DNA of 64,000 nucleotides from Paraburkholderia sp. Tr-20389 (GTDB lineage Bacteria; Pseudomonadota; Gammaproteobacteria; Burkholderiales; Burkholderiaceae), in NCBI RefSeq assembly GCF_017104565.1, contig NZ_JAAGPD010000031.1, forward strand, positions 1-64,000, read 5' to 3'. Below the pieces are notes generated by a model. That model had not been told where the DNA came from. It worked only from the letters and a program-made list of their open reading frames with translations, and made no database searches. Shown piece after piece: positions 1 to 64,000 of the stretch. The position numbers and the translations under genes were made by a program. Every line of letters starts with the position of its first letter. Position 1 is the first letter of the stretch.

Positions 1-143
1 TGGGCAACCCGATCAAGCTGTCGGACAGCCCGACGGAAGTCACACGTTCGCCGCTGCTCGGCGAACACACCGACGAAGTGATGGCCGAACTCGGCTACTC
101 GTCCGCACAGATCGAAGCGCTCAGGACCGCCGGCGCTATCTGA
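1..143 (+). CDS. CaiB/BaiF-type (class III) CoA-transferase, C-terminal end only
   Basis: The left edge cuts this gene; 46 residues remain in the frame that begins at base 3 and ends with TGA at 141-143. The tail reads [10 protein letters not shown] then [17 protein letters not shown] and closes with a short helix. This is the usual end of class III CoA-transferases (formyl-CoA transferase/CaiB family), where a PxLGEHTxEVL-like motif precedes the last helix. Such enzymes move CoA between organic acids. The next gene, an FAH-family hydrolase, is on the same strand 79 bases away, which fits a catabolic operon for an aromatic or organic acid. The substrate cannot be inferred from the tail. Confidence 0.75.
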
Positions 144-222
144 AGATTTGGAAGATTCAAACTCGTGACGCGGGCGTATTCACCGTGTCGGTCGACAAAA
201 AATCATTGTGGAGACAGTTTCG

Positions 223-1020
223 ATGACATCGTGGATACGCTTCAGGCAACCGCAAGGTCATATCGGTTTCGGCGTGCTCGCTGACGGCAGCATCGAAGAA
301 TTCGAAGGCGATATGTTCGGCAGTGCCACAGCAAGCGGCAAGCAATGGAAACTCGACGACGTCGAATTGCTGAGCCCCTGCCTGCCGACCAAGGTCGTCG
401 CGCTCTGGAACAACTTTCACGCGCTGTCGCAGAAGCTCGGCAAGGCGGCACCGTCGCATCCGCTGTTTCTGATCAAGCCGCCGATGTCCGTGATCGGTCC
501 GGGCGCGCCCATTCGCCGCCCCAAAGGCTATAGCGGCAAGATCGCCTATGAAGGCGAACTCGGTATCGTGATCGGCAAGCGTTGCACCAACGTTTCGCCG
601 GAAGAAGCAGATGAGTACATCTTCGGCTATACCTGTATCAACGACGTCACGGCAGTCGACCTGCTGAACGAAGATCCAAATTTCGCGCAATGGTGCCGCT
701 CGAAGGGCTTCGATACGTTCAGCTGCATCGGCCCCGCGATCGAACAGGATTTCGACTGGCGCAATGCGAATGTCGTCACGCGCCTCGACGATGTCGAGCG
801 GCAGAATTATCCGCTCTCCGACATGATCTTCACGCCGGCGGAGCAGGTCAGCATGATCTCGCACGACATGACACTGATGCCCGGCGACGTGATCGCGTGC
901 GGCACGTCAGTCGGCGTCGGCTCGATCAAGGACGGCGCGACTGTCATCGTATCCATCGACGGTATCGGCGCATTGCCGAACCAGCTTGCGGTTGCGCGCC
1001 AACTCGAACCGGCCGCGTGA
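223..1020 (+). CDS. Fumarylacetoacetate hydrolase (FAH) family protein
   Basis: 265 residues. The FAH fold catalyses hydrolysis, hydration or decarboxylation of 2-oxo acid type intermediates with a divalent metal. The metal-binding pattern is visible: Glu110 and Glu112 in AYEGELGIVIG and Asp141 in CINDVTA. The C-terminal half carries the family's MPGDVIACGTSVGVG stretch. I chose ATG 223 because GGAGA lies 8 bases upstream; a GTG at 208 would add five residues without a good ribosome site. It follows a CoA-transferase and precedes a ketopantoate-reductase-like gene, so a role in organic-acid catabolism is likely. The exact reaction (2-hydroxyhepta-2,4-diene-1,7-dioate isomerase, 2-keto-3-deoxy acid hydrolase and others) cannot be decided from sequence alone. 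Confidence 0.85.
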   Translation: MTSWIRFRQPQGHIGFGVLADGSIEEFEGDMFGSATASGKQWKLDDVELLSPCLPTKVVALWNNFHALSQKLGKAAPSHPLFLIKPPMSVIGPGAPIRRPKGYSGKIAYEGELGIVIGKRCTNVSPEEADEYIFGYTCINDVTAVDLLNEDPNFAQWCRSKGFDTFSCIGPAIEQDFDWRNANVVTRLDDVERQNYPLSDMIFTPAEQVSMISHDMTLMPGDVIACGTSVGVGSIKDGATVIVSIDGIGALPNQLAVARQLEPAA

Positions 1021-1178
1021 TGTCAGCACGCTAGAGAACACGCACTGAGCATGCAAATGAGAGCCGGACGCGTCATCGCCAATGAGTCGACCATGCATCG
1101 ACAATGACGATTGCGCAATGCGTCCCGGGACGCCCGGCTCGATCTCACTGATCACTTCTTGAGAATGGGAGCAGATAG

Positions 1179-2201
1179 ATGAAGATCTGTGTTTATGGAG
1201 CGGGCGCCATCGGCGCTTATGTCGGCGCGCAACTGGCGCTTGCGGGCGCGGACGTCAGTTTCGTCGCGCGCGGTCCGCATCTGGCAGCGATGCAGAAGAA
1301 CGGCGTGCGTCTGCTTATCGACGATACGGAGCGTCTCGTCAACGTGCGCTGTTCGTCGGACCCACGCGAACTGGGGCCGCAGGACTACGTGATCATCGCG
1401 TTGAAGGCGCACTCGGTACCGGGTGTCGTCGATGCAATGCAGCCGCTGCTCGGGCCGGAAACGGCCATCGTGACGGCCGTCAACGGCATTCCGTACTGGT
1501 ACTTCTACAAGCATGGCGGCGAGTTCGCGAACTCGACACTGGAAAGCATCGATCCGGGCGGCACGCAGTGGAAGAAGCTCGGACCGGAACGCGCGATCGG
1601 CTGCGTGGTGTATCCCGCTGCGGAAATCGTCGAGCCGGGCGTGATCAAGCATGTGTACGGCAAGAAGTTTCCGATCGGCGAGCCGGACGGCACGCGCACG
1701 CCGCGCGTCGAAGCGCTTTCGCAGATGATGGTCGCGGCGGGGCTCGAAGCACCCATTCGCGACAACATCCGCGATGAAATCTGGCTGAAATTGTGGGGCA
1801 ATCTCTGCTTCAACCCGATCAGCGCGTTGACGCATGCGACGCTCGATGTCATCACGAGTCACGTCGGCACGCGTGCCGTCGCGAAGACGATGATGCTCGA
1901 AGCGAAGTCGGTGGCCGATCGTTTCGGTGTGCATTTCCGCGTCGATGTCGAACGGCGTATCGATGGTGCGGGCGCTGTCGGCGCGCACAAGACGTCGATG
2001 CTGCAGGATCTCGAAGCGGGACGTCCGATGGAAATCGATCCGCTGCTGACCGTCGTGCAGGAAATGGGGCGTCTGGTCGGGCATGAAACGCCGACCATCG
2101 ACACCGTGCTGGCGCTGATCAAGCTGCGCGAGGACATTGCGCAGCACAGGGATGTTGCGCCGGCTGCAAAACAGGCTGAGCCGAGCGCGAAAGCCGCATA
2201 A
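1179..2201 (+). CDS. 2-dehydropantoate 2-reductase family oxidoreductase (PanE/ApbA-like)
   Basis: 340 residues, slightly longer than E. coli PanE (about 303). The N-terminal Rossmann motif is GAGAIGAYVG at residues 7-16, then FVARGPHL, where an Arg would contact NADP phosphate. The C-terminal domain has the IRDEIWLKLWGNLCFNPIS stretch typical of the ketopantoate reductase C-domain, with its conserved Lys and Asn. PanE reduces ketopantoate to pantoate for CoA synthesis, but many paralogues sit in catabolic clusters and act on other 2-keto acids. The CoA-transferase and FAH neighbours make the catabolic reading more likely. The start is ATG with GGGAGCAGATAG just upstream. The Ala/Lys-rich tail (about residues 322-340) is extra to the fold. 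Confidence 0.85.
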   Translation: MKICVYGAGAIGAYVGAQLALAGADVSFVARGPHLAAMQKNGVRLLIDDTERLVNVRCSSDPRELGPQDYVIIALKAHSVPGVVDAMQPLLGPETAIVTAVNGIPYWYFYKHGGEFANSTLESIDPGGTQWKKLGPERAIGCVVYPAAEIVEPGVIKHVYGKKFPIGEPDGTRTPRVEALSQMMVAAGLEAPIRDNIRDEIWLKLWGNLCFNPISALTHATLDVITSHVGTRAVAKTMMLEAKSVADRFGVHFRVDVERRIDGAGAVGAHKTSMLQDLEAGRPMEIDPLLTVVQEMGRLVGHETPTIDTVLALIKLREDIAQHRDVAPAAKQAEPSAKAA

Positions 2202-2280
2202 ATAACGACGTTGCTGCACGAGAGCGCGCGGCCGCTGCTTCATCGATGCTTCGAAATTCGAAGCACGGCCCGCGCGCCAT

Positions 2281-2466
2281 TCAATTATCTGCGAGACAGG
2301 CTTCTTCACCCCGGCCGACGCTGTGGCCGACCCACAGCCCGGCGTCATAGGCCGCTTCCAGCGCGGCAAGCACGCGGGGATGCTCGTTCAGATCCTCGAT
2401 GCCGAGTGCTTCGCTCGCGATCAAGCCAAGCAGTTCGAGACGCTCTTCATGGACTGGGCTTTTCAT
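2281..2466 (-). CDS. Small hypothetical protein (61 aa)
   Basis: I do not recognise the family. The case for a real gene is a near-perfect Shine-Dalgarno (AAGGAGGTG) 2 bases before the ATG at 2466 and a helical, acidic, non-shadow composition (HEERLELLGLIASEAL, then HPRVLAALEAAYDAGLWVG). It has no signal peptide or membrane segment, so it is probably cytosolic. It is transcribed convergently with the ketopantoate-reductase-like gene. A short perfect inverted repeat lies about 190 bases upstream (2654-2674) and could mark its control region. Confidence 0.6.
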   Translation of the reverse strand: MKSPVHEERLELLGLIASEALGIEDLNEHPRVLAALEAAYDAGLWVGHSVGRGEEACLADN

Positions 2467-2832
2467 GGCACCTCCTTCAAGGTTGAAATCGCTATGGCAG
2501 CCGTTGCTTTCTCATTGCCCGTATTGGACTGAACGCGGCCCGGAAGCATGCCCGTCAGCGGCAAGAGTGCGAGTGCTGCGATCGAAATCGACCTGGAGAG
2601 ATGCGGTGTGCGCGCATGATCCGCGCGTGTTGATCTCTGGCTTCCGTCTCAGGTTGAATCAGTGTGTGATTCAATCTTAAGGGAGTGCGTGCTGCGACGT
2701 GCGTGGTCTGCCGTCGCATATTGAAGTACTACTCGAATGGCGTGACAACGCCGCGCATTCCGGCAATAGCATGAAGCCGATGCCAAAGTGGAATGCGAAC
2801 AGGCTATTGTTCAGATGGATCGTTGGGCGCAA
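2467..2832. other. 366-bp intergenic region with a perfect inverted repeat
   Basis: No convincing gene is seen between the small ORF (start 2466) and the porin stop (2833). The one structured item is TTGAATCA at 2654-2661, spacer GTGTG, then TGATTCAA at 2667-2674: an operator-like 8+5+8 dyad. It lies upstream of the small minus-strand gene and downstream of the porin gene. Confidence 0.5.
2654..2674. promoter_or_regulatory. Perfect 8-bp inverted repeat, candidate operator
   Basis: TTGAATCA - GTGTG - TGATTCAA. Size and spacing suit a dimeric HTH regulator (GntR-, TetR- or LysR-like). It lacks a GC-rich stem and T-run, so a terminator is unlikely. The regulator and the target are unknown. Confidence 0.35.
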
Positions 2833-3945
2833 TCAGAATACGTGCATCACACCCACATACGCGCCTGTCTGCGATTCGCCCGGCAGCGGATTCGTATTGG
2901 CGCTGCCCGTCGCATCGCGCGCGTTTGCGAGCAGCGAGAAATTCGACTGGCTGCTGTTGCGCAGATAGGCGACGGTTCCGTACAGAAACGTGCGCTGACT
3001 CAGGTGATAGGTGGAGCCGAGCACGAGCATCGTCGCGTGGCCGCCGGGATCGTGCGACGCGTCTCCCGCGCCTTCGTTCAGATGCACATAGAACGCGGCC
3101 GCCGTCACAGCAAATTGGTGCGTAGCGTCCCACGTCGCGCCGAGCCAGTAGTAGTCGGCGCTATCGGCCTGGCCCGCGGGTGTGTCGGGCGCGGAAAGGT
3201 GCGTATAGGCGCCCTGAATCTTCACACTCGACACGCGCACATTCGCACCGACGAAGTACTCGCGCGAACTCGTGAACACGTTCGTCATGCGGCCGTTCAC
3301 GTCGCGCAGTTCGTCGTAGATGCCGCGCACGTCGAACAGGTCCGAGTGATACGTCAGCATGATGCCGTCCGAACGGCCGAACTCGCCGGGCGCGCCGCGG
3401 TTGAATCCGTCAGCCTGATTGCCGAACGCATATTGGCCTTGCACGTCAAAGCCGTAAAACACGGGGCTGTGATACTCGACGTTATTGCTCGTCTGCTGCC
3501 AGTTGCGGCCGCGCACGAGCGAGGCCGACGCGAATGCCTGCTGCACGAACGGATCGAACTCCCACACGCCGTCGCTATCGATGAACAGATTGCGGCCCGC
3601 CTGAATCTGGCCAAAGCGTTTGTCGGCGAGTCCGGCATAGGCTCGGCGCGAGAACAAACGGCCGCCGCCCGTCGTGCCGTTCATCACCTGGAATGCCGTC
3701 TCCAGGTCGAACACCGAGGACATCCCGCCGCCGAGGTCTTCTGAACCCTTGAAGCCCAGCATGCTGGTGCCCCAGTCGCCGCCTTCCGCCGTCCAGCTGG
3801 AGGTGCTGCCGCCCGACGGCGTGGCGATGTGGTTCAGATACTGGACGCCGCCGTCGACGCGGCCATAGAGGGTCACGCTGTTTTGTGCGAATGCGGCGGG
3901 GCAGGCAAACGCGAGTAGCGCTGCAAGCTGGGTGGAAGCTTTCAT
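2833..3945 (-). CDS. Gram-negative general porin (OmpC-like, Burkholderiaceae type)
   Basis: 370 residues. Residues 1-20 form a signal peptide (MKAS...ACPAAFA), and the mature protein begins QNSVTLYGRVDGGVQYLN, the standard first strand of beta-proteobacterial trimeric 16-strand porins. The internal landmark GFKGSEDLGGGMSSVFDLE is typical of the family, and the protein ends in phenylalanine (GVMHVF), the BAM recognition signal. It would let small hydrophilic solutes cross the outer membrane. It is divergent from the SDR gene (start 4251). Together with the catabolic genes on the left it may serve uptake of their substrate, but the family is too general to say. Confidence 0.92.
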   Translation of the reverse strand: MKASTQLAALLAFACPAAFAQNSVTLYGRVDGGVQYLNHIATPSGGSTSSWTAEGGDWGTSMLGFKGSEDLGGGMSSVFDLETAFQVMNGTTGGGRLFSRRAYAGLADKRFGQIQAGRNLFIDSDGVWEFDPFVQQAFASASLVRGRNWQQTSNNVEYHSPVFYGFDVQGQYAFGNQADGFNRGAPGEFGRSDGIMLTYHSDLFDVRGIYDELRDVNGRMTNVFTSSREYFVGANVRVSSVKIQGAYTHLSAPDTPAGQADSADYYWLGATWDATHQFAVTAAAFYVHLNEGAGDASHDPGGHATMLVLGSTYHLSQRTFLYGTVAYLRNSSQSNFSLLANARDATGSANTNPLPGESQTGAYVGVMHVF

Positions 3946-4250
3946 GAGCGTCTCTTCGTATCCTCGATTGGGTGGATAACTCGTTATGGGTACATGACGC
4001 CGGCATGCCAGGCGTTTTGCATCGATATGCGCTCACGCGTGCGGCGGATGTCCGACGGATGCTAGTACCGTTTGAAGAATCCTGCTCGCATAGTGCGTGT
4101 TCTGCGAGGCATGCACAGCGTCTTTCGTCCGCCTGACTGCACGAATCGTTCTCCGGTTCTACACTCGCGAATGCCGTGTCGTGACCCGCGCAAGCGGAAA
4201 CACACGCGCCTCGACCAGAACGCAGTGCCGCACTTTTCAAAGGAACCCAG
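3946..4250. other. Divergent intergenic region between porin and SDR genes
   Basis: This 305-bp stretch must hold the promoters of the minus-strand porin and the plus-strand SDR gene. I see no clear operator palindrome and no gene. A purine-rich AAAGGAACCCAG before ATG 4251 is the SDR ribosome site. Confidence 0.4.
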
Positions 4251-5039
4251 ATGGATCTCAAGATCAAAGGCAAGCTCGCACTCGTGACGGGCTCGACGAA
4301 AGGCATTGGCCATGCGATTGCCGTTGGACTCGCGCGCGAAGGCGTGCACGTGATCGTCAATGGGCGTTCGCAGCAGTCAGTCGATCAGGCTCTAGGGACG
4401 CTGCGTGCTCAAGTGCCTGACGCTACCGCGCAGGGCTTCGCGGGCGACGTGTCCGACCCTGCGCAGGTCGAACGGCTCGTCGGGCAGTTTCCGCACGTCG
4501 ACATTCTCGTCAACAACATGGGCATCTTCGATCCCAAGCCGTTCGAAGAAATCTCCAACGAAGAATGGCTGCGCTTCTTCAACGTGAACGTGATGTCGGG
4601 CGTGCAGCTGTCGCGCGCGTATCTGCCGAAGATGAAGCAGAAGAACTGGGGCCGCGTCGTGTTCATCAGCAGTGAAAGCGGCATCCAGATTCCGACTGAA
4701 ATGATCCACTACGGCTTGACCAAGACGGCGCAGCTCGCGCTGTCGCGCGGTCTCGCCGAAACCTGTGCGGGCACGGCCGTGACGGTCAACTCGGTGTTGC
4801 CGGGGCCGACCAGTTCGGACGGCGTCGAGGAATTCGTCGAGAAGCTGTCGGGCGGCGCGAGCTTCGAGTCATTCGAAAAGAAGTTCTTCGAAGAGGCGCG
4901 TCCCAGTTCGATTCTGAAGCGCTTCACCACGCCCGAGGAGATCGCGAACATGGTCGTGTACGTGTGCTCGGAGCTGTCGTCCGCGACCAATGGCGCGGCC
5001 TTGCGTGCGGATGGCGGCGTCGTGCGCTCGGCGTTCTGA
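4251..5039 (+). CDS. SDR family NAD(P)-dependent oxidoreductase
   Basis: 262 residues, the length of a classical short-chain dehydrogenase. Cofactor motif TGSTKGIG at residues 13-20, NNMG at 88-91, catalytic serine about 140-141 in VVFISSES, and Tyr154/Lys158 in HYGLTKTA complete the tetrad. The C-terminal stretch (TTPEEIANMVVYVCSEL) is typical of the family. An Arg at 39 in VNGRS suggests NADP preference (inference). It is divergent from the porin. The substrate is unknown; the nearby CoA-transferase, FAH and reductase genes suggest a catabolic alcohol or ketone. Confidence 0.9.
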   Translation: MDLKIKGKLALVTGSTKGIGHAIAVGLAREGVHVIVNGRSQQSVDQALGTLRAQVPDATAQGFAGDVSDPAQVERLVGQFPHVDILVNNMGIFDPKPFEEISNEEWLRFFNVNVMSGVQLSRAYLPKMKQKNWGRVVFISSESGIQIPTEMIHYGLTKTAQLALSRGLAETCAGTAVTVNSVLPGPTSSDGVEEFVEKLSGGASFESFEKKFFEEARPSSILKRFTTPEEIANMVVYVCSELSSATNGAALRADGGVVRSAF

Positions 5040-5156
5040 GCGTTCGCGCTTGTACGCGTCGCAGCGATAAGGCGCACGCCTTCGTTGCGACGCAGGCCGC
5101 GCGCATCGGCTATTCTGTGCATCATTGCTCCCGCGCGGCCCGCGAAGGCGTGAACC

Positions 5157-5975
5157 ATGACCACCCGAAAAAAGACGGTAAAGGCAACGCGCATTCGTGT
5201 CGGCATTGGCGGCTGGACGTTCGAACCGTGGCGCGGCGTGTTCTATCCGAAAGGGCTCGCGCAGAAGCGCGAACTGGAATACGCGAGCCAGCATCTCACG
5301 ACGATCGAGATCAACGGCACGTTCTACGGCTCGCAAAAGCCTGCGACGTTCGCGAAGTGGCACGACGAAACGCCCGACGAATTCGTCTTTGCGCTGAAAG
5401 CGCCGCGCTTCGCGACGCATCGGCGAGTGCTCGCGGAAGCGCGCGACTCAATTGATCGTTTCGTGGCGAGCGGTGTGCTCGAACTCAAGGACAAGCTCGG
5501 TCCGATCAACTGGCAGTTCCCGCCGACCAAGCAGTTCGATGCCGACGACTTCGGCGGCTTTCTGGCGTTGCTGCCTGCCGAGGTCGATGGCCGGGCCTTG
5601 CGGCATGCCGTCGAAGTGCGCCACGAGAGCTTCTGCGACGAGGCATTCGTCGCGTTGGCGCGCAAGCACAATGTCGCGATCGTCGTGGCAGGCGACTCTA
5701 AATATCCGCAGATTGCCGATCCGACGGCGCCGTTCGTCTACGCGCGCATCATGGGCACGGAAGAGGCACAGCCGCTAGGTTATGCAAAGAAGGCGCTCGA
5801 TCAGTGGATCGAGCGGGCGCAGACATGGGCGTCGGGCGGCACGCCCGACGATCTGGACAGCTATGGCCGCGCTGCGCCGAAGAAGGCACGCGACGTCTTC
5901 CTGTTTGTGATCAGCGGGCACAAGGCACACAATCCCGCCGCCGCGATGGCGCTCATCGAGCGCATCAACGCATAG
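5157..5975 (+). CDS. DUF72 domain-containing protein (YecE-like)
   Basis: 272 residues. The opening IRVGIGGWTFEPWRGVFYP and the following LTTIEINGTFYG with PATFAKWHDETP are hallmarks of the DUF72/YecE TIM-barrel family. Later LEVRHESFC-like (VEVRHESFCDEAFVAL) and YARIMGTEE motifs match the family. The biochemical role is not established in the literature I recall. The N-terminus is basic (TTRKKTVKATR). ATG 5157 follows GAAGG at a suitable distance. It is convergent with the next small gene. Confidence 0.85.
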   Translation: MTTRKKTVKATRIRVGIGGWTFEPWRGVFYPKGLAQKRELEYASQHLTTIEINGTFYGSQKPATFAKWHDETPDEFVFALKAPRFATHRRVLAEARDSIDRFVASGVLELKDKLGPINWQFPPTKQFDADDFGGFLALLPAEVDGRALRHAVEVRHESFCDEAFVALARKHNVAIVVAGDSKYPQIADPTAPFVYARIMGTEEAQPLGYAKKALDQWIERAQTWASGGTPDDLDSYGRAAPKKARDVFLFVISGHKAHNPAAAMALIERINA

Positions 5976-5991
5976 CTGCTCGAAGCGCGGC

Positions 5992-6330
5992 TCAGCGCTC
6001 GGGCGCTTCGAGCGTGCATGACTCGTCGGAAAACGGTGCGGGCGCGTTCGCTGTGTTTCGAGCGGGTGGTTCGAACGCGGCCCATTGCGTCCAGTCGGGC
6101 GTCGCGCCCGGCGTTTTCAGACGCAGCGCGCGCGAACCGTCGACGAATTCGAGCGATTCGAGTTCGAAGAGACTCGCTGACGTGACGCCGCCTGGCGTCA
6201 CGCTTCCCATCTGATGGGTGAAGTTCAGATTCCCCTCGCGCAGCAGATCCAGATAGCTGTCGCGATGTGCGGCGGGCGGCTTGACCGCCCACCGGTTCAA
6301 CAGTGTTGCGGCGATTTCGGCATCGAACAT
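5992..6330 (-). CDS. Hypothetical protein (112 aa)
   Basis: Family not recognised. ATG 6330 is preceded by GAGGAGAGATCACG, a good ribosome site; an upstream in-frame start at 6414 lacks one. The protein opens MFDAEIAATLLNRW and continues with a Gly/Ser-rich middle; there is no signal peptide or transmembrane segment, and the last third is Pro/Ala-rich and probably disordered. It is convergent with the DUF72 gene, with 16 bases between stops. Confidence 0.6.
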   Translation of the reverse strand: MFDAEIAATLLNRWAVKPPAAHRDSYLDLLREGNLNFTHQMGSVTPGGVTSASLFELESLEFVDGSRALRLKTPGATPDWTQWAAFEPPARNTANAPAPFSDESCTLEAPER

Positions 6331-6720
6331 CGTGATCTCTCCTCGCCTGAGCGCCGCGTGCCCTGGTGGGGCCGCAGCGGGCTGGTGTCCGCTTCGGGGC
6401 GGACTATCCGTCAATAGTTACCGCTTTCGCAGACGCGAAAGACATGTCCACCCACCACTATAGTCAAAATCATGGTGCGATGCACAAATCCGGATCGAGT
6501 TCGAGGTCTAATCGTTGTTTTGAGGCCAACGCGGCGCGCCGCCGCGTGATTAAGCGCTATACGTAAGCGAAAAGATGCGCGCTGTTGCACGTGAAAAGGC
6601 GTGAGTTGCACGGGTTTTCGAATGATGGTCGTGCGATCTCTGTTTTGTCAGACGTGCGGCCGTTCGTACTCAAATGGTGTGATGAAATGCCGCGCTCGCA
6701 CGCGGCTTCGAGCGGTTGCA
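6331..6720. other. 390-bp intergenic region, no gene recognised
   Basis: This lies between two minus-strand genes: upstream of the 112-aa gene and downstream of the DUF4148 gene. Only weak promoter-like AT-rich patches were seen near 6450-6480. No stable terminator or coding potential stands out. Confidence 0.3.
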
Positions 6721-7020
6721 TTACTGCGCGGCAGAATGTCCCGCGCCCGCCTGCGATGAACCCGATGCGCCCGCGCCATACGCCGACTGTGCGGCGCGTT
6801 TGGCGGCGAGCCGCTGCATCGCTTCCTGCGCTTTCGCTGGATAAGTGGGATCTTCGCCGCCGCCGGCGTTGTAGCCGACGGAAGCGAGATCGGCGAGTTC
6901 CTGGCGTACCTGCGCGCGCGTCAGGCGCGTGCTGGGTTCCTGCGCGTGCACCAGTGCGGGCGCGGCGGCAAACAAGGCCGCGGTCAGCGTGGCGACGGCG
7001 GCGACAACGGTGGACTTCAA
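6721..7020 (-). CDS. DUF4148 domain-containing secreted small protein (TTG start)
   Basis: 99 residues. Family members begin MKSxxxAAV..., have a Sec signal peptide, then TRAQVRxELxxLxxxGYxP. Here the peptide is KSTVVAAVATLTAALFAAAP up to VHAQ, followed by LTRAQVRQELADLASVGYNAG, and an Ala-rich tail. The frame has no ATG at the expected place: TTG at 7020 gives the family-typical start and is preceded by GGGAGAACGTC. An upstream ATG at 7065 would add 15 residues before the signal peptide. Probably periplasmic or envelope-associated; function unknown. A second DUF4148 protein is encoded at 34535-34843. Confidence 0.75.
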   Translation of the reverse strand: MKSTVVAAVATLTAALFAAAPALVHAQEPSTRLTRAQVRQELADLASVGYNAGGGEDPTYPAKAQEAMQRLAAKRAAQSAYGAGASGSSQAGAGHSAAQ

Positions 7021-7170
7021 GACGTTCTCCCAATGACATTTCGATGATTGCCGGCGGTGTTGCACGAGCCGGCAAGAGAAAGTCTACGGATCGCACCAAT
7101 TGGGAAAAACCGTCGAGTCAGGAAGGCAGCCTTGCGTGTGGCAGAAAGATACGAACGCCGTGCGCAACAA

Positions 7171-7195
7171 AACCCGCCGCACGAATGCGGCGGGC
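7171..7195 (-). terminator. Rho-independent terminator of the second porin gene
   Basis: Read on the minus strand, CCCGCCGC - ATTCGT - GCGGCGGG is followed by TTTTGTTG. An 8-bp GC stem with a short U-run lies 44 bases after the porin stop codon. Confidence 0.75.
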
Positions 7196-7237
7196 TTCCA
7201 ACGCAGTTCCCGGAAGTACGAAGCGCTGTCGTGCCGC

Positions 7238-8389
7238 TTAGAAGCGGTGACGCATGCCGATCGTCGCAACCACCTGGTTGGCCGTCGACGACGCGCCGCC
7301 CGAGGTATTGATGAACGCGACGTAGCCGTGTCCGATCGCGTGCTGATACATCGCCTCGGCATACACGTCCGTGCGCTTCGAGAAAGCGTAGACAGCCTGC
7401 GCGTTGACCTGGTTGAACTTCGGATCGGTGCCGAACGTACGCGAGCCGCTGGTATGGCCGTCGGTGTATGTGTCGGTGATGCCGAACGAAATGGCGGGCG
7501 TGAACGCGTACTTCGCATTCAGTTCGTAGTTGTCGAAGCGCATCGAGCCGTTCGTCATGCCGAATGCAGCCGACTGCTGATAGTGGCTGTTCGTATAGAC
7601 GAAGCCGACCACGGCGGGACCGAACGCGTAGTTGATGCCCGCGCCGATCACGCGCTGGACACCCGCGCCGACCTGGAAGCCGCCAACGCCATTTGCCGAC
7701 GACTCAGCCGTATCGATCGCGCCGCCCGTGTTCGTCGTGCTGTTCGAACCGTTGATCTGCAAATAGCCGGCCGCGACGTTCAACGGACCCCACTGGTAGC
7801 TCGCGCCCGCGCTGTACGCACGGTTGATCGCGAAGTCGGTGCTGTTCGAGAACGCGTACAACGCGCCGAACTTGAAGCCCGCATAGTTGGTGCTCGTGTA
7901 CTTGACGGCATTGCTCATCCGCACCGAGTGGTTGAGGTTGTCGTTGTCGAACGGGTGAGCGAAGCCCGTGTCGCCGAACGTGCCGGCCGTGCCCGACAGC
8001 GGTGCGACGAAATCGACGAGCGTGTCGTACTGGCGGCCCAGCGTAATCTGGCCATAGTTGCTGCTGGCGAGACCCACGTAGGCCTGACGGCCGAACAGAC
8101 GGCTGTGCTGGCCAAGGTTGCCGTTCTGCACGTTGAAGCCGTTTTCGAGCACAAAGATGGCCTTGTAGCCGCCGCCCAGATCTTCAGCGCCGCGCAAGCC
8201 GAAGCGGCTGCCGTTGATGGTGCCGCTCGTCGCTTGCCACAATGCGCCGCTCGTGCCGCTCTTCTGCACGTTGTTGGTGTACATGAGACCTGCGTCGATG
8301 ATGCCGTACAACGTGACCGAGCTTTGCGCGTGTGCGGTCGATGCGGCGAGCGCGCCGAGCACCGCAACCGCGGCGGGAATTCTTTTCAT
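7238..8389 (-). CDS. Gram-negative general porin (OmpC-like)
   Basis: 383 residues. Signal peptide 1-21 (MKRIPAAVAVLGALAASTAHA), mature start QSSVTLYGIIDAGLMYTNN, internal GLRGAEDLGGGYKAIFVLENG and the L3 region following, and the terminal GMRHRF ending in Phe. All are marks of the 16-strand Burkholderia porin family that also includes the gene at 2833-3945, but the two differ enough to be separate paralogues. The start is ATG with AGCTTAACC upstream and a TATACT hexamer about 50 bases before it (8438-8443) as a possible -10 box. A clear terminator follows at 7171-7195. Confidence 0.92.
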   Translation of the reverse strand: MKRIPAAVAVLGALAASTAHAQSSVTLYGIIDAGLMYTNNVQKSGTSGALWQATSGTINGSRFGLRGAEDLGGGYKAIFVLENGFNVQNGNLGQHSRLFGRQAYVGLASSNYGQITLGRQYDTLVDFVAPLSGTAGTFGDTGFAHPFDNDNLNHSVRMSNAVKYTSTNYAGFKFGALYAFSNSTDFAINRAYSAGASYQWGPLNVAAGYLQINGSNSTTNTGGAIDTAESSANGVGGFQVGAGVQRVIGAGINYAFGPAVVGFVYTNSHYQQSAAFGMTNGSMRFDNYELNAKYAFTPAISFGITDTYTDGHTSGSRTFGTDPKFNQVNAQAVYAFSKRTDVYAEAMYQHAIGHGYVAFINTSGGASSTANQVVATIGMRHRF

Positions 8390-8694
8390 GGTTAAGCTCC
8401 AGCGAGTCCAGACAGTGAGTGAAAAAACAGCCTGGCGAGTATAGGAAAACGCGGGGTCCGATTTAACGCGGTGTTGCTGCAGCAGACTCTTGCGTGCTGC
8501 GGCATGAATACGTCATCAAATCGAAACAATCGCCGGAAAGTTCGCCCTGACGCGGCGCGCGATCAACCCGCAACGCATGAACTGCGCGGGAGAGATTACC
8601 TGGAGGGGGATTTCTATTTGATGGCAGCGTGCACCGTTTGAGCGAATAACAACAGTGAGGTCTCTTTGCAAAAAAACATGCATGCAAAAAGACC
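8390..8694. other. 305-bp intergenic region upstream of porin, no gene seen
   Basis: It contains the porin leader (possible -10 TATACT on the minus strand at 8438-8443, -35 poor). Between this and 8694 I see no gene; short reading frames here have no ribosome sites or recognisable composition. Confidence 0.35.
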
Positions 8695-9141
8695 TTAGCC
8701 TGCGCTGCACACGATAGCGGTCAGAACGAAGGGCAGAATCTGCTTGACCGTCGCATCGCTGCCCGCTTGCTGCACGCGTACGCGTACCGACTCCGAAGGG
8801 CCGGACACGACCACGCCATAGATCGAATCGGCTTCGACCTTGCCGCTGCCTTGCCGGAAGATGGCGTCGTCGCGCTGATAGCCGAGCACGGCATACACGT
8901 GAAAGCCGAATGCGGTGAGATCGCGGCCGCGCTTCGGACGGAAAGCATTCACCGAATTGGCCTCGACGCGCATCGGATTGGGATCGATGTACTGGTCGTC
9001 GAGCAGTGGCTGAATGAATGTGTGCGCGTCGGTTTTGCAGACGAGCTGTCCGTCGAGTTCGAGCGCAATGGCGGGCTCGCTGCAGAGTCCCGCTCCAACG
9101 GCGGCCAGCACGGTAATCGAGTGGATGAAGACCTTTGTCAT
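8695..9141 (-). CDS. Hypothetical secreted protein (148 aa)
   Basis: Not recognised. From ATG 9141 the protein has a signal peptide (MTKVFIHSITVLAAVGAGLC, cleavage after EPAIA), then LDGQLVCKTDAHTFIQPLLD. A second Cys is in the signal region and another at the C-terminus (TAIVCSAG). Residues 60-110 include AFGFHVYAVLGYQRDDAIF and GVVVSGPSESVRVRV, suggesting a small beta-rich periplasmic domain. No strong ribosome site is visible before either 9141 or the upstream in-frame 9180; the signal peptide favours 9141. It stands alone between a porin and the divergent TauD gene. Confidence 0.6.
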   Translation of the reverse strand: MTKVFIHSITVLAAVGAGLCSEPAIALELDGQLVCKTDAHTFIQPLLDDQYIDPNPMRVEANSVNAFRPKRGRDLTAFGFHVYAVLGYQRDDAIFRQGSGKVEADSIYGVVVSGPSESVRVRVQQAGSDATVKQILPFVLTAIVCSAG

Positions 9142-9470
9142 GGCACTGGCGCGTGTGACCGTGAGACCGCTAGCCGGCAAACGCCGGTACCCGATGTTAG
9201 CCCGAACTTGTCACGCGCGTCAGCGAACGTCTGTGCGCTAGCGAGCGATGCCCCGCGCGTGTGCAAAGCGCGGCCATCTGGTTTAGCAAATAGCGTGCGC
9301 ACGTGGGTCTGCGTGCGTGGCATGCGAGGTCAGGATCTAGGATCATCACGTCCAGGCTAGCGAGACGTTTATCGTTAAAGCAGATATGAGTATGGGATTT
9401 GCTTCGTTGACGGGCCGAAACGCCGGCCTTAGATTGGTTCCATCGTTGCAACCAACAAAGAACATTCAGC
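9142..9470. other. 329-bp divergent intergenic region, no gene seen
   Basis: It lies between the secreted protein gene (minus) and the TauD-like gene (plus). It should hold both promoters. No palindrome or gene was recognised. Confidence 0.3.
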
Positions 9471-10385
9471 GTGACAACCACCGTTTCGTCCCATCGCCGT
9501 CCGGCGCCGCACGTGCAATCGTCCGGCGCGCGCCAGACACTCGACATCGTTCCGTTCGATGCACCCGTCGGTGCCGAAGTGATCGGACTCGACCTGAACG
9601 AGCCGCTTTCCGCCGACGATTTCGCGCGTATTCATCGCGCGCATCTCGACTATCACGTGCTCGTGTTTCGCGACCAGCGAATCACGCCCGAACAGCATGT
9701 CGCGTTCAGCCGCCGCTTCGGGCCGCTGCAGATTCACGTGCTGCGTCAGTTCCAGCTGCCCGGTCATCCGGAAGTGCTGATCGTGTCGAACATTCGCGAG
9801 AACGGTCAGCCGATCGGACTCGGCGATGCGGGCCACTTCTGGCATTCGGATCTGTCGTACAAGGAGAAACCGAGTCTCGGCTCGCTGCTGCACGCGCAGG
9901 AACTGCCTTCGGAAGGCGGTGACACGCTGTTCGCGAACATGCATCTCGCGTGGGACACATTGCCCGAGCAGTTGCGCAAAGCCGTCGAAGGACGCACGGC
10001 GGAGCACACGTACCTCGCGAAATATGCGGAGCTGCAAAAGCGCAGTCCGTGGCGGCCGAATCTCTCGGCTGAGCAGATCGCCGAAGTGAAGCCCGTCGTG
10101 CATCCCATCGTGCGTACGCATCCGGAAACGGGCCGAAAGGCGCTCTTCGTCAGCGAGCATTTCACCACGCATATCGTGGGTCTGCCCGAGGACGAAAGCC
10201 GCGACCTGCTCGAAGCACTCTTTGCGCACAGCGTGCGCGACGAACATACCTATCGTCATCAGTGGGCGGAGCACGATCTCGTGTTCTGGGACAACCGTTC
10301 GCTGATGCATCTCGCCGCGGGCACGCCCGATCATCTGCGCCGCAAGCTGTATCGCACGACGATCGAAGGCGACGTGCCGTTCTGA
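9471..10385 (+). CDS. TauD/TfdA-family Fe(II)/2-oxoglutarate dioxygenase
   Basis: 304 residues. The iron facial triad is visible: His125 and Asp127 in HFWHSDLSY and His280 in WDNRSLMHLAAG; Arg291/295 in the following RRKLYRTT would bind the 2-oxoglutarate carboxylate. Family enzymes hydroxylate sulfonates (taurine) or related substrates, releasing sulfite in TauD. The start is GTG 9471; the first about 20 residues are low-complexity. It is followed 45 bases later by an NMT1/SsuA-type binding protein and then ATPase and permease genes, the usual make-up of a tauABCD/ssu-like scavenging unit. Taurine or another sulfonate is the likely substrate, but alkyl sulfates, aromatic acids such as 2,4-D-like compounds, and others are served by the same family. 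Confidence 0.88.
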   Translation: MTTTVSSHRRPAPHVQSSGARQTLDIVPFDAPVGAEVIGLDLNEPLSADDFARIHRAHLDYHVLVFRDQRITPEQHVAFSRRFGPLQIHVLRQFQLPGHPEVLIVSNIRENGQPIGLGDAGHFWHSDLSYKEKPSLGSLLHAQELPSEGGDTLFANMHLAWDTLPEQLRKAVEGRTAEHTYLAKYAELQKRSPWRPNLSAEQIAEVKPVVHPIVRTHPETGRKALFVSEHFTTHIVGLPEDESRDLLEALFAHSVRDEHTYRHQWAEHDLVFWDNRSLMHLAAGTPDHLRRKLYRTTIEGDVPF

Positions 10386-10430
10386 GCCGCACGCATTCTT
10401 CATTTTCGTTCTACGACTCGCGGAGTTCCC

Positions 10431-11483
10431 ATGCTGTTTTCAATTCGCCCGGCTGCGGCGCGGCCGTCGCTCGCTCGCCGTTTCGTTTCATCGCTGCTTG
10501 CGTTGTCGCTCGGTGCGGCAGGACTCGGCGCGTCGCACGACGCGCACGCTGAAGGGCACGTTCGCGTCGCCGAACAGTTCGGCATCGTGTATCTGCTGCT
10601 GAACGTCGCGCGCGATCAGCAGTTCATCGAGAAGGAAGGGCGCAAGGAAGGACTCGATATCAAGGTCGACTGGGTGAAGCTGTCGGGCGGCTCGGCCGTG
10701 AACGATGCGCTGCTGTCGGGCTCGATCGATGTAGCGGGCGCGGGCGTCGGTCCGCTGCTGACGATCTGGGACCGCACGCATGGCAAGCAGAACGTGAAGG
10801 GCGTCGCGTCGCTCGGCAATCTGCCGTACTACCTCGTGTCGAACAATCCGAACGTGAAGACGATTGCCGACTTCACCGACAAGGACCGCATCGCGCTGCC
10901 GGCCGTGTCGGTGTCGGTGCAGTCGCGCGTGTTGCAGTTCGCGTCGGCGAAACGCTGGGGCGACAAGGAATACAACCGGCTCGACAAGATCACGCAGGCC
11001 GTGCCGCATCCCGACGCAGCCGCGGCCATTATCGCGGGCGGCACGGAAATCACCGGGCATTTCGGCAATCCACCGTTTCAGGAACAGGAGCTTGCTGCGA
11101 ATCCGAAAGCGCATATCGTGCTGAACTCGTACGACGTGCTCGGCGGACCGAGTTCGGCAACCGTGCTCTATGCGACGGAGAAATTCCGCAATGAGAACCC
11201 GAAGACGTATCGTGCATTCGTGAACGGCCTTGCCGATGCGGCGCAATTCATCACCGCGAATCCCGAGGCCGCCGCCGATATCTACATTCGTGTGAATCAG
11301 GCGAAGACGGACCGCAATCTGCTGCTGTCAGTGATTCGAAATCCGCAGGTGCAATTCAAGGTTGCGCCGCAGAACACGTTCGCACTGGCGCAGTTCATGT
11401 ATCGCGTCGGCGCGATTCGCAACGAGCCGAAGTCGTGGAAGGATTACTTCTTCGACGATCCCGAGACCGCTTCCGGCAGTTGA
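10431..11483 (+). CDS. ABC transporter substrate-binding protein (NMT1/SsuA/TauA-like)
   Basis: 350 residues. A long basic N-region precedes a signal peptide (RRFVSSLLALSLGAAGLGA...DAHAEG). The mature part opens VRVAEQFGIVYLLLNVA and contains KLSGGSAVNDALLSGSIDVAGAG, the NMT1-family ligand-lobe signature, so this is a periplasmic binding protein for a nitrate/sulfonate/taurine-type importer. Neighbours agree: a dioxygenase upstream and the cognate ATPase and permease downstream. A strong terminator 23 bases after the stop separates it from the ATPase gene, which would favour high expression of the binding protein. Confidence 0.9.
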   Translation: MLFSIRPAAARPSLARRFVSSLLALSLGAAGLGASHDAHAEGHVRVAEQFGIVYLLLNVARDQQFIEKEGRKEGLDIKVDWVKLSGGSAVNDALLSGSIDVAGAGVGPLLTIWDRTHGKQNVKGVASLGNLPYYLVSNNPNVKTIADFTDKDRIALPAVSVSVQSRVLQFASAKRWGDKEYNRLDKITQAVPHPDAAAAIIAGGTEITGHFGNPPFQEQELAANPKAHIVLNSYDVLGGPSSATVLYATEKFRNENPKTYRAFVNGLADAAQFITANPEAAADIYIRVNQAKTDRNLLLSVIRNPQVQFKVAPQNTFALAQFMYRVGAIRNEPKSWKDYFFDDPETASGS

Positions 11484-11506
11484 TCTGCGCATACCAGAAG
11501 CACAAG

Positions 11507-11533
11507 AAAACCCGCTATTTCGGCGGGTTTTTT
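11507..11533 (+). terminator. Intrinsic terminator between binding-protein and ATPase genes
   Basis: AAAACCCGC - TATTTCG - GCGGGTTTT followed by further T residues: GC-rich stem, 7-base loop, U-run. It ends or attenuates transcription after the binding-protein gene. The following 219 bases before ATG 11753 hold no gene and must carry a promoter if the downstream pair is separately transcribed. Confidence 0.85.
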
Positions 11534-11752
11534 GCTTTTCAACACATGCAATACCCATTGCAGATGCCGCCGCTAAACAAGACGCACATGCGGTCATAGC
11601 GCGATTTACGGCGCTTATGCATCACACAGCATTGAATATGCACATTCATTGGTTGGTTCTGACGGATGCGCATTTTATGGTGTGGTTTTGCTCAACCGGT
11701 GTCTCATCGTGAAAGTCATTTCGCACGCAATTCACATCGCAGGAGCGCGCTG

Positions 11753-12592
11753 ATGGTCGCGAATCCTTCCGTGCTTTTCCCCGACCATGCCGCGACGGAT
11801 TCAGCGCGCGAGGCAGCGCATTCGAACCGCCTGCTTGCCGTCGATCGCGTGAGCCTCGAATACCGCACACGCGAGCGCGTCGTGCGCGCGACGCATGACG
11901 TCAGCTTCGACGTGTATGGCGGCGACCGTTTCGTGTTGCTCGGACCTTCGGGCTGCGGCAAGTCGACGTTGCTGAAAGCCGTCGGCGGATTCATCAAGCC
12001 CGTCGCGGGTACGATCACGCTCGACGGCGAAACGGTGCGCGAGCCGGGCTCTGATCGCATCGTCGTGTTCCAGGAGTTCGATCAGTTGCCGCCCTGGAAA
12101 ACCGTGCTGGAGAACATCGCATTTCCGTTGCGCGTCGCGAAGAAGCTGAGCCGCGCCGAGGCGAAAGAACGCGCGCAGCACTATCTCGACAAGGTCGGTC
12201 TTGCATCGTTCGCCGATGCGTATCCACACACGCTGTCGGGCGGCATGAAGCAGCGCGTCGCGATTGCGCGCGCGCTCGCGATGCAGCCGCGCGTGCTGCT
12301 GATGGACGAACCGTTCGCCGCGCTCGATGCGCTTACGCGCCGCAAGATGCAGGAAGAGTTGCTGCGTCTGTGGGAAGAGGTGCGCTTCACGCTGCTGTTC
12401 GTCACGCATTCGATCGAGGAAGCGCTGATCGTCGGCAATCGCATTCTGCTGCTGTCGCCGCATCCGGGGCGCGTGCGCGCCGAACTCAACAGCCATCAAT
12501 ACACCCAGGACAGCTTCGGCCGCAGCGACTTCCAGCATCGCGTCGCGCAGATCCATCGCCTGCTGTTCGAAGCGACGGAGTCCAGCCGATGA
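11753..12592 (+). CDS. ABC transporter ATP-binding protein (SsuB/TauB-like)
   Basis: 279 residues. Walker A GPSGCGKST, Q-loop VVFQEFDQLPPWKT, signature LSGGMKQRVAIARAL, Walker B VLLMDEPFAALDALTR and H-loop VTHSIEEA are all present. The QEFDQLPPW/SIEEALIVGNRI pattern is that of the nitrate/sulfonate/taurine subfamily. ATG 11753 has AGGAG 8 bases ahead; the longer upstream frame has none. It overlaps the permease start by ATGA, so the two are translationally coupled. It powers the importer whose binding protein is encoded at 10431. Confidence 0.93.
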   Translation: MVANPSVLFPDHAATDSAREAAHSNRLLAVDRVSLEYRTRERVVRATHDVSFDVYGGDRFVLLGPSGCGKSTLLKAVGGFIKPVAGTITLDGETVREPGSDRIVVFQEFDQLPPWKTVLENIAFPLRVAKKLSRAEAKERAQHYLDKVGLASFADAYPHTLSGGMKQRVAIARALAMQPRVLLMDEPFAALDALTRRKMQEELLRLWEEVRFTLLFVTHSIEEALIVGNRILLLSPHPGRVRAELNSHQYTQDSFGRSDFQHRVAQIHRLLFEATESSR

Positions 12593-13467
12593 GCACGCCT
12601 TCCACCTTGCTGCCGCCCGTGCGCGCCGAATACGAGCGGCCGCTCGAACCCGTCGGCGACATAGCCGTCGAAGCGCCGTTGCCGCTCACGCGGCGTCTCG
12701 CGAACCAGTCATGGCTCAGCAAGACGATCATTGCCATCGTGCTGATCGCCGGCTGGGAACTCGCCGCGCGCATGATCGACAACGATCTGCTGCTGCCCAC
12801 ATTCGGCGCCACCTTCACCGCGTTCGTGCAGGGCATCGCATCGGGCGAACTGCTGCAGAAGACGGCCGTCTCGATGTCCGTGCTGTTGCGCGGCTATCTG
12901 CTCGGCGTCGCGCTGGCGTTCCTGCTGACCTCGCTCGCGGCATCGACGCGCATCGGCCGCGATCTGCTGTCGATGCTCACGGCGATGTTCAATCCTTTGC
13001 CGTCGATTGCACTGCTGCCGCTCGCGTTGCTGTGGTTCGGTCTCGGCACGGGCAGCCTGCTGTTCGTGCTCGTGCATGCCGTCTTGTGGCCGCTCGCGCT
13101 CAACACGTACGCCGGTTTTCGCGCGGTGCCCTCAACCTTGCGGATGGCGGGGCGCAACTATGGTCTGACGGGGTTGCACCATGTGGTGCTGATTCTCGTG
13201 CCTGCCGCGCTGCCGTCGATTCTGGCGGGCCTGCGCGTTGGCTGGGCATTCGCATGGCGCACGCTGATCGCGGCTGAACTCGTGTTCGGTGCGAGCAGCG
13301 GCAACGGCGGACTCGGCTGGTATATCTTCCAGAACCGCAACGAGCTTTATACCGACCGCGTGTTCGCGGGACTCGCCGCCGTGATCGCAATCGGCCTGCT
13401 CGTCGAGCATCTGGTGTTCGACACGCTGGAGCGCGTGACGGTGCGCCGCTGGGGCTTGCAGCACTGA
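12589..13467 (+). CDS. ABC transporter permease (SsuC/TauC-like)
   Basis: 292 residues. About six hydrophobic segments follow a soluble N-terminus of about 50 residues; the EAA-type loop is seen in LRMAGRNYGLTG...LVPAALPSILAGLRVGWAFAW, and ALLPLALLWFGLGTGS is typical of the nitrate/sulfonate permease subfamily. The start ATG overlaps the ATPase stop (ATGA). With the ATPase and binding protein this is a complete importer, probably for a sulfonate-like compound that the TauD-type enzyme opens. Confidence 0.93.
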   Translation: MSTPSTLLPPVRAEYERPLEPVGDIAVEAPLPLTRRLANQSWLSKTIIAIVLIAGWELAARMIDNDLLLPTFGATFTAFVQGIASGELLQKTAVSMSVLLRGYLLGVALAFLLTSLAASTRIGRDLLSMLTAMFNPLPSIALLPLALLWFGLGTGSLLFVLVHAVLWPLALNTYAGFRAVPSTLRMAGRNYGLTGLHHVVLILVPAALPSILAGLRVGWAFAWRTLIAAELVFGASSGNGGLGWYIFQNRNELYTDRVFAGLAAVIAIGLLVEHLVFDTLERVTVRRWGLQH

Positions 13468-13526
13468 CGCTGCACCATGGTGAAGCAGCGCGCCGAATCA
13501 ACGCCCTGATAGCGCGCCGCTAAAGA

Positions 13527-14069
13527 TCACACTGGCTTCAGCCAGTTGTCCAGCAACGGACCCTGCGCGCCGCGCACCGGGTCGCTCTTGGGGAACGGCA
13601 AAGCTTCCATCGCGGCCCGCTCCGCTTCCGTCAACGCGCCGCGCCGGATATCCCATTGCTGGCCCGGCGGATAGGCGCCGACCACTTCGAGCGGCCCGCT
13701 CGACGATTCGAGGCAGTGCCCCGTGCCCGCCGGCAACAGCAGCACGTCGCCCGCTTCGAGATGCACGACGCGGCCGCCCGGCCCGCCCACGATCACATCC
13801 GCCGCGCCCGCAGCGATACCGAGCACCTCATGTGCCGAGGAATGAAAGTGGTGATAGTCGAAAATGCCATTACGCCATTTCGGCGGCCAGCCGTTGCGGC
13901 TGAACATCGCTTCGAACGTTTCGGCAAGTTTGTCGCTGTCACCGGTGCCTTGGGCGTCCAGCACATCGCGATACAGGATCACGGGGAGGTGCGCGTTGTT
14001 CGGCACCCAGTCGCGCGGGCCGAGCCTGAAAACGTCGGCACGCACGGCGCCCTTCGTATGAGCTTGCAT
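13527..14069 (-). CDS. Cupin-domain protein
   Basis: 180 residues. The conserved barrel motifs are FDYHHFHSSAHEVLGIAAG (first cupin motif) and GDVLLLPAGTGHCLES (second), with candidate metal ligands His, His, Glu and His. The protein is the size of a single-domain cupin with an alpha-helical tail ending DNWLKPV. The function may be an enzyme (dioxygenase, epimerase) or a sensor, not decidable here. ATG 14069 is preceded by GAGGAGCCAAC. It is convergent with the sulfonate-type transporter, with 59 bases between stops. Confidence 0.82.
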   Translation of the reverse strand: MQAHTKGAVRADVFRLGPRDWVPNNAHLPVILYRDVLDAQGTGDSDKLAETFEAMFSRNGWPPKWRNGIFDYHHFHSSAHEVLGIAAGAADVIVGGPGGRVVHLEAGDVLLLPAGTGHCLESSSGPLEVVGAYPPGQQWDIRRGALTEAERAAMEALPFPKSDPVRGAQGPLLDNWLKPV

Positions 14070-14326
14070 GTTGGCTCCTCGAACTGATGCGCCGCGCAAG
14101 CGAAGCGAAACCAGGCATCGCCTGAACGGCGCAAACCTTAGCTAAACAGCAAGTGCCGTTCCGCAGCAATCAGGGCAAAACCGGGTTGGGAAAATCTTCA
14201 GGCAAACGTTTTCGCCCCTGCCGAGGTATTTTTTTTGCGGGCCAGATACATTAAGTTTGCTCTCGCTTACGTCGATATAACAGGTCGAGGGTGAGAACAA
14301 TCATGAGACGGCTCGGGGGCTGATTT

Positions 14327-17161
14327 ATGTGGAATGCCGATCTGTCGGCAGACGGTACGGAAGCGCAGTCGATCGACCACGCGGCGCGCGCGGTGGAGGC
14401 CGCCGGCGCGCCGTGGGCGTGGTATCGGGCGGGCCAGCATCTCGAACTCGTGCGCGAAGGCGCAACGCGGTTCGACTGGCCGCGCTCGATCGTGCCCGCG
14501 ATGCTGCACGACGCCTGCGTCGAGTACGGCTGGTTCGCATGGCCGACGGGCCGCAGCGATCTCGCGCTCGGATGGCTGCTTGCACCCGTGTCGTGCGCGG
14601 CCGACCCCGCTTTCGCCGCGCTGGCGCGCGTGATCGGCGAACAGATGCAGGCCGACGCGCTGATGCGTGCGCAAAACGTGCAGCGCGTGCTGTACGACAT
14701 CGCGTATCTCGCCAGCTCGATCAGCGAGCGCGGCGAATTCCTGCAGGCGATTCACGAGCGTCTCGGCACACTGATCGACGCGGAAAACTTCTATCTCGCG
14801 CTCTACGACCGCGAAACGGGCGCTGTCACGTATCCGTATTACATCGATCTGATCGACACTGAGGCCGTCGACACGAATCACATGGACATGGTCAACCCGG
14901 AGCGGCTGTCGCTGACGGGTTATGTGCTGACGACGGGCCAGCCGCTGCTGATCGACGAGAAGGGCATCATCGAAGCGTCCGCGACGGGCCGCTTTCATTG
15001 CGTCGGGCATCGGCCGAAGTTCTGGATGGGCGCACCGCTGAAGAACGCATCGGACGAAGTGTTCGGCATGGTGACGATGCAGGTGTACGACGCGTCGCGC
15101 ATTTACAGCGCCGAGGACCGTGCGCTGTTTCTGGTCGTTGCGCGGCACGTGGCGATGGCGCTCGACCGCATTTTGCATCGCGTCGGGCTCGAGGCCGAGG
15201 TGGCGCGCCGCACGGCCGAGCTGTCGCGCCTGAACGACACGCTGCGCGCGGAGATTGCCGAGCGCGAGCGTGCGCAGCATTTGCAGGCGGCGCTGTTCGA
15301 AATCGCGGAGCTGTCGAGTCAGTCCGTCGAGATCGGCACGTTCTTTCGCAGCCTGCATGAGATCGTCGGCGGGCTGTTGTACGCGAAGAACTTCTACGTC
15401 GCGCTGTTCGATCCCGCGACGGCGGAGGTGTCGTTTCCCTATTACATCGACGAGACGCAGCACGAAGTGCCGACGTCGCGCCGCCGCGAGCGCGGTCTCA
15501 CCGAGTATGTGATTCGTCAGCGCGTGCCGTGTCTGCTCGATACGAATGCTGCCGTGCGCCTTGTCGAATCAGGCGAGATCAAGCTGGACAGCGAGAACAT
15601 CCGCTTGCGCTCGTGGCTGGGCGTGCCGCTCTTCGACGGCAGCGTGGTGCGCGGCGTACTGGTCGTGCAGAGCTATTCGTCGAGCGTGCGTTACGACAGG
15701 CGCGATCAGGAGCTGCTGACCTTCGTGTCGCGCCACATCGATACGGCGTTGTCGCGGCGGCGCGTTGCGGAAGCGCAGCATGCGGCGAATCTCGAACTCG
15801 AAGCGCGCGTGCTGGTTCGCACGCAGGAACTCGATGCCGCCAATGCGCGGCTGTTGCACGAGAACTATCACGATGCGCTGACGGGCTTGCCTAACCGCTC
15901 GCATCTGTACGAGCGGCTGGCAGCCGCGTGGCTTGGCTACAGCAAACGTGGCGAGCCGCTTTCCGTGCTGTTCATCGACCTCGATCGCTTCAAGGTCGTC
16001 AACGACAGTCTCGGCCATCTGTTCGGCGATGCGTTGCTCGTCGAAGTGGCGGGGCGTCTGCGCGAATGTTTGCGACGCGACGATCTGCTTGCGCGACTGG
16101 GCGGCGACGAGTTCGCTGTCGTCGTGCCGGGGGCGAGTCTGCAGACGGTGTTGTCGCTGGCGGAGCGCATTCTTGCGGCGTTCGATACGCCGTTCAACAT
16201 TGGCGAGCAGACGGTGTTCACGTCATGCAGCGTCGGCGTGGTGAGTGCGGACAGCGCGCATCACCGGGAGCCGGCCGATCTGCTGCGCGATGCCGATGCC
16301 GCGATGTATCGCGTGAAGAACCGGGGGCGCGACAGCTTCGCGGTGTTCAACCAGCAGATGCGACGCGAGCTGTCGGACCAGATCGAAACGGAGGGCGCGC
16401 TGCGCAATGCGCTGAAGCGCGACGACGAGCTGGTGCCGTATTTCCAGCCTATCGTCGATATCGCCAGTGGCGAGCTGGTCGCGCTGGAAGCGTTGATTCG
16501 CTGGCAGCAGCCGAATGGGGAAGTCTGGGCGCCGGGTCGCTTTCTGCCTGCCGTGGAGGGATTGAAGCTGATTGGCCGGCTCGACATGTACATGCTGACG
16601 CGTGTGGCCGAGATTCTGGCGCAGCCGGAGCATATCGACTGGCCTGCCGTGCAGGTGAATCTGTCGAGTTACAGCATCACGCGTCCCGAGTTCGCGGACG
16701 AGTTGCTCGAACTGTTGAAGCGCTATGGCGTGCATCCGTCGCGCATCTCGCTGGAACTGACGGAGGGTGCGCTCGTTGCCGAGCCGGATCTTGCGCGCAA
16801 TACGATGCAAAGTCTGGCTGACAACGGCATGAGTGTGGTGCTCGACGATTTCGGCACGGGTTTTTCGTCGTTGAGTTATGTGCATCAGTATCGGTTTAGT
16901 GGCTTGAAGATCGACAAGTCGTTTGTGTTCGAGCTGACGCAGAGTGCGCGGAGCAGGGCGATCGTCAGGGCCATCGTGCGGATGGCGGAGTCGCTGGAGT
17001 TGACGGTGGTTGCCGAAGGCATCGAGGATCAGGCGACGCTGGAGTTATTGCGGACGATTGGTGCTGCCCACGGGCAGGGGTATCATCTGGCGCGGCCGAT
17101 GTCGCTGGAGGCTTTGATGGGGTCGGCGTTGGCACCAAGGTTGAAGGCGTTAGAGCAATAA
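14327..17161 (+). CDS. GAF-GAF-GGDEF-EAL cyclic-di-GMP signalling protein
   Basis: 944 residues, cytosolic. Two GAF sensor domains at about 120-285 and 320-480, each with the repeated FYxALYD/FYVALFD and YPYYID/FPYYIDE motifs, are joined by a helical linker; GGDEF follows at about 515-675 and EAL at about 690-935. The cyclase half is intact: GGDEF at 592-596 and an RxxD inhibitory site (RRDD) at 583-586. The phosphodiesterase half is also intact: EAL 721-723, VNLSS, LELTEG, DDFGTGFSSLS, KIDKSF, EGIE and GQGYHLARP. It may therefore make and break c-di-GMP. The signal sensed by the GAF domains is unknown. ATG 14327 follows CGGGGGC. Its stop is followed at once by the palindromic element. Confidence 0.93.
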   Translation: MWNADLSADGTEAQSIDHAARAVEAAGAPWAWYRAGQHLELVREGATRFDWPRSIVPAMLHDACVEYGWFAWPTGRSDLALGWLLAPVSCAADPAFAALARVIGEQMQADALMRAQNVQRVLYDIAYLASSISERGEFLQAIHERLGTLIDAENFYLALYDRETGAVTYPYYIDLIDTEAVDTNHMDMVNPERLSLTGYVLTTGQPLLIDEKGIIEASATGRFHCVGHRPKFWMGAPLKNASDEVFGMVTMQVYDASRIYSAEDRALFLVVARHVAMALDRILHRVGLEAEVARRTAELSRLNDTLRAEIAERERAQHLQAALFEIAELSSQSVEIGTFFRSLHEIVGGLLYAKNFYVALFDPATAEVSFPYYIDETQHEVPTSRRRERGLTEYVIRQRVPCLLDTNAAVRLVESGEIKLDSENIRLRSWLGVPLFDGSVVRGVLVVQSYSSSVRYDRRDQELLTFVSRHIDTALSRRRVAEAQHAANLELEARVLVRTQELDAANARLLHENYHDALTGLPNRSHLYERLAAAWLGYSKRGEPLSVLFIDLDRFKVVNDSLGHLFGDALLVEVAGRLRECLRRDDLLARLGGDEFAVVVPGASLQTVLSLAERILAAFDTPFNIGEQTVFTSCSVGVVSADSAHHREPADLLRDADAAMYRVKNRGRDSFAVFNQQMRRELSDQIETEGALRNALKRDDELVPYFQPIVDIASGELVALEALIRWQQPNGEVWAPGRFLPAVEGLKLIGRLDMYMLTRVAEILAQPEHIDWPAVQVNLSSYSITRPEFADELLELLKRYGVHPSRISLELTEGALVAEPDLARNTMQSLADNGMSVVLDDFGTGFSSLSYVHQYRFSGLKIDKSFVFELTQSARSRAIVRAIVRMAESLELTVVAEGIEDQATLELLRTIGAAHGQGYHLARPMSLEALMGSALAPRLKALEQ

Positions 17162-17314
17162 CGCGATTTGCTTTTTTTTTTGTCTGCGACGCTAGTCGCC
17201 ATTCTGGTTTTTTTGCTGGCGAGCGCCTTTTTTTCGCTGGCATCCGCGGTTTCCAGCGCTGGCATCCGCGCTTTCGTAGTGGTAGTTCATGCGTTGCCCC
17301 TGTGCGGGGCGGCA

Positions 17315-17346
17315 CTTACTTTCTTTGCCGCCGCAAAGAAAGTAAG
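17315..17346. terminator. Perfect 14-bp hairpin in left arm of element A
   Basis: CTTACTTTCTTTGC - CGCC - GCAAAGAAAGTAAG. It is preceded by a GC palindrome CCCCTGTGCGGGG. The same hairpin recurs at 23648-23679. It could stop or stabilise transcripts of the upstream GGDEF-EAL gene; there is no long U-run, so a terminator role is inference. Confidence 0.45.
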
Positions 17347-17516
17347 CAAAGAAAGCGGGCTAACCCCGCCAGTGCTTGTTCCTGCCTGCGGGCCCCCAAC
17401 GGGTCCCGCGCTCCAGACGGCATCGCGCTATTTCATGCGCGTTGCCAGCGTGCTAACTGCACGCCTCACCCACTTCTCACTCTCGCGTCACGGATTGCGT
17501 TACCAAACGTCCGCCG

Positions 17517-17649
17517 CCGCCCAGGTGGCAAACTGTGTGTAGGCTGTCGCGATGGAAGTGCATCACTCCGGACTGAAAAGCGGATCGGTGTCGTAGTATC
17601 GCCAACGCAGACGGCGCGACAAGGTACACACAGTTTGCCACCTGGGCGG
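17517..17649. repeat. 25-bp inverted repeats flanking the 83-bp core, copy A
   Basis: The arm at 17517-17541 contains AGGTGGCAAACTGTGTGTA and its exact reverse complement is at 17625-17649. The enclosed 83 bases match the core of copy B only when reverse-complemented (about 73 of 83 positions by eye). Confidence 0.85.
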
Positions 17650-17888
17650 CGCGGACGGGTCGCTGCCGCTGGCTGCCTGCGGGTGATTGGAGTGGGTGAT
17701 GCGTCTGTTCGAGGCGCTGGCAACGGGCGCAAAACAAAGTGTTGCCGTGTGGAGTGCGGGACCTGCTGGGGGCCCGCAGGCAAGAACACGGGCTAGCGGT
17801 GTGAGCGGCTTTCTTTTGCCTACTTTTCTTTGCCGCTGCAAAGAAAAGTAGGTGCCGCCCCGCACAGGGGCAACGCCAGCAAACCAAA

Positions 17889-17992
17889 GACATAGCGCGG
17901 ATGCCGGCGCAAAAGACATAGCGCGGATGCCAGCGCAAAAGACATAGCGCGGATGCCAGCGCAAAAGACATAGCGCGGATGCCAGCGCAAAA
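17889..17992. repeat. Four tandem 26-bp repeats in right arm of element A
   Basis: GACATAGCGCGGATGCC begins at 17889, 17915, 17941 and 17967, each followed by a GGCGC or AGCGC tail and an A-run. The 26-bp period is not a multiple of three. Copy B has a single equivalent unit in its right arm (about 24226-24242), so the number varies. Confidence 0.85.
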
Positions 17993-18060
17993 AACCCGAA
18001 CCAGGAAGGCACCGCCAGCAAAAAAAACCAGAATGACGACTAGCGTCGCAGACAAAAAAA

Positions 18061-18744
18061 CTACTTCTTAACAAACCTCAAAGTAGCATCAACAATCATA
18101 GCGCGATGCCGCGCCCTCAACCTGATGTGAGACGGATCACGCCCAAACGCCGTACCGAAGGTATGCCGATTCGCGATCCGATGAAAGCACAATGAGCTAA
18201 TGAGCAGATGGAGATCGATCGCATCGATATCCTCGCGAAAATCCCCCGACGCGACCCCTCGCGTCAATAGATCTTCGATAGTATGAATCACCGTCGCATT
18301 GCGATTCTTGAAAGTCTTCACCTGCTCGATATACTTCGCGCCGTGAATGTTCTCGATCGTCACGAGACGCACGAAATCCCGATGCTTGTCGTGATAGTCG
18401 AACGTAAACTCGACGAGACTGCGCAGCCCATCCATCGGGCTCATGTCGCTGACCTTCAGATCCTGCTCGAGCGCGCGAATGTCGCCATACACTTTTTCGA
18501 GCACGGCCTCGTACAACCCTTCCTTGCTGCCGAAGTAGTAGTACAGCATGCGCTTCGTGGTATTGGTGCGCTCGGCGATCGCGTCGACACGCGCGCCCGT
18601 CAGTCCCATCGACGAAAACTCCTGCGTAGCTACTTCGAGGATGTTGCGCTTCGTCTCTTCGGGATCGTATTTGCGCCGTGGTTCGGAGGTCTCGGTCGGG
18701 GTCTCGATTTGCTCGGGCACGGTTGCTCGGCTTCCCTTTTTCAT
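18061..18744 (-). CDS. TetR/AcrR family transcriptional regulator
   Basis: 227 residues. The N-terminal HTH is clear at about 30-78: KRNILEVATQEFSSMGL, then ARVDAIAERTNTTKRMLYYYFGSKEGLYEAV, the canonical TetR helix-turn-helix. The C-terminal ligand domain includes DYHDKHRDFVRLVTIENIHG and LISSLCFHRIANRHTF. The ligand is unknown. The PuuB-like oxidase gene lies 117 bases upstream on the same strand, so the regulator may control it or be co-transcribed with it. The stop codon abuts the palindromic element. Confidence 0.92.
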   Translation of the reverse strand: MKKGSRATVPEQIETPTETSEPRRKYDPEETKRNILEVATQEFSSMGLTGARVDAIAERTNTTKRMLYYYFGSKEGLYEAVLEKVYGDIRALEQDLKVSDMSPMDGLRSLVEFTFDYHDKHRDFVRLVTIENIHGAKYIEQVKTFKNRNATVIHTIEDLLTRGVASGDFREDIDAIDLHLLISSLCFHRIANRHTFGTAFGRDPSHIRLRARHRAMIVDATLRFVKK

Positions 18745-18861
18745 TGTGTATTCCGGCGGCGATGACGTTTCATTCTAGCATGCCGAAATCGCCAGCCGGC
18801 GCGGCCTGGCGGCATGTCCGGACGTGCCGCCGGGCCCTCTCAGGCGTGCCGCGCAATCCGT

Positions 18862-20139
18862 TCAGTCCGGGCGCCGCGGACGGTCCGCGAGCGCGTCGCG
18901 TGTCTGCATCGCCGTGTAGGTCAGCTGCGCGGCGGCGAGCCCCAGCGCGCCGAACGTGTGCGTGAGACCGAACGATGCGAATGCGTCGGGCACGGGGCGT
19001 TCGCCCGCGATGGCGGCCGCCAGCAGTTCGCCCGATACCGTGGTCGGCGCCATCCCATGTCCGCCGAAGCCGACCGCGTACCAGACTCCGTCCGCGCTCT
19101 GGCCGATCTGCGGCATCTTGTGCCGCGCGTAACTCATCAGGCCACCCCATGCATGCTCGATGCGCACGTCGCGCAACTGCGGATACACCTTCAGCAGATC
19201 GCGGCGTAACAGCCGCGCAATGACTTCGGGCTCGCGTTCGAGAATCGAAATGCGACCGCCCCACAGGATGCGCGTGTCGGGCAGCGGCCGGTAGTAGTCG
19301 AAGGCGAAGCGCGTGTCGTACACGGCGGAAGGGCAGTCGATCGCGTCCGCCAGCCGCGCGCCGAGCGGCTCGGTCGCCATCACGTAGGTGGCGATCGGCA
19401 GCACCGCGCGCTCGACGCGCCGGTAGACGTTGCGCGCATAGCCGCCGCCCGCCATCACGACGTGCCGGGCGTCGACCGTCCCGTGCGCCGTATCGACCGC
19501 AAACCCCGCGCCTTGGCGGCGCAGCGACGTGACGGGCGACTGCTCGACGATCCGCACGCCGGCCGCTTCGGCGGCACGCGCGACACCGAGTACATACTTC
19601 AATGGATGAAAGTGAAATGCGTTGCGCTCGAAGAGTCCGCCGTGATAACGCGTGGTCTTCAGACGCGCGCTCAGCTCGGCGGCGCCCAGCGGTTCCCATT
19701 CGACGTCGAAGGCGTCCTTCATCAGGCGGCGCTGGCTGTCGAGCCGCGACGGATCGTCGAACCAGTTCGCGAGGATCACGCCCGCGTCGGTCGCGTCGCA
19801 GGCGATTGCGTAACGCTGGATCCGCGCGCGCATCAGATCGACCGCGTCGATGGTCAGCGCGTAGAGTTCGCGGGCACGCGCCGGCCCGAGAATCCGCAGC
19901 AGGTCCGCGCAATCGAGGCTGTAGCCGCCGAACACGAAGCCGCCGTTGCGCCCCGACGCGCCGTAGCCGACCTGCTTCGCTTCGACCACGACGACGTCCC
20001 GCACGCCGCGCTCGGCCAGTCCGAGCGCCGTCGACAGGCCCGCCAGCCCGCCGCCGACCACGCAGACGTTCGCGCCCAGCTGTCCGGTTAGTTCGGGGCG
20101 CAGGGGACGCTCGACGGTCGCTTCGTAGTAGCTATGCAT
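18862..20139 (-). CDS. FAD-dependent oxidoreductase, PuuB/DadA-like (third copy in window)
   Basis: 425 residues from ATG 20139. The FAD-binding fingerprint is VCVVGGGLAGLSTALGLAE, followed by GYGASGRNGGFVFGGYS, characteristic of gamma-glutamylputrescine oxidase and relatives. FAYDYYRPLPDTRILWGGR-like (AFDYYRPLPDTRILWGGR), HAWGGLMSYARHKMPQIG and VGFGGHGMAPTTVSGELLA also match the family. The N-terminal SYYEATVERPL aligns with the paralogue at 51638 and sets the start at 20139; an in-frame GTG at 20151 is possible. It sits next to a TetR gene and far from the polyamine operon, so it may oxidise a different amine or amino-acid substrate. Confidence 0.85.
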   Translation of the reverse strand: MHSYYEATVERPLRPELTGQLGANVCVVGGGLAGLSTALGLAERGVRDVVVVEAKQVGYGASGRNGGFVFGGYSLDCADLLRILGPARARELYALTIDAVDLMRARIQRYAIACDATDAGVILANWFDDPSRLDSQRRLMKDAFDVEWEPLGAAELSARLKTTRYHGGLFERNAFHFHPLKYVLGVARAAEAAGVRIVEQSPVTSLRRQGAGFAVDTAHGTVDARHVVMAGGGYARNVYRRVERAVLPIATYVMATEPLGARLADAIDCPSAVYDTRFAFDYYRPLPDTRILWGGRISILEREPEVIARLLRRDLLKVYPQLRDVRIEHAWGGLMSYARHKMPQIGQSADGVWYAVGFGGHGMAPTTVSGELLAAAIAGERPVPDAFASFGLTHTFGALGLAAAQLTYTAMQTRDALADRPRRPD

Positions 20140-20151
20140 GCGGTTTGGCAC

Positions 20152-20480
20152 AAAGGCGCGTAGTGTTTCGGGGGCGCGGATATATTACGCAACTTCGCCT
20201 GCATGTCGTATCCGGTATTTCAGGGGTGGTTTCACGTTCGGCAAGCGTGCGCCGCAGGTTGCATCGGCATCGAATGCGGTCTGCTTTACCCGGCTGCGCG
20301 GGACTGCGCGTTGCAGTCCGGCAAAAAATGCGCGCTTGTCGTATCTCCGTGACGACTGTGTTGCGTGGCGTACTCACCCGCGCAAGTCCCGGCGATTCCG
20401 ACCCTCGCAAACGCGCGTTCCGCGCTAGACTGACAGCAGTCGACGTGAATGTGGTTAGGCATCTGCAAGGAGACGCCGCC
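20152..20480. other. Divergent intergenic region upstream of PBP gene
   Basis: This roughly 330-bp region separates the minus-strand oxidase from the plus-strand penicillin-binding protein. It should hold both promoters. Reading frames within it lack ribosome sites and recognisable features. Confidence 0.3.
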
Positions 20481-23400
20481 ATGAATCGGCCACTACGGTT
20501 TCCGCTACGCGCAATCGGCACCACGCCCGTCTGGAAGTGGTTCAAGTGGCTCTTTTTCGCCGCGTTTCTCGTTGCCGTCGCGCTCGGCGTGCGTTTCATC
20601 CAGATCGAAATGGACACGTCGCGATTGCAGGCGCGCTATCTGTCCGAACTCACGCGCGACGTCGGCTTCACCGTGTCGGAAGGCCCGAGCGACAATATCC
20701 GCTTTCCCACCGACGGCCCGTACGACATCCGCCTTGGCTACGCCTTGCTACCCGCATTCGAACGGCGTTTGAAAGAGCGCGGGTTTTCGGTGGCATCGCA
20801 GGCACGCGATTCGGAACGGATGGCGTCGCTCGCCGACGACGGACTTTTCATTCCCTACGAAGAAAAGGATCAGGCGGGCCTGACGCTGTATGACTCGACG
20901 GGCACGCGCCTGTTCGGCTCGCAGTATCCCGCGCGCGTGTATGACGATTTCGAGGCGGTGCCGCCTCTTGTCGTGTCGGCGCTGCTCTTTATCGAAGACC
21001 GCCATCTGCTCGACACCGACGAGCCGAACCGCAATCCCGCGATCGACTGGGGGCGCTTCAGCCGCGCGCTGATGGATCAGGGGCTGCGGGTTTTCAACCA
21101 TAGCCAGCCGCAGCCCGGCGGCAGCACGCTCGCCACGCAGATCGAGAAATTCCGCCATTCACCCGGCGGCCGCACCGCGACACCGAAGGAAAAGCTCCGG
21201 CAGATCGGGTCGGCGTCCGTGCGCGCGTACCTGGACGGTCCGCGCACGATGCCCGCGCGCCAGCAGATCGTCGTCCGCTATCTGAATTCGGTGCCGCTTG
21301 CAGCGCAGCCGGGTATCGGCGAAGTGAACGGCATCGGTGACGGACTCACTGCCTGGTACGGCCGCGATTTCGCCGAAGTTAACCGTGTGCTGAAAGCGCC
21401 GCCGACGCCCGAGAATCTCCCCGAGCAGGGGCTTGCGTTCCGTCAGGTGCTGTCGCTGATGATCGCGCAACGCGGCCCGTCGCATTTCCTGCTGCGCAAG
21501 AACGATGAACTCAATGCTCTGACGGAAAGCTATCTGCGGATCTTCGCGACGAACGGCGTGATCACGCCGCAACTGCGCGATGCAGCGCTCGCGCAACAGC
21601 TCGTGCTGACACGCTCGAAGCTCGCGACGCCCGAGGGCTCGTTCATCGAACGCAAGGCGGTGACGTCGTTGCGCACGCATCTGCTGTCGTCGCTTGGCGT
21701 GTCGAATCTGTACGATCTCGACCGGCTCGACGTTCGCGTCACGTCGACGATGAACAACAAGGTTCAGCAGGCCATCAGCGATCGCCTCGCTGCTGCCACG
21801 ACGAAGGACGGCGCGCAGGCAGCGGGACTGTACGGCTTCAACATGCTGCAGCCGAAGGACGATCCGTCGAAGATCGCCTTCAGCTTCACGCTGTTCGAAA
21901 AGCGCGACGGCGCAAACCTGTTGCGCGTGCAGACGGACAGCGTGAACCGCCCGTTCGATATCAACTCGGGCGCACGCCTGAATCTCGGTTCGACGGCGAA
22001 GCTGCGCACGATCATCACGTATCTGCAGATCATGTCGGAACTGCATGCGCACTATGGTCAAATGAGCGTCGATGAACTGCGCGCGGTGAAGCCCGAGCGC
22101 GAAGACGCGTTGACGCGCTGGGCCGTCGATTATTTCATGCACACGAACGACCGCTCGCTTCCGGCGATGCTCGATGCGTCGGTGGAGCGCAAGTATTCGG
22201 CCAATGCGGGCGAAACGTTCTTCACGGGCGGCGGCGCGCAGACCTTCACGAACTTCGAAGCCGACGAGAATTCGCGCATTCTCACCGTGCATCAGGCTTT
22301 TCAGCATTCGGTGAATCTGGTGTTCGTGCGGCTCATGCGCGACATCGTCCACTACGAGACGATCAAGACGTCGGGCCCGTCGTCGCAATGGCTCAGCGAT
22401 CCCGACACGCGCAAGATGTACCTGACGCGCTTCGCCGATCAGGAAAGCCGCGTATACATGAACCGCTTCTACACGAAGTATCACGGCAAGACGCAGGACG
22501 AGATGCTTGCCGTTCTTCTGCATGGCGTGCGCAAGTCGCCGCCGAAAGTAGCGACCGTCTTGCGCAGCGTGCGGCCCGATGCACCGCAGGCGTGGTTCAA
22601 CGAGCAGATGCGTGCGGCGCTGAAGAACACGCCGAAAGCGAATCCACCCGACGATGCGCTCGCGGAGCTTTATGCGAAGTACGCGATCGACAAATTCAAC
22701 CTGAACGACCGCGCGTACATTTCGAGTGTTCATCCGCTGGAACTGTGGCTTGTCGATTATCTGCGGGAGCATCCTGAGGCAAGCGCGAACGATGTAATGG
22801 AGGCAAGCCACGACGTGCGCGCCGAATCGTACAAGTGGCTCTTCAAGACGCGCTATCACGCCACTCAAGATCGTCGCATTCGCCGTATGGTCGAGCAGCA
22901 TGCGTATGACGCGATCGGCAAATCGTGGCAGGCGCTTGGCTATCCGTTTGCGCATTTGACGCCTTCGTATGCGGCTGCGATTGGAGCATCGGGGGATCGG
23001 CCGGCGGCGCTGGCGCAGTTGATCGGTGTGATTGCGAACAAGGGGAATCAGGCGCCGACGCAGAGCTTGAGCGAGCTTGAGTTCGCGAAGGGCACGCCAT
23101 ATGAAACGCGCTTCGTGCGCGCAACGCCGCAGCCGAGCGAGGCCATTTCGCCGGAGATTGCGCGGGTCGCGCAGACCATGATGCGCGATGTCGTTGCTGG
23201 GGGGACGGCTAAGCGCCTTGCTGGTGGGATGACGTTTCCGAACGGGACGACGCTCGAGGTTTATGGCAAGACGGGGACTGGGGATCAGCGGCTCAATATT
23301 TACGCCAAGGGGCGGCGTCTGATCGAGTCGCGGAAGGTTAATCGTACGGCGACGTTTGTTTTTGCTATTGGCGATCGGTTTTTTGGTACTTTGACTGCCG

Positions 23401-23540
23401 TCGTGCATGAGCCTTATGCCAAGCGGTATGACTTTACCAGTGCACTTGCAGTGCAATTGCTGAAGTCGATGGCTGCTGAGTTGCAGCCGTTGCTGGATCG
23501 AGATTCCGATCAGGGTGGCAGTTACACTGCGGCTAGGTAG
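20481..23540 (+). CDS. Bifunctional class A penicillin-binding protein (GT51 plus transpeptidase), atypical
   Basis: 1019 residues from ATG 20481 (AAGGAGACGCCGCC upstream); the much longer upstream frame is non-coding. A single membrane anchor at about 22-42 is followed by GT51: IEDRHLL with Glu172, GGSTLATQ at 213-220 and VVRYLNSVPLAAQPG at 264-278. The transpeptidase has SxxK Ser504-Lys507 (GSTAK), SVN 610-612 and KTG 930-932. So both peptidoglycan glycosyltransferase and DD-transpeptidase sites appear intact. Oddities: the spacing after ED in GT51 has an insert (DTDEPNRNPAIDWGRF), and about 318 residues separate SxN from KTG, well over the usual. The insert (about 625-820) is charged and helical. 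No partner gene is adjacent. The stop abuts palindromic element B. Confidence 0.9.
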   Translation: MNRPLRFPLRAIGTTPVWKWFKWLFFAAFLVAVALGVRFIQIEMDTSRLQARYLSELTRDVGFTVSEGPSDNIRFPTDGPYDIRLGYALLPAFERRLKERGFSVASQARDSERMASLADDGLFIPYEEKDQAGLTLYDSTGTRLFGSQYPARVYDDFEAVPPLVVSALLFIEDRHLLDTDEPNRNPAIDWGRFSRALMDQGLRVFNHSQPQPGGSTLATQIEKFRHSPGGRTATPKEKLRQIGSASVRAYLDGPRTMPARQQIVVRYLNSVPLAAQPGIGEVNGIGDGLTAWYGRDFAEVNRVLKAPPTPENLPEQGLAFRQVLSLMIAQRGPSHFLLRKNDELNALTESYLRIFATNGVITPQLRDAALAQQLVLTRSKLATPEGSFIERKAVTSLRTHLLSSLGVSNLYDLDRLDVRVTSTMNNKVQQAISDRLAAATTKDGAQAAGLYGFNMLQPKDDPSKIAFSFTLFEKRDGANLLRVQTDSVNRPFDINSGARLNLGSTAKLRTIITYLQIMSELHAHYGQMSVDELRAVKPEREDALTRWAVDYFMHTNDRSLPAMLDASVERKYSANAGETFFTGGGAQTFTNFEADENSRILTVHQAFQHSVNLVFVRLMRDIVHYETIKTSGPSSQWLSDPDTRKMYLTRFADQESRVYMNRFYTKYHGKTQDEMLAVLLHGVRKSPPKVATVLRSVRPDAPQAWFNEQMRAALKNTPKANPPDDALAELYAKYAIDKFNLNDRAYISSVHPLELWLVDYLREHPEASANDVMEASHDVRAESYKWLFKTRYHATQDRRIRRMVEQHAYDAIGKSWQALGYPFAHLTPSYAAAIGASGDRPAALAQLIGVIANKGNQAPTQSLSELEFAKGTPYETRFVRATPQPSEAISPEIARVAQTMMRDVVAGGTAKRLAGGMTFPNGTTLEVYGKTGTGDQRLNIYAKGRRLIESRKVNRTATFVFAIGDRFFGTLTAVVHEPYAKRYDFTSALAVQLLKSMAAELQPLLDRDSDQGGSYTAAR

Positions 23541-23850
23541 GTTTTTTGCTGGCGAGCGCCTTTTTTTCGCTGGCATCCGCGGTTTCCAGCGCTGGCATCC
23601 GCGCTTTCGTAGTGGTAGTTCATGCGTTGCCCCTGTGCGGGGCGGCACTTACTTTCTTTGCCGCCGCAAAGAAAGTAAGCAAAGAAAGCGGGCTAACCCC
23701 GCCAGTGCTTGTTCCTGCCTGCGGGCCCCCAACGGGTCCCGCGCTCCAGACGGCATCGCGCTATTTCATGCGCGTTGCCAGCGTGCTAACTGCACGCCTC
23801 ACCCACTTCCCACTCCGGCGTCACGCTCCGCGTTGCCAGAAAGTCCACCG

Positions 23851-23983
23851 CCGCCCAGGTGGCAAACTGTGTGTAGCTTGTCGCATCGCATGCGTTGGCG
23901 ATTCTACGACACCGATCCGCTTTTCGGTCCGGAGTGGTGCACTTCCAGCGCGACGGCCTACACACAGTTTGCCACCTGGGCGG
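23851..23983. repeat. Inner inverted repeats and 83-bp core, copy B (inverted relative to A)
   Basis: The 25-bp arms are the same as in copy A, but the core (23876-23958) reads GGCGATTCTACGACACCGAT on the plus strand, whereas copy A carries the equivalent on the minus strand. Flanking left arms are in the same orientation in both copies, so only the core is flipped. Confidence 0.85.
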
Positions 23984-24151
23984 CGGTGGACGGTTGCTAA
24001 GGCAGTTAGTGACGCGGACGTGTGAAGAGGGTGATGCATGCGGTTAGCACGCTGGCAACGGGCATGGAATAGCACGTTGCCGCGCGAAGGACGGGGACGT
24101 TGGGGCTCCTGGGCAATCAAGTGGGCTAGCGGTGTGAGCGGCTTTCTTTTG

Positions 24152-24185
24152 CCTACTTTTCTTTGCCGCTGCAAAGAAAAGTAGG
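24152..24185. terminator. 15-bp hairpin in right arm of element B
   Basis: CCTACTTTTCTTTGC - CGCT - GCAAAGAAAAGTAGG. It lies downstream of the ROK gene stop on the minus strand and has an identical counterpart at 17819-17852 downstream of the tetR stop. A transcript-end role is plausible but unproved. Confidence 0.45.
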
Positions 24186-24338
24186 TGCTGCCCCGCACAG
24201 GGGCAACGCCTGCAAACCAGAAGCAAAGCGCGGATGCCAGCGAAAAAACCCCCAACCAAAGTCAAAAACAGCGACTAGCGTCGCAGACAACAAAAAAGCC
24301 CAGGAATGGCGACTAGCGTCGCAGACAACAAAAAAACC

Positions 24339-25589
24339 TCAAACGACAACACCCTCGGCAGGCTTCAAAAAAAGCTCATGCACAGGCGCAAAGTGCGCAT
24401 ATAAAGGCAAAATCGCGCCGCCCATCGCGCGGGCATCGGCACCAATGGTGCCTTCGAGCAACTGAGGCCTGACAATCCCTTCCCACTCAAAAGAATCGAG
24501 CACCCGCTCGGTGCGACGAATAATCTCGCGCACGAGCTGGCGATCAACTTCGCCGTCAATAACGACGGCCTCAAGATCAAGCAAAGCAGCAGCATTAGTC
24601 AACGCGCCGGCAATGGCAGGACAAGCAGTATCGAGCCATTGCTCGGTAAGCCGCCACAAATCAGCCGACAACGCCCGATGATCATGCGCCGCGGCAGCCG
24701 GCGCCCCTGCATCGACGAACAGCTTCTCGAGCACGAAGCCCGACGCCGCATGCAGCAACTGTCGAGCAGGCTGCCGCGCGTTGCCGCTCATGATCGGAAT
24801 CGAGCCGACCGCACCCGCGTTGTCGTGCGGCCCGCCATGCAGGCGCCCATCGATCACCAGCCCACCACCGATGAACGTGCCGACGAACAGATACAGAAAG
24901 TTGTGGATGCCCCGCCCCTGGCCCATCACGAGTTCGGCGGCACACGCGGCCGTCGTGTCTTTCGCGAACTCGATGGGCAAGCCCGTCATCGAAGCGATGC
25001 GAGCGCGAATGTCGATGTCGTTCCATGCATCCAGCGCTTCGGGCGGCGCGCCCAGAAAATCGCGCCAGCCGCCAAGCCACAGCGGCGCGGCAACGCCCAT
25101 GCCGACCACTTTCTCGCGCCGCGCGCCGAGCGCATCGTTGATGCGCGCGAGCTTGCTGTCGAGCGACGCAAACAGCGTGCGCGGATCGGGATACGCGTAC
25201 TCCTGCACTTCACGACAACACACGCGACCAAGAAAATCCATCGCGAGCACGTCGAGACTGCGCCGCCCGACCTTCACGCCGATTGTGTACGCGCCTTCCG
25301 CACGCAACGCGATGGGCACGGAAGGCTGCCCGATGCGTCCGCGTACGCGCGCCTGTTTCTCCAGCAGGCCGTCGTCGATCAGCCGCTCGACGATCATCGA
25401 CACGGTCTGCATCGACAGGCGCGTGAGCCGTCCCACGTCGGCCTTCGGCAAAGGTCCATGCAAACGGATCGCCTGCAGCACGATGCGTTCGTTGAACTGC
25501 CGCATGCCGACCTGGTTCGAACCGACCGTGCGTTTGAGCGGTGAACGAGTACCCGTATCCATCGACGTATTCTGGCTAGTGGTGCTCAT
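24339..25589 (-). CDS. ROK-family transcriptional regulator, probably non-catalytic
   Basis: 416 residues. An N-terminal winged HTH (about 30-80: RIVLQAIRLHGPLPKADVGR, SMQTVSMIVERLIDDGLL) is fused to a ROK domain with VGMGVAAPLWLG and FVGTFIGGGLVIDGRLHGG. The kinase features are degraded: the DxGGT phosphate motif is GVKVGRRSLDV (104-114) and the zinc CxCGxxGCxE motif is absent. So it probably binds a sugar effector but does not phosphorylate it, as in NagC/XylR/Mlc-type repressors. It starts 3 bases after the frcA stop, so it is the last gene of the sugar transporter operon and probably controls it; see the palindrome at 28681-28701. Confidence 0.85.
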   Translation of the reverse strand: MSTTSQNTSMDTGTRSPLKRTVGSNQVGMRQFNERIVLQAIRLHGPLPKADVGRLTRLSMQTVSMIVERLIDDGLLEKQARVRGRIGQPSVPIALRAEGAYTIGVKVGRRSLDVLAMDFLGRVCCREVQEYAYPDPRTLFASLDSKLARINDALGARREKVVGMGVAAPLWLGGWRDFLGAPPEALDAWNDIDIRARIASMTGLPIEFAKDTTAACAAELVMGQGRGIHNFLYLFVGTFIGGGLVIDGRLHGGPHDNAGAVGSIPIMSGNARQPARQLLHAASGFVLEKLFVDAGAPAAAAHDHRALSADLWRLTEQWLDTACPAIAGALTNAAALLDLEAVVIDGEVDRQLVREIIRRTERVLDSFEWEGIVRPQLLEGTIGADARAMGGAILPLYAHFAPVHELFLKPAEGVVV

Positions 25590-25592
25590 GCA

Positions 25593-26393
25593 TCACGCGA
25601 TCGCTCGCACATCGGCCTGCTTCGCGCCCGTCATGATCGCAACGGCATCCGACATGTGGATGTCGTTCTTGTTCACGAGCGCCGCACGCCTGCCGAGCCG
25701 CTGAATATGAATGCGGTCCGCGATCTCGAACACGTGCGGCATGTTGTGGCTGATCAGAATGACGGGCAAGCCGCGATCGCGCACACGCCGGATCAGTTCG
25801 AGCACCATGTTGCCTTCCTTCACGCCGAGCGCCGCCGTCGGTTCGTCGAGAATCACGACGTGCCGCGCGAACGCCGCGCTGCGCGCCACCGCGACGCCCT
25901 GGCGTTGACCGCCCGAGAGCGTTTCGACGGCCTGACGCATCGAACGGATGCCGATCTGCAAGTCCTTCATCGCGTTGGTCGCTTCATCGAGCATGCGGCG
26001 CTTGTCGATGATCTTGAAGATCTTGCCGCGCCAGCCCGGCTTCACGAGTTCGCGTGCGAGGAACAGGTTCTCCGCGATGCTCATCGCGGGCGCAACGGCG
26101 AGATCCTGATAGACGGTTTCGATGCCTTGCTGGCGTGCATCGATCGGGCTGCGGAACTTGACGGGCTTGCCGTCGAGCAGCAGATCGCCTTCATCGGGGA
26201 CCAGCGCGCCGGACAGCGCCTTGATCAGCGACGACTTGCCCGCGCCGTTGTCGCCGATCACGGCCATGATTTCGCCCGGCATTACTTCGAAGTCGCAGCC
26301 GTCGAGTGCGGTGACCTGGCCGTAGCGCTTGATCAGTCCACGTGCTTGCAGAACAGCGGTCTTGCCGTTGGCGGAAGAGGGGGATGTCGACAT
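25593..26393 (-). CDS. frcA: Sugar ABC transporter ATP-binding protein, FrcA-like
   Basis: 266 residues: a single ATPase domain, unlike the usual double-domain RbsA/XylG type. Walker A GDNGAGKSS, signature LSGGQRQGVAVARSAAF, Walker B HVVILDEPTAALGVKE, and the C-terminal HNMPHVFEIADRIHIQRLGRR and MSDAVAIMTGAK closely follow Sinorhizobium FrcA as I remember it. FrcA energises uptake of fructose, ribose and mannose. It lies between frcC and the ROK gene in the order frcB-frcC-frcA-ROK, like the rhizobial frcBCAK operon. Sugar specificity is by analogy. Confidence 0.85.
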   Translation of the reverse strand: MSTSPSSANGKTAVLQARGLIKRYGQVTALDGCDFEVMPGEIMAVIGDNGAGKSSLIKALSGALVPDEGDLLLDGKPVKFRSPIDARQQGIETVYQDLAVAPAMSIAENLFLARELVKPGWRGKIFKIIDKRRMLDEATNAMKDLQIGIRSMRQAVETLSGGQRQGVAVARSAAFARHVVILDEPTAALGVKEGNMVLELIRRVRDRGLPVILISHNMPHVFEIADRIHIQRLGRRAALVNKNDIHMSDAVAIMTGAKQADVRAIA

Positions 26394-26416
26394 GACAGGC
26401 TCCTTCAGATATCGAA

Positions 26417-27406
26417 TCAACGTGCGCCACGGCGCGACAGCTTGTCGGCGGCGACTGCGAGAATCACGAGAATGCCGGTGATCAGCACCTGGTACACCGA
26501 CGACACACCCATCAACGTCAAGCCATTGCGGAACACGCCGACGATCAATGCGCCCAGTAGCGTGCCTGCAATCGAACCGCGTCCGCCGAACAGGCTCGTG
26601 CCGCCCAGCACGACAGCCGTGATGCTGTCGAGGTTTTCCGTCTGGCCCGCTTGCGGATCGCCGACGCCGGTACGCGACACGGCCAGCAGCGCGGCGATAC
26701 CGTAGATCGCACCCGACAGCGTGTAGACGGTGATCAGGATGCGTTGTGCGGAAAGACCCATCAAACGCGCGGCTTCGGGGTTGTTGCCGAGTGCGTAGAG
26801 ATGCCGGCCGGGCACGGTCTCGCGCAGCACGAACCACGTCGCGAGATACATCAGCAGCGTGAGCACGGTGCCGTACGTGACGGTTGCCGGTCCGAGATTG
26901 AACGTGTTGCCGAAGAACATGATCGCGTCGGGGAGATTCGATACGCTCTCTGCGTTCGAATAGATCTGCGTGACGGCGAATGCGATATTCAGCGTGCCCA
27001 AGGTGACGATGAACGCGGGCAGCTTGATGCGCGTGATGAGCACGCCATTGAGCAGGCCGAACAGCGTGCTCGCGCCGACGCCGCATAGGATCGCGATCAC
27101 GGGCGGCACGCCCATCACGACGGCGAACTTGGTCATCACGATCGAGCCGAGCGCCATCACCATCCCGCACGACAGATCGATGCCGCCCGTCAGCACGATC
27201 AGTGTCTGGCCGATCGCGATGACGGCGACCACCATCGTTTGTTGAAGGATCAGCGACAGGTTCTGGAACGATAGAAAGCGGTTGCTCTGCGAGATGAAGA
27301 AGATGCACGCGATCACGAGTGCGATCAACGGGCCCGCTTCTGCAAGCGTCGGCAGATGATCCGCGAACCGGCGGTGGCTGTGAGCGGGAACGGAGGGAGT
27401 CGACAT
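26417..27406 (-). CDS. frcC: Sugar ABC transporter permease, FrcC/RbsC-like
   Basis: 329 residues with about ten hydrophobic segments. Family motifs: QTLIVLTGGIDLSCGMVMAL, KLPAFIVTLGTLNIAFAV, LYALGNNPEAARLMGLS, and ITAVVLGGTSLFGGRGSIAGT, the conserved cytoplasmic loop of ribose-type permeases. ATG 27406 has GAGGAAACACATC upstream; an earlier in-frame start lacks this. It forms the membrane channel for the binding protein encoded at 27527 and the ATPase at 25593. Confidence 0.9.
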   Translation of the reverse strand: MSTPSVPAHSHRRFADHLPTLAEAGPLIALVIACIFFISQSNRFLSFQNLSLILQQTMVVAVIAIGQTLIVLTGGIDLSCGMVMALGSIVMTKFAVVMGVPPVIAILCGVGASTLFGLLNGVLITRIKLPAFIVTLGTLNIAFAVTQIYSNAESVSNLPDAIMFFGNTFNLGPATVTYGTVLTLLMYLATWFVLRETVPGRHLYALGNNPEAARLMGLSAQRILITVYTLSGAIYGIAALLAVSRTGVGDPQAGQTENLDSITAVVLGGTSLFGGRGSIAGTLLGALIVGVFRNGLTLMGVSSVYQVLITGILVILAVAADKLSRRGAR

Positions 27407-27526
27407 GATGTGTTTCCTCGAAGCGATGCATGATCCGCACATGGCGAAGTTCATGCGGGAGAACTCGCGGAGATGCGCGCCGTGCGCATCTCCGTTTGCT
27501 GCACGATTACTGCATCAATTGCGCGC

Positions 27527-28555
27527 TTACTTGTTGCCCCAACAGTTGTCGAGGCCGAACTTCGTGTCCTTGCTGTCGACGCCGGATTGCGCCTTGTCGG
27601 TGATCAGCGTGACGCCCGTGTCGTGATAGCCGGTGGCCTTCTTGCCCGTCTTCGCGTACTCGACGCCGGCTTCGACGCCGAGCGACGCCATCTTCAGCGG
27701 ATACTGCTGCGACGTCGCGGCGATCGCGCCTGCCTTCACGTTGCGCACGCCTTCGCAGCCGCCGTCGATGGACACGATCATCACGCTCTTGTCCTTGCCC
27801 GCGCTCTTGAGCGCGCGATACGCGCCCGCTGCGGCCGGCTCGTTGATCGTGTAGACGACGTTGATGTCGGGTGACTTCTGCAGGCAGTTTTCCATCGCCG
27901 TCTGCCCCTTCGACTGATCCCCGCGCGTGTCCTGGCTGCACACGATCGACGGATCCCCTTCCTTCACGCCCATGCCCTGCAGGAAGCCGTTGTGACGCAG
28001 CACGCCGACGGAGACGCCGGGCGCGAGATCGAGCGTCGCGATCTTCGCGGGCTTGCCGCCGAGCGCGGCCTTCGCGTACTGGCCGATCAGCACGCCCGCC
28101 TTGAAGTTGTCGGTGGCGAAGAGGGCGTCGGTTGCGTCCTGCGGATCCGTCGGCGTGTCGAGTGCGATCACGAGCGCGCCTGCCGCGCGTGCCTTCTTGA
28201 TACTCGGCACGATGGCCTTGGTATCGCTCGGCGTGATCAGGATCGCCTTCGCGCCCGCCGTGATCATGTTCTCGATGGCCGTGACCTGCGCCGCGTTATC
28301 GCCGTCGAACTTGCCGGCCGCCGTCAGCAGCTTCGCGCCGTCTTTCTGCGCGGCGGCTTCCGCGCCTTGCTTCATCTTGACGAAGAACGGGTTGGTGTCC
28401 GTCTTCGTGATCAGGCCGACGACGGGCTGGTCGGCGGCGAGACTCGTGCCGGCGCACCACAGCGCGGACGCCGCGATACACGCAGCGGCAACGCCCTTGG
28501 CGACGGGCTGCAGGTGGGACGCGCGGCGCTGTGGCCTGCGGGAAATCGGGTTCAT
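27527..28555 (-). CDS. frcB: Sugar ABC transporter substrate-binding protein, FrcB/RbsB-like
   Basis: 342 residues. A signal peptide follows a basic N-region ([20 protein letters not shown], then [18 protein letters not shown]). The mature domain starts [19 protein letters not shown], a pentose/hexose-binding type I fold; [44 protein letters not shown] ([17 protein letters not shown]) and [16 protein letters not shown] are ribose/fructose-binding-protein landmarks. First gene of the operon, with about 120 bases to frcC. The leader holds the palindrome at 28681-28701. Confidence 0.9.
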
Positions 28556-29012
28556 GGGACGCTCCTCCGGATGATTGGCAACGACGTTGTCTTCGGCAGT
28601 CGATTCAGCGGCTTGCGTGTGCGCTGATCGCGCCTTCTTGTGCGTTTGCCGGACATCGGGATGCCGGCGACGCGGGCCTTACTAAATCAAGTTGTTTTAG
28701 TTAGTACAGCAGCGACGCTCTCGAAAATCAAGGCCGGGTTTTGATGCGGTGCATGCAGAGCGGCGTCGATGGATGGCGCGCAAAGCCATGCCAGGAAAGG
28801 GTTTCGGCTGCTAATACGGGCGTTTTCCGGGGGCGCGCGATTGGGGTAAATCAGGAGTGCGTCCATCCGTCGATTAAGTTCTTTTGATCTGGTAATGAGC
28901 AAATGATCTGCTAATTTGAATTTTTGCTTTCAGTATTGGCAGCGCCGTCGGGACCGCTGCTTGCTCTATCGTTGCCGAGGGTCCGAGCGCAACGACGCGA
29001 GCGGAGGTGGAC
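28556..29012. other. Divergent control region of frcB and yihY-like gene
   Basis: 457 bp with relatively AT-rich patches near 28680-28710 and 28860-28930. It holds the palindrome 28681-28701 and the two promoters. A minus-strand reading frame (28687-28902) overlaps the palindrome and has no ribosome site, so it is not called. Confidence 0.4.
28681..28701. promoter_or_regulatory. 21-bp palindrome, candidate ROK-regulator operator of frcBCA
   Basis: ACTAAATCAA - G - TTGTTTTAGT: ten-base arms matching at nine positions around a central G. It lies 126 bases before the frcB start on the minus strand. AT-rich dyads of about this length are bound by ROK repressors (XylR, NagC). The operon's own ROK gene makes autoregulation the natural reading. 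Confidence 0.5.
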
Positions 29013-29936
29013 GTGGAGAGCGTGAAGAGGGCACGAAATCGGTCGAACAATCGCGCGCTGGTTTTCGTCGCTACGCATCCCGCGCGGTTCGCGCTACAGG
29101 TCGTCAAGGCCTTCCGCAGGAACCAGGGGCTGCTGCTCGCGGGCGCGATTGCGTACTACGCGCTATTGTCCATCGTGCCGCTACTGATTCTCGTCGCGAT
29201 CGCGTTCAGTCATTTTGTGGGCGAGAAGCTCTTGCTCGATACGCTGACGCGTCTGCTCGAATGGCTGGTGCCGGGGCAGTCTCGTGCGATCGTCAACGAG
29301 CTGGCCAACTTCCTTGCGCATCGCTCGGTGATCGGCTGGTTTCTCGTCGTCACGATGATCTTCTTCAGTTCGCTCGCGTTCACCGTGCTTGAGAATGCGC
29401 TGTCGATCATCTTCGTGCATCGCGTGGCGATCCGGCGCAGGCATTTTCTTCTGTCGGCGATCCTGCCGTATCTGTTCAGTCTGTCGCTCGGTATCGGCGT
29501 GCTGCTCGTCACGCTCGTGTCGAGCAGTTTGCAGGCTATCGCGAGCGACAGCGTCGTGCTGTTTGGTCACGCGATTCCGCTGACGGGTGCCACGCGCGTC
29601 GTGCTCTATCTGTTCGGTCTCGCCGGCGAGATCTTCGTGCTCACCGCGATCTATCTGGTGATCCCCGCAGGCCGCACGACCTTGCGGCACGCGCTCTTCG
29701 GCGCCGTCGCGGCGGCCGTGCTATGGGAAGTCACGCGGCGTGTGCTGGTGTGGTACTTCGCGACGCTCTCGCAGGTGAGCGTCGTGTATGGGTCGCTGAC
29801 GACGGCGATCGTCGTGTTGTTTAGTCTTGAAGCGCTGGCCACGCTGATGCTGTTCGGCGCGCAGCTGATCGCCGAATACGAGCGCCTCAATGCGAGTCCG
29901 AAAGAGCCTGCCGCTCAGCCGTTCGTCACGAGCTAG
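29013..29936 (+). CDS. YihY/BrkB family inner-membrane protein (UPF0761)
   Basis: 307 residues with about six transmembrane segments. RNQGLLLAGAIAYYALLSIVPL is the family's first membrane helix, and later VTRRVLVWYF and VYGSLTTAIVVLFSLEALA are typical. Some members were called ribonuclease BN by mistake; a transport or envelope role is suspected but unproved. I chose GTG 29013 because GGAGG (29003-29007) lies 5 bases ahead; GTG 29007 and 29022 are possible alternatives. It stands alone, divergent from the frc operon. Confidence 0.87.
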   Translation: MESVKRARNRSNNRALVFVATHPARFALQVVKAFRRNQGLLLAGAIAYYALLSIVPLLILVAIAFSHFVGEKLLLDTLTRLLEWLVPGQSRAIVNELANFLAHRSVIGWFLVVTMIFFSSLAFTVLENALSIIFVHRVAIRRRHFLLSAILPYLFSLSLGIGVLLVTLVSSSLQAIASDSVVLFGHAIPLTGATRVVLYLFGLAGEIFVLTAIYLVIPAGRTTLRHALFGAVAAAVLWEVTRRVLVWYFATLSQVSVVYGSLTTAIVVLFSLEALATLMLFGAQLIAEYERLNASPKEPAAQPFVTS

Positions 29937-30180
29937 ATAAGGACAAGAAAGAACATGTCGGGGCCGCATCGTAAGAATGCACGCCGGTTAACGGCAGTGA
30001 ATGCGCGAACTTTAGCCTCGTTAGCGGACATGTTCTATTGTGCCTTTCAATCAGCAGAAGAATGCGCGGCGGTCACAGCTTCGTCATGAGCCGCCGACGA
30101 TAATCCCGTCGCCCGCCAATTTGACAAATCAGAGCGGGCAGCACTGCCGCATAGCAGTGACAGACCACGGGGAATACCAC

Positions 30181-32571
30181 ATGACCATCCGTCACCGCAT
30201 CACTCTACTGGTGGTGTTGATGCTGGTCGCCTTGTCGGCGATCGGTGGATACGCTGTCTATCAGACTCGCGGCAGTGCCGCCGACGTCAAGCAGGTTACG
30301 CAGGGCGTCGTGCCGAGCGCACTGGCTTCCGCCGATCTCGTCTCGCAGGTCAAGGACGTGCAGCTCGCTACGATGACGCTCGTCTACGCGCCCGACGCAA
30401 ACATGGTCGAGCAGGCGCAAAAAGAACTCGCGACAAAAGAGAAGTCGCTGAGCACGGCACTCGACGTGCAGGCCAAAGCCGCCGCGAGCCATGCGCAGGA
30501 AGGGCTCGTCACGCAGGCCCGCGACAGCCTCGCGAACTACTTCTCGGCGATCAACGACACCGCGAAGATGAAGGCCGAGGGCAAGAACGATCTCGCGCAA
30601 GCCTATCTGTTCGCGAACGTCGCGCAGTATCGCGACGAACTGGAAGGCATCGTCGAAACGTTGCGCATCGAGAAGAACCGCCAGAAAGACGAAGCCATCG
30701 ATGCGCTCAACACCGGTCTCGCGACGACGACGACGGCGATCGGCAGCGCCTCGGGCGCAGCGATTCTCGTGCTGATCGCGATCGGCTTGCTGCTGTACCG
30801 CCAGATCACGCGGCCGCTGTCGCGCATGCAGGAAATGATGAGCGAGATCGCATCGAGCCAGGATTTCACCCGCCGCGTGCCCGTGGGGCGTATGGATGAA
30901 ATCGGCCATTCGATCGTCGCGTTCAACGGCATGATCGAAAAGATCCAGCAAAGCTCCGCGCAGCTCAAGCAGAAAACAGCCGACATTCAGGCGATGTTGC
31001 AGAACATGCAGCAGGGCATTCTGACCGTCGTCGACGGCGCGGTGATTCACTCGGAGTACTCGGCTTATCTGGAAGCGATCTTCGAAACGAAGGACATTGC
31101 GAACCGCTCGCTGATGGATCTCGTGTTCGCGGGCAGCGACCTGGGCTCGGATACGGTGTCGCAAGTCGAAGCGGCCGTGCTCGCGTGTATCGGCGAAGAC
31201 AGCATCAACTTCGAATTCAACCAGCATCTGCTCGTCAACGAATTGACGCGCGAGATGCCCGATGGACGCGAGAAGACGCTCGATCTGAGCTGGTCCGCGA
31301 TCACCGACGAAAGCGACACGGTGATGCGCCTGATGCTGTGTGTGCGTGACGTGACGGAGTTGCGCCAGCTTGCCGCCGAAGCGGGCGAGCAGAAGCGCCG
31401 CCTCGAAATGATCGGCGAAATTCTCGCGGTCAACGAAGAGAAGTTCCATCATTTCGTCGACAGTGCGACGGGCTTCATCAACGAGAACGAGCGCATCATT
31501 CGCCAGCACACGCAAGCCGACGGGTCGGCCGTTGCCGAACTGTTCCGCAACATGCACACGATCAAGGGCAATGCGCGAACCTATAGCCTTCAGCATCTGA
31601 CCAGCATCGTTCACGAAACCGAGCAGCGTTACGATGCGCTGCGCCGTCCCGAGTCGGCGCACGAGTGGGACCAGGAACAATTGATGGCCGAGCTGGCGCG
31701 CGTGAAAGATGCGCTGCAGCACTACGCGACGATCAACGAAGTGAGCCTCGGCCGCCGCAAGGCGGGGCGTGTCGACAGCGCGGAACGCTATCTGGTGGTG
31801 GACCGCGAGCACATACAGGAAAGCCTGCGTCTGCTCGATGCAGCGAATCCCGCCGACATGCGCGATCTGCTGATGGCGCGCGATTCCGTGCGCAGAACCT
31901 TGCGTCTGCTCGGCACCGAGAAGGTGGAAGACGCGCTCGCGGGCGTGCTTCAATCGCTGCCGTCGCTGGCCGCCGAACTCGGCAAGGCAGCGCCCGCAGT
32001 GCGCATCGACGACAACGGTTATCGCATCCGCTCGCAAGCGGGCACCACGCTCAAGAACGTGTTCATGCACCTGCTGCGCAATTCGGTCGATCACGGCATC
32101 GAGTCCATCGAACAGCGCGTCGAACTCGGCAAGCCGCATGCGGGCGTGATCGATATCGAAGTGGGCGTCGCGGAAGGGGCGTTGCAGATCACGCTGAGCG
32201 ACGATGGACGCGGCCTCGCGCTGTCGCGCATTCGCGGCATCGCCGCCGATCGCGGCTGGCTGCAGCCCGATTCGCAATTGAGCGACGAAGCCGTGGCGGA
32301 GTTCATTTTCCGTCCTGGCTTTTCGACCGCGCAGAACGTGACGGAAATCTCGGGTCGCGGCGTCGGCATGGACGCAGTGCGCGATTTCATCCGGCGCGAA
32401 GGCGGCCGCATCGAGTTGCGCTTCACGGACGATCATTCGGGCGCGGACTTCCGCCAGTTCCAGGCGATCGTTTATCTGCCGGAGAATTGCGCGGTGGATA
32501 GCGTCGGCACGTCGATGCAGGACGCCGCTAAGACAGTGAGTTCGATTCAGGCGAACGCACATTTCGAATAG
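30181..32571 (+). CDS. Membrane CheA-like histidine kinase with HPt and ATPase domains, no CheW domain
   Basis: 796 residues. TM1 at about 8-28, a helical periplasmic domain 29-185 (four-helix-bundle MCP type), TM2 about 188-207, HAMP about 208-262, a PAS-like region about 265-395, then an HPt domain with His459 in MHTIKGNAR. The HATPase has N-box [11 protein letters not shown] (631-641), G1 DDGRG (674-678), F-box FIFRPGFST and G2 GRGVGMDAV. This resembles CheA's phospho-His and ATPase parts, with the ATP-binding motifs of the CheA type (NSVDHGIE), but the P2 and C-terminal CheW-like domains are missing, and the sensor is built in. ATG 30181 follows GGGGAA. Three signalling genes follow on the same strand. 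Confidence 0.88.
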
Positions 32572-32587
32572 CACGACGGGGACAGTT

Positions 32588-33328
32588 GTGGTCGATCAGT
32601 ATGTGATTGCGGCAGCAGTGGCGGGCAGCGCGGTCGGTGCGCTGGCGGCTGTGTTCGCGCATCGGTGGTGGTATGGACGAAGGTCCGTCGCGCAGCAGGC
32701 GACGGCGCTCGACTCACAGAACAAGGCGCTCGCGCAGGCCGAAGAGCGGCACGCGGCCGAGATACGCCGGCACGAGCAGCAGGCGCGCGAACTGCATGCG
32801 CTCGTCGAGACCTTGCGCGGCGACGTGGCGCAGCAGTCGTCGGCGGCGGAGGAGGCGCGAACTGCACTGCATGCATTGCAGCAGCACAAGGACGAATGGC
32901 TGCAGCAGGCCACGCGCCTTGCGACGGAAGCGGGACGTCTGCGGCATCTGTCGGCCACGTTCGAACGCTGGCATGAACAGATGATCTCGCTGATGGCGCA
33001 GAACCACGACATGCACGCGAAGAACAATGAGCTGTCGTCGATCGTGCGTCATGTGCTGATCGTGTCGCTGAACGCGTCGATCGAAGCCGCGCGCGCGGGT
33101 ACGGCGGGGCGCGGGTTCTCGATCGTCGCAAGCGAAGTGCGCACGCTCGCGGCGCGCTCGCAGGAACTGTCGAAGAGCTATCACGACAGCCTCAATCGCA
33201 ACGACCTCATCACGACGGCCACGTTTCAGGACATTCAGGCAGGCGGCAAGATGATTGCAGCGTCGCTGGCGAGCGTGGAGTCGCTTGCCGGTCAGATTCA
33301 ATCCCGGTTAGAGCAGGCGTCGACGTGA
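32588..33328 (+). CDS. Small methyl-accepting-chemotaxis-protein-like signalling protein
   Basis: 246 residues. An N-terminal membrane anchor (about 5-24), no periplasmic domain and no HAMP; a long coiled coil (about 35-140) rich in Gln/Ala/Glu leads to [20 protein letters not shown] followed by [11 protein letters not shown], the conserved hairpin tip of MCPs that binds CheA/CheW. Only one descending helix follows, so the bundle is shorter than usual. GTG 32588 is 16 bases after the kinase stop, with GGGGAC upstream. The gene probably provides the adaptor tip for the kinase encoded upstream (inference). Confidence 0.85.
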
Positions 33329-33864
33329 TCAGTCAGCAAGCGAAAGACAGTATCGAGCGGATCTTCATTCATTCCGCGCGCGCGCGTTTGCCGATCGATT
33401 CCGCCGACGCGTGCGATATCGAATCGCTCGATACACAGCATGCGAATGAGGCGCTGGCGGCCCATATCGTGGTGTTGACCATTTCGTCGATCGCCTTCCG
33501 CTTTCTACTCGTGCTGCATTTCGACGACGACCAGACGACACGCGATTACTACGTGCGCGAGTCAGAAGGTCGTTCATTGGCGGACGCACTGATGGAAGTC
33601 GGCAATCTGTGCTGTGGCGCGATCAACCAGAAGTTGGTCGAGTTCTTTCCGGATCTCGGCATGTCGACGCCGTATCAGCTTAGTGGTGCGTGCGTGCCGT
33701 ATCTGACGGAGTTGAAGCCTGACTATCTCGCGGCCTTTCGCGTGAGCATCGGCGCAAACGTACAACTGGGCGCGACGCTGTGCGTCTGCGCAAGCTCGCC
33801 AGTCGATTTCTTCGCGCATATCAACGAGGCCGAAGAAAGCACGGGCGAACTCGAACTGTTCTAA
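33325..33864 (+). CDS. CheX/CheC-like phosphatase
   Basis: 179 residues. It has the CheC/CheX/FliY phosphatase motif D/S-x3-E-x2-N as Asp87, Glu91 and Asn94 in [16 protein letters not shown]. CheX removes phosphate from CheY-P, so this protein would reset the CheY-like receiver encoded downstream. The GTG start overlaps the stop of the MCP-like gene by four bases (GTGA), implying translational coupling. Only one such motif is seen, as in CheX. Confidence 0.8.
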
Positions 33865-33956
33865 CGTGCTTCAACACTCTTGAACGCTTCTGACGCAACG
33901 CGCAGAAAGCGTATTTTCAATCAATGCGCCGCTCGACAGGCGCTATGGGGTAAGCA

Positions 33957-34322
33957 ATGGCAAAGGTTCTGGTAGTAGACGATTCGAGCACCGTTCGCGA
34001 TGAAGTCGCGGGTTTTCTGAAGAAGAACGGTCTCGATGTCGATACGGCCGTCGACGGCAAGGACGGTCTGGCGAAGCTGAAGGCGTCGCCGGGCATTCGT
34101 CTCGTGGTCAGCGACGTCAACATGCCGAACATGGACGGCCTGACGATGGCCGAGAAGATTCGCGGCGAACTGGCCAACGCAAGCGTCAACATCATCATGC
34201 TGACGACGGAAAGCAGTCCCGCGATGAAGGAGCGGGGCAAGGCAGCCGGCGTGAAAGGCTGGATCGTGAAGCCGTTCAAGGGCGATGCCGTGCTCGAAAC
34301 GTTCCGCAAGCTGGCCAGTTAA
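33957..34322 (+). CDS. CheY-like single-domain response regulator
   Basis: 121 residues, receiver domain only. Acidic pair Asp8/Asp9 (VVDDSS), phospho-acceptor Asp53 (SDVNMPNMDG), Thr83 and Lys105 (VKPFKG) are all present. It has no output domain, so it acts by protein contact. ATG 33957 follows GGGGTAAGCA. It is the last gene of the four-gene signalling set, 92 bases after the CheX-like gene, and is followed by a strong terminator. Confidence 0.92.
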   Translation: MAKVLVVDDSSTVRDEVAGFLKKNGLDVDTAVDGKDGLAKLKASPGIRLVVSDVNMPNMDGLTMAEKIRGELANASVNIIMLTTESSPAMKERGKAAGVKGWIVKPFKGDAVLETFRKLAS

Positions 34323-34351
34323 TCGACGCTAAAGACATTGTGCGGTAGCGT

Positions 34352-34392
34352 CAGGGCCGTCGCGTCGGGGGGCGCGGCGGCCCTGTTTGCTT
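34352..34392 (+). terminator. Intrinsic terminator of the signalling cluster
   Basis: CAGGGCCGTCGCG pairs with CGCGGCGGCCCTG (34373-34385, one G-T wobble) across an 8-base loop, followed by TTTGCTTT. It closes the operon after the CheY-like gene. Confidence 0.8.
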
Positions 34393-34534
34393 TGGCCGGA
34401 TTGTAACGATTCTCTGAAAGATCTATTCAAGCCTCGTGTATTTGTCGGCTGCGGCCTCGCCTCTACACTTTGTTCAACGGTTGCAGAACACAGGTTCTCA
34501 CGCAGCCCAACAGACAGAAACGGAGGTAGTCGCC

Positions 34535-34843
34535 ATGAAATCGCTCGGTCAATTCGTTATCGTTGCTGCTCTTCTCAGCGCTCCCCTTGCCGCATTGGCG
34601 CAGAACAACCAGCCCGTGACGCGCGCGCAGGTTCGCGAAGAACTCGTGCAATTGCATAACGCTGGTTATAGCCCGCTCGACGATCGCAATAGCTACCCGA
34701 CACATATTCAGGCGGCCGAAGCGCGTATTGCTGCGCAACAGGCCGCGTCGTCGCAGCAAAGCGGATATGGCGGCGCGTCGAACGGCGCATCGCAGACGGG
34801 TGTGCGCGCCGATGCGAGCGGCATCACGTTCTCGCATCATTGA
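34535..34843 (+). CDS. DUF4148 domain-containing secreted small protein
   Basis: 102 residues. Signal peptide 1-22 (MKSLGQFVIVAALLSAPLAA, LAQ), then TRAQVREELVQLHNAGYSPL, the family core, and a Gln/Ser/Gly-rich tail ending FSHH. ATG 34535 has GGAGGTAGTCGCC upstream. Periplasmic or envelope-associated, function unknown. Paralogue of the gene at 6721-7020, with the same layout and a stronger start. Confidence 0.88.
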   Translation: MKSLGQFVIVAALLSAPLAALAQNNQPVTRAQVREELVQLHNAGYSPLDDRNSYPTHIQAAEARIAAQQAASSQQSGYGGASNGASQTGVRADASGITFSHH

Positions 34844-35375
34844 ACGCTCGCCTGGTTGACGCATGAGCTTGCATTGCGAATGCGCCGACTGAAAACCATA
34901 CCGATTCAAATGAGAGCCGGGGCTGCCGAGTGCAGCCCCGGCTCTTTCTTTTGTGCGTTCCGTTCTGCGTCGACATGCTGCGTGGGTCATTCGGGTCATT
35001 CGGGTCATGCGGATCTTCGGGCGAGTGCCGACATTTGGGATAAAAAGAAGCGGCTGCTATGAATTTTTATCTTTCACCTCTATTGTGATCGACCATCTGG
35101 AAATAGAAGCCAGGTACTCTATTCTTGTATATGTCAGTGCTCTCTGACTGTCGAGAACGATAATGTCTTATGGATAGCGTGAGTAGTTGGATATTCAACG
35201 CCGATGCAAGTCTTTTGACATTTGCGGTATTCGATCTGAAAACCCGGCGTGGGTCGCCGGCTCGCGGTCTCCGGTCGGACAATGGAAAGCGCCCGTCTTT
35301 TCATGTAATAGTTGAACTCTAGCCATATATCACTGGTCCGTGGCATAGTGCCGGTATCTTCAAAGGAGTTTCAAT
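34844..35375. other. 532-bp intergenic region with terminator and AT-rich H-NS leader
   Basis: Contents in order: terminator at 34913-34952, a short direct repeat GGGTCATTC x2.7 at about 34984-35008, then a markedly AT-rich stretch (about 35040-35200) before the H-NS-like gene. AT-rich DNA of this sort is a usual H-NS binding target, so autoregulation is possible. No gene was recognised. Confidence 0.45.
34913..34952 (+). terminator. Intrinsic terminator after the DUF4148 gene
   Basis: AGAGCCGGGGCTGC - CGAGT - GCAGCCCCGGCTCT followed by TTCTTTT. The perfect 14-bp stem is a textbook terminator. Confidence 0.9.
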
Positions 35376-35951
35376 ATGGCTACACTCGAAGCACTTCAGG
35401 CAAGGATAAAAAAGCTTCAGGCCCAGGCGGAAGCCATCTTGTCGAAAAAGTCGACGGCGGCGCTCGAAAGTATTCGCGCGCTGATGGCAAAGCACGATCT
35501 GACTACTGCTGATATCGACGCGCATTTGGGCCACAAAAGGCGTGGCCGCCCTGCGCTGAAATCGGCAGGCGTGCAGAAGAAGGGCGTAGCCAGGTATCTC
35601 GATCCGAAAACGGGTGCGACCTGGACGGGGCATGGGCGCGCGCCTGCATGGATCGCAGCTGCCAAAGACCGTTCGAAGTACCTGGTTGCCGGCGCATCGG
35701 AACCGGTTGCGACGCGTGCTGCCGTGAAGGGCGGCACGGGCAATGGCCAGCCCAAGGGCCCGCAACCCGCGAAGTACCGCCATCCCGACACGGGCGCGAC
35801 GTGGAGCGGCCGCGGTCCCGCGCCCGCATGGCTGGCAGGCGAGAAAGACCGCAGCAAATATCTGATCGCGGGTGCCAACGCTGCCGGCATGAATGGTGTT
35901 GCGCGTAAGAAGACGGCTGCCAAAAAGGCAGGCAGAAAAGCGCGCGCCTAA
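35376..35951 (+). CDS. H-NS family nucleoid protein with duplicated C-terminal DNA-binding motif
   Basis: 191 residues, about twice the size of a simple beta-proteobacterial H-NS. Residues 1-50 form the N-terminal oligomerisation helix region (LEALQARIKKLQAQAE). After a KRRGRPAL hook-like linker, the H-NS motif YLDPKTGATWTGHGRAPAW starts at 74, and a second, YRHPDTGATWSGRGPAPAWL, at 134; the 60-residue period covers the following KDRSKYL(V/I)AGA as well. A lysine-rich tail (KKTAAKKAGRKARA) ends it. It should bind and silence AT-rich DNA, possibly bridging two sites. AAAGGAGTTTCAAT precedes the ATG. A terminator follows at once. Confidence 0.9.
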   Translation: MATLEALQARIKKLQAQAEAILSKKSTAALESIRALMAKHDLTTADIDAHLGHKRRGRPALKSAGVQKKGVARYLDPKTGATWTGHGRAPAWIAAAKDRSKYLVAGASEPVATRAAVKGGTGNGQPKGPQPAKYRHPDTGATWSGRGPAPAWLAGEKDRSKYLIAGANAAGMNGVARKKTAAKKAGRKARA

Positions 35952-35970
35952 GCGCCGAGAGCAGGCAGAA

Positions 35971-36000
35971 AAAGAGGCGAGTTGCTTCTCGCCTCTTTAT
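35971..36000 (+). terminator. Intrinsic terminator of the H-NS-like gene
   Basis: AAAGAGGCGA - GTTGCTTC - TCGCCTCTTT, then ATCC. Perfect 10-bp stem with flanking A- and T-runs, so it could work in both directions. Confidence 0.8.
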
Positions 36001-36177
36001 CCTTTGCTTTTCGTCTTGCAGTGACAATGCCGATACGGCTTCGATGTCCCTGCGCTGCGGCTCATGCAGCGAGGCAATTCGACGAATGAAGCATTCTCCA
36101 TGTGCCTGGCGTTCGTTTGCGGCATCAGGCGCGCCGTCCTTGCCATCCGGCGCACGTAATACCTCTTTCAACGCCGC

Positions 36178-36438
36178 TCAATGAAAGTCGCGAGTCTCCA
36201 GCTCGACCGACTGTCCCCCATTTCGTTGCAGCACGCGCCGCGCTGCATCTTCGATCTTCCTTCGATTACCTTCGAACGCCGCGATCAGATCGTGCGACGA
36301 CGTACCCGTGTTGCCAAAATGGTCGTTCAGGGCGTCGATTGATACGCTGCACCATACCTCTTTTCCTTCGACGGTCGCTTCGAATGCGACTCGCGATGCG
36401 GCCACGACGTGCCGGCGGCTGGTGAATTCGATGGTCAT
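36178..36438 (-). CDS. DUF1488 family protein
   Basis: 86 residues from ATG 36438 (GGAGAAATCAA ahead); a longer frame to 36471 has no site. The pattern VAFEATVEGKEVWCSVSIDALNDHFG, then ...AFEGNRRKIEDAARRVLQ, matches the short DUF1488 proteins common in Burkholderia. No enzyme motif is evident and no function is known. A paralogue is at 45238-45507, where VNFDIVVQKRAIGCSITRDALERHF corresponds. Confidence 0.78.
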   Translation of the reverse strand: MTIEFTSRRHVVAASRVAFEATVEGKEVWCSVSIDALNDHFGNTGTSSHDLIAAFEGNRRKIEDAARRVLQRNGGQSVELETRDFH

Positions 36439-36657
36439 TTGATTTCTCCGTGAGTGCCAGATGAAATTCACGAACGCTCGCTGGCGCCTGCCTTCCGGGC
36501 GATAGTCTCGCGGTCCTGGGCCAGGCGGCCCGGTATGGGGCGTTCGCTTCGGTGCTGTGGAGCAAGGAACGATCCAGTCCGCTGCCGGCGAAACGTGTCG
36601 GGAGCGAGGGGACCGTTATCCCATGATAGGTCGCGAACGGCGCAAAAGCCCGGGAAA

Positions 36658-37536
36658 CTACTGATCCCGTGCGCCTGTGATCTGCGCGATCAGTTTTTTC
36701 GTCGCGGGCGAGTGTTCGAATTTGCGGTAGACGGCCGCGACTTCCGAAACGATCGGCTCGCCCGCGAGCGTCTTGAAGACCACGTTCGGCAGATTGACGA
36801 CACGCGTCAGCAGATTGGGCACGACGGCGACGCCGACCCCCACGGAAACCTGCGTCAATACGGCCAGCAGCGAACCGGGCGCGCTGACGATACGCGCGCT
36901 GAAGCGGCCGCGCCGCGCGATTTCCCGCGTGCCCAGATCCTGTTCCGGCACGACGAAGCTTTCGCCCGCGAGCGCGCGGGCCTTGATCGATCCGGGCACA
37001 GCCGCCAGCGGATGCTCGGCGGGCAGGGCTACGCAGAATGCATCGCGTACCAGCACGTGGGTGCGCAGCGACGGCGGCAGATCGACGGGCAGACGCACGA
37101 ACGCGACGTCGACACGACCTTCTTCGAGCAAGGCAGGCAGTTCGCCCATCGGATGTTCGGTTGCCTGCACGAGTACGTTCGGCCGCGACTTGCGGAACGC
37201 CCGTAGCTGTTTTTGCAACACACCGGAAAAAGCCGCCGAGCCGACGTAGCCGATATGAATACGCCCCAGTTCGCCGCGCCCCGCGCGCTGGCCGACGTTC
37301 AGCGTGCGCTCGAACTGCGCGATGGTCTCGCGCGCTTCGGCAAGAAATGCTTCGCCGGCGGAGGTCAGCGCGACGGAGCGGCGGGTGCGCCGAAGGAGCT
37401 GCGCTTGCAATGCGCGTTCCATTTCCTGAATTTGCACGGTGAGCGTCGGCGGTGCGATGCCGAGTGCTTCCGCGGCCTGCGCGAAATGCAGCCGTTCGGC
37501 GACCGCGATGAAGTAACGAAGATGCCTCAGTTCCAT
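36658..37536 (-). CDS. LysR-type transcriptional regulator
   Basis: 292 residues. The N-terminal HTH (LRYFIAVAERLHFAQAAEAL, then APPTLTVQIQEMERALQAQLL) is canonical, and the C-terminal effector-binding domain includes IGYVGSAAFSGVLQ and VGVGVAVVPNL. Divergently transcribed from the MFS gene with 77 bases between starts, and a perfect LysR-type palindrome is in that gap (37555-37571). It most likely activates the transporter and represses itself. Confidence 0.93.
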   Translation of the reverse strand: MELRHLRYFIAVAERLHFAQAAEALGIAPPTLTVQIQEMERALQAQLLRRTRRSVALTSAGEAFLAEARETIAQFERTLNVGQRAGRGELGRIHIGYVGSAAFSGVLQKQLRAFRKSRPNVLVQATEHPMGELPALLEEGRVDVAFVRLPVDLPPSLRTHVLVRDAFCVALPAEHPLAAVPGSIKARALAGESFVVPEQDLGTREIARRGRFSARIVSAPGSLLAVLTQVSVGVGVAVVPNLLTRVVNLPNVVFKTLAGEPIVSEVAAVYRKFEHSPATKKLIAQITGARDQ

Positions 37537-37554
37537 CGGATGCCCATGCTGTGT

Positions 37555-37571
37555 ATTAGGTTAAACCTAAT
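37555..37571. promoter_or_regulatory. Perfect 17-bp palindrome with T-N11-A core, LysR-type operator
   Basis: ATTAGGTT - A - AACCTAAT, with T37557-N11-A37569. It lies 19 bases before the lysR start and 43 before the MFS start. The T-N11-A layout and divergent position are standard for LysR regulators. Confidence 0.7.
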
Positions 37572-37613
37572 TATATCGATCTGATCCGGCAATGAACGGA
37601 ACAGGAAAAGCTG

Positions 37614-39191
37614 GTGGAATACAGCCTTTCGTTGCGTCGGCTTTCCCGCCAACCCCGTCCGATGAGTTCGATTTCCGCTACCCGCTCTGTTTCCCGTGGC
37701 ACGCCGCTGCTGCTCATTGCGTCGATGGGGTGCGCGATGACGGTGCTCGACACCAACGTGGTCGGGATCGTGCTGCCCACCATCGCGCGCGACCTGAACG
37801 CTTCCTTCGCCGATATCGAATGGGTGATCAGCGCCTACGTACTGTGTTTTGCCGCGCTGTTGCTGCCGGCCGGTTCGCTTGCCGACCGTTATGGCCGCAA
37901 GCGCGTGTTTCTGCTGGGCATTGCGCTGTTTGCCGTGGCTTCGCTGGCATGCGGCGTCGCGCCGAGCGCGACGATGCTTTACGTCGCGCGTGCCGCGCAA
38001 GGCGTCGGCGCTGCGTTCCTGCTCGCACCTGCACTCGCGATCATCGGTCACGCGTTTCATGACGAGCACGAACGCGCGCGGGCGTGGGCCGTGTGGGGCG
38101 GCATCATGGGACTGACGATGGTGCTGTCGCCGCTGATCGGCGGCGTGATCAGTGCATGGCTCGGCTGGCGCTGGGCATTCGCGATCAACGTGCCCATTTG
38201 CGCGCTGCTGGCAACGGGCGTGGTGCGCATCGTCGACGAATCGCGCGATCCGACGCCGCGCGCGCTCGATCTGCCTGGTATCGCGCTATTCGCCGCCGCG
38301 ATGTTTTCGCTGACGTGGGCGCTGATTCTCGGTCCCGAGCATGGATGGTTCAGCGCAGCAGTTGCGTTGCGCGCGTGCGCAGGTGTCGTTCTGTTCGCGC
38401 TGTTTGCATGGGTGGAAAGCAGGCGTGCACATCCGATGCTCGATCTTGCGCTGTTCCGTTCACTGCCTTTCGTCGGCGCGATCGTCGCGATGTTCGCGTA
38501 TGCATCGTCCGCGCAAGTGATGGCCTCGCTGTTGCCGCTATTCCTTCAAAATGCGCGCGGCGAGAGCGCGCTGGGTGCCGGCGCGGGCATGCTGCCGTTT
38601 GCGCTGGCGATGCTGATCTTGCCGCAGCTGGGACGCAAGCTCGCGGCGTGGATGGACTCGCGGCAGATTCTGACGCTCGGCCTCGCGGTCGTCGCGTGCG
38701 GCAATCTCGCGATGATGCTTGCCGCGCGCAGCACGGATCACGCATGGCTGATCGCCGCGATGGCCTTGCTCGGCAGCGGCGGTGGCTTGCTGAATGGCGA
38801 AACGCAAAAGGCGATCATGGGCACGGTGCCGCGCGACCGTGCGGGCATGGCATCGGGCATCAGTACCACGTCGCGCTTCACGGGCATTCTGCTCGGCTTC
38901 TCAGGACTCGGCGCCGTGCTCGCCGAGGGCGTCCGTTCGACGTTGACGGCGCGGATGGCGCAGACGCATCTGCCGTTCGTGCAAGGCTTCGCGGAGCGTG
39001 TGATGGCGGGTGACTTCGCGCGTGCATTCGCGCTGTATCCGCCGGCCTCGCTCGATGCACTCGTCGCGGTTGCGCGTTCGAGCTACGGCGAAGGCTTTGC
39101 GCATGCATTCTCGGCTGCGGCAAGCGTGGCGGCTGTCTCCGCAACGATCGTATTTCTGTCGATGAGGCGCAAGACGCGTCGATCGGGTTGA
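37614..39191 (+). CDS. MFS drug/metabolite exporter (DHA2, EmrB/QacA-like)
   Basis: 525 residues with about 14 hydrophobic segments. LDTNVVGIVLPTIARDLNAS and EWVISAYVLCFAALLLPAGSL and DRYGRKRVF (motif A) are typical of 14-TM drug:H+ antiporters. The GTG 37614 start has AGGAAAAGCTG 5-11 bases ahead; the internal ATG 37662 (MSSISATRS) is a possible alternative with no ribosome site. Divergent from a LysR gene and sharing its operator region, so likely induced by that regulator's ligand. Confidence 0.88.
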   Translation: MEYSLSLRRLSRQPRPMSSISATRSVSRGTPLLLIASMGCAMTVLDTNVVGIVLPTIARDLNASFADIEWVISAYVLCFAALLLPAGSLADRYGRKRVFLLGIALFAVASLACGVAPSATMLYVARAAQGVGAAFLLAPALAIIGHAFHDEHERARAWAVWGGIMGLTMVLSPLIGGVISAWLGWRWAFAINVPICALLATGVVRIVDESRDPTPRALDLPGIALFAAAMFSLTWALILGPEHGWFSAAVALRACAGVVLFALFAWVESRRAHPMLDLALFRSLPFVGAIVAMFAYASSAQVMASLLPLFLQNARGESALGAGAGMLPFALAMLILPQLGRKLAAWMDSRQILTLGLAVVACGNLAMMLAARSTDHAWLIAAMALLGSGGGLLNGETQKAIMGTVPRDRAGMASGISTTSRFTGILLGFSGLGAVLAEGVRSTLTARMAQTHLPFVQGFAERVMAGDFARAFALYPPASLDALVAVARSSYGEGFAHAFSAAASVAAVSATIVFLSMRRKTRRSG

Positions 39192-39260
39192 TCGAGCAGG
39201 CGTGGTCCGATTAGTATAAAAAGCTCTCCGTCATGAGCGCCCGGCTACGCGCAATCCTCG

Positions 39261-40682
39261 ATGAACCGATATGAAGCACTCGCCAATACGATGGCGGCCG
39301 AAATCCGCTCGGGCAGCCTCGCGGTCGGCGCGCGCATGCCTTCGTTGCGACAGGTAATCGCGCAACATGGCGTGAGCCAGTCGACGGCGTTTCGTGCGTA
39401 TTATCTGCTCGAAGAGTGGGGACTCATCCGTGCGCAGGAACGCTCGGGCTATTACGTCACGCCGGGCGCGGCCGTTCGCGACAAGCGCGAAGCGAGTGCG
39501 AAACGCGCGCTGGCGGAGTCCTCGAAAGTCGATATCAGCGAGCTTGTCTTCAGCGTGCTCGAAGCGGCAAAGCACACGAGCGTGGTGCCGCTGGGCTCGG
39601 CGTTTCCTTCGCCCGTGCTGTTTCCGTTACAGCGTCTTTCGAAGTCGCTGGCGCAAACCGCGCGCACGATGAACCCGTGGAGCACGGTGGTCGATCTGCC
39701 GCCGGGCAACGAGGCGTTGCGTCAGCAGATCGCGTTGCGATATCTGGGCATGGGTTTGTCGCAACCGCTCGATGAAATCGTCGTCACCAATGGCGCGCTC
39801 GAAGCACTGAATCTTTGCCTGATGGCCGTGACGCGTCCAGGCGACGTGGTGGCCGTCGAGTCGCCCGGCTTCTATGCCGCGCTACAAGCCATCGAAAGAC
39901 TCGATTTGCGCGCCGTCGAAATTCCCGTCGACCCGCAAACGGGACTCGATCTGGATGCACTCGCGCAGGCACTGGAAAAACAGCCCATTCGCGCTTGCTG
40001 GTTCATGACGAACTATCAGAACCCGACGGGTGCGACGATGCCGCTCGACAAGAAAAAGGCGCTTGTCGAATTGCTCGCGCGACATGATGTGCCGCTGATC
40101 GAAGACGACGTGTATGGCGAGCTGCATTTTCAGGCGGAGTATCCCTTGCCTGCGATTGCCTTCGACAAGAAAGGGCTTGTGATGCATTGCAGTTCTTTCT
40201 CGAAGACGCTCGCGCCCGGCTATCGGATCGGCTGGGCGGCGGCGGGACGATTCGCGGAGAAAGTACAAAGGGCGAAATTGATGACCACGCTGTCGGCGAG
40301 TATTCCCGCGCAGGCAGGCATTGCCGATTATTTGCAGCACGGCGGCTATGACAGGCATCTGCGCAAGCTGCGCACTGCGTTGCGCGCGCAACTCGATGCG
40401 ATGAATCTCGCGCTACGTCGCACGATGCCTAAAGGCGTGAGATGGACGATGCCTTCGGGCGGCTATTTCGTGTGGCTCGAACTGCCCGAACACGTCGATG
40501 CATTGGCGCTTCACAGGCAGGCGATCGAGCAGGGCGTGAGCCTCGCGCCAGGGCCGATCTTTTCCGCGTCGCGCCACTTCCGCAACTGCGTGCGCCTGAA
40601 CTTCGGGCATCCGTGGAATCCGGATATCGAACGCGCGATTCGCGTGCTGGGCGATTTAATTACGCAGGCGGCGCCGCAATAA
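39261..40682 (+). CDS. MocR-type regulator (GntR HTH fused to class I aminotransferase)
   Basis: 473 residues. A GntR winged HTH at about 1-70 (RYEALANTMAAEIRSGSL, RMPSLRQVIAQHGVSQSTAF) is followed by a fold-type I aminotransferase domain with the PLP lysine Lys315 in SSFSKTLAPGYRIGW and NYQNPTGATMP. Such proteins (PdxR, GabR, YdcR group) sense PLP or amine-PLP adducts and regulate neighbouring genes rather than catalyse. The target is not obvious: MFS gene upstream on the same strand, DUF2970 gene convergent. A TATAAAAAG sequence near 39214-39222 could be its -10 region. Confidence 0.9.
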   Translation: MNRYEALANTMAAEIRSGSLAVGARMPSLRQVIAQHGVSQSTAFRAYYLLEEWGLIRAQERSGYYVTPGAAVRDKREASAKRALAESSKVDISELVFSVLEAAKHTSVVPLGSAFPSPVLFPLQRLSKSLAQTARTMNPWSTVVDLPPGNEALRQQIALRYLGMGLSQPLDEIVVTNGALEALNLCLMAVTRPGDVVAVESPGFYAALQAIERLDLRAVEIPVDPQTGLDLDALAQALEKQPIRACWFMTNYQNPTGATMPLDKKKALVELLARHDVPLIEDDVYGELHFQAEYPLPAIAFDKKGLVMHCSSFSKTLAPGYRIGWAAAGRFAEKVQRAKLMTTLSASIPAQAGIADYLQHGGYDRHLRKLRTALRAQLDAMNLALRRTMPKGVRWTMPSGGYFVWLELPEHVDALALHRQAIEQGVSLAPGPIFSASRHFRNCVRLNFGHPWNPDIERAIRVLGDLITQAAPQ

Positions 40683-40686
40683 GACC

Positions 40687-40875
40687 TTAATGCACGACCG
40701 TCACGGCGATCCTGGCAAACGCAAACAGCAGCCCACCGAAGCACAGCGCGAGCACGACGGCCATCACGGGCAGCAGCGGCAGTTTGACGGTCGCAAGATC
40801 GGCTTCGTGCCCGGCGCCGCGCCGCACGCCGAAGAAACTCCACAACACCATCCGCATCATGTTCAGCAAGGCCAT
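40687..40875 (-). CDS. DUF2970 small inner-membrane protein
   Basis: 62 residues: MMRMVLWSFFGVRRGAGHE, then a single hydrophobic helix (LLPVMAVVLALCFGGLLFAF). The WSFFGVR motif and length match the DUF2970 family common in Burkholderiaceae. GGGAGAACCGAA precedes ATG 40875. Convergent with the MocR gene, 4 bases between stops. Function unknown. Confidence 0.8.
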   Translation of the reverse strand: MALLNMMRMVLWSFFGVRRGAGHEADLATVKLPLLPVMAVVLALCFGGLLFAFARIAVTVVH

Positions 40876-41146
40876 TTCGGTTCTCCCGCAACGCGCGTCG
40901 GTCGCGCGTTTTCATGTGTTCATCGTAGGGGCGGCAGACGAGTGGCGTAAGAAGCAGATGCGGTCTATTCCAGCGCAGCAGTGGCGCGGCGTGCTGTCGC
41001 ATGGCCGATGTCCGATGCGGAAAAATCAACCGATGTCCCGCACTAAAGGGTAAAGATTGCCGCAGCATGCGGATTGCCAGTTTGCCGCGATGCAGGAACA
41101 GCCATTGCGCGCCTTCCCAGCGCTCACTTTCACAAGGAGGCAAGCA

Positions 41147-41614
41147 ATGGGCTCAATCAATCCGCAATCGCGCAAGTCGGGTGGTGCAGGCATCGTCGGT
41201 GGCGGCGTCGGTGAAGGTCCGGGGCCGGAAGTGATGGCGGCGGCGACGCTCGACGGAACCAAGGTGTATTCGTCCGACGCGGAACATGTCGGCAAGATCG
41301 CCGACATCATGCTGGACGTGCGCAGCGGGCGCATCGCCTATGCGGTGCTGTCCGAAGGCGGCTTTCTCGGCATGGGCGCGAAGCTGCATGCAATTCCGTG
41401 GAGCGCGCTCACGCTCGATACCGAGCAGAAGTGCTTTCACGTCGATATCAGCGCACGTCGTCTGAAGGACGAACCGGGCTTCGACAAGGATCACTGGCCA
41501 AGCATGGCCGATTCGAGGTGGGGTGAATCGCTGCACACGTATTACAACCGCGATCCGTACTGGATTTCGCGCAGCGACTATGTGGACCCCGATGTCCCGC
41601 CGACCGCGCATTGA
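41147..41614 (+). CDS. PRC-barrel domain protein
   Basis: 155 residues. The PRC barrel spans about 30-105: TLDGTKVYSSDAEHVGKIAD, then IMLDVRSGRIAYAVLSEGGF and HAIPWSALTLD. The Gly-rich N-terminus and the C-terminal MADSRWGESLHTYYNRDPYW are usual in the general-stress PRC proteins of Burkholderia. ATG 41147 has ACAAGGAGGCAAGCA ahead. Cytosolic; probably RNA- or stress-related, function not established. Followed by a strong bidirectional terminator. Confidence 0.88.
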   Translation: MGSINPQSRKSGGAGIVGGGVGEGPGPEVMAAATLDGTKVYSSDAEHVGKIADIMLDVRSGRIAYAVLSEGGFLGMGAKLHAIPWSALTLDTEQKCFHVDISARRLKDEPGFDKDHWPSMADSRWGESLHTYYNRDPYWISRSDYVDPDVPPTAH

Positions 41615-41637
41615 CGTCTTTCACTGAGGCATAAAGC

Positions 41638-41671
41638 GCGAGGCCGCACACCCGAAGGTGCGCGGCCTCGC
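41638..41671. terminator. Bidirectional terminator between PRC-barrel and aldolase genes
   Basis: GCGAGGCCGC pairs with GCGGCCTCGC (41662-41671), with a 14-base loop ACACCCGAAGGTGC that can pair further. It sits between convergent stops. Confidence 0.75.
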
Positions 41672-41685
41672 TTGCTTCATGCCGC

Positions 41686-42582
41686 TCAGACCTTGACGGC
41701 CGAGGCGTCGTAAATCTCGTCGATGGCTTCAGCCAGCTTTGCATCGAACTCGCTGTCGCTCATCGGTTTCTTCAGGTCGTTGATGAGCGCGCGGGAGAAG
41801 CTCGCGATCATGCCGTGATTCTTCTCGAGCAGCTTGCAGGCTTCCGTGCGCGTATAGCCACCCGACAGCGCGACCACGCGCAACACGCGCGGATGGTCGA
41901 TCAGCGGTTTGTAGAAGTCGGCGACGTCGGGAATGGTCAGCTTGAGCATGACCTGTTTGTTGGCGGGCAGCGCATCGAGGCCTTTGAGAATCTCGTCGCG
42001 CAGCGTCTTTTCGGCGCCGGCTTTGTCCGGCGTCTTGATCGACACTTCGGGTTCGAGGATCGGCATGAGGCCGCCCGCGTCGATCTGCGCGCCGTATTCG
42101 AACTGCTGTTTGACGACGGCGGCAATGCCGGCCGGGGAGTTCTGCTCGATGACCGAGCGCATCTTCGTGCCGAAGATGCCGAGCTTGCCCGCACGTGCCA
42201 GCAACGCGTCGAGCCCGGGAATCGGCTTCATCAGACGCACGCCGTCGCTTTCTGCTTCGAGTCCCTTGTCGACCTTGAGGAACGGCACGACGCCGCGGTC
42301 TTCCCATAGGAACGAAGGCACGGGCTTGCCTTGAGCCTGCCCATCCATCGTGGCTTCGAAGAGAATCGCCGCGATGACCTTGTCGCCCGTGAATGCCGGG
42401 GCGGTGATGATGCGCACGCGCATGTCGTGGATGAGCTTGAACATTTCGGCGTCGCCGTTGTAGGCGTCGTCGGGAACGCCGTACTGCCGCAATGCGCCAG
42501 GCGTGGAACCGCCGCTCTGGTCGAGCGCGGCGATGAAGCCCGCCTTCTCCGAAATCTGCGCCAACATTTTTTCATTTGCCAC
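41686..42582 (-). CDS. Class I fructose-bisphosphate aldolase
   Basis: 298 residues, from GTG 42582, which has AAGGAGG 9 bases upstream; the internal ATG 42567 does not. The sequence runs FIAALDQSGGSTP, FLWEDRGVVPFLKVDKGL, ILEPEVSIK, then VMLKLTIPD with Lys214 as the expected Schiff-base residue, and VVALSGGYTRTEACKLL and GMIASFSRALINDL. These match the bacterial class I (FdaA-type) aldolase, not the class II metal enzyme. It cleaves fructose 1,6-bisphosphate in glycolysis/gluconeogenesis. Convergent with the PRC-barrel gene. Confidence 0.92.
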   Translation of the reverse strand: MANEKMLAQISEKAGFIAALDQSGGSTPGALRQYGVPDDAYNGDAEMFKLIHDMRVRIITAPAFTGDKVIAAILFEATMDGQAQGKPVPSFLWEDRGVVPFLKVDKGLEAESDGVRLMKPIPGLDALLARAGKLGIFGTKMRSVIEQNSPAGIAAVVKQQFEYGAQIDAGGLMPILEPEVSIKTPDKAGAEKTLRDEILKGLDALPANKQVMLKLTIPDVADFYKPLIDHPRVLRVVALSGGYTRTEACKLLEKNHGMIASFSRALINDLKKPMSDSEFDAKLAEAIDEIYDASAVKV

Positions 42583-42729
42583 GGACGTTTCCCTCCTTGA
42601 ACAACTGATTGATGAGCATGCAATTCCGATCCAGCAAGTGTAAGGCATTGCGGCGCGCGCTCCTACAGCGTGCAGACTGTGGCCAATCCAGCAGACAAGC
42701 GAGGAACGTTCCAGGCCTGAAAACGACCG

Positions 42730-43137
42730 TTATTCGCGGTGCGCCGCGCTGCGGATGAACAGTTCCATGAAGCCCGTTTGCGGATCGGGCTCGCGCGAGA
42801 ATGCCTGCTCCGGCAGGAGCGCGAGCAGAATTTCAACGGTCGTTCGTACGATGCAGCCGCGCGCGACATGTCCGCCGAACACGCGGCCATCCGCGTCGGA
42901 CACGGACATATGCAGATGTGCGCCGTTGGACGCCATGGAGCCGGCGAGCGTCAGGATCTCCAGATCGGCGCGCAACTCCGTCGGCTGTTCGACGCCGGCG
43001 AATCGCAACTGCGCGACGCTGAGGCTGCCGATGCCCTGAACGACGAACGCTGCCGTCGCGTCGAGCTGGTGCAGCGTCTGTTCGAGTGCGTCCCGCAGAT
43101 CCTGTCCGGGTTGAAGGCGTAGAGGATGGGCTTGCAT
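42730..43137 (-). CDS. PPC-domain (DUF296) protein
   Basis: 135 residues from ATG 43137 (AGGA 9 bases ahead). The fold motifs LRDALEQTLHQLDATAAFVV, QGIGSLSVAQLRFAG, ILTLAGSMASNGAHLHMSVS and GGHVARGCIVRTTVEILLAL are those of the PPC/PCC domain, found in small bacterial proteins and plant AT-hook proteins. The bacterial role is not established. The HxH (HLH) in the middle may bind metal. Divergent or unrelated neighbours. Confidence 0.85.
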   Translation of the reverse strand: MQAHPLRLQPGQDLRDALEQTLHQLDATAAFVVQGIGSLSVAQLRFAGVEQPTELRADLEILTLAGSMASNGAHLHMSVSDADGRVFGGHVARGCIVRTTVEILLALLPEQAFSREPDPQTGFMELFIRSAAHRE

Positions 43138-43314
43138 CGATCGTGTTCCTGTCGTGTTCCGGCGGTGTTCCATGAGCGTGACAGCATGCAACGTGTGCGG
43201 CGACGCCGCCGCTCCCGTACGGTAGCAGTAAGATCGTGACGCAGGCCGCTTTCATGTGTGCGGCGGCCGGCATCCTGGTTCATTTGGACGCGGCCGGCTA
43301 CGGCGCGAACAGCG

Positions 43315-43851
43315 ATGAGAACGCTACTGCGGGCGATCGTGACAGTGGCATGCGTGGCGGCCGCGATCGGTGTTCTATTCATTCCGCTGCCGCGCGCAGT
43401 CGATCTGTCGACGAGCATTGTCACCGTTATGCCGATCGCCCGGCCGCCCACGACCGTTTTTGACTACGTGACGACGCCTGCGCACTGGCCAGCCTGGCAT
43501 CCGTCTTCGCTGTCCGTGACGGGTGCGATCGATCACTCGCTCGACATCGGCGAGCGGACCACGGAAGAATTTCGCGTCGCGGGGCGGCGCGGGCACGTCG
43601 TGTGGACGGTGGTCGAACGCCGGCGCCCTGAGAAATGGACGATCGACGGCACGATCGAGGGCCGTGCAGCCGGCACCGTCAGCTACGCGCTGACGGCAGA
43701 CCCCGACGGTACGCAGTTCGAGCGCACGTTCACGTATCGTTCGCCGACGCTCTGGTTCGCGCTGCTCAACGCCGTGCTGCTGCGCGCGAAGATCCAGGCC
43801 GAGTCCGACGAAGCCGTCGAGCGGCTCAAGGACGTGCTCGAACAGCCTTAG
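43315..43851 (+). CDS. SRPBCC (START-like, polyketide cyclase type) family membrane-anchored protein
   Basis: 178 residues from ATG 43315. Residues 1-22 (MRTLLRAIVTVACVAAAIGV) are a signal anchor; then RPPTTVFDYVTTPAHWPAWHP, the SRPBCC N-terminal motif, and FERTFTYRSPTLWFALLNAV. Probably binds a hydrophobic ligand at the periplasmic side. Ribosome sites are weak; a GTG at 43258 is an in-frame alternative. Its stop lies 7 bases before that of the DMT gene, convergently. Confidence 0.75.
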   Translation: MRTLLRAIVTVACVAAAIGVLFIPLPRAVDLSTSIVTVMPIARPPTTVFDYVTTPAHWPAWHPSSLSVTGAIDHSLDIGERTTEEFRVAGRRGHVVWTVVERRRPEKWTIDGTIEGRAAGTVSYALTADPDGTQFERTFTYRSPTLWFALLNAVLLRAKIQAESDEAVERLKDVLEQP

Positions 43852-43858
43852 CGCACGA

Positions 43859-44776
43859 TCATTCGGTTTGCGTCTGTGCTTGCGTTTGCGTGGTTGCTTG
43901 CGGCGCCTTGCGTCTCAGTGCGAGCGCGACGCCGCTCAGCGTGAGCGCCATCGCGACGGCTTCCTTCCAGCCGAGTGGCTCGCCGAGCGCGAGCGCCGCC
44001 GCGACGATGCCCATGATGGGCACGAGCAGCATGCCGATCGACGCAATCTGCGGCGGCAGATGCCGCAGCGTCGCGAACCACGCGAGGTAGCACACGCCCA
44101 TCGGCACGAGCGTCATGTAGACCAGCACGGCCCAGCCGTCCGCGTGCAGCGAGGCGAGGACGGGATGCTCGATCAGCAGGCCCGCAACGATCATCGGCGC
44201 GCAGCCGAGTCCGACCTGCCATGCGACGAGGCTGATCGGCGCAACGGGAATCGGCGTGCGCGCGATCACGGTGCCGAGCGCGAACAGCACGGCCGCGAGC
44301 AGCGCGAAGGCGATACCGGCGATCTTGCCCGCGTCGAACGCGACGCCGCGCCCGCCCAGCAGCACGACGACGCCCGCGAGGCCGAGCAGTAGCGCAAGAA
44401 ATTCGACGGTGGACGGCCGGCGCGACAGGATCGGCCACGCGAGCAACATCGCCCAGATGGGCATCGTGTAGACGAGCAGCGCGCCTTCGCTGACGCTGAG
44501 CCATTTCATCGACAGCGTGGAGAAGCCCATCCATGCGAACACATTGGTGCATGCCGCAAGCAGCAGGCGGGGCACGTACTGGCGCGGCACGCTCGGCCGT
44601 TCGCCCGCGCATACGGCGACGACCCCGAGCAGCACCGAAGCCGTCACGCCTGCGACGCCGCGCGAAAAAAGCGGCGGCCATTCGCGCAGCAGCACTTTCA
44701 TGGCGGGCCAGTTGAGCGCCCATCCTGTTGCGGTGATCAGCAGATAGATGAGTCCCGTCCAGCGCGGATGCTTCAT
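43859..44776 (-). CDS. EamA/DMT-family transporter
   Basis: 305 residues with about ten hydrophobic segments in two EamA halves (first half ends TMPIWAMLLAWPILSRRPS; second LVYMTLVPMGVCYLAWFATLRHLPP, then VPIMGIVAAALALGEPLGW). The MKVLLREWPPLFSRG and FLALLLGLAGVVVLLGGRG patterns are typical of RhaT/YdcZ-like exporters. The substrate, often amino acids or metabolites, is not predictable. The tail is Thr/Gln-rich. Confidence 0.9.
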   Translation of the reverse strand: MKHPRWTGLIYLLITATGWALNWPAMKVLLREWPPLFSRGVAGVTASVLLGVVAVCAGERPSVPRQYVPRLLLAACTNVFAWMGFSTLSMKWLSVSEGALLVYTMPIWAMLLAWPILSRRPSTVEFLALLLGLAGVVVLLGGRGVAFDAGKIAGIAFALLAAVLFALGTVIARTPIPVAPISLVAWQVGLGCAPMIVAGLLIEHPVLASLHADGWAVLVYMTLVPMGVCYLAWFATLRHLPPQIASIGMLLVPIMGIVAAALALGEPLGWKEAVAMALTLSGVALALRRKAPQATTQTQAQTQTE

Positions 44777-45237
44777 CGACGATTCGTATGAGTTCTTTTA
44801 AGAGCCTCGATCATACGAGGTTCTGCAATCACATGGATTTCTCCATTACATGAAACGTGACATATGCCGCAAACGATTGCGTTGTATCCTTCAAAACGAG
44901 AACACGCCCGAAGCGCGAATTCGTTCGCGCGCAAAGTTTCGTCAGATGGAAAACGCGGCGGCGCGTGGCGCAACTACGCGAGAAAATGGCGGTCTCACAG
45001 TGGGCTGATCTGCACGAAAGCCTTCAAAATGCGAACATGCCGGGCGTTTTTTATCGTCGCCCGTCGGCGACGCCATGTGTTCCCGGTATGAAAACGTTTG
45101 CCATCAGGCGTTTCAAGGGTTCGCCCGAAATGATCGATGCCGAACGGAATGAGATAGTTTGATTGCGGGAATATCGGCGCATGGTTCACGAAAGCAACAC
45201 GCAATACTGATAGATCGCAGTTCAAGAGAGGCTGAAA
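44777..45237. other. 461-bp intergenic region, somewhat AT-rich
   Basis: Between the DMT gene (minus) and the DUF1488 gene (plus). No gene is supported; a 101-codon plus-strand frame starting at 44857 has no ribosome site or family resemblance. Promoters for both flanking genes are expected here. Confidence 0.3.
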
Positions 45238-45507
45238 ATGGAACAGTCCTTACGCAACTTCGCCCTTTCGCATAACGGTCAGTCGGTGAATTTCGATATC
45301 GTCGTGCAAAAGCGCGCAATAGGGTGCTCGATTACGCGCGACGCGCTCGAGCGGCATTTTTGGCTGGAGCGCGGGGCAGACGAATCACACCTCTCGAAGG
45401 CGTTCGGCAACGGCGAGCGCCGGATTACCGCTGTCGCTGAGCGCAAGGCGCTGGCGAAGGGGGCGTCGCACGTGTTGATTACCGCAGACGATTTCGAGTA
45501 CCGGTAA
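45238..45507 (+). CDS. DUF1488 family protein (paralogue)
   Basis: 89 residues. FDIVVQKRAIGCSITRDALERHF lines up with the DUF1488 protein at 36178-36438, followed by LSKAFGNGERRITAVAERKAL and an acidic end. AGAGAGGCTGAAA precedes ATG 45238. The function is unknown. Its promoter region is relatively AT-rich. Confidence 0.75.
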   Translation: MEQSLRNFALSHNGQSVNFDIVVQKRAIGCSITRDALERHFWLERGADESHLSKAFGNGERRITAVAERKALAKGASHVLITADDFEYR

Positions 45508-45838
45508 AAGTCCGGCCACCTATCGCCACCGCGCGCCGTCCGTTCAGGTGAACACGCGGCGCGCCATCCCCAGCGTCCTTGCGCGTGTCACTGCGCGCGA
45601 GCGGCGGACCATGTAAAATCGCGTGCGCTGCGCGAGAGCCGCGCACGGCAATCGGTCCAGCCGGGCAGGCTGCCTCGGCCCTGTCCTTGTTCCATCCATT
45701 CGCCTTCGTGCCCAGCCGCCCGTCACCTGGCGAGCGAGCCGGTTCACGATGCTGGCCTGCGTGCATCGCAATCCGTCCACTTGTCATCGACGCGCGTGAG
45801 TGTTGTCCCACGCGCGCCCGATCCGTTCGAACAACAAC
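45508..45838. other. 331-bp intergenic leader of SulP gene, no gene seen
   Basis: GC-rich apart from a TGTAAAATC patch near 45610. I looked for a riboswitch-like or terminator structure and saw none convincing. It must hold the SulP promoter. Confidence 0.3.
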
Positions 45839-47332
45839 ATGCAAGACCGCCGTTCCCACTTTTCTTCGCTGCGCGGCGATGTGCTCGCCGGCCTCACGTC
45901 GTCGTTTGCGCTTGTCCCCGAGTGCATCGCGTTCGCGCTCGTCGCGCATCTCAATCCGCTGATGGGCCTGTATGGCGCCTTCTTCATCTGCACGATCACG
46001 GCGCTGTTCGGCGGGCGGCCCGGCATGATCTCGGGGGCCGCGGGCTCGATGGCCGTGGTGATCGTTGCGCTCGTCGTGCAGCATGGTCCGCAGTATCTGT
46101 TCGCAACGGTCGTGCTGGGCGGCGTGCTGATGATGCTGTTCGGCGCACTGCGCCTCGGCAAGCTGATCCGGATGGTGCCGCATCCCGTGATGCTCGGCTT
46201 CGTCAACGGGCTGGCCATCATCATCGCGATGGCGCAGCTCGAGCACTTCAAACAGGCGACGCCGCAGGGTGGCGTGTGGCTGCACGGCCAGGCGCTGTGG
46301 CTGATGTGCGGGCTCGTCGCGTTGACGATCGCGATAGTGCACGGCTTGCCGCGCATCACCAAAGCGGTGCCGCCCGCGCTCGCGGCAATCGTCGGTGTCG
46401 GCGTGCTGAGCGAGCTGCTGCATCTGCCGACGCGCACGCTCGGCGACATGGCGCACATCGCGGGCGGGCTGCCCGAATTCAGCCTGCCGGGCGTGCCGTT
46501 CGACGTCGACACGCTGCGCATCGTGTTTCCGTACGCGGCGCTGATGTCGATGGTCGGTCTGCTCGAAACGCTGCTCACGTTCAATCTCACGGATGAATTG
46601 ACGGAGTCTCGCGGCCGGCCGAATCGCGAGTGCATTGCGCTGGGTGCGGCCAATATCGTGTCGGGCTTGTTCGGCGCAATGGGCGGCTGCGCGATGATCG
46701 GCCAGACCATGATCAACCTCAGTTCAGGCGGACGCACGCGTGTATCGGGCGTCACGAGCGGCGTGATGATCCTGCTCTTCATCCTGTTTCTGTCGCCGCT
46801 GATCGAACGTATTCCGCTCGCCGCGCTGGTCGGCGTGATGTTCGTCGTCGCGCAGCAGACGTTTTCGTGGGGCTCGCTGCGTGCGCTGAAAAAGGTGCCG
46901 CGCAGCGACGCACTCGTGATCGTTGCCGTCACCGCGATCACCGTGTTCACCGATCTCGCGACGGCAGTGCTCTGCGGCATCGTGATTTCGGCGCTGAGTT
47001 TCGCGTGGCAGCACGCCAACGAGATTCATCGCGAAACGACGGAAGGCGCAGCGGGCGAAACCACCCACGCACCGCGCGGCACGCTGTTCTTCGCATCGAC
47101 GACGCATTTTCATGCGCTGTTCGAGCCGCATAACGACCCGGCAGACGTGACGCTCGATTGCCGTCATCTGCATTTCGCGGATCATTCGGCCATCGCCGCA
47201 CTCGAAACGCTGCACGAACGCTATGCGAAGCTCGGCAAGCGTCTGAGGCTGACGAATCTGTCGACGCGCAACCGCCGTCTGCTGCTGCGTGCCGATGCGA
47301 GTGTGGTGATGGACACGACGCCTGCCGCATAG
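45839..47332 (+). CDS. SulP-family anion permease (SLC26) with STAS domain
   Basis: 497 residues. The N-terminal transport domain has ALVPECIAFALVAHLNPLMGLYGA, GGRPGMISGAAGSMAVVIVAL, PHPVMLGFVNGLAIIIAMAQ and LNFLTDELTESRGR-like (FNLTDELTESRGRPNRECIALG); a STAS domain covers about 420-490. These are SulP sulfate/bicarbonate-type carriers. Transport substrate uncertain (sulfate, bicarbonate or dicarboxylate). I chose ATG 45839 (QDRRSHFSS follows); a GTG at 45800 is in frame but neither start has a convincing ribosome site. The next gene is another carrier on the same strand. Confidence 0.9.
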   Translation: MQDRRSHFSSLRGDVLAGLTSSFALVPECIAFALVAHLNPLMGLYGAFFICTITALFGGRPGMISGAAGSMAVVIVALVVQHGPQYLFATVVLGGVLMMLFGALRLGKLIRMVPHPVMLGFVNGLAIIIAMAQLEHFKQATPQGGVWLHGQALWLMCGLVALTIAIVHGLPRITKAVPPALAAIVGVGVLSELLHLPTRTLGDMAHIAGGLPEFSLPGVPFDVDTLRIVFPYAALMSMVGLLETLLTFNLTDELTESRGRPNRECIALGAANIVSGLFGAMGGCAMIGQTMINLSSGGRTRVSGVTSGVMILLFILFLSPLIERIPLAALVGVMFVVAQQTFSWGSLRALKKVPRSDALVIVAVTAITVFTDLATAVLCGIVISALSFAWQHANEIHRETTEGAAGETTHAPRGTLFFASTTHFHALFEPHNDPADVTLDCRHLHFADHSAIAALETLHERYAKLGKRLRLTNLSTRNRRLLLRADASVVMDTTPAA

Positions 47333-47363
47333 CTCGTCCGCAAGCCTTTTCGGGAAAACAACG

Positions 47364-48767
47364 ATGAATACGACACACTCGAATACAGATAGCCTTCTGG
47401 ACGCAGGCTCGATCTCCGCGCGGCTGGACCGATTGCCGCCCACCAGGACGATCTGGAGGCTGGTGGTGCTGCTGAGCCTGGGCTTCTTCTTCGAACTGTA
47501 CGACCTGCTGTACAGCGGTTATGTGGCGCCCGGCCTCGTAAAAAGCGGCATTCTCTCGACTACGACGCACGGTCTGTTCGGAATGACGGGCGTGGCGAGC
47601 TTCATCGCGGCGTTGTTCGCGGGCCTGTTCATCGGCACGATTGCGTGCGGTTTCCTCGCCGACAAGTTTGGAAGGCGATCTGTTTTCACTTATTCGCTGC
47701 TCTGGTACGTCACCGCCAATGTCGTGATGGCGTTTCAGCACACGGCTGAAGGTCTGAACTTCTGGCGCTTTCTGGCAGGCGTCGGCATTGGTGTCGAGCT
47801 GGTCACCATAGGAACCTACATTTCGGAGCTTGTTCCCAAGCAGATTCGCGGTCGAGCTTTCGCGTGCGAGCAAGCCATCGGTTTCATGGCCGTGCCCGTG
47901 GCGGCGTTTCTTTCGTATTTGCTGGTGCCGCGTACCGTGCTTGGCCTGGAGGGCTGGCGATGGGTCGTGCTGATCGGTGCACATGGCGCGATATTTATCT
48001 GGTGGATCCGCCGCGAGTTGCCGGAGAGTCCGCGTTGGCTTGCGCAACAAGGGCGCCTAGAGGAAGCCAATCGCGTGATGACCGATCTCGAAGCGCGAGT
48101 GCGCCGGGAATATGGTCGCGAGCTGCCGCCCGTGGCACCGCCTGCACCGGTCGCGCCGAATGGCAGCTTCCGCGACATGTGGGTGCCGCCATACCGTCAG
48201 CGCACGATCATGATGACCATCTTCAACATATTCCAGACGGTCGGTTTCTACGGTTTTGCGAACTGGGTTCCCACGCTGCTGATCAAGCAGGGCATCACGG
48301 TCACGACGAGTCTCATGTATTCGACGGTGATCGCGCTGGCTGCACCCGTCGGCCCTGTCATCGGGCTGTTCATCGGCGATCGCTTCGAACGCAAGAGTGT
48401 GATCGTCGCAATGGCTGCGTTGATCATCGTGTGCGGGCTGTGGTTCAGCCAGACTACGGATGCAACGCTGCTCGTGTGCCTGGGCGTCGGGCTGACTCTG
48501 GGCAGCAACATCATGTCGTACAGCTATCACGCGTACCAGGCCGAACTCTTCCCGACGAGTATTCGTGCGCGCGCTATCGGCTTTGTTTATTCGTGGAGTC
48601 GTTTCTCAGCGATTTTCACTTCGTTCATTATCGCGGCGGTATTGCAAGGCCTCGGGACGAGCGGCGTATTCGCATTCATCGCGGGTGCGATGTTCATCGT
48701 GATGCTCGCGATCGGGCTCATGGGGCCGAAAACGAAGGGTATCGAGCTGGAGAAGATCTCGCACTGA
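47364..48767 (+). CDS. MFS metabolite transporter (sugar-porter/AAHS-like)
   Basis: 467 residues with 12 hydrophobic segments. GFFFELYDLLYSGYVAPGLV, then GTIACGFLADKFGRRSVF (motif A), ELVPKQIRGRAFACEQAIGF and RRELPESPRWLAQQGRLEEAN are typical of 12-TM proton symporters for sugars, aromatic acids or carboxylates. The ligand is unknown. 31 bases after the SulP stop, so the two may share a transcript. Convergent with the diguanylate cyclase gene, stops 10 bases apart. Confidence 0.92.
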   Translation: MNTTHSNTDSLLDAGSISARLDRLPPTRTIWRLVVLLSLGFFFELYDLLYSGYVAPGLVKSGILSTTTHGLFGMTGVASFIAALFAGLFIGTIACGFLADKFGRRSVFTYSLLWYVTANVVMAFQHTAEGLNFWRFLAGVGIGVELVTIGTYISELVPKQIRGRAFACEQAIGFMAVPVAAFLSYLLVPRTVLGLEGWRWVVLIGAHGAIFIWWIRRELPESPRWLAQQGRLEEANRVMTDLEARVRREYGRELPPVAPPAPVAPNGSFRDMWVPPYRQRTIMMTIFNIFQTVGFYGFANWVPTLLIKQGITVTTSLMYSTVIALAAPVGPVIGLFIGDRFERKSVIVAMAALIIVCGLWFSQTTDATLLVCLGVGLTLGSNIMSYSYHAYQAELFPTSIRARAIGFVYSWSRFSAIFTSFIIAAVLQGLGTSGVFAFIAGAMFIVMLAIGLMGPKTKGIELEKISH

Positions 48768-48777
48768 TTGCGAGTCG

Positions 48778-50340
48778 TCATGGCGTGACGACGTCAGCGT
48801 GACGCTGAGCGTCTTCATACATGTCGGCAGTCGCGACGCTGACGCGATTGCGGCCGCGATGTTTCGCGATATACAGTGCGCGGTCCGCAGCACGCACAGC
48901 CGTCGCCATCGTCGCGCCTTCCGCAGGCGTCACGACAGCGCAACCGACGCTTACGGTGACGGGCGACAAGCCGTTTTCCGTCGATGCGATCGTGCCGCGC
49001 TCGACGCTTGCGCGGATGCGTTCCGCCGCTTCGACGGCAGCGGACAACGCGGTGTCCGGCAGCACGACGACGAATTCCTCGCCGCCATAGCGCGCGATGA
49101 CGTCGACGCCGGCACGCACCTGCGACTTCAGGCAGTCGGCGATATAACGAAGCGCATCGTCTCCCGCTTCGTGTCCGTGCTGGTCGTTGTATTCCTTGAA
49201 ATAGTCGGCGTCGACGAACAGAACCGAAAGCGCTTTGCCGTCCTGGCGGTGCGCATCCCATATCTGCCTGAGCGACTTTTCCAGCGAGCGGCGATTGGCC
49301 ACGCCCGTGAGTGGATCAGTGTCCGCCATGCGATTGACCTGCGTTTGCAGCGCGATCCGATACTGCAGCCCGAAGACGAGTGCCCACACGACATACGCAA
49401 AGGCGCCGCTTAGCAGTATTGAAAGCACGCCGATCACAGTGGAGCGTCGGCGCCAGTCGGCCAGCAGGTCGTCGTAAGAGGGCGCGACGATCGCGATGAG
49501 GTTGGAGCCAGGCACATGAGCGAACGCATAGAGTCGCCTGACGCCGTCGACAGGCGAACGTGTCACATAAAAGCCCTGATCGTTCGCCTGCATTCGCCCG
49601 AAAGTAGGAGACTGCGCGACGCTGCGAGGTTCGTCGGTCTTCAATGGCGGATTGCGGGCCACGACGGTGCCGTCCGTCTGAATGATGATGGCTGCGCCGC
49701 GCGGGCCGATCGATACTTCCTTGAGCATCAGCTCGAAGTAGTCGAGGTTCGCCGCGAGCGCCGCGATGCCGCCGAAGCTGCCGTCGGGCAAGCTGATGCG
49801 GCGGCTGAGCGCAATCGATTGGGCGTTGTCGCGCGCTCTCGATGCATAGGGTCTGGAGACGAACAGGCCACTGCCACCCCGTGCCTTTTGGGCGACGAAG
49901 TAATCGCGATCGGCGACATTGACGTGAAAGATGCGGTTATCGCGGCCAATCGTTATGTTGCCGTTGCGATCGACGACGAACACACCGCTGACATAGCGTG
50001 CCGCAGTGGAGCGATCGAACAGGATTTTGCGCCGCAGATCGTCGGGTAGCGCGCTGACGCGCGGGTCGATAGCCGATTCCGCGACTGCCTGCAACGACAG
50101 ATCATAAAGCTCGACGTTTCGCCCGATCTCGCGGCTGAGTGCAACGGCGAGGTCCGTGGAAGTCGCGAGGCCGCGATCCAGTGCTTGCTGGCGACCCGCG
50201 AGAAGAACGACGAGCGTGAGAACGACGACAGCGACGCTGATGCTCGTGCCGAGCAGTCCCGCAAGCAGCGGCCGTCTTCCCGCGAGGCGACTGAACGCGC
50301 GCAGGCGGGGAACGGGAACGCTGGACTCAAACGGTGACAT
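48778..50340 (-). CDS. Membrane diguanylate cyclase with periplasmic dCache/CHASE-like sensor
   Basis: 520 residues from ATG 50340. TM1 about 27-49, a periplasmic dCache-like sensor (FVVDRNGNITIGRDNR, then DRDYFVAQK and SRPYASRARDNAQSIALSRR), TM2 about 305-325, and a GGDEF domain with GGEEF and the DTDPLTGVANRRSLEK and SVGCAVV motifs. The catalytic signature is intact; the RxxD inhibitory site is lost (AGVD at that position), so product feedback is probably absent. No EAL domain. An upstream in-frame GTG (50403) is less likely. It makes c-di-GMP in response to a periplasmic ligand. Confidence 0.9.
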   Translation of the reverse strand: MSPFESSVPVPRLRAFSRLAGRRPLLAGLLGTSISVAVVVLTLVVLLAGRQQALDRGLATSTDLAVALSREIGRNVELYDLSLQAVAESAIDPRVSALPDDLRRKILFDRSTAARYVSGVFVVDRNGNITIGRDNRIFHVNVADRDYFVAQKARGGSGLFVSRPYASRARDNAQSIALSRRISLPDGSFGGIAALAANLDYFELMLKEVSIGPRGAAIIIQTDGTVVARNPPLKTDEPRSVAQSPTFGRMQANDQGFYVTRSPVDGVRRLYAFAHVPGSNLIAIVAPSYDDLLADWRRRSTVIGVLSILLSGAFAYVVWALVFGLQYRIALQTQVNRMADTDPLTGVANRRSLEKSLRQIWDAHRQDGKALSVLFVDADYFKEYNDQHGHEAGDDALRYIADCLKSQVRAGVDVIARYGGEEFVVVLPDTALSAAVEAAERIRASVERGTIASTENGLSPVTVSVGCAVVTPAEGATMATAVRAADRALYIAKHRGRNRVSVATADMYEDAQRHADVVTP

Positions 50341-50494
50341 TGGGCGGGGGGCGGCGAGGCAGGCTGGCTGGCGATGAACGGCAGATAGTCGCCGCACTGT
50401 CACGGATTACGGCACGGTGCGCGTTTTCTTTAGTCTGCGAGCCGTCGTGGCGTCGAGTGCCGGTGCAGCCTCTTTGGCCAGCGCCCGCTTGCTG

Positions 50495-51505
50495 CTAGGC
50501 CTCGAGTGCAAGCGTCGCAAAAGTAGCGAGCCAGTGCTCGCCCATATAGTCGCCCGCGACATGCTGCAACGCGCTTTCCAGATGCATGTCGGCGGCTTCG
50601 AACAGCACCGCGCGGCGCGGGTCGTCGTTCGACAGCGCACGCGCCAGCGACCGCTGGCACCACGCGCGGCTCAGGTTCAGTCCGTCGAGATGCGCGATCT
50701 TGCCGTCGCTGCGATCCGTGACGGTAGCGGGGACGAACAGCGTCGCGGGTTGCCGTTGCGCCAGATCGGGCAGAAAGCGCGTGAACCATCCTTCGAACTC
50801 GGCGGGCGGCAACACGCGGCGCATCAACTCCGCTTCCATCAACGCAGGCGACAGAAACTCGTCGCCCGACGGCTCCCATGCCTGGCATCCCGCATCGTTC
50901 AGATACCAGCGCTTTGCCGTATCGACGATCAACTTTGCAAGCGCATCGCGTTGCGTGCGATGCGCGAAATCGAGCGTGAGCGCCAACGCGAACGCCGTGT
51001 TGAAGTGCGTGCCGACGCGCAGCGGATACGTCGCCATGGGCAAGAACGTCTCGAAGCGATCGACGAACGCTTCCGTGAGCGGCTCGATGGTCTGGGTCCA
51101 GCGCGCGCCTTGCGGCAGTTTCAGCGCCGCGACCTGACCCGACAGCGCCAGCAGCCACGCCCAACCGTAGGGGCGTTCGAAGCCGCGGTTGTGCGGCAGG
51201 TCGAGATAAGCGCGCTCGCCCGCCACGTTGTGCTCCGTGAAGTGCTCGTCGACGACGGCAACGATGCGCGGCGCTTCCGGCAATTCGGGAAAGCGCTCGA
51301 TCAGATGCAAAAGCAACCAGTAGCCATGCACGCACGAGTGCCAGTCATAGCTGCCGTAAAAGATCGGATGCAGCGCACGCGGACCTTGCACGTCTTGCGG
51401 ACCGGCGAGGGAATGCGTGAGCTTGTTCGGGTACTCGCGCGTCAGATGGTCGAGCGCGAGGCCCGCGAATTTCGATGCGATTTCAGAAGTGAGCAGGGCA
51501 GTCAT
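50495..51505 (-). CDS. DUF2891 domain-containing protein
   Basis: 336 residues covering nearly the whole protein with the DUF2891 pattern: HPIFYGSYDWHSCVHGYWLL, HNRGFERPYGWAWLLALS, GTHFNTAFALALTLDFA, CQAWEPSGDEFLSPAL and GDYMGEHWLATFATLAL. It looks like an alpha/alpha barrel (glycosidase-like), but enzymatic activity is unproved. The next gene on the same strand is the puuB2 end at 51638; the 132-bp gap upstream leaves open whether it belongs to the polyamine operon. Confidence 0.82.
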   Translation of the reverse strand: MTALLTSEIASKFAGLALDHLTREYPNKLTHSLAGPQDVQGPRALHPIFYGSYDWHSCVHGYWLLLHLIERFPELPEAPRIVAVVDEHFTEHNVAGERAYLDLPHNRGFERPYGWAWLLALSGQVAALKLPQGARWTQTIEPLTEAFVDRFETFLPMATYPLRVGTHFNTAFALALTLDFAHRTQRDALAKLIVDTAKRWYLNDAGCQAWEPSGDEFLSPALMEAELMRRVLPPAEFEGWFTRFLPDLAQRQPATLFVPATVTDRSDGKIAHLDGLNLSRAWCQRSLARALSNDDPRRAVLFEAADMHLESALQHVAGDYMGEHWLATFATLALEA

Positions 51506-51637
51506 CGACGCCTCGTCGCAACGGACAGTGGGTTACGGTAAGCCTTCAGCGCAGCTTGCCTGGCGCGTCGAAGGCGAGGTGCCCATTTTGCCGTTTCGAG
51601 TGGCTCCTGTCATGTGCCGCACGTGTTGCAGCGCGGC

Positions 51638-52942
51638 TTAGAACAGCTCGCGAATGCGGTGATACAGCATGCCCAGCTCCAGCGCGGGACCGCGCAGCGC
51701 TGGGCCGCCGGGGAAGCGTGCATGCCGGATTCGCTCGAACAGATCGAGCGCGGCGGTATCGCCCGTGATGGCTTTCGCGATGATGCGCCCTGCCATGCCC
51801 GTCAGCGCGACGCCATGACCCGAGAAGCCTTGCACATAGAAATAGTTCGGATCGATCGCGCCGAAGTCGGGCGCGCGATTGCGCGTGACGTCGACGAAGC
51901 CGCCCCATGCGTAGTCGATGCGCGTATCCGCGAGTTGCGGGAAGACGCCGAGCATGCGCTTGCGGATATCGTCGGCGAGTTGCGCGGGCGATGCGCCCGT
52001 CGAACTCGCGCGCCCGCCGAACAGCACGCGGTGATCCGCCGACACGCGGAAGTAGTGCAGGAAAAAGTTGTTGTCGCAGATCGCGGTGCGGTCCTTGATC
52101 AGCGCATCGGCGCGTTCCTTGCCGAGCGATTCCGTTGCGACGATATACGATGCGATCGGTGCGATGCGCGCGGCGATCGCCGCGGGCAACACGTTGCCGA
52201 GCGTTGCGTTGCCGCATGCCGCGACGAAGCGGCAGTGCACTTCGCCCGTCGCGGTGCGCACGATGGGCCGCGCGCCGCGCACGACTTCGAGCACGGGCGA
52301 ATGTGAGAACAGTTGGGCGCCTTCGCGCCGCGCGGCTTCGGCGAGACCGAGGCAGTACTTGAGCGGATGCAGGTGGCCGGAGAGCGCATCGTAGACGCCT
52401 GCCAGATAAGACTCCGACGCAATGCGTCCGCGCATTTCCGCGGCATCGACCCACGACAGGTGCGGATAGCCCCAGCGGTTCGTCGCGGCATCCATCCATG
52501 CGCGCAGATCGGGGACGCGCTTCGCCTTGGTCGCGACCGTCATGAAGCCGGGCGTGAAATCGCATTCGATCCCATAGTGATCGATTCTTTCACGCACGAG
52601 CTTCACGGCATCGACCGATAACGCCCACGCAGCGCGCGCGCCTTCCAGGCCGAGCTGTTTCTCGATGATCTCGTCTTTCGCGAAGCCGGCGAGCATCTGC
52701 CCGCCATTGCGCCCCGACGCACCCCAGCCAGGACGGTGCGCATCGAGTACGACGACGGAAAGCCCGCGCGCACGGCATTCCAGCGCCACCGACAAACCCG
52801 AGAAGCCCGCGCCGATCACGCACACGTCGGCATCGAGCGTACCTTCGAGCATCGGATCGTCCGCAAGCGGACGCGAAACCGTGGCTTCATAGTATGAGTT
52901 GCGGATCAGCGCATCCGCGCGGCGGTCGAGTGTTTCTGTCAC
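51638..52942 (-). CDS. FAD-dependent oxidoreductase, PuuB/OrdL-like (second copy)
   Basis: 434 residues, from GTG 52942, which overlaps the stop of the upstream puuB-like gene (GTGA). N-terminal FAD motif DVCVIGAGFSGLSVALECR, PGWGASGRNGGQMLAGF, HPLKYCLGLAEAARREG, HYFRVSADHRVLFGGRA, DYAWGGFVDVTRNRAPDFG and FSGHGVALTGMAGR are all of the gamma-glutamylputrescine oxidase/DadA-like type. Being co-translated with puuB at the end of the polyamine operon, it may act on a related gamma-glutamyl amine (for example from spermidine or cadaverine). Confidence 0.88.
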   Translation of the reverse strand: MTETLDRRADALIRNSYYEATVSRPLADDPMLEGTLDADVCVIGAGFSGLSVALECRARGLSVVVLDAHRPGWGASGRNGGQMLAGFAKDEIIEKQLGLEGARAAWALSVDAVKLVRERIDHYGIECDFTPGFMTVATKAKRVPDLRAWMDAATNRWGYPHLSWVDAAEMRGRIASESYLAGVYDALSGHLHPLKYCLGLAEAARREGAQLFSHSPVLEVVRGARPIVRTATGEVHCRFVAACGNATLGNVLPAAIAARIAPIASYIVATESLGKERADALIKDRTAICDNNFFLHYFRVSADHRVLFGGRASSTGASPAQLADDIRKRMLGVFPQLADTRIDYAWGGFVDVTRNRAPDFGAIDPNYFYVQGFSGHGVALTGMAGRIIAKAITGDTAALDLFERIRHARFPGGPALRGPALELGMLYHRIRELF

Positions 52943-54231
52943 AGCAGATCCTTCATCCGATACCAGGCCATTGCAAGCACGAGCGCCGGCGTGCGCAGCA
53001 TCGCGCCGCCGGGAAAGTCGCGATGGCGGATTTTACCGAACAGATCGAAACGCGATGCCTGTCCGTCGATCGCTTGCGCAATCAGCTTGCCCGCAAGACC
53101 CGTGGTGTTGACGCCATGCCCCGAGAACCCTTGCGCGAAATAGATGGTCGGCGCGAGCCGGCCGAAATGCGGCGCGCGATTCATCGTGATGTCGACGAAG
53201 CCGCCCCATGCGTAGTCGACTTTGACATCGGCGAGTTGCGGGAAGGTTTTCAGCATGTCACGACGCATCGCTTCGCCGAGATTGTGCGGAACAAACGTGG
53301 AATAGCTGACCTTGCCGCCCCAGAGCAGACGGTTGTCGGGAGAAGGGCGGAAATAGTCGAGCACGAAACGGCTGTCGCAGACGGCGGCGCGTGCGGGCAT
53401 CAAGGCGGCGGCGCGCGACCCGTCGAGCGGCTCCGTCGCGATCACGTAAGTGCCGACGGGCATGATCTTGCGCGACACATCGGGCGCCAGCGCGCCCAGC
53501 CACGTATTGCACGCGAGCACGACATACGACGCGCGTACCGTACCGCGCGCGGTTTCGACGACATGTATGCCGTTTTCGCTGCGAAACGCGGTGACGCAAC
53601 TGTCTTCATAGATGCGTGCGCCGCTTTCGACGGCCGCGCGCGCGAGTCCCAACGTATAGTTGAGCGGATGCAGATGACCGCTGTCGGGATCGAACAGACC
53701 CCCAAGGTAGCGGGACGATTGCACATACTGATCCATATGCGCGCGTTCGACGTAACGAAAACGCTCGTATTTGAAGCGCTTTTTCGCATCGTCGCGCCAG
53801 CTGCGCAACGCATCGGCGTGAGAGGGCTTGTTGGCGGCCGTCAGATAGCCCATCGTCAGATCGCAGTCGATGCGATGCTTCGCGACGCGCTCCTTCACGA
53901 TATCGAGCGTTTCGAGGCCCATTTCCCAGATGCGCTGCACGTCGCCTTCGGGCATGTACTTCGCGAATGTGTCGATATCGCACGCAAAGCCGCCGATCAA
54001 CTGACCGCCATTACGTCCGCTCGCGGCCCAGCCTACTTTCGACGCTTCGAGCACCGCCACCGTATGCCCGCGTTCGGCGAGATTGAGCGCGGTGGAAATG
54101 CCCGTCAGTCCCGCGCCGATCACGCAGACGTCGACACTGATGTTGTCGTCCAGCGGCGGGTGACGGGTGGAATCGTTGACGCTCGCTGCGTACCAGGACG
54201 CGGCATGAGGCTGGTTGGCGAATTTGAGCAT
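52939..54231 (-). CDS. puuB: Gamma-glutamylputrescine oxidoreductase
   Basis: 430 residues. FAD motif VDVCVIGAGLTGISTALNLA, GWAASGRNGGQLIGGFACD, HPLNYTLGLARAAVESGA, DYFRPSPDNRLLWGGKVS, YAWGGFVDITMNRAPHFG and FSGHGVNTTGLAGKLI match PuuB, which oxidises gamma-glutamylputrescine to gamma-glutamyl-gamma-aminobutyraldehyde with H2O2. ATG 54231 gives MLKFANQPHAASWYAAS, the usual PuuB start; a GTG at 54258 lies within a hairpin and is unlikely. It follows the pot transporter and the DUF3138-like gene. Confidence 0.9.
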   Translation of the reverse strand: MLKFANQPHAASWYAASVNDSTRHPPLDDNISVDVCVIGAGLTGISTALNLAERGHTVAVLEASKVGWAASGRNGGQLIGGFACDIDTFAKYMPEGDVQRIWEMGLETLDIVKERVAKHRIDCDLTMGYLTAANKPSHADALRSWRDDAKKRFKYERFRYVERAHMDQYVQSSRYLGGLFDPDSGHLHPLNYTLGLARAAVESGARIYEDSCVTAFRSENGIHVVETARGTVRASYVVLACNTWLGALAPDVSRKIMPVGTYVIATEPLDGSRAAALMPARAAVCDSRFVLDYFRPSPDNRLLWGGKVSYSTFVPHNLGEAMRRDMLKTFPQLADVKVDYAWGGFVDITMNRAPHFGRLAPTIYFAQGFSGHGVNTTGLAGKLIAQAIDGQASRFDLFGKIRHRDFPGGAMLRTPALVLAMAWYRMKDLL

Positions 54232-54247
54232 AGGCAGTGTGAGAGAA

Positions 54248-54269
54248 GGGAGCGGCACACGCCGCTCCC
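54248..54269. other. Perfect hairpin between DUF3138-like gene and puuB
   Basis: GGGAGCGGC - ACAC - GCCGCTCCC: a 9-bp stem with a 4-base loop, followed on the minus strand by TTCTCTC. It lacks a strong U-run. It may process or attenuate the polycistronic message. Confidence 0.5.
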
Positions 54270-54279
54270 GCGCTGCGTC

Positions 54280-55854
54280 TTAGAACGAGTAAATGAACTG
54301 CGTGGCCAGCAGATCGTTCGACTTGCTATACGAACCATCGTTGCGCAGGAACACGTTCTGGTTGGCCCAGTCGTGACGATATTCGATCTTGACCGTGATC
54401 TGCTGCGTCGGGAAGAACAGCAGATCGAGCGCGATGTCCTGACGGTTTGCGCCCTTGCATTCGAAGCCAAGTCCGCCATTCGCCTTCGAGTTCGCAAGAC
54501 AATCGGCGCCGATACCGAAGCCGTTGTTCACGTCCATGCCGTTCGAGTTCAACGCAATGCCGCCACCGCCGCCGCCGTTCTTGCTGTTGACGAGCAGGTC
54601 ATAGCGCAGCGTTGCGCCCATGCGGCCGACCACGGGCATGTTGAACTTGCGGTGCGCCAGCAGTGACAGGCCATACCATTGCGCCTGACCGCCGTTGAAC
54701 GCGGCGTTCTGCTGCTGGCCGTAGTCGAGTTCGGCGTTGTACTGCACGTCGGCGAGCAGGTAGGTCGCGTCCATTTCGGCGAAGAAGAACGTGCCGCCCG
54801 AACTTGGCGCCTGACCGCCCACACCGTAGGTGACGTTGCCCGTCGTCGCGTCGACCGCGCTCGGCAGCGTCTGACGGCCGATGTTGAACGAACCGCCGAT
54901 ATCCAGCGCGCTCGACCACGTATAGTCCGCGCGCGCCGTGAAGGTCGGAATCTTGTTGCTCGTCGTAATCGGATCGCCCAGCGCATTCGTACCCGTCTGC
55001 GTGACGGCGCCATACGTGCGGTACTGTTCGTTGCCGAGGAAGAATTTCCACGCCCAGTTGCCCTTCGTATAGTTCGCACCGACGCCGACATAGCTGCCCG
55101 GATCGGAGAAGTCGTACAGCAGGTTATGCGTGAGCGTCAGCATCTGGTTAGACTGCTGCACTTCGTAACCGCCGAAGCTCGGGATCAGGCCGGCGACGAA
55201 GGTCGTCGAACCCGTCAGCGGCACGTTGACCACGGCCGTATTCAGGATGTTGTTGCCGATCTCGCCATGCGAGTTCTGCAGCAGCGTGATGCCGTTGCCG
55301 CGGTTCGGCATCAGCGTGATTTCCGCCGACGGCGCCATCGGGCCGACACCGAATGTCTTCTTGATGTCGAGATACAGATCGCCGAACGTGCTGTTGTAGT
55401 AGTTGTAGGCGCTCTCGTGGTTCGCGAACAGGAACGACGAGGAACTCTGCGCGCGGTTGTAGATGTACGTCGGGTCGATATAGCCCGTCACCGAGAGACC
55501 CGCGATCGGCCCCGTCTGCGCGGCGTCTTCCAGCGAGTCCACCTTCAACTGCTGATTCGCGATCTGCTGCTTCATCGCGGTCACGTCGTCGTTGGAGAGC
55601 CGCGCGGGTGCCTTGCCGTAATCGGGTGAAGAAATATCGACCACGGGCGCGGCCGCCAGCGCCGGCGTGGCGGCCGTTCCCGTCGCGGGCTTCGCGGCAG
55701 GAGCGGACGCCACTTGCGCGCGCAGTTCCTTCACTTCCTTTTGCAGCGCATTGAGCTGTTGCTGAAGCGCCTTGATCTGTGCGCTGGTCGAGTCCGCGAA
55801 TGCGGCACCCGGCAGAGCCCCCGCTACCAGCAGACAGATAAGTTTCTTTCTCAT
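54280..55854 (-). CDS. DUF3138-like outer-membrane beta-barrel protein
   Basis: 524 residues. Signal peptide 1-20 (MRKKLICLLVAGALPGAAFA), a short coiled coil (STSAQIKALQQQLNALQKEV, then KELRAQV), an Ala/Pro linker, then a long region of alternating strands (GYIDPTYIYNRAQ, FGDLYLDIKKTFG, VGANYTKGNWAWKFFLG, ADYTWSSALDIGGSFNIG) ending LATQFIYSF with terminal Phe. This fits an outer-membrane barrel. The sequence resembles the DUF3138 family of Burkholderiaceae as I recall. AAGGAGAAAATTGC precedes ATG 55854. Between potI and puuB it is a candidate for polyamine passage through the outer membrane; no experimental support is known to me. Confidence 0.75.
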   Translation of the reverse strand: MRKKLICLLVAGALPGAAFADSTSAQIKALQQQLNALQKEVKELRAQVASAPAAKPATGTAATPALAAAPVVDISSPDYGKAPARLSNDDVTAMKQQIANQQLKVDSLEDAAQTGPIAGLSVTGYIDPTYIYNRAQSSSSFLFANHESAYNYYNSTFGDLYLDIKKTFGVGPMAPSAEITLMPNRGNGITLLQNSHGEIGNNILNTAVVNVPLTGSTTFVAGLIPSFGGYEVQQSNQMLTLTHNLLYDFSDPGSYVGVGANYTKGNWAWKFFLGNEQYRTYGAVTQTGTNALGDPITTSNKIPTFTARADYTWSSALDIGGSFNIGRQTLPSAVDATTGNVTYGVGGQAPSSGGTFFFAEMDATYLLADVQYNAELDYGQQQNAAFNGGQAQWYGLSLLAHRKFNMPVVGRMGATLRYDLLVNSKNGGGGGGIALNSNGMDVNNGFGIGADCLANSKANGGLGFECKGANRQDIALDLLFFPTQQITVKIEYRHDWANQNVFLRNDGSYSKSNDLLATQFIYSF

Positions 55855-55892
55855 GCAATTTTCTCCTTGTTTGTCGTATTGCGAAGAACTTC

Positions 55893-56810
55893 TTATGCGT
55901 TGGCCGTATCGAGTTTGTTTGCCGCAAGGGCAGAGCGTGTGGTAGCCATTGGCGCGTCGGCGTCCGCTGCATCTGCAAGCGCGAACGCCATTTGCATGTC
56001 GCGGGTGCGCTTGCGGTCGCGCATCAGCATCCATTGATTGACGGCGATCACGCCGATCGTCACGGCCGTGATGAAGAGCGTCGCGAGCGCATTCATTTCC
56101 GGGTTGAGGCCGAGACGCACGCGCGAGAACACGACGAGCGGCAGCGTCGTCGAGCCGGGGCCCGAGAGGAACGCGGAGAGCACGAGATCGTCGATGGAGA
56201 GCGTGAACGACAACATCCAGCCGGAGAGCAGCGCCTGCGAGATCAGCGGCAGCGTGATCACGAAGAACACCTTGAACGGCGTCGCGCCCAGATCGAGCGC
56301 GGCTTCCTCGAGGGACTTGTTCAGTTCCTTCACGCGCGACTGCACGATGATCGCGACATACGACACGCACAGCATCACGTGGCCGATCCACATCGTCAGC
56401 ACGCCACGCCCCTTGGGCCAGCCGATCATCTGTTCCAGCGCGACGAAGAGCAGCAGCAGCGAAATGCCCTGGATCACCTCGGGAATCACGAGTGGCGCGT
56501 TGATCATCCCCGCGAAGAACGTGAAGCCGCGAAAGCGCCCGAAGCGCGCGAGCACGAAGCCCGCCCACGTGCCGATCACGACCGACGCGCATGCCGTCAT
56601 CAAACCGATCTTCAGCGACAGCCACGCGGCCGTGAGCAGTTCGTCGTCGTGCAGCAGCGCGCCATACCACTTGAGCGAGAAGCCCGACCAGACGGTGACG
56701 AGTTTCGACTCGTTGAACGAGAACACGACGAGACTGATGATCGGAATGTAGAGGAACAGAAATCCGAGCGTCAGCACCGTCGCGGATAAAGGTTTGTTCG
56801 GCTTGATCAT
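55893..56810 (-). CDS. potI: Putrescine/spermidine ABC transporter permease
   Basis: 305 residues with about six hydrophobic segments. LIIPEVIQGISLLLLF-like (APLVIPEVIQGISLLLLFVA), ELNKSLEEAALDLGATPFKVF and LPLISQALLSGWMLSFTLS are PotC/PotI hallmarks, including the EAA loop. It pairs with PotH in the inner membrane. Its start overlaps the potH stop (ATGA at 56807-56810). The C-terminus has an Ala-rich tail. Confidence 0.93.
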   Translation of the reverse strand: MIKPNKPLSATVLTLGFLFLYIPIISLVVFSFNESKLVTVWSGFSLKWYGALLHDDELLTAAWLSLKIGLMTACASVVIGTWAGFVLARFGRFRGFTFFAGMINAPLVIPEVIQGISLLLLFVALEQMIGWPKGRGVLTMWIGHVMLCVSYVAIIVQSRVKELNKSLEEAALDLGATPFKVFFVITLPLISQALLSGWMLSFTLSIDDLVLSAFLSGPGSTTLPLVVFSRVRLGLNPEMNALATLFITAVTIGVIAVNQWMLMRDRKRTRDMQMAFALADAADADAPMATTRSALAANKLDTANA

Positions 56811-57784
56811 TTCGCGCCCTCCAGTTCCTTGACCTGGTAGTACTGGAATACGGCCATCGGCACGAGCAACAGCAGCACCATCGCTACCGTCACGGCGGAT
56901 GCCATCGGCCAGTCCATGTCGTTGAAGAATTCATCCCACATCACGCGGCCGATCATCAGCGTGTCGGCGCCGCCGAGCAGTTCGGGAATCACGTATTCGC
57001 CGACGGCAGGAATGAACACGAGCAGCGAGCCCGCGATGATCCCGTTCTTCGACAATGGCAACGTGATGCGCGTGAACGCGGTCCACGGCTTCGCGCCGAG
57101 GTCGTAAGCGGCTTCGAGCAGCGTCAGGTCCATCTTCACGAGATGCGCGTAGAGCGGCATCACCATGAACGGCAGATACGAGTAGACCATGCCGATATAG
57201 ACGCCAATATCCGTGTGATAGAGACGGAAAGGCGTGTGAATCACGCCGAGCGCGATCAGCGTGTGATTGAGCAGGCCGTCGTCCTTCAGAATGCCGATCC
57301 ACGCATACACGCGGATCAGGAACGACGTCCAGAACGGCAGCATCACGCCCATCATCAGCAGGTTGCGTGTCGCGGGTGCGGAGCGCGCGATGTAGTACGC
57401 GATCGGATAGCCGATCAGCAGGCAGCAGATGGTCGACATGGCCGCCATCTTCAGCGAGCTGAGATAGGTCGCGACGTACAGGCTGTCCTGCAACAGGAAC
57501 GCGTAGTGGCTCAGTTGCAGCGCGAAATGCACGACGCCGTCTTTCACGCTCAGCAATTCCGTATAAGGCGGAATGCCGAGGCGCAGATCGGCGAAGCTGA
57601 TCTTCAGCACCAGCACGAACGGCAGCGCGAAGAACACGGTGAGCCAGATGAATGGAATGCCGATCACGGTGCTGCGGCCCGAAGGCAGTAGCTTCGCGAG
57701 GCGCTGTTTGAACGATGCGAGTGCGGGATTCGCATGGGGTGCGGCACCCATTTGCGCCGCTGCGGGTTGGGCGGGATTTCTCAT
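56807..57784 (-). CDS. potH: Putrescine/spermidine ABC transporter permease
   Basis: 325 residues from ATG 57784, which overlaps the potG stop. The larger frame to 59113 is only an open extension across potG. FFALPFVLVLKISFADL, PIAYYIARSAPATRNLLMM, LPFWTSFLIRVYAWIGIL, LLEAAYDLGAKPWTAF and IPAVGEYVIPELLGG are characteristic of PotH/PotB. It forms the channel with PotI. Confidence 0.93.
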   Translation of the reverse strand: MRNPAQPAAAQMGAAPHANPALASFKQRLAKLLPSGRSTVIGIPFIWLTVFFALPFVLVLKISFADLRLGIPPYTELLSVKDGVVHFALQLSHYAFLLQDSLYVATYLSSLKMAAMSTICCLLIGYPIAYYIARSAPATRNLLMMGVMLPFWTSFLIRVYAWIGILKDDGLLNHTLIALGVIHTPFRLYHTDIGVYIGMVYSYLPFMVMPLYAHLVKMDLTLLEAAYDLGAKPWTAFTRITLPLSKNGIIAGSLLVFIPAVGEYVIPELLGGADTLMIGRVMWDEFFNDMDWPMASAVTVAMVLLLLVPMAVFQYYQVKELEGAK

Positions 57785-58944
57785 TGCGTCAGCACCACGC
57801 CGCTCGACGGCGACCAGGAGACGAACACGTCGTCGTTGTAGACGGGCGCACCTTCGCTCATCAGGTGCGAACTGGAGAGATTCGACATGACGGTCTTTCC
57901 GCTCGGCAGACGCACGTGATACAGCGAATAGCTGCCCATGTACGCCACATCCGTCACGACGCCGCGTGCCCAGTTGTGTGCCGCGCCCGGTTTCTCGCGC
58001 GACACGCGTACGCGCTCGGGACGCACCGAAATGCCGACGGGCATGCCGAGCGGTCCCGTCACGCCGTGGCTCACGTACATGCGCGCTTCGAGATCCTCGC
58101 TTTCGACGAAGATGTGATCCGGTTCGTCTTCGACGACGACGCCCTCGAACAGATTGGTCGAGCCGATGAATTCGGCGGAAAAGCGGCTGTTCGGAAACTC
58201 GTAGACTTGCGACGGCGAGCCGATCTGCACGATGCGGCCTTCGCTCATGACGGCGAGGCGGCTTGCCATCGTCATCGCTTCTTCCTGATCGTGCGTGACC
58301 ATCACACAGGTGACATCGACTTTCTCGATGATGTTCACGAGTTCGAGTTGAGTCTTCTGGCGGATCTTTTTGTCGAGCGCGGACATCGGCTCGTCGAGCA
58401 GCAGGAGCTTGGGTCGCTTGACCAGCGAACGCGCGAGCGCGACGCGCTGCTGCTGACCGCCCGACAGTTGATGCGGCTTGCGCTTTGCGTACTTGCTCAT
58501 CTGCACGAGATTCAACGCATCGGCGACGCGCTCCCTGATCTCGTTCTTCGGCGTGCCTTCCTGTTTGAGGCCGAACGCGACATTCGATTCGACCGTCATA
58601 TGCGGAAAGAGCGCGTACGACTGGAACATCATGTTCACGGGGCGGCGATAAGGCGGCAAGGTTGCAAGGTCTTCGCCGTCGACATAGATCTTGCCGGACG
58701 TGGCCGTCTCCAGGCCCGCCAGCATGCGCAACAGCGTGGACTTGCCGCAGCCCGAACTGCCGAGCAGCGCGAACAGTTCGTTCTTTGCGATGCTCAGGTT
58801 GACGTTGTCGACCGCCGTGCTGTCGCCGAACTTCTTCACGACGTTTTCGATGCGGACGAACTGGTCCGTGTTCGTTTTCGTCGCATTCGTGGTCAGGGGC
58901 TGCTTGGCCGCATTCGCTGTTTGCGTGGTGTGCGTCGTATTCAT
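57781..58944 (-). CDS. potG: Putrescine/spermidine ABC transporter ATP-binding protein
   Basis: 387 residues from ATG 58944. Walker A GSSGCGKST, signature LSGGQQQRVALARSLV, Walker B KLLLLDEPMSALDKKIR, and the TOBE-type C-terminal regulatory domain (VGISVRPERVRVSREK and YMGSYSLYHVRL). These are PotA/PotG features. Start region is Thr-rich and ribosome site weak. Overlaps potH by four bases. A strong hairpin lies between potF and potG. Confidence 0.93.
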   Translation of the reverse strand: MNTTHTTQTANAAKQPLTTNATKTNTDQFVRIENVVKKFGDSTAVDNVNLSIAKNELFALLGSSGCGKSTLLRMLAGLETATSGKIYVDGEDLATLPPYRRPVNMMFQSYALFPHMTVESNVAFGLKQEGTPKNEIRERVADALNLVQMSKYAKRKPHQLSGGQQQRVALARSLVKRPKLLLLDEPMSALDKKIRQKTQLELVNIIEKVDVTCVMVTHDQEEAMTMASRLAVMSEGRIVQIGSPSQVYEFPNSRFSAEFIGSTNLFEGVVVEDEPDHIFVESEDLEARMYVSHGVTGPLGMPVGISVRPERVRVSREKPGAAHNWARGVVTDVAYMGSYSLYHVRLPSGKTVMSNLSSSHLMSEGAPVYNDDVFVSWSPSSGVVLTQ

Positions 58945-59076
58945 GTGTGACCGTTCTTTGCGGATCGCAGGCACGAACGGGCCCTGGCGAGGCGCGCGAA
59001 GCGCTCGCAGGATCGTGCTGCAATCGGGGAAACATGGGGCTGCGCGCGAGGCGCAGACTGACAGCGTGACTGCTCT

Positions 59077-59108
59077 GCGGTGGAGGGATCGAGCGATCCC
59101 TCCACCGC
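59077..59108. other. 14-bp perfect hairpin between potF and potG
   Basis: GCGGTGGAGGGATC - GAGC - GATCCCTCCACCGC in the 215-bp gap between potF (stop 59160) and potG (start 58944). No U-run follows on the minus strand, so it is more likely a message stabiliser or processing site than a terminator. It could keep the binding protein more abundant than the membrane parts. Confidence 0.65.
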
Positions 59109-59159
59109 TTCATTCAGTTCCCTTTCATGTCTCTGATAACCGGCGTTGAATCACGAGGT

Positions 59160-60281
59160 TCAATGACCGGTTTTCAGTTGCGCCCAGAGGCGGTTTTCGA
59201 GTCGCAGAATATCTGTCGGCATCGGTTTCATCAGGGTCATCTTCGCGATCACGTCGTCGGCCGGGTAGACCGTCTGATCCTGCGCGACAGCCGGAGTGAC
59301 GAACTGGCGCGCGGCGCGATTGGCGGTGGGGTAGAACACTTCGTTGGTGATGGCGGCGTTGTTCTTCGGGTCCGAAATGTAGTTGATCCATTTCATCGCG
59401 GCCTCCGGATGCGGTGCATCCTTCGGCACCACCATTACGTCGAACCACAGCAGGCCGCCTTCCTTCACGTTCGAGAACCTGATGTCATACGAACGCTTCG
59501 CTTCTTCGGTGCGGCGTCGCGCGATGCCGACGTCGCCCGACCAGCCCACTACGACGCACACGTCGTTGTTCGCGAGGTCGTTGATGTAACCCGAGGAATT
59601 GAACTGCGTGATGTACGGACGGACCTTCTTCAGCACTTCATAGGCAGCCTGATAGTCGCCGGGGTTCGTGCTGTTCGGATCCTTGTGCATGTATTGCAGC
59701 GTTGCGGCGAACACGTCGACGGCCTGATCGAGGAACGACACGCCGCAGCTCTTGAGCTTCGACAGATTGGCGGGATCGAACACGAGCGCCCAGCTGTCGA
59801 CGGGCGCATTCGCGCCGAGCACTTTCTGCACGGCCTGCACGTTGTAGCCGATGCCGTCCGTGCCATACGCCCACGGCACGCCGTACTGGTTGCCTGGGTC
59901 AGCGTCCGAGATCAGCTTCATCAAGGTCGGGTCGAGATTCTTCAGATTGGGAATCTGCGCCTTTTCGAGCTTCTGGTAGACGCCGGCCTGAATCTGCTTG
60001 GCCATGTAGTTCGAGGTCGGCACGACGATGTCGTAACCGGAACTGCCCGCCAGCAGTTTGGCCTGCAGCGTGTCGTCGCTGTCGTAGTTGTCGTACTTGA
60101 CGTGAATGCCCGTCTGTTTCTCGAAGTTCGGAATCGTGTCCTTCGCTATGTAGTCGGACCAGTTATAAACATTCAGCTCCGTGTCGGCAGCGTGCGCCGC
60201 CGTGCCAGTAAGTCCAGTGATGCCGGCCACGGCGAGCAGTGCGGCCCCCGCGACCGCATGACGAAGATACCAAACGCTCAT
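59160..60281 (-). CDS. potF: Putrescine-binding periplasmic protein
   Basis: 373 residues from ATG 60281 (AAGGGAAATCAAC upstream). Signal peptide with HAVAGAALLAVAGITGLTG and cleavage near AHAAD. The mature part has LNVYNWSDYIAKDTIPNFEK, LLAGSSGYDIVVPTSNYM, GVPWAYGTDGIGYN, CVVVGWSGDVGIARRR and the C-terminal LKTGH, matching PotF/PotD-type polyamine-binding proteins. It delivers putrescine to the PotGHI transporter. Confidence 0.93.
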   Translation of the reverse strand: MSVWYLRHAVAGAALLAVAGITGLTGTAAHAADTELNVYNWSDYIAKDTIPNFEKQTGIHVKYDNYDSDDTLQAKLLAGSSGYDIVVPTSNYMAKQIQAGVYQKLEKAQIPNLKNLDPTLMKLISDADPGNQYGVPWAYGTDGIGYNVQAVQKVLGANAPVDSWALVFDPANLSKLKSCGVSFLDQAVDVFAATLQYMHKDPNSTNPGDYQAAYEVLKKVRPYITQFNSSGYINDLANNDVCVVVGWSGDVGIARRRTEEAKRSYDIRFSNVKEGGLLWFDVMVVPKDAPHPEAAMKWINYISDPKNNAAITNEVFYPTANRAARQFVTPAVAQDQTVYPADDVIAKMTLMKPMPTDILRLENRLWAQLKTGH

Positions 60282-60369
60282 GTTGATTTCCCTTGAAGAA
60301 AAGTCCGGCATGAGCGTGTGTCGCGTTGTCGATTGCGTCACGGCGCCCGCGCCGGTGGTCTGACTGCCG

Positions 60370-61806
60370 TTACGAAAGCCCGAGTTGTTCTGCGGTTGCG
60401 TCGATGGCTTTTTTCGCCTTCGAAACGATCTCGTCGATCTCGCTCTTCGTGACGACGAGAGGCGGCGAGAGCAGCATGCGGTCGCCCGTTGCGCGCATGA
60501 TCAGATTGCCGTTGAAGCAGAAGTCGCGGCAGATCGTGCCGACGTCGCCGCCGTTCTCGAAGCGCTTGCGCGTCTTCGGGTTTTCGGCGAGCTGGACGCC
60601 TGCGACGAGACCCGTGCCCGCCACTTCACCGACGATAGGATGATTCGCGAACGCTTCGCGCAAAGACTGCTGGAAATACGGGCCCGTTTCGTTCTTCACG
60701 CGCTCGACGATCTTCTCGTCGCGCAGCAGCTTCAGGTTCGCGACGGCGACGGCGGCGGCAACGGGATGACCCGAATAGGTGAGGCCGTGATTGAACTCGC
60801 CGTTTTCGATGATCGCCTTCGCGATACGGTCATGCAGGCCGACAGCGCCCATCGGGATATAGCCGCTCGTCAGACCCTTCGCCATCGTGATCAGATCCGG
60901 CTCGAAGCCGAAATGCTGATGCGCGAACCATTCGCCCGTGCGCCCAAATCCGCCGATCACTTCGTCGGCGACGAGCAGCACGTCGTACTTGCGGCAGATG
61001 CGCTGGATTTCCGGCCAGTAGGTGGAAGGCGGGAAGATCACGCCGCCCGCCCCCTGGAAAGGCTCACCGATGAACGCAGCGACGTTCTCCGCGCCGAGTT
61101 CGAGAATCTCCGTTTCGAGCTGGCGTGCTCGCGCGAGGCCGAATTCTTCCGGCGTCATGTCGCCGCCTTCGCCGAACCAGTAAGGCTGGTCGATATGCAC
61201 GATATGCTCGACCTGTGAAGGCATCTGCTCGTGCATATAGCCCATGCCGCCCAGCGTGCCGCCCGCGATCGTGGAACCGTGATAGCCGTTCTTGCGCGAA
61301 ATGACGAACTTCTTCAGCTTCTTGCCTTGCGTCGCCCAGTACTGGTGGACGATGCGCAGCACGGTGTCGTTGCCTTCCGAGCCGCTGTTGCAATAGAAGA
61401 AGTGATTGAACGGTGCGGGCGCCAGTTCGGCGAGCAAGGCCGACAGTTCGATCACAGGCGGATGCGTGGTCTTGAAGAACGTGTTGTAGAAGGGCAGTTC
61501 CTGCAATTGCTTATACGCCGCGTCCGCCAGTTCCTTGCGTCCATAGCCGACGTTCACGCACCACAACCCCGCCATGCCGTCGATGATCTTGTTGCCGTCG
61601 GAGTCCCACAGATAGACGCCTTCTGCCTTGACGATCACGCGGCTGCCGGTGCGATTCAATGCACCCATGTCGGAGAACGGGTGAATGTGATGCGCGGCGT
61701 CGAGCGCGCGGTATTCCGCGGTGCTGCGCAACTGTTGCGATGCGCTTGCCCTTGCGGCCGGTTGAGCGGCTTGCACGTAAGCGATTTCTTCTGTCCTGAA
61801 ACTCAT
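60370..61806 (-). CDS. spuC: Putrescine-pyruvate aminotransferase (class III)
   Basis: 478 residues. PLP fold-type I with Asp281 in VADEVIGGFGRTGEWF and the Schiff-base Lys310 in ITMAKGLTSGYIPMGA; HPFSDMGALNRTGSRVIVKA, LWCVNVGYGRKEL, YCNSGSEGND and NGYHGSTIAGGTLGG follow the SpuC/omega-aminotransferase pattern. SpuC converts putrescine plus pyruvate to 4-aminobutanal and alanine, a route parallel to the PuuA-PuuB pathway coded next to it. It lies between puuA and potF on the same strand. Another omega-amino acid aminotransferase activity is possible. Confidence 0.88.
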   Translation of the reverse strand: MSFRTEEIAYVQAAQPAARASASQQLRSTAEYRALDAAHHIHPFSDMGALNRTGSRVIVKAEGVYLWDSDGNKIIDGMAGLWCVNVGYGRKELADAAYKQLQELPFYNTFFKTTHPPVIELSALLAELAPAPFNHFFYCNSGSEGNDTVLRIVHQYWATQGKKLKKFVISRKNGYHGSTIAGGTLGGMGYMHEQMPSQVEHIVHIDQPYWFGEGGDMTPEEFGLARARQLETEILELGAENVAAFIGEPFQGAGGVIFPPSTYWPEIQRICRKYDVLLVADEVIGGFGRTGEWFAHQHFGFEPDLITMAKGLTSGYIPMGAVGLHDRIAKAIIENGEFNHGLTYSGHPVAAAVAVANLKLLRDEKIVERVKNETGPYFQQSLREAFANHPIVGEVAGTGLVAGVQLAENPKTRKRFENGGDVGTICRDFCFNGNLIMRATGDRMLLSPPLVVTKSEIDEIVSKAKKAIDATAEQLGLS

Positions 61807-61864
61807 GTTGCCTCCAGTTTTCTTTGCTATTGCGTGTTGTCTGCCGAGTACTTTCGAAAAAGTC

Positions 61865-63199
61865 TTAGACGTGCAACAGCAAATGCCTGCGCTCCCACGA
61901 ACTGATCACGCGGAAAAACGCTTCGTATTCGGTTTCCTTTAGCGCGAGGTATGCCTTGATGAACTGCTCGCCCATGATTTCGGCAAGCGGCTCGCAAGCG
62001 CCCATCAAGGTGAGTCCTTCTTCCAGATTGCGCGGCAGCTGATACGGCAGTTCATAGCCGTCGCTGGAGAGAGGCTCGGTGGGCGTGAGCCGCTGCGTGA
62101 TGCCGAGATAACCGGCCGCGAGCGTGCCCGCAATCGCGAGGTACGGATTGCAGTCGACACCCGGAATGCGGTTCTCGATGCGGCGCGCCTGCGGGCCCGA
62201 ATGCGGAATGCGGAAGCCGACGGTGCGGTTGTCATAACCCCATTGCACGTTGATCGGCGCAGCCATGAAACGCGACAGGCGGCGATACGAGTTGATGTAC
62301 GGTGCGAAGATCGGCATCAACGCAGGCGTGTACTTCTGCAAACCGGCAAGGTACTGGTTGAACATTTCCGTCGGCTTGCCGTCGCTGCCCGTGAACAGGT
62401 TCTGGCCCGTCTCTTCATCGACGAGGCTTTGATGCACGTGCATGGCCGAGCCCGGTTCGCCTTCCATCGGCTTCGCCATGAACGTCGCATACATGTGATG
62501 ACGCAGCGCCGCTTCGCGCACCGTGCGCTTGAACAGGAACACCTGGTCCGCGAGCTTGAGCGGATCGCCATGCAGGAAGTTGATTTCCATCTGCGCGGCG
62601 CCCACTTCGTGAATCAGCGTGTCGACTTCGAGTTCCTGGATGTCGCAGTACTCGTAGATGTCTTCGAACAGCGGGTCGAACTCGTTGACGGCTTCGATCG
62701 AATACGCCTGGCGTCCCGTTTCAGCGCGCCCCGTACGTCCGACGGGCGGGCGCAACGGCAGGTCGGGATCCTTGTTCATGTCGACCAGATAGAACTCCAA
62801 CTCCGGTGCGATGACGGGCTTCCAGCCCTTGGCCTTGTACAGGTCGAGCACGCGGCGCAGCACGCGGCGCGGCGAGATCGCAACGGGCGTGCCGTCGAAA
62901 TGCACGCAGTCGTGGATCACCTGCGCGGTCGGATCGACGGCCCACGGAATGATGCGGATCGTCGACGGATCGGGCACGCACACCATGTCGGGATCGGTGA
63001 CGCCCGTGAGCGTGCCGTCTTCGGGATACTCGCCCGTCACGGTCTGGATCATCACCGCTTGCGGCAGACGCATCGACTCGCCGGATTCAAACTTGCTGCG
63101 CGGAATGATCTTGCCGCGCGCGATGCCCGCCATGTCGGGAATGATCGCTTCGATTTCAGTGATGTGATGCTTCTTCAGAAACTCGTCAATTTCATGCAT
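61865..63199 (-). CDS. puuA: Gamma-glutamylputrescine synthetase (glutamine-synthetase fold)
   Basis: 444 residues from ATG 63199 (MHEIDEFLKKHHITEIE). Glutamine-synthetase motifs: PVIAPELEFYLVD, VGAAQMEINFLHGDPLKLAD, KPMEGEPGSAMHVHQSL, ENRIPGVDCNPYLAIAG. The size and the downstream puuB/pot genes place it as PuuA, which ATP-dependently joins glutamate to putrescine. Upstream in-frame sequence to 63364 lacks a ribosome site. The GS-like family also includes other gamma-glutamyl-polyamide ligases, so the amine could be spermidine or another diamine. Confidence 0.9.
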   Translation of the reverse strand: MHEIDEFLKKHHITEIEAIIPDMAGIARGKIIPRSKFESGESMRLPQAVMIQTVTGEYPEDGTLTGVTDPDMVCVPDPSTIRIIPWAVDPTAQVIHDCVHFDGTPVAISPRRVLRRVLDLYKAKGWKPVIAPELEFYLVDMNKDPDLPLRPPVGRTGRAETGRQAYSIEAVNEFDPLFEDIYEYCDIQELEVDTLIHEVGAAQMEINFLHGDPLKLADQVFLFKRTVREAALRHHMYATFMAKPMEGEPGSAMHVHQSLVDEETGQNLFTGSDGKPTEMFNQYLAGLQKYTPALMPIFAPYINSYRRLSRFMAAPINVQWGYDNRTVGFRIPHSGPQARRIENRIPGVDCNPYLAIAGTLAAGYLGITQRLTPTEPLSSDGYELPYQLPRNLEEGLTLMGACEPLAEIMGEQFIKAYLALKETEYEAFFRVISSWERRHLLLHV

Positions 63200-63234
63200 G
63201 ATCGTTCTCTCTGTTTTTTTGCGCTGGACGGGGA

Positions 63235-64000
63235 TCAGACATGTGCGCTTGCAGCCGCTGCCGAACCCGTCCTGATGCGCATTCGATCGCGGCACGCCGC
63301 ACCGAACGCACGGAAGATCGCGGTCGATAACGCGTCGCTCGCATGCTTCCACTCCGGGTGCCACTGCACACCCAGCGTGAAGGCACGCGCATGCGATACG
63401 CCGATCGCTTCGATCAAACCGTCCGGCGCGCGGGCTTCGACCGTGAGGCCGTCGCCGAGCCGCTCGACGCCTTGTCCATGCAGCGAATTCACGCGCACTT
63501 CGCTCGCGCCGCCGGCGAGCTTCTGCAACAGCCCGCCTTGCACGAGATGCAGCGCATGCGAGGGCGCGTACTGCAGGTCGAGGTCGTCTTCCTTGTTCTC
63601 GCGATGGTCGTCATAGCCGTCCACCGTTTGAACGCTTTGATGCAGCGTTCCGCCGAATACGACATTCATTTCCTGGAAGCCACGGCAAATAGCGAGGACG
63701 GGAATGCCCGCGTCGATCGCGGCACGCATCAGCGGCAGTGTCGTCGCGTCGCGCGCGGCGTCGTGCAGCGTGCCGGGCGCGCTCGCATGACCGCCGTAGC
63801 GATCCGGTTCGACATTCGAGTAGCTGCCCGTGAAGAGCAGGCCGTCGATATGTGCAAGCAGATCTTCGGGCGCCTGCCGCTCGCCTAACGCGGGCAACAG
63901 CATCGCGAGCGCCTGTGCGCCGTCCACGACGGCAGCGATGTATTTCTCGCCGGCGACGTGCGACGGGTGCGGGCCCATCATCGTTCTGTCGGCGCTGATG
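63235..64000 (-). CDS. puuD: Gamma-glutamyl-gamma-aminobutyrate hydrolase, N-terminus beyond window
   Basis: Partial: the window cuts it before its start, and the in-frame reading continues to the edge (ISADRTMMGPHPSHVAGEKY). Class I glutamine amidotransferase fold: nucleophile Cys in PVLAICRGFQEMNVVFGGTL, and His and Glu in GVQWHPEWKH complete the triad. PuuD removes glutamate from gamma-glutamyl-GABA, giving GABA. It is the most upstream visible gene of the polyamine operon, 35 bases before puuA. The gene start, promoter and any puuC lie to the right of the window. Confidence 0.9.
   Translation of the reverse strand, partial: ISADRTMMGPHPSHVAGEKYIAAVVDGAQALAMLLPALGERQAPEDLLAHIDGLLFTGSYSNVEPDRYGGHASAPGTLHDAARDATTLPLMRAAIDAGIPVLAICRGFQEMNVVFGGTLHQSVQTVDGYDDHRENKEDDLDLQYAPSHALHLVQGGLLQKLAGGASEVRVNSLHGQGVERLGDGLTVEARAPDGLIEAIGVSHARAFTLGVQWHPEWKHASDALSTAIFRAFGAACRDRMRIRTGSAAAASAHV

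Follow-up and report, generated by a model that had tools for sequence, protein, structure and literature searches.

Does a core of 83 bp that lies in opposite directions in two copies of one palindromic element, both within the 64,000-nucleotide stretch analysed here (the window), belong to a genetic switch, or was it turned round in another way? The initial annotation had described equal 83-bp cores between the same 25-bp inverted repeats, and this is confirmed: the four arms (17517-17541, the reverse complement of 17625-17649, 23851-23875 and the reverse complement of 23959-23983) are identical at 25 positions out of 25. The parts of copies A and B are the following.

17175..17214, + strand: copy A, left member of the outermost inverted repeat, 40 bp; complementarity of 98% with 18021-18060
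17291..17356, + strand: copy A, left outer repeat (L-type), an inverted repeat with an exact L-type match at 17312-17356; inward-facing, terminator-like
17357..17516, no strand: copy A, left inner spacer of ~160 bp; length kept, sequence varies
17517..17541, + strand: copy A, left inner arm, 25 bp, from the arm comparison
17542..17624, + strand: copy A, core, 83 bp, set as + orientation; concordant with its own inner flanks
17625..17649, - strand: copy A, right inner arm, 25 bp, from the arm comparison
17650..17807, no strand: copy A, right inner spacer; length kept, sequence varies
17808..17876, - strand: copy A, right outer repeat (R-type), an inverted repeat with an exact R-type match at 17808-17855; terminator-like in the scan
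18021..18060, - strand: copy A, right member of the outermost inverted repeat, 40 bp; partner of 17175-17214
23621..23689, + strand: copy B, left outer repeat (L-type), an inverted repeat with an L-type match at 23645-23689
23690..23850, no strand: copy B, left inner spacer, left-type; near the left spacer of copy A (12/120 differences)
23851..23875, + strand: copy B, left inner arm, 25 bp, from the arm comparison
23876..23958, - strand: copy B, core, 83 bp, opposite to core A in the core alignment
23959..23983, - strand: copy B, right inner arm, 25 bp, from the arm comparison
23984..24140, no strand: copy B, right inner spacer, likewise left-type by flank comparison and typing, which makes the copy a mosaic
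24141..24212, - strand: copy B, right outer repeat (R-type), an inverted repeat with an R-type match at 24141-24188

The left outer repeat of copy A is composed of the hairpin GTTGCCCCTGTGCGGGGCGGC and the hairpin CTTACTTTC..GAAAGTAAG. Core A aligns to core B only as the reverse complement, as had been noticed before: 10 mismatches against 54 in the direct orientation, which is thus not the better match, and the agreement is far beyond chance. The left arms, said to run in the same direction in A and B, are indeed identical, but this is uninformative on orientation since the two arms of one copy are exact reverse complements. The flanks are more telling. The left inner 120-bp flank of copy B has 12 differences from that of copy A in place, and the right one fits neither way (44 differences in place, 43 inverted). 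Because this right flank is a second left-type flank, copy B is a mosaic, flanked by left-type sequence to the left and to the right, and differs from copy A in more than a turned core.

Copies A and B belong to a family of nested palindromes of ~590 bp with at least 113 unique copies in this genome, all with both arms (a lower bound, as strongly diverged cores would escape collection). The arms have 233 matches, and the set of copies was completed with 80 + 31 further pattern matches; L106 and L107, which have the same surroundings, were counted as one copy. Each copy consists of an outer hairpin repeat, a ~160-bp spacer, a 25-bp arm and a core of 83-84 bp (in 111 of the 113), then the mirror image. 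Outer repeats (45-48 bp) and inner arms are nearly invariant across copies; the spacers vary in sequence and hardly in length. The predicted fold of copy A has a z of -10.75. A one-base length variant (G/GG) among the cores argues against a coding core, which was rejected, and frame composition suggests that the family is a large set of intergenic repeats in Paraburkholderia. The family is a nested, non-coding, MITE/REPIN-like palindrome. With reference to their own inner flanks, 100 cores are concordant, 8 are cleanly flipped and 5, copy B included, are mixed. A core flipped relative to its flanks, as the initial annotation proposed, therefore occurs in the family (also between related strains, see below), but copy B is no clean example of it.

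Both loci were then compared with related genomes (118 searched per site, the best 30 loci taken with ~1.5 kb of flank each; palindromes beyond that flank would escape detection). At locus A, 6 of 29 same-genus loci carry complete palindromes, and the core is opposite to that of copy A in all 6. Both inner flanks are typed as reversed too in five of these, the sixth having one ambiguous flank; the typing of the right flank of L283 gives 43 against 41. In the five more distant of these relatives the flanks compare poorly with copy A both ways (39-49 differences in place, 34-48 inverted), and flank direction there is that given by the typing only, the outer repeats being silent on direction. The inner block at locus A, not just the core, is thus reversed with respect to relatives, an outcome that the initial annotation had itself named as counting against a flip of the core alone. 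At locus B, the arms are absent from 29 related loci; the outer repeats are already present in 2 of the 11 site-B loci inspected, so there is no need to regard copy B as newly inserted.

The family was traced through a plasmid collection and same-genus genomes because the exact two-arm pattern gave no match in the genome-contig collection; the plasmid records are chromids only, and single or weak arms are uncounted. The core pattern of this genome has no match in five other records, where the arm patterns did match, because the cores there differ. Orientation differs at 1 of 17 orthologous loci between P. caribensis MWAP64 and 852011, and at 3 of 14 shared loci between P. largidicola F2 and PGU16. 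Even where their flanks are 97-100% identical, strains of one species have come to differ in the sequence of the core and, in some cases, in its orientation. The breakpoints of the four same-species cases vary, from the arms to ~150 bp outside them: the block is reversed out to ~150 bp in L211/L223; arms, core and one flank are reversed in L382/L377 (2 core differences after inversion, 42 without it), and arm-private variants travel with the reversed segment; two further pairs at orthologous loci, L370/L389 and L388/L371, are reversed in the core alone.

Cores also resemble those at other loci. Among the 17 MWAP64/852011 pairs, 8 have cores with 7 or more differences, and in all 8 both partners are nearer to a core at another locus (three strains). 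The L223 core, with 1 difference from its nearest, is also closest to a core at another locus. Divergence between the two strains is high over the first ~160 bp from the arms, falls to 0 in the outer repeats and is high once more just beyond them, 220-380 bp from the arm; it is thus not confined to the element. Linkage decays within ~50 bp across the family (r2 of 0.144 at 1-3 bp and 0.027 at 30-50 bp; 0.009 when shuffled), though homoplasy could lower linkage too. The flip itself is therefore real: copies frequently exchange their middle parts and occasionally carry them in the opposite direction.

The neighbouring genes are convergent for 54 of the 113 copies, tandem for 51, divergent for 7 and undetermined for 1 (calls made from frame composition, without a genome-wide background), which places the repeat, as far as such calls go, mainly downstream of genes. 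Inward terminator-like hairpins lie on both sides of copies A and B, and one hairpin per copy points outward; matches to the terminator consensus are modestly above shuffles (5 vs 2.3 and 4 vs 1.3). The repeat possibly acts as a terminator between genes. These settings bear on the invertible switch considered in the initial annotation, i.e., a site-specific recombinase acting on the 25-bp arms, flipping the core and altering expression of the neighbours. Exact inverted arms enclosing a short core would suit it, as would the core-only flips (8 of 113; L370/L389, L388/L371). A dedicated switch is nevertheless not supported and must be considered very improbable: one orientation is strongly favoured (100 of 113), inversion is not limited to fixed sites, the divergent setting is rare and, in tandem settings, core orientation shows no clear bias with respect to the neighbours (21 vs 30). 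Moreover, a promoter scan of the sigma-70 type gave no match in copy A or B, and the five proteins scanned around them (GGDEF/EAL, TetR, DAO, penicillin-binding protein and ROK regulator) include no recombinase.

Opposite cores could also be independent insertions, in either orientation, of a REPIN-like element moved by a RAYT (Y1) transposase. The two conserved inverted ends and the variable spacer of conserved length are as in REPINs (PMC3116915). More than 100 copies and the absence of the copy B arms from 29 related loci are in line with such insertions. On the other hand, orientation differs at shared loci without movement, and the outer repeats at 2 of 11 site-B loci leave copy B not necessarily new. 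A single Y1_Tnp match is present in the genome (26.6 bits against a cut-off of 23); it has no obvious HUH motif, the motif sought in such a match, and its 3.3-kb locus contains no arm; no cognate RAYT flanked by the repeats was thus found in this genome. Active mobilisation by RAYT was rejected, the single Y1 gene looking degenerate, and the explanation as a whole is unlikely. An assembly artefact, with cores or blocks put in the wrong direction, could be feared in a draft of 129 contigs where the repeat is present more than 100 times. It has very little chance of being the cause, as plasmid records of P. caribensis and P. largidicola that are labelled complete differ in orientation too, and private arm variants move together with the core.

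The flip seems to be a side effect of recombination and not the work of a genetic switch. The probable source of flips is ectopic gene conversion together with homologous inversion, in a non-coding repeat that is symmetric, possibly terminator-like and situated mainly downstream of genes. Short tracts would pass between copies by ectopic gene conversion; the symmetry of arms and outer repeats would let a copied tract enter, or a block recombine where it stands, in both directions, and cores or whole inner blocks would end reversed now and then. The inverted repeats, already put forward as a route of reversal, are indeed the likely one, presumably through homologous recombination, perhaps begun by hairpin breakage, and not through a dedicated recombinase. 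Copying by conversion and inversion in place are not separable in most cases; L382/L377 resembles an inversion in place, while in L211/L223 the closest match of the L223 core lies at another locus. It must be added that arms and outer repeats nearly invariant amid variable spacers require selection or a binding protein besides conversion. A wider and tentative proposal, rather doubtful at this stage, is that the palindromes form a genome-wide, self-provoked recombination network: core hairpins would break and be repaired from other copies via the invariant arms and outer repeats, keeping more than 100 loci near linkage equilibrium, with spacing and arms held by selection, perhaps by a DNA-binding protein, and flips as the scars. 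One study reportedly deals with SbcCD and an interrupted palindrome.

In this family, short-tract ectopic gene conversions and small inversions in bacteria leave a natural trace that can be counted. A segment found in opposite directions between inverted repeats is, by itself, no evidence for phase switching. Should the outer hairpins act as transcription terminators, Paraburkholderia would have in this repeat an insulator that is widespread between convergent genes.

No description of the repeat was found in the published literature searched (titles and starts of abstracts, most subscription journals being outside the coverage). Four matches to Rfam RF02421 (Bp1_684, a Burkholderia sRNA candidate) fall at the outer repeats and adjoining sequence, but all are under the gathering score of 44 (best 38.5 bits). 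MITEs are likewise short, non-coding and dispersed, with terminal inverted repeats, whereas the interiors here are swapped between copies in place. GTAG/CGTC-tagged REP dimers are described as inverted palindromic pairs that end in GTAG and are mostly separated by 20-100 bp (PMC3733652, where Burkholderia is absent as far as the main text goes). In the family consensus both arms have TGTGTGTAG as their inner end, which recalls these dimers (the right arm of copy A has GTAC instead); however, the arms here sit inside a much larger nested palindrome. REPINs are hairpin-forming REP doublets whose two inverted ends are highly conserved and whose spacer is variable but of fixed length (PMC3116915); they share with the family these ends, this spacer, the capacity to form hairpins and, here, more than 100 copies. 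The family differs from REPINs with RAYT in that no active-looking RAYT was found in this genome, core orientation varies at shared loci, and a second, nested pair of outer repeats of 45-48 bp lies ~162 bp away, for ~590 bp overall.

As the initial annotation had indicated, the 25-bp arms of copies A and B (all four) are identical, and both cores, at the positions below, have 83 bp and match with about 10 mismatches (counted here: 10) as reverse complement. In direct orientation there are 54.

17542-17624, core of copy A
23876-23958, core of copy B

The flip of the core relative to its flanks, also proposed there, is only partly found in this pair: the cores are opposite and the left flanks differ at 12/120 positions, but the right flank of B is unlike that of A in either direction (44/120 differences in place, 43/120 inverted). 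Inner flanks were typed by sequence against 99 concordant copies, i.e., copies whose core orientation agrees with their own inner flanks. Copy A is left-type on the left and right-type on the right; copy B is left-type on both sides (medians of 30 vs. 44 and 33 vs. 47 differences). The copy A strand at 17505-17660 has an RNA fold of -99.5 kcal/mol (shuffled mean -58.5, z -10.75). Copy A is enclosed by a third, outermost inverted repeat of 40 bp (17175-17214/18021-18060), 98% complementary and rich in T-runs. Short tandem units (GCGGATGCCAGCGCAAAAGACATA-like) lie at 17890-17990, directly outside its right outer repeat, and the matching zone is variable between P. caribensis strains too.

In the 9.0-Mb genome (129 contigs, the window being on contig 25), the arm occurs 233 times (≤3 mismatches) and the core 80 and 31 times, in two length versions. 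The 113 unique copies collected all have both arms; their cores measure 84 bp (79 copies), 83 bp (32), 82 bp (1) and 106 bp (1). The full unit, about 590 bp, reads outer repeat-spacer-arm-core-arm-spacer-outer repeat. The distance from arm to outer repeat is 159-165 bp (mode 162) in 110/111 left and 112/112 right flanks scored, the sole exception being 270 bp. Outer repeats are of two types, L and R, differing in both halves of a shared hairpin (CTTACTTTC..GAAAGTAAG vs. CCTACTTTTC..GAAAAGTAGG, as read from the search patterns), and are found in every combination. With ≤3 mismatches, 144 L-type and 98 R-type matches were obtained genome-wide; a pattern with two free positions is fitted without mismatch by 98/98 R-type and at least 100 L-type matches.

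Outer-repeat pairs among the 113 copies
LL: 38
LR: 37
RL: 23
RR: 12
one side missing: 3

Inner flanks were scored by k-mers with leave-one-out; on this score, core orientation agrees with the flanks in 100/113 copies, is reversed to both in 8 and mixed in 5, copy B being one of the latter. Pairwise scores, applied earlier to a smaller set, had 41/44 concordant. In P. caribensis, the expected flank type is found in 68/70 on each side, and in one copy, L202, both sides are reversed.

Orientation also differs between strains. Three P. caribensis chromids yielded 70 palindromes and 42 orthologous pairs, of which 7, at 4 loci, differ in orientation; for MWAP64 vs. 852011, whose flank matches are 97.3-99.8% identical, it is 1/17. 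Another 64 palindromes and 33 pairs came from P. largidicola F2 and PGU16 together with Paraburkholderia sp. PGU19; orientation differs in 10 of these pairs (F2 vs. PGU16: 3/14, flank matches 98.7-100% identical). The four same-species cases are not of one kind.

Same-species pairs of copies differing in orientation
L211/L223: core (15 differences) and both inner flanks reversed
L382/L377: core, arms and one flank reversed (core 2 differences inverted vs. 42 in place; the arms carry private variants); remaining flank unlike in either direction
L370/L389: core reversed (16 differences); flanks changed but closer in place
L388/L371: core reversed (14 differences); flanks changed but closer in place

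PGU19 has the orientation of PGU16 at the last two loci and that of F2 at L382/L377.

Locus A is flanked by a GGDEF/EAL gene on one side and a TetR gene on the other. The palindrome is complete in 6 of the 29 same-genus loci fetched, represented by a single arm in 3 and absent from 20. The core is opposite to that of copy A in 6/6 complete palindromes (43-46 differences in place, 15-38 inverted); their left flank is right-type in 6/6 and their right flank left-type in 5/6, that of L283 fitting neither type clearly. The outer repeats of the nearest relative, L279, are in place (7 and 15 differences vs. 20 and 22 inverted), and those of the other relatives carry no directional signal. Judged by sequence, it is copy A that seems reversed, inner block included, since the cores and inner flanks of its relatives are opposite and the outer repeats of L279 are in place. 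A flip of the whole palindrome, opposed by the initial annotation to a flip of the core, thus appears to hold at locus A for the inner block but not, as far as L279 shows, for the outer repeats. At locus B, arms are absent from all 29 same-genus loci fetched. Among 11 site-B loci inspected, the outer repeats enclose a shortened interior in L248; in L249, at the position of the arms and core of copy B, they enclose another inner palindrome (arms CCGGTGCCCGCCAGGATA..). From the latter, the outer frame seems able to take different interiors.

Cores also appear to exchange sequence: 8/17 MWAP64/852011 pairs differ at 7 or more core positions, and in 8/8 of these each partner is closer to a core from a different locus in the three strains. 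Cores L389 and L392, about 6 kb apart in one record, are identical. The two inner flanks of L190, from P. caribensis MBA4, are both right-type with only 4/120 differences, which suggests that one was copied from the other, arm-to-arm within a single palindrome. Between strains, 20-bp bins diverge by 5-22% up to 160 bp from the arms, by 0 at the outer repeats, and strongly once more at 220-380 bp; further away the figure comes down to a few per cent at most on the left and roughly 2-9% on the right, and the rise beyond about 600 bp is probably an alignment-end effect. Over 119 variable sites in the 113 own copies, mean r2 drops from 0.144 (1-3 bp) to 0.027 (30-50 bp) and 0.013 (120-200 bp), shuffled data giving 0.009; part of this decay could come from recurrent mutation.

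Flanking reading frames were called by composition for the 113 copies only: 54 copies have convergent frames, 51 tandem frames and 7 divergent ones, with 1 undetermined. Of the tandem cases, 21 have a core that follows the direction of the genes and 30 a core opposed to it. No sigma-70-like promoter match was found in copy A or B. In each of them, terminator-like hairpins point inward from both sides and one more points outward (5 and 4 in total; shuffles gave 2.3 and 1.3, so the excess is weak); we infer that the repeat may act as a terminator.

The core flip is real and recurrent (8/113 own copies, L370/L389 and L388/L371), and it is rarer than core-sequence change. The invertible switch suggested initially is not retained: breakpoints are not fixed and regulation is without any sign. 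The preferred reading of the flip is a side effect of gene conversion and inversion within a symmetric repeat. SbcCD breaks hairpins, and such breakage might trigger the exchange between copies.

The family is not classed as REPIN because it fails the test for RAYT, the Y1 transposase linked to REPINs. The lone Y1_Tnp-like gene (L246, G000:C12:60223-60513; 26.6 bits), with no obvious HUH motif in its sequence, is perhaps a domesticated remnant. The likeness to REPINs is one of architecture.
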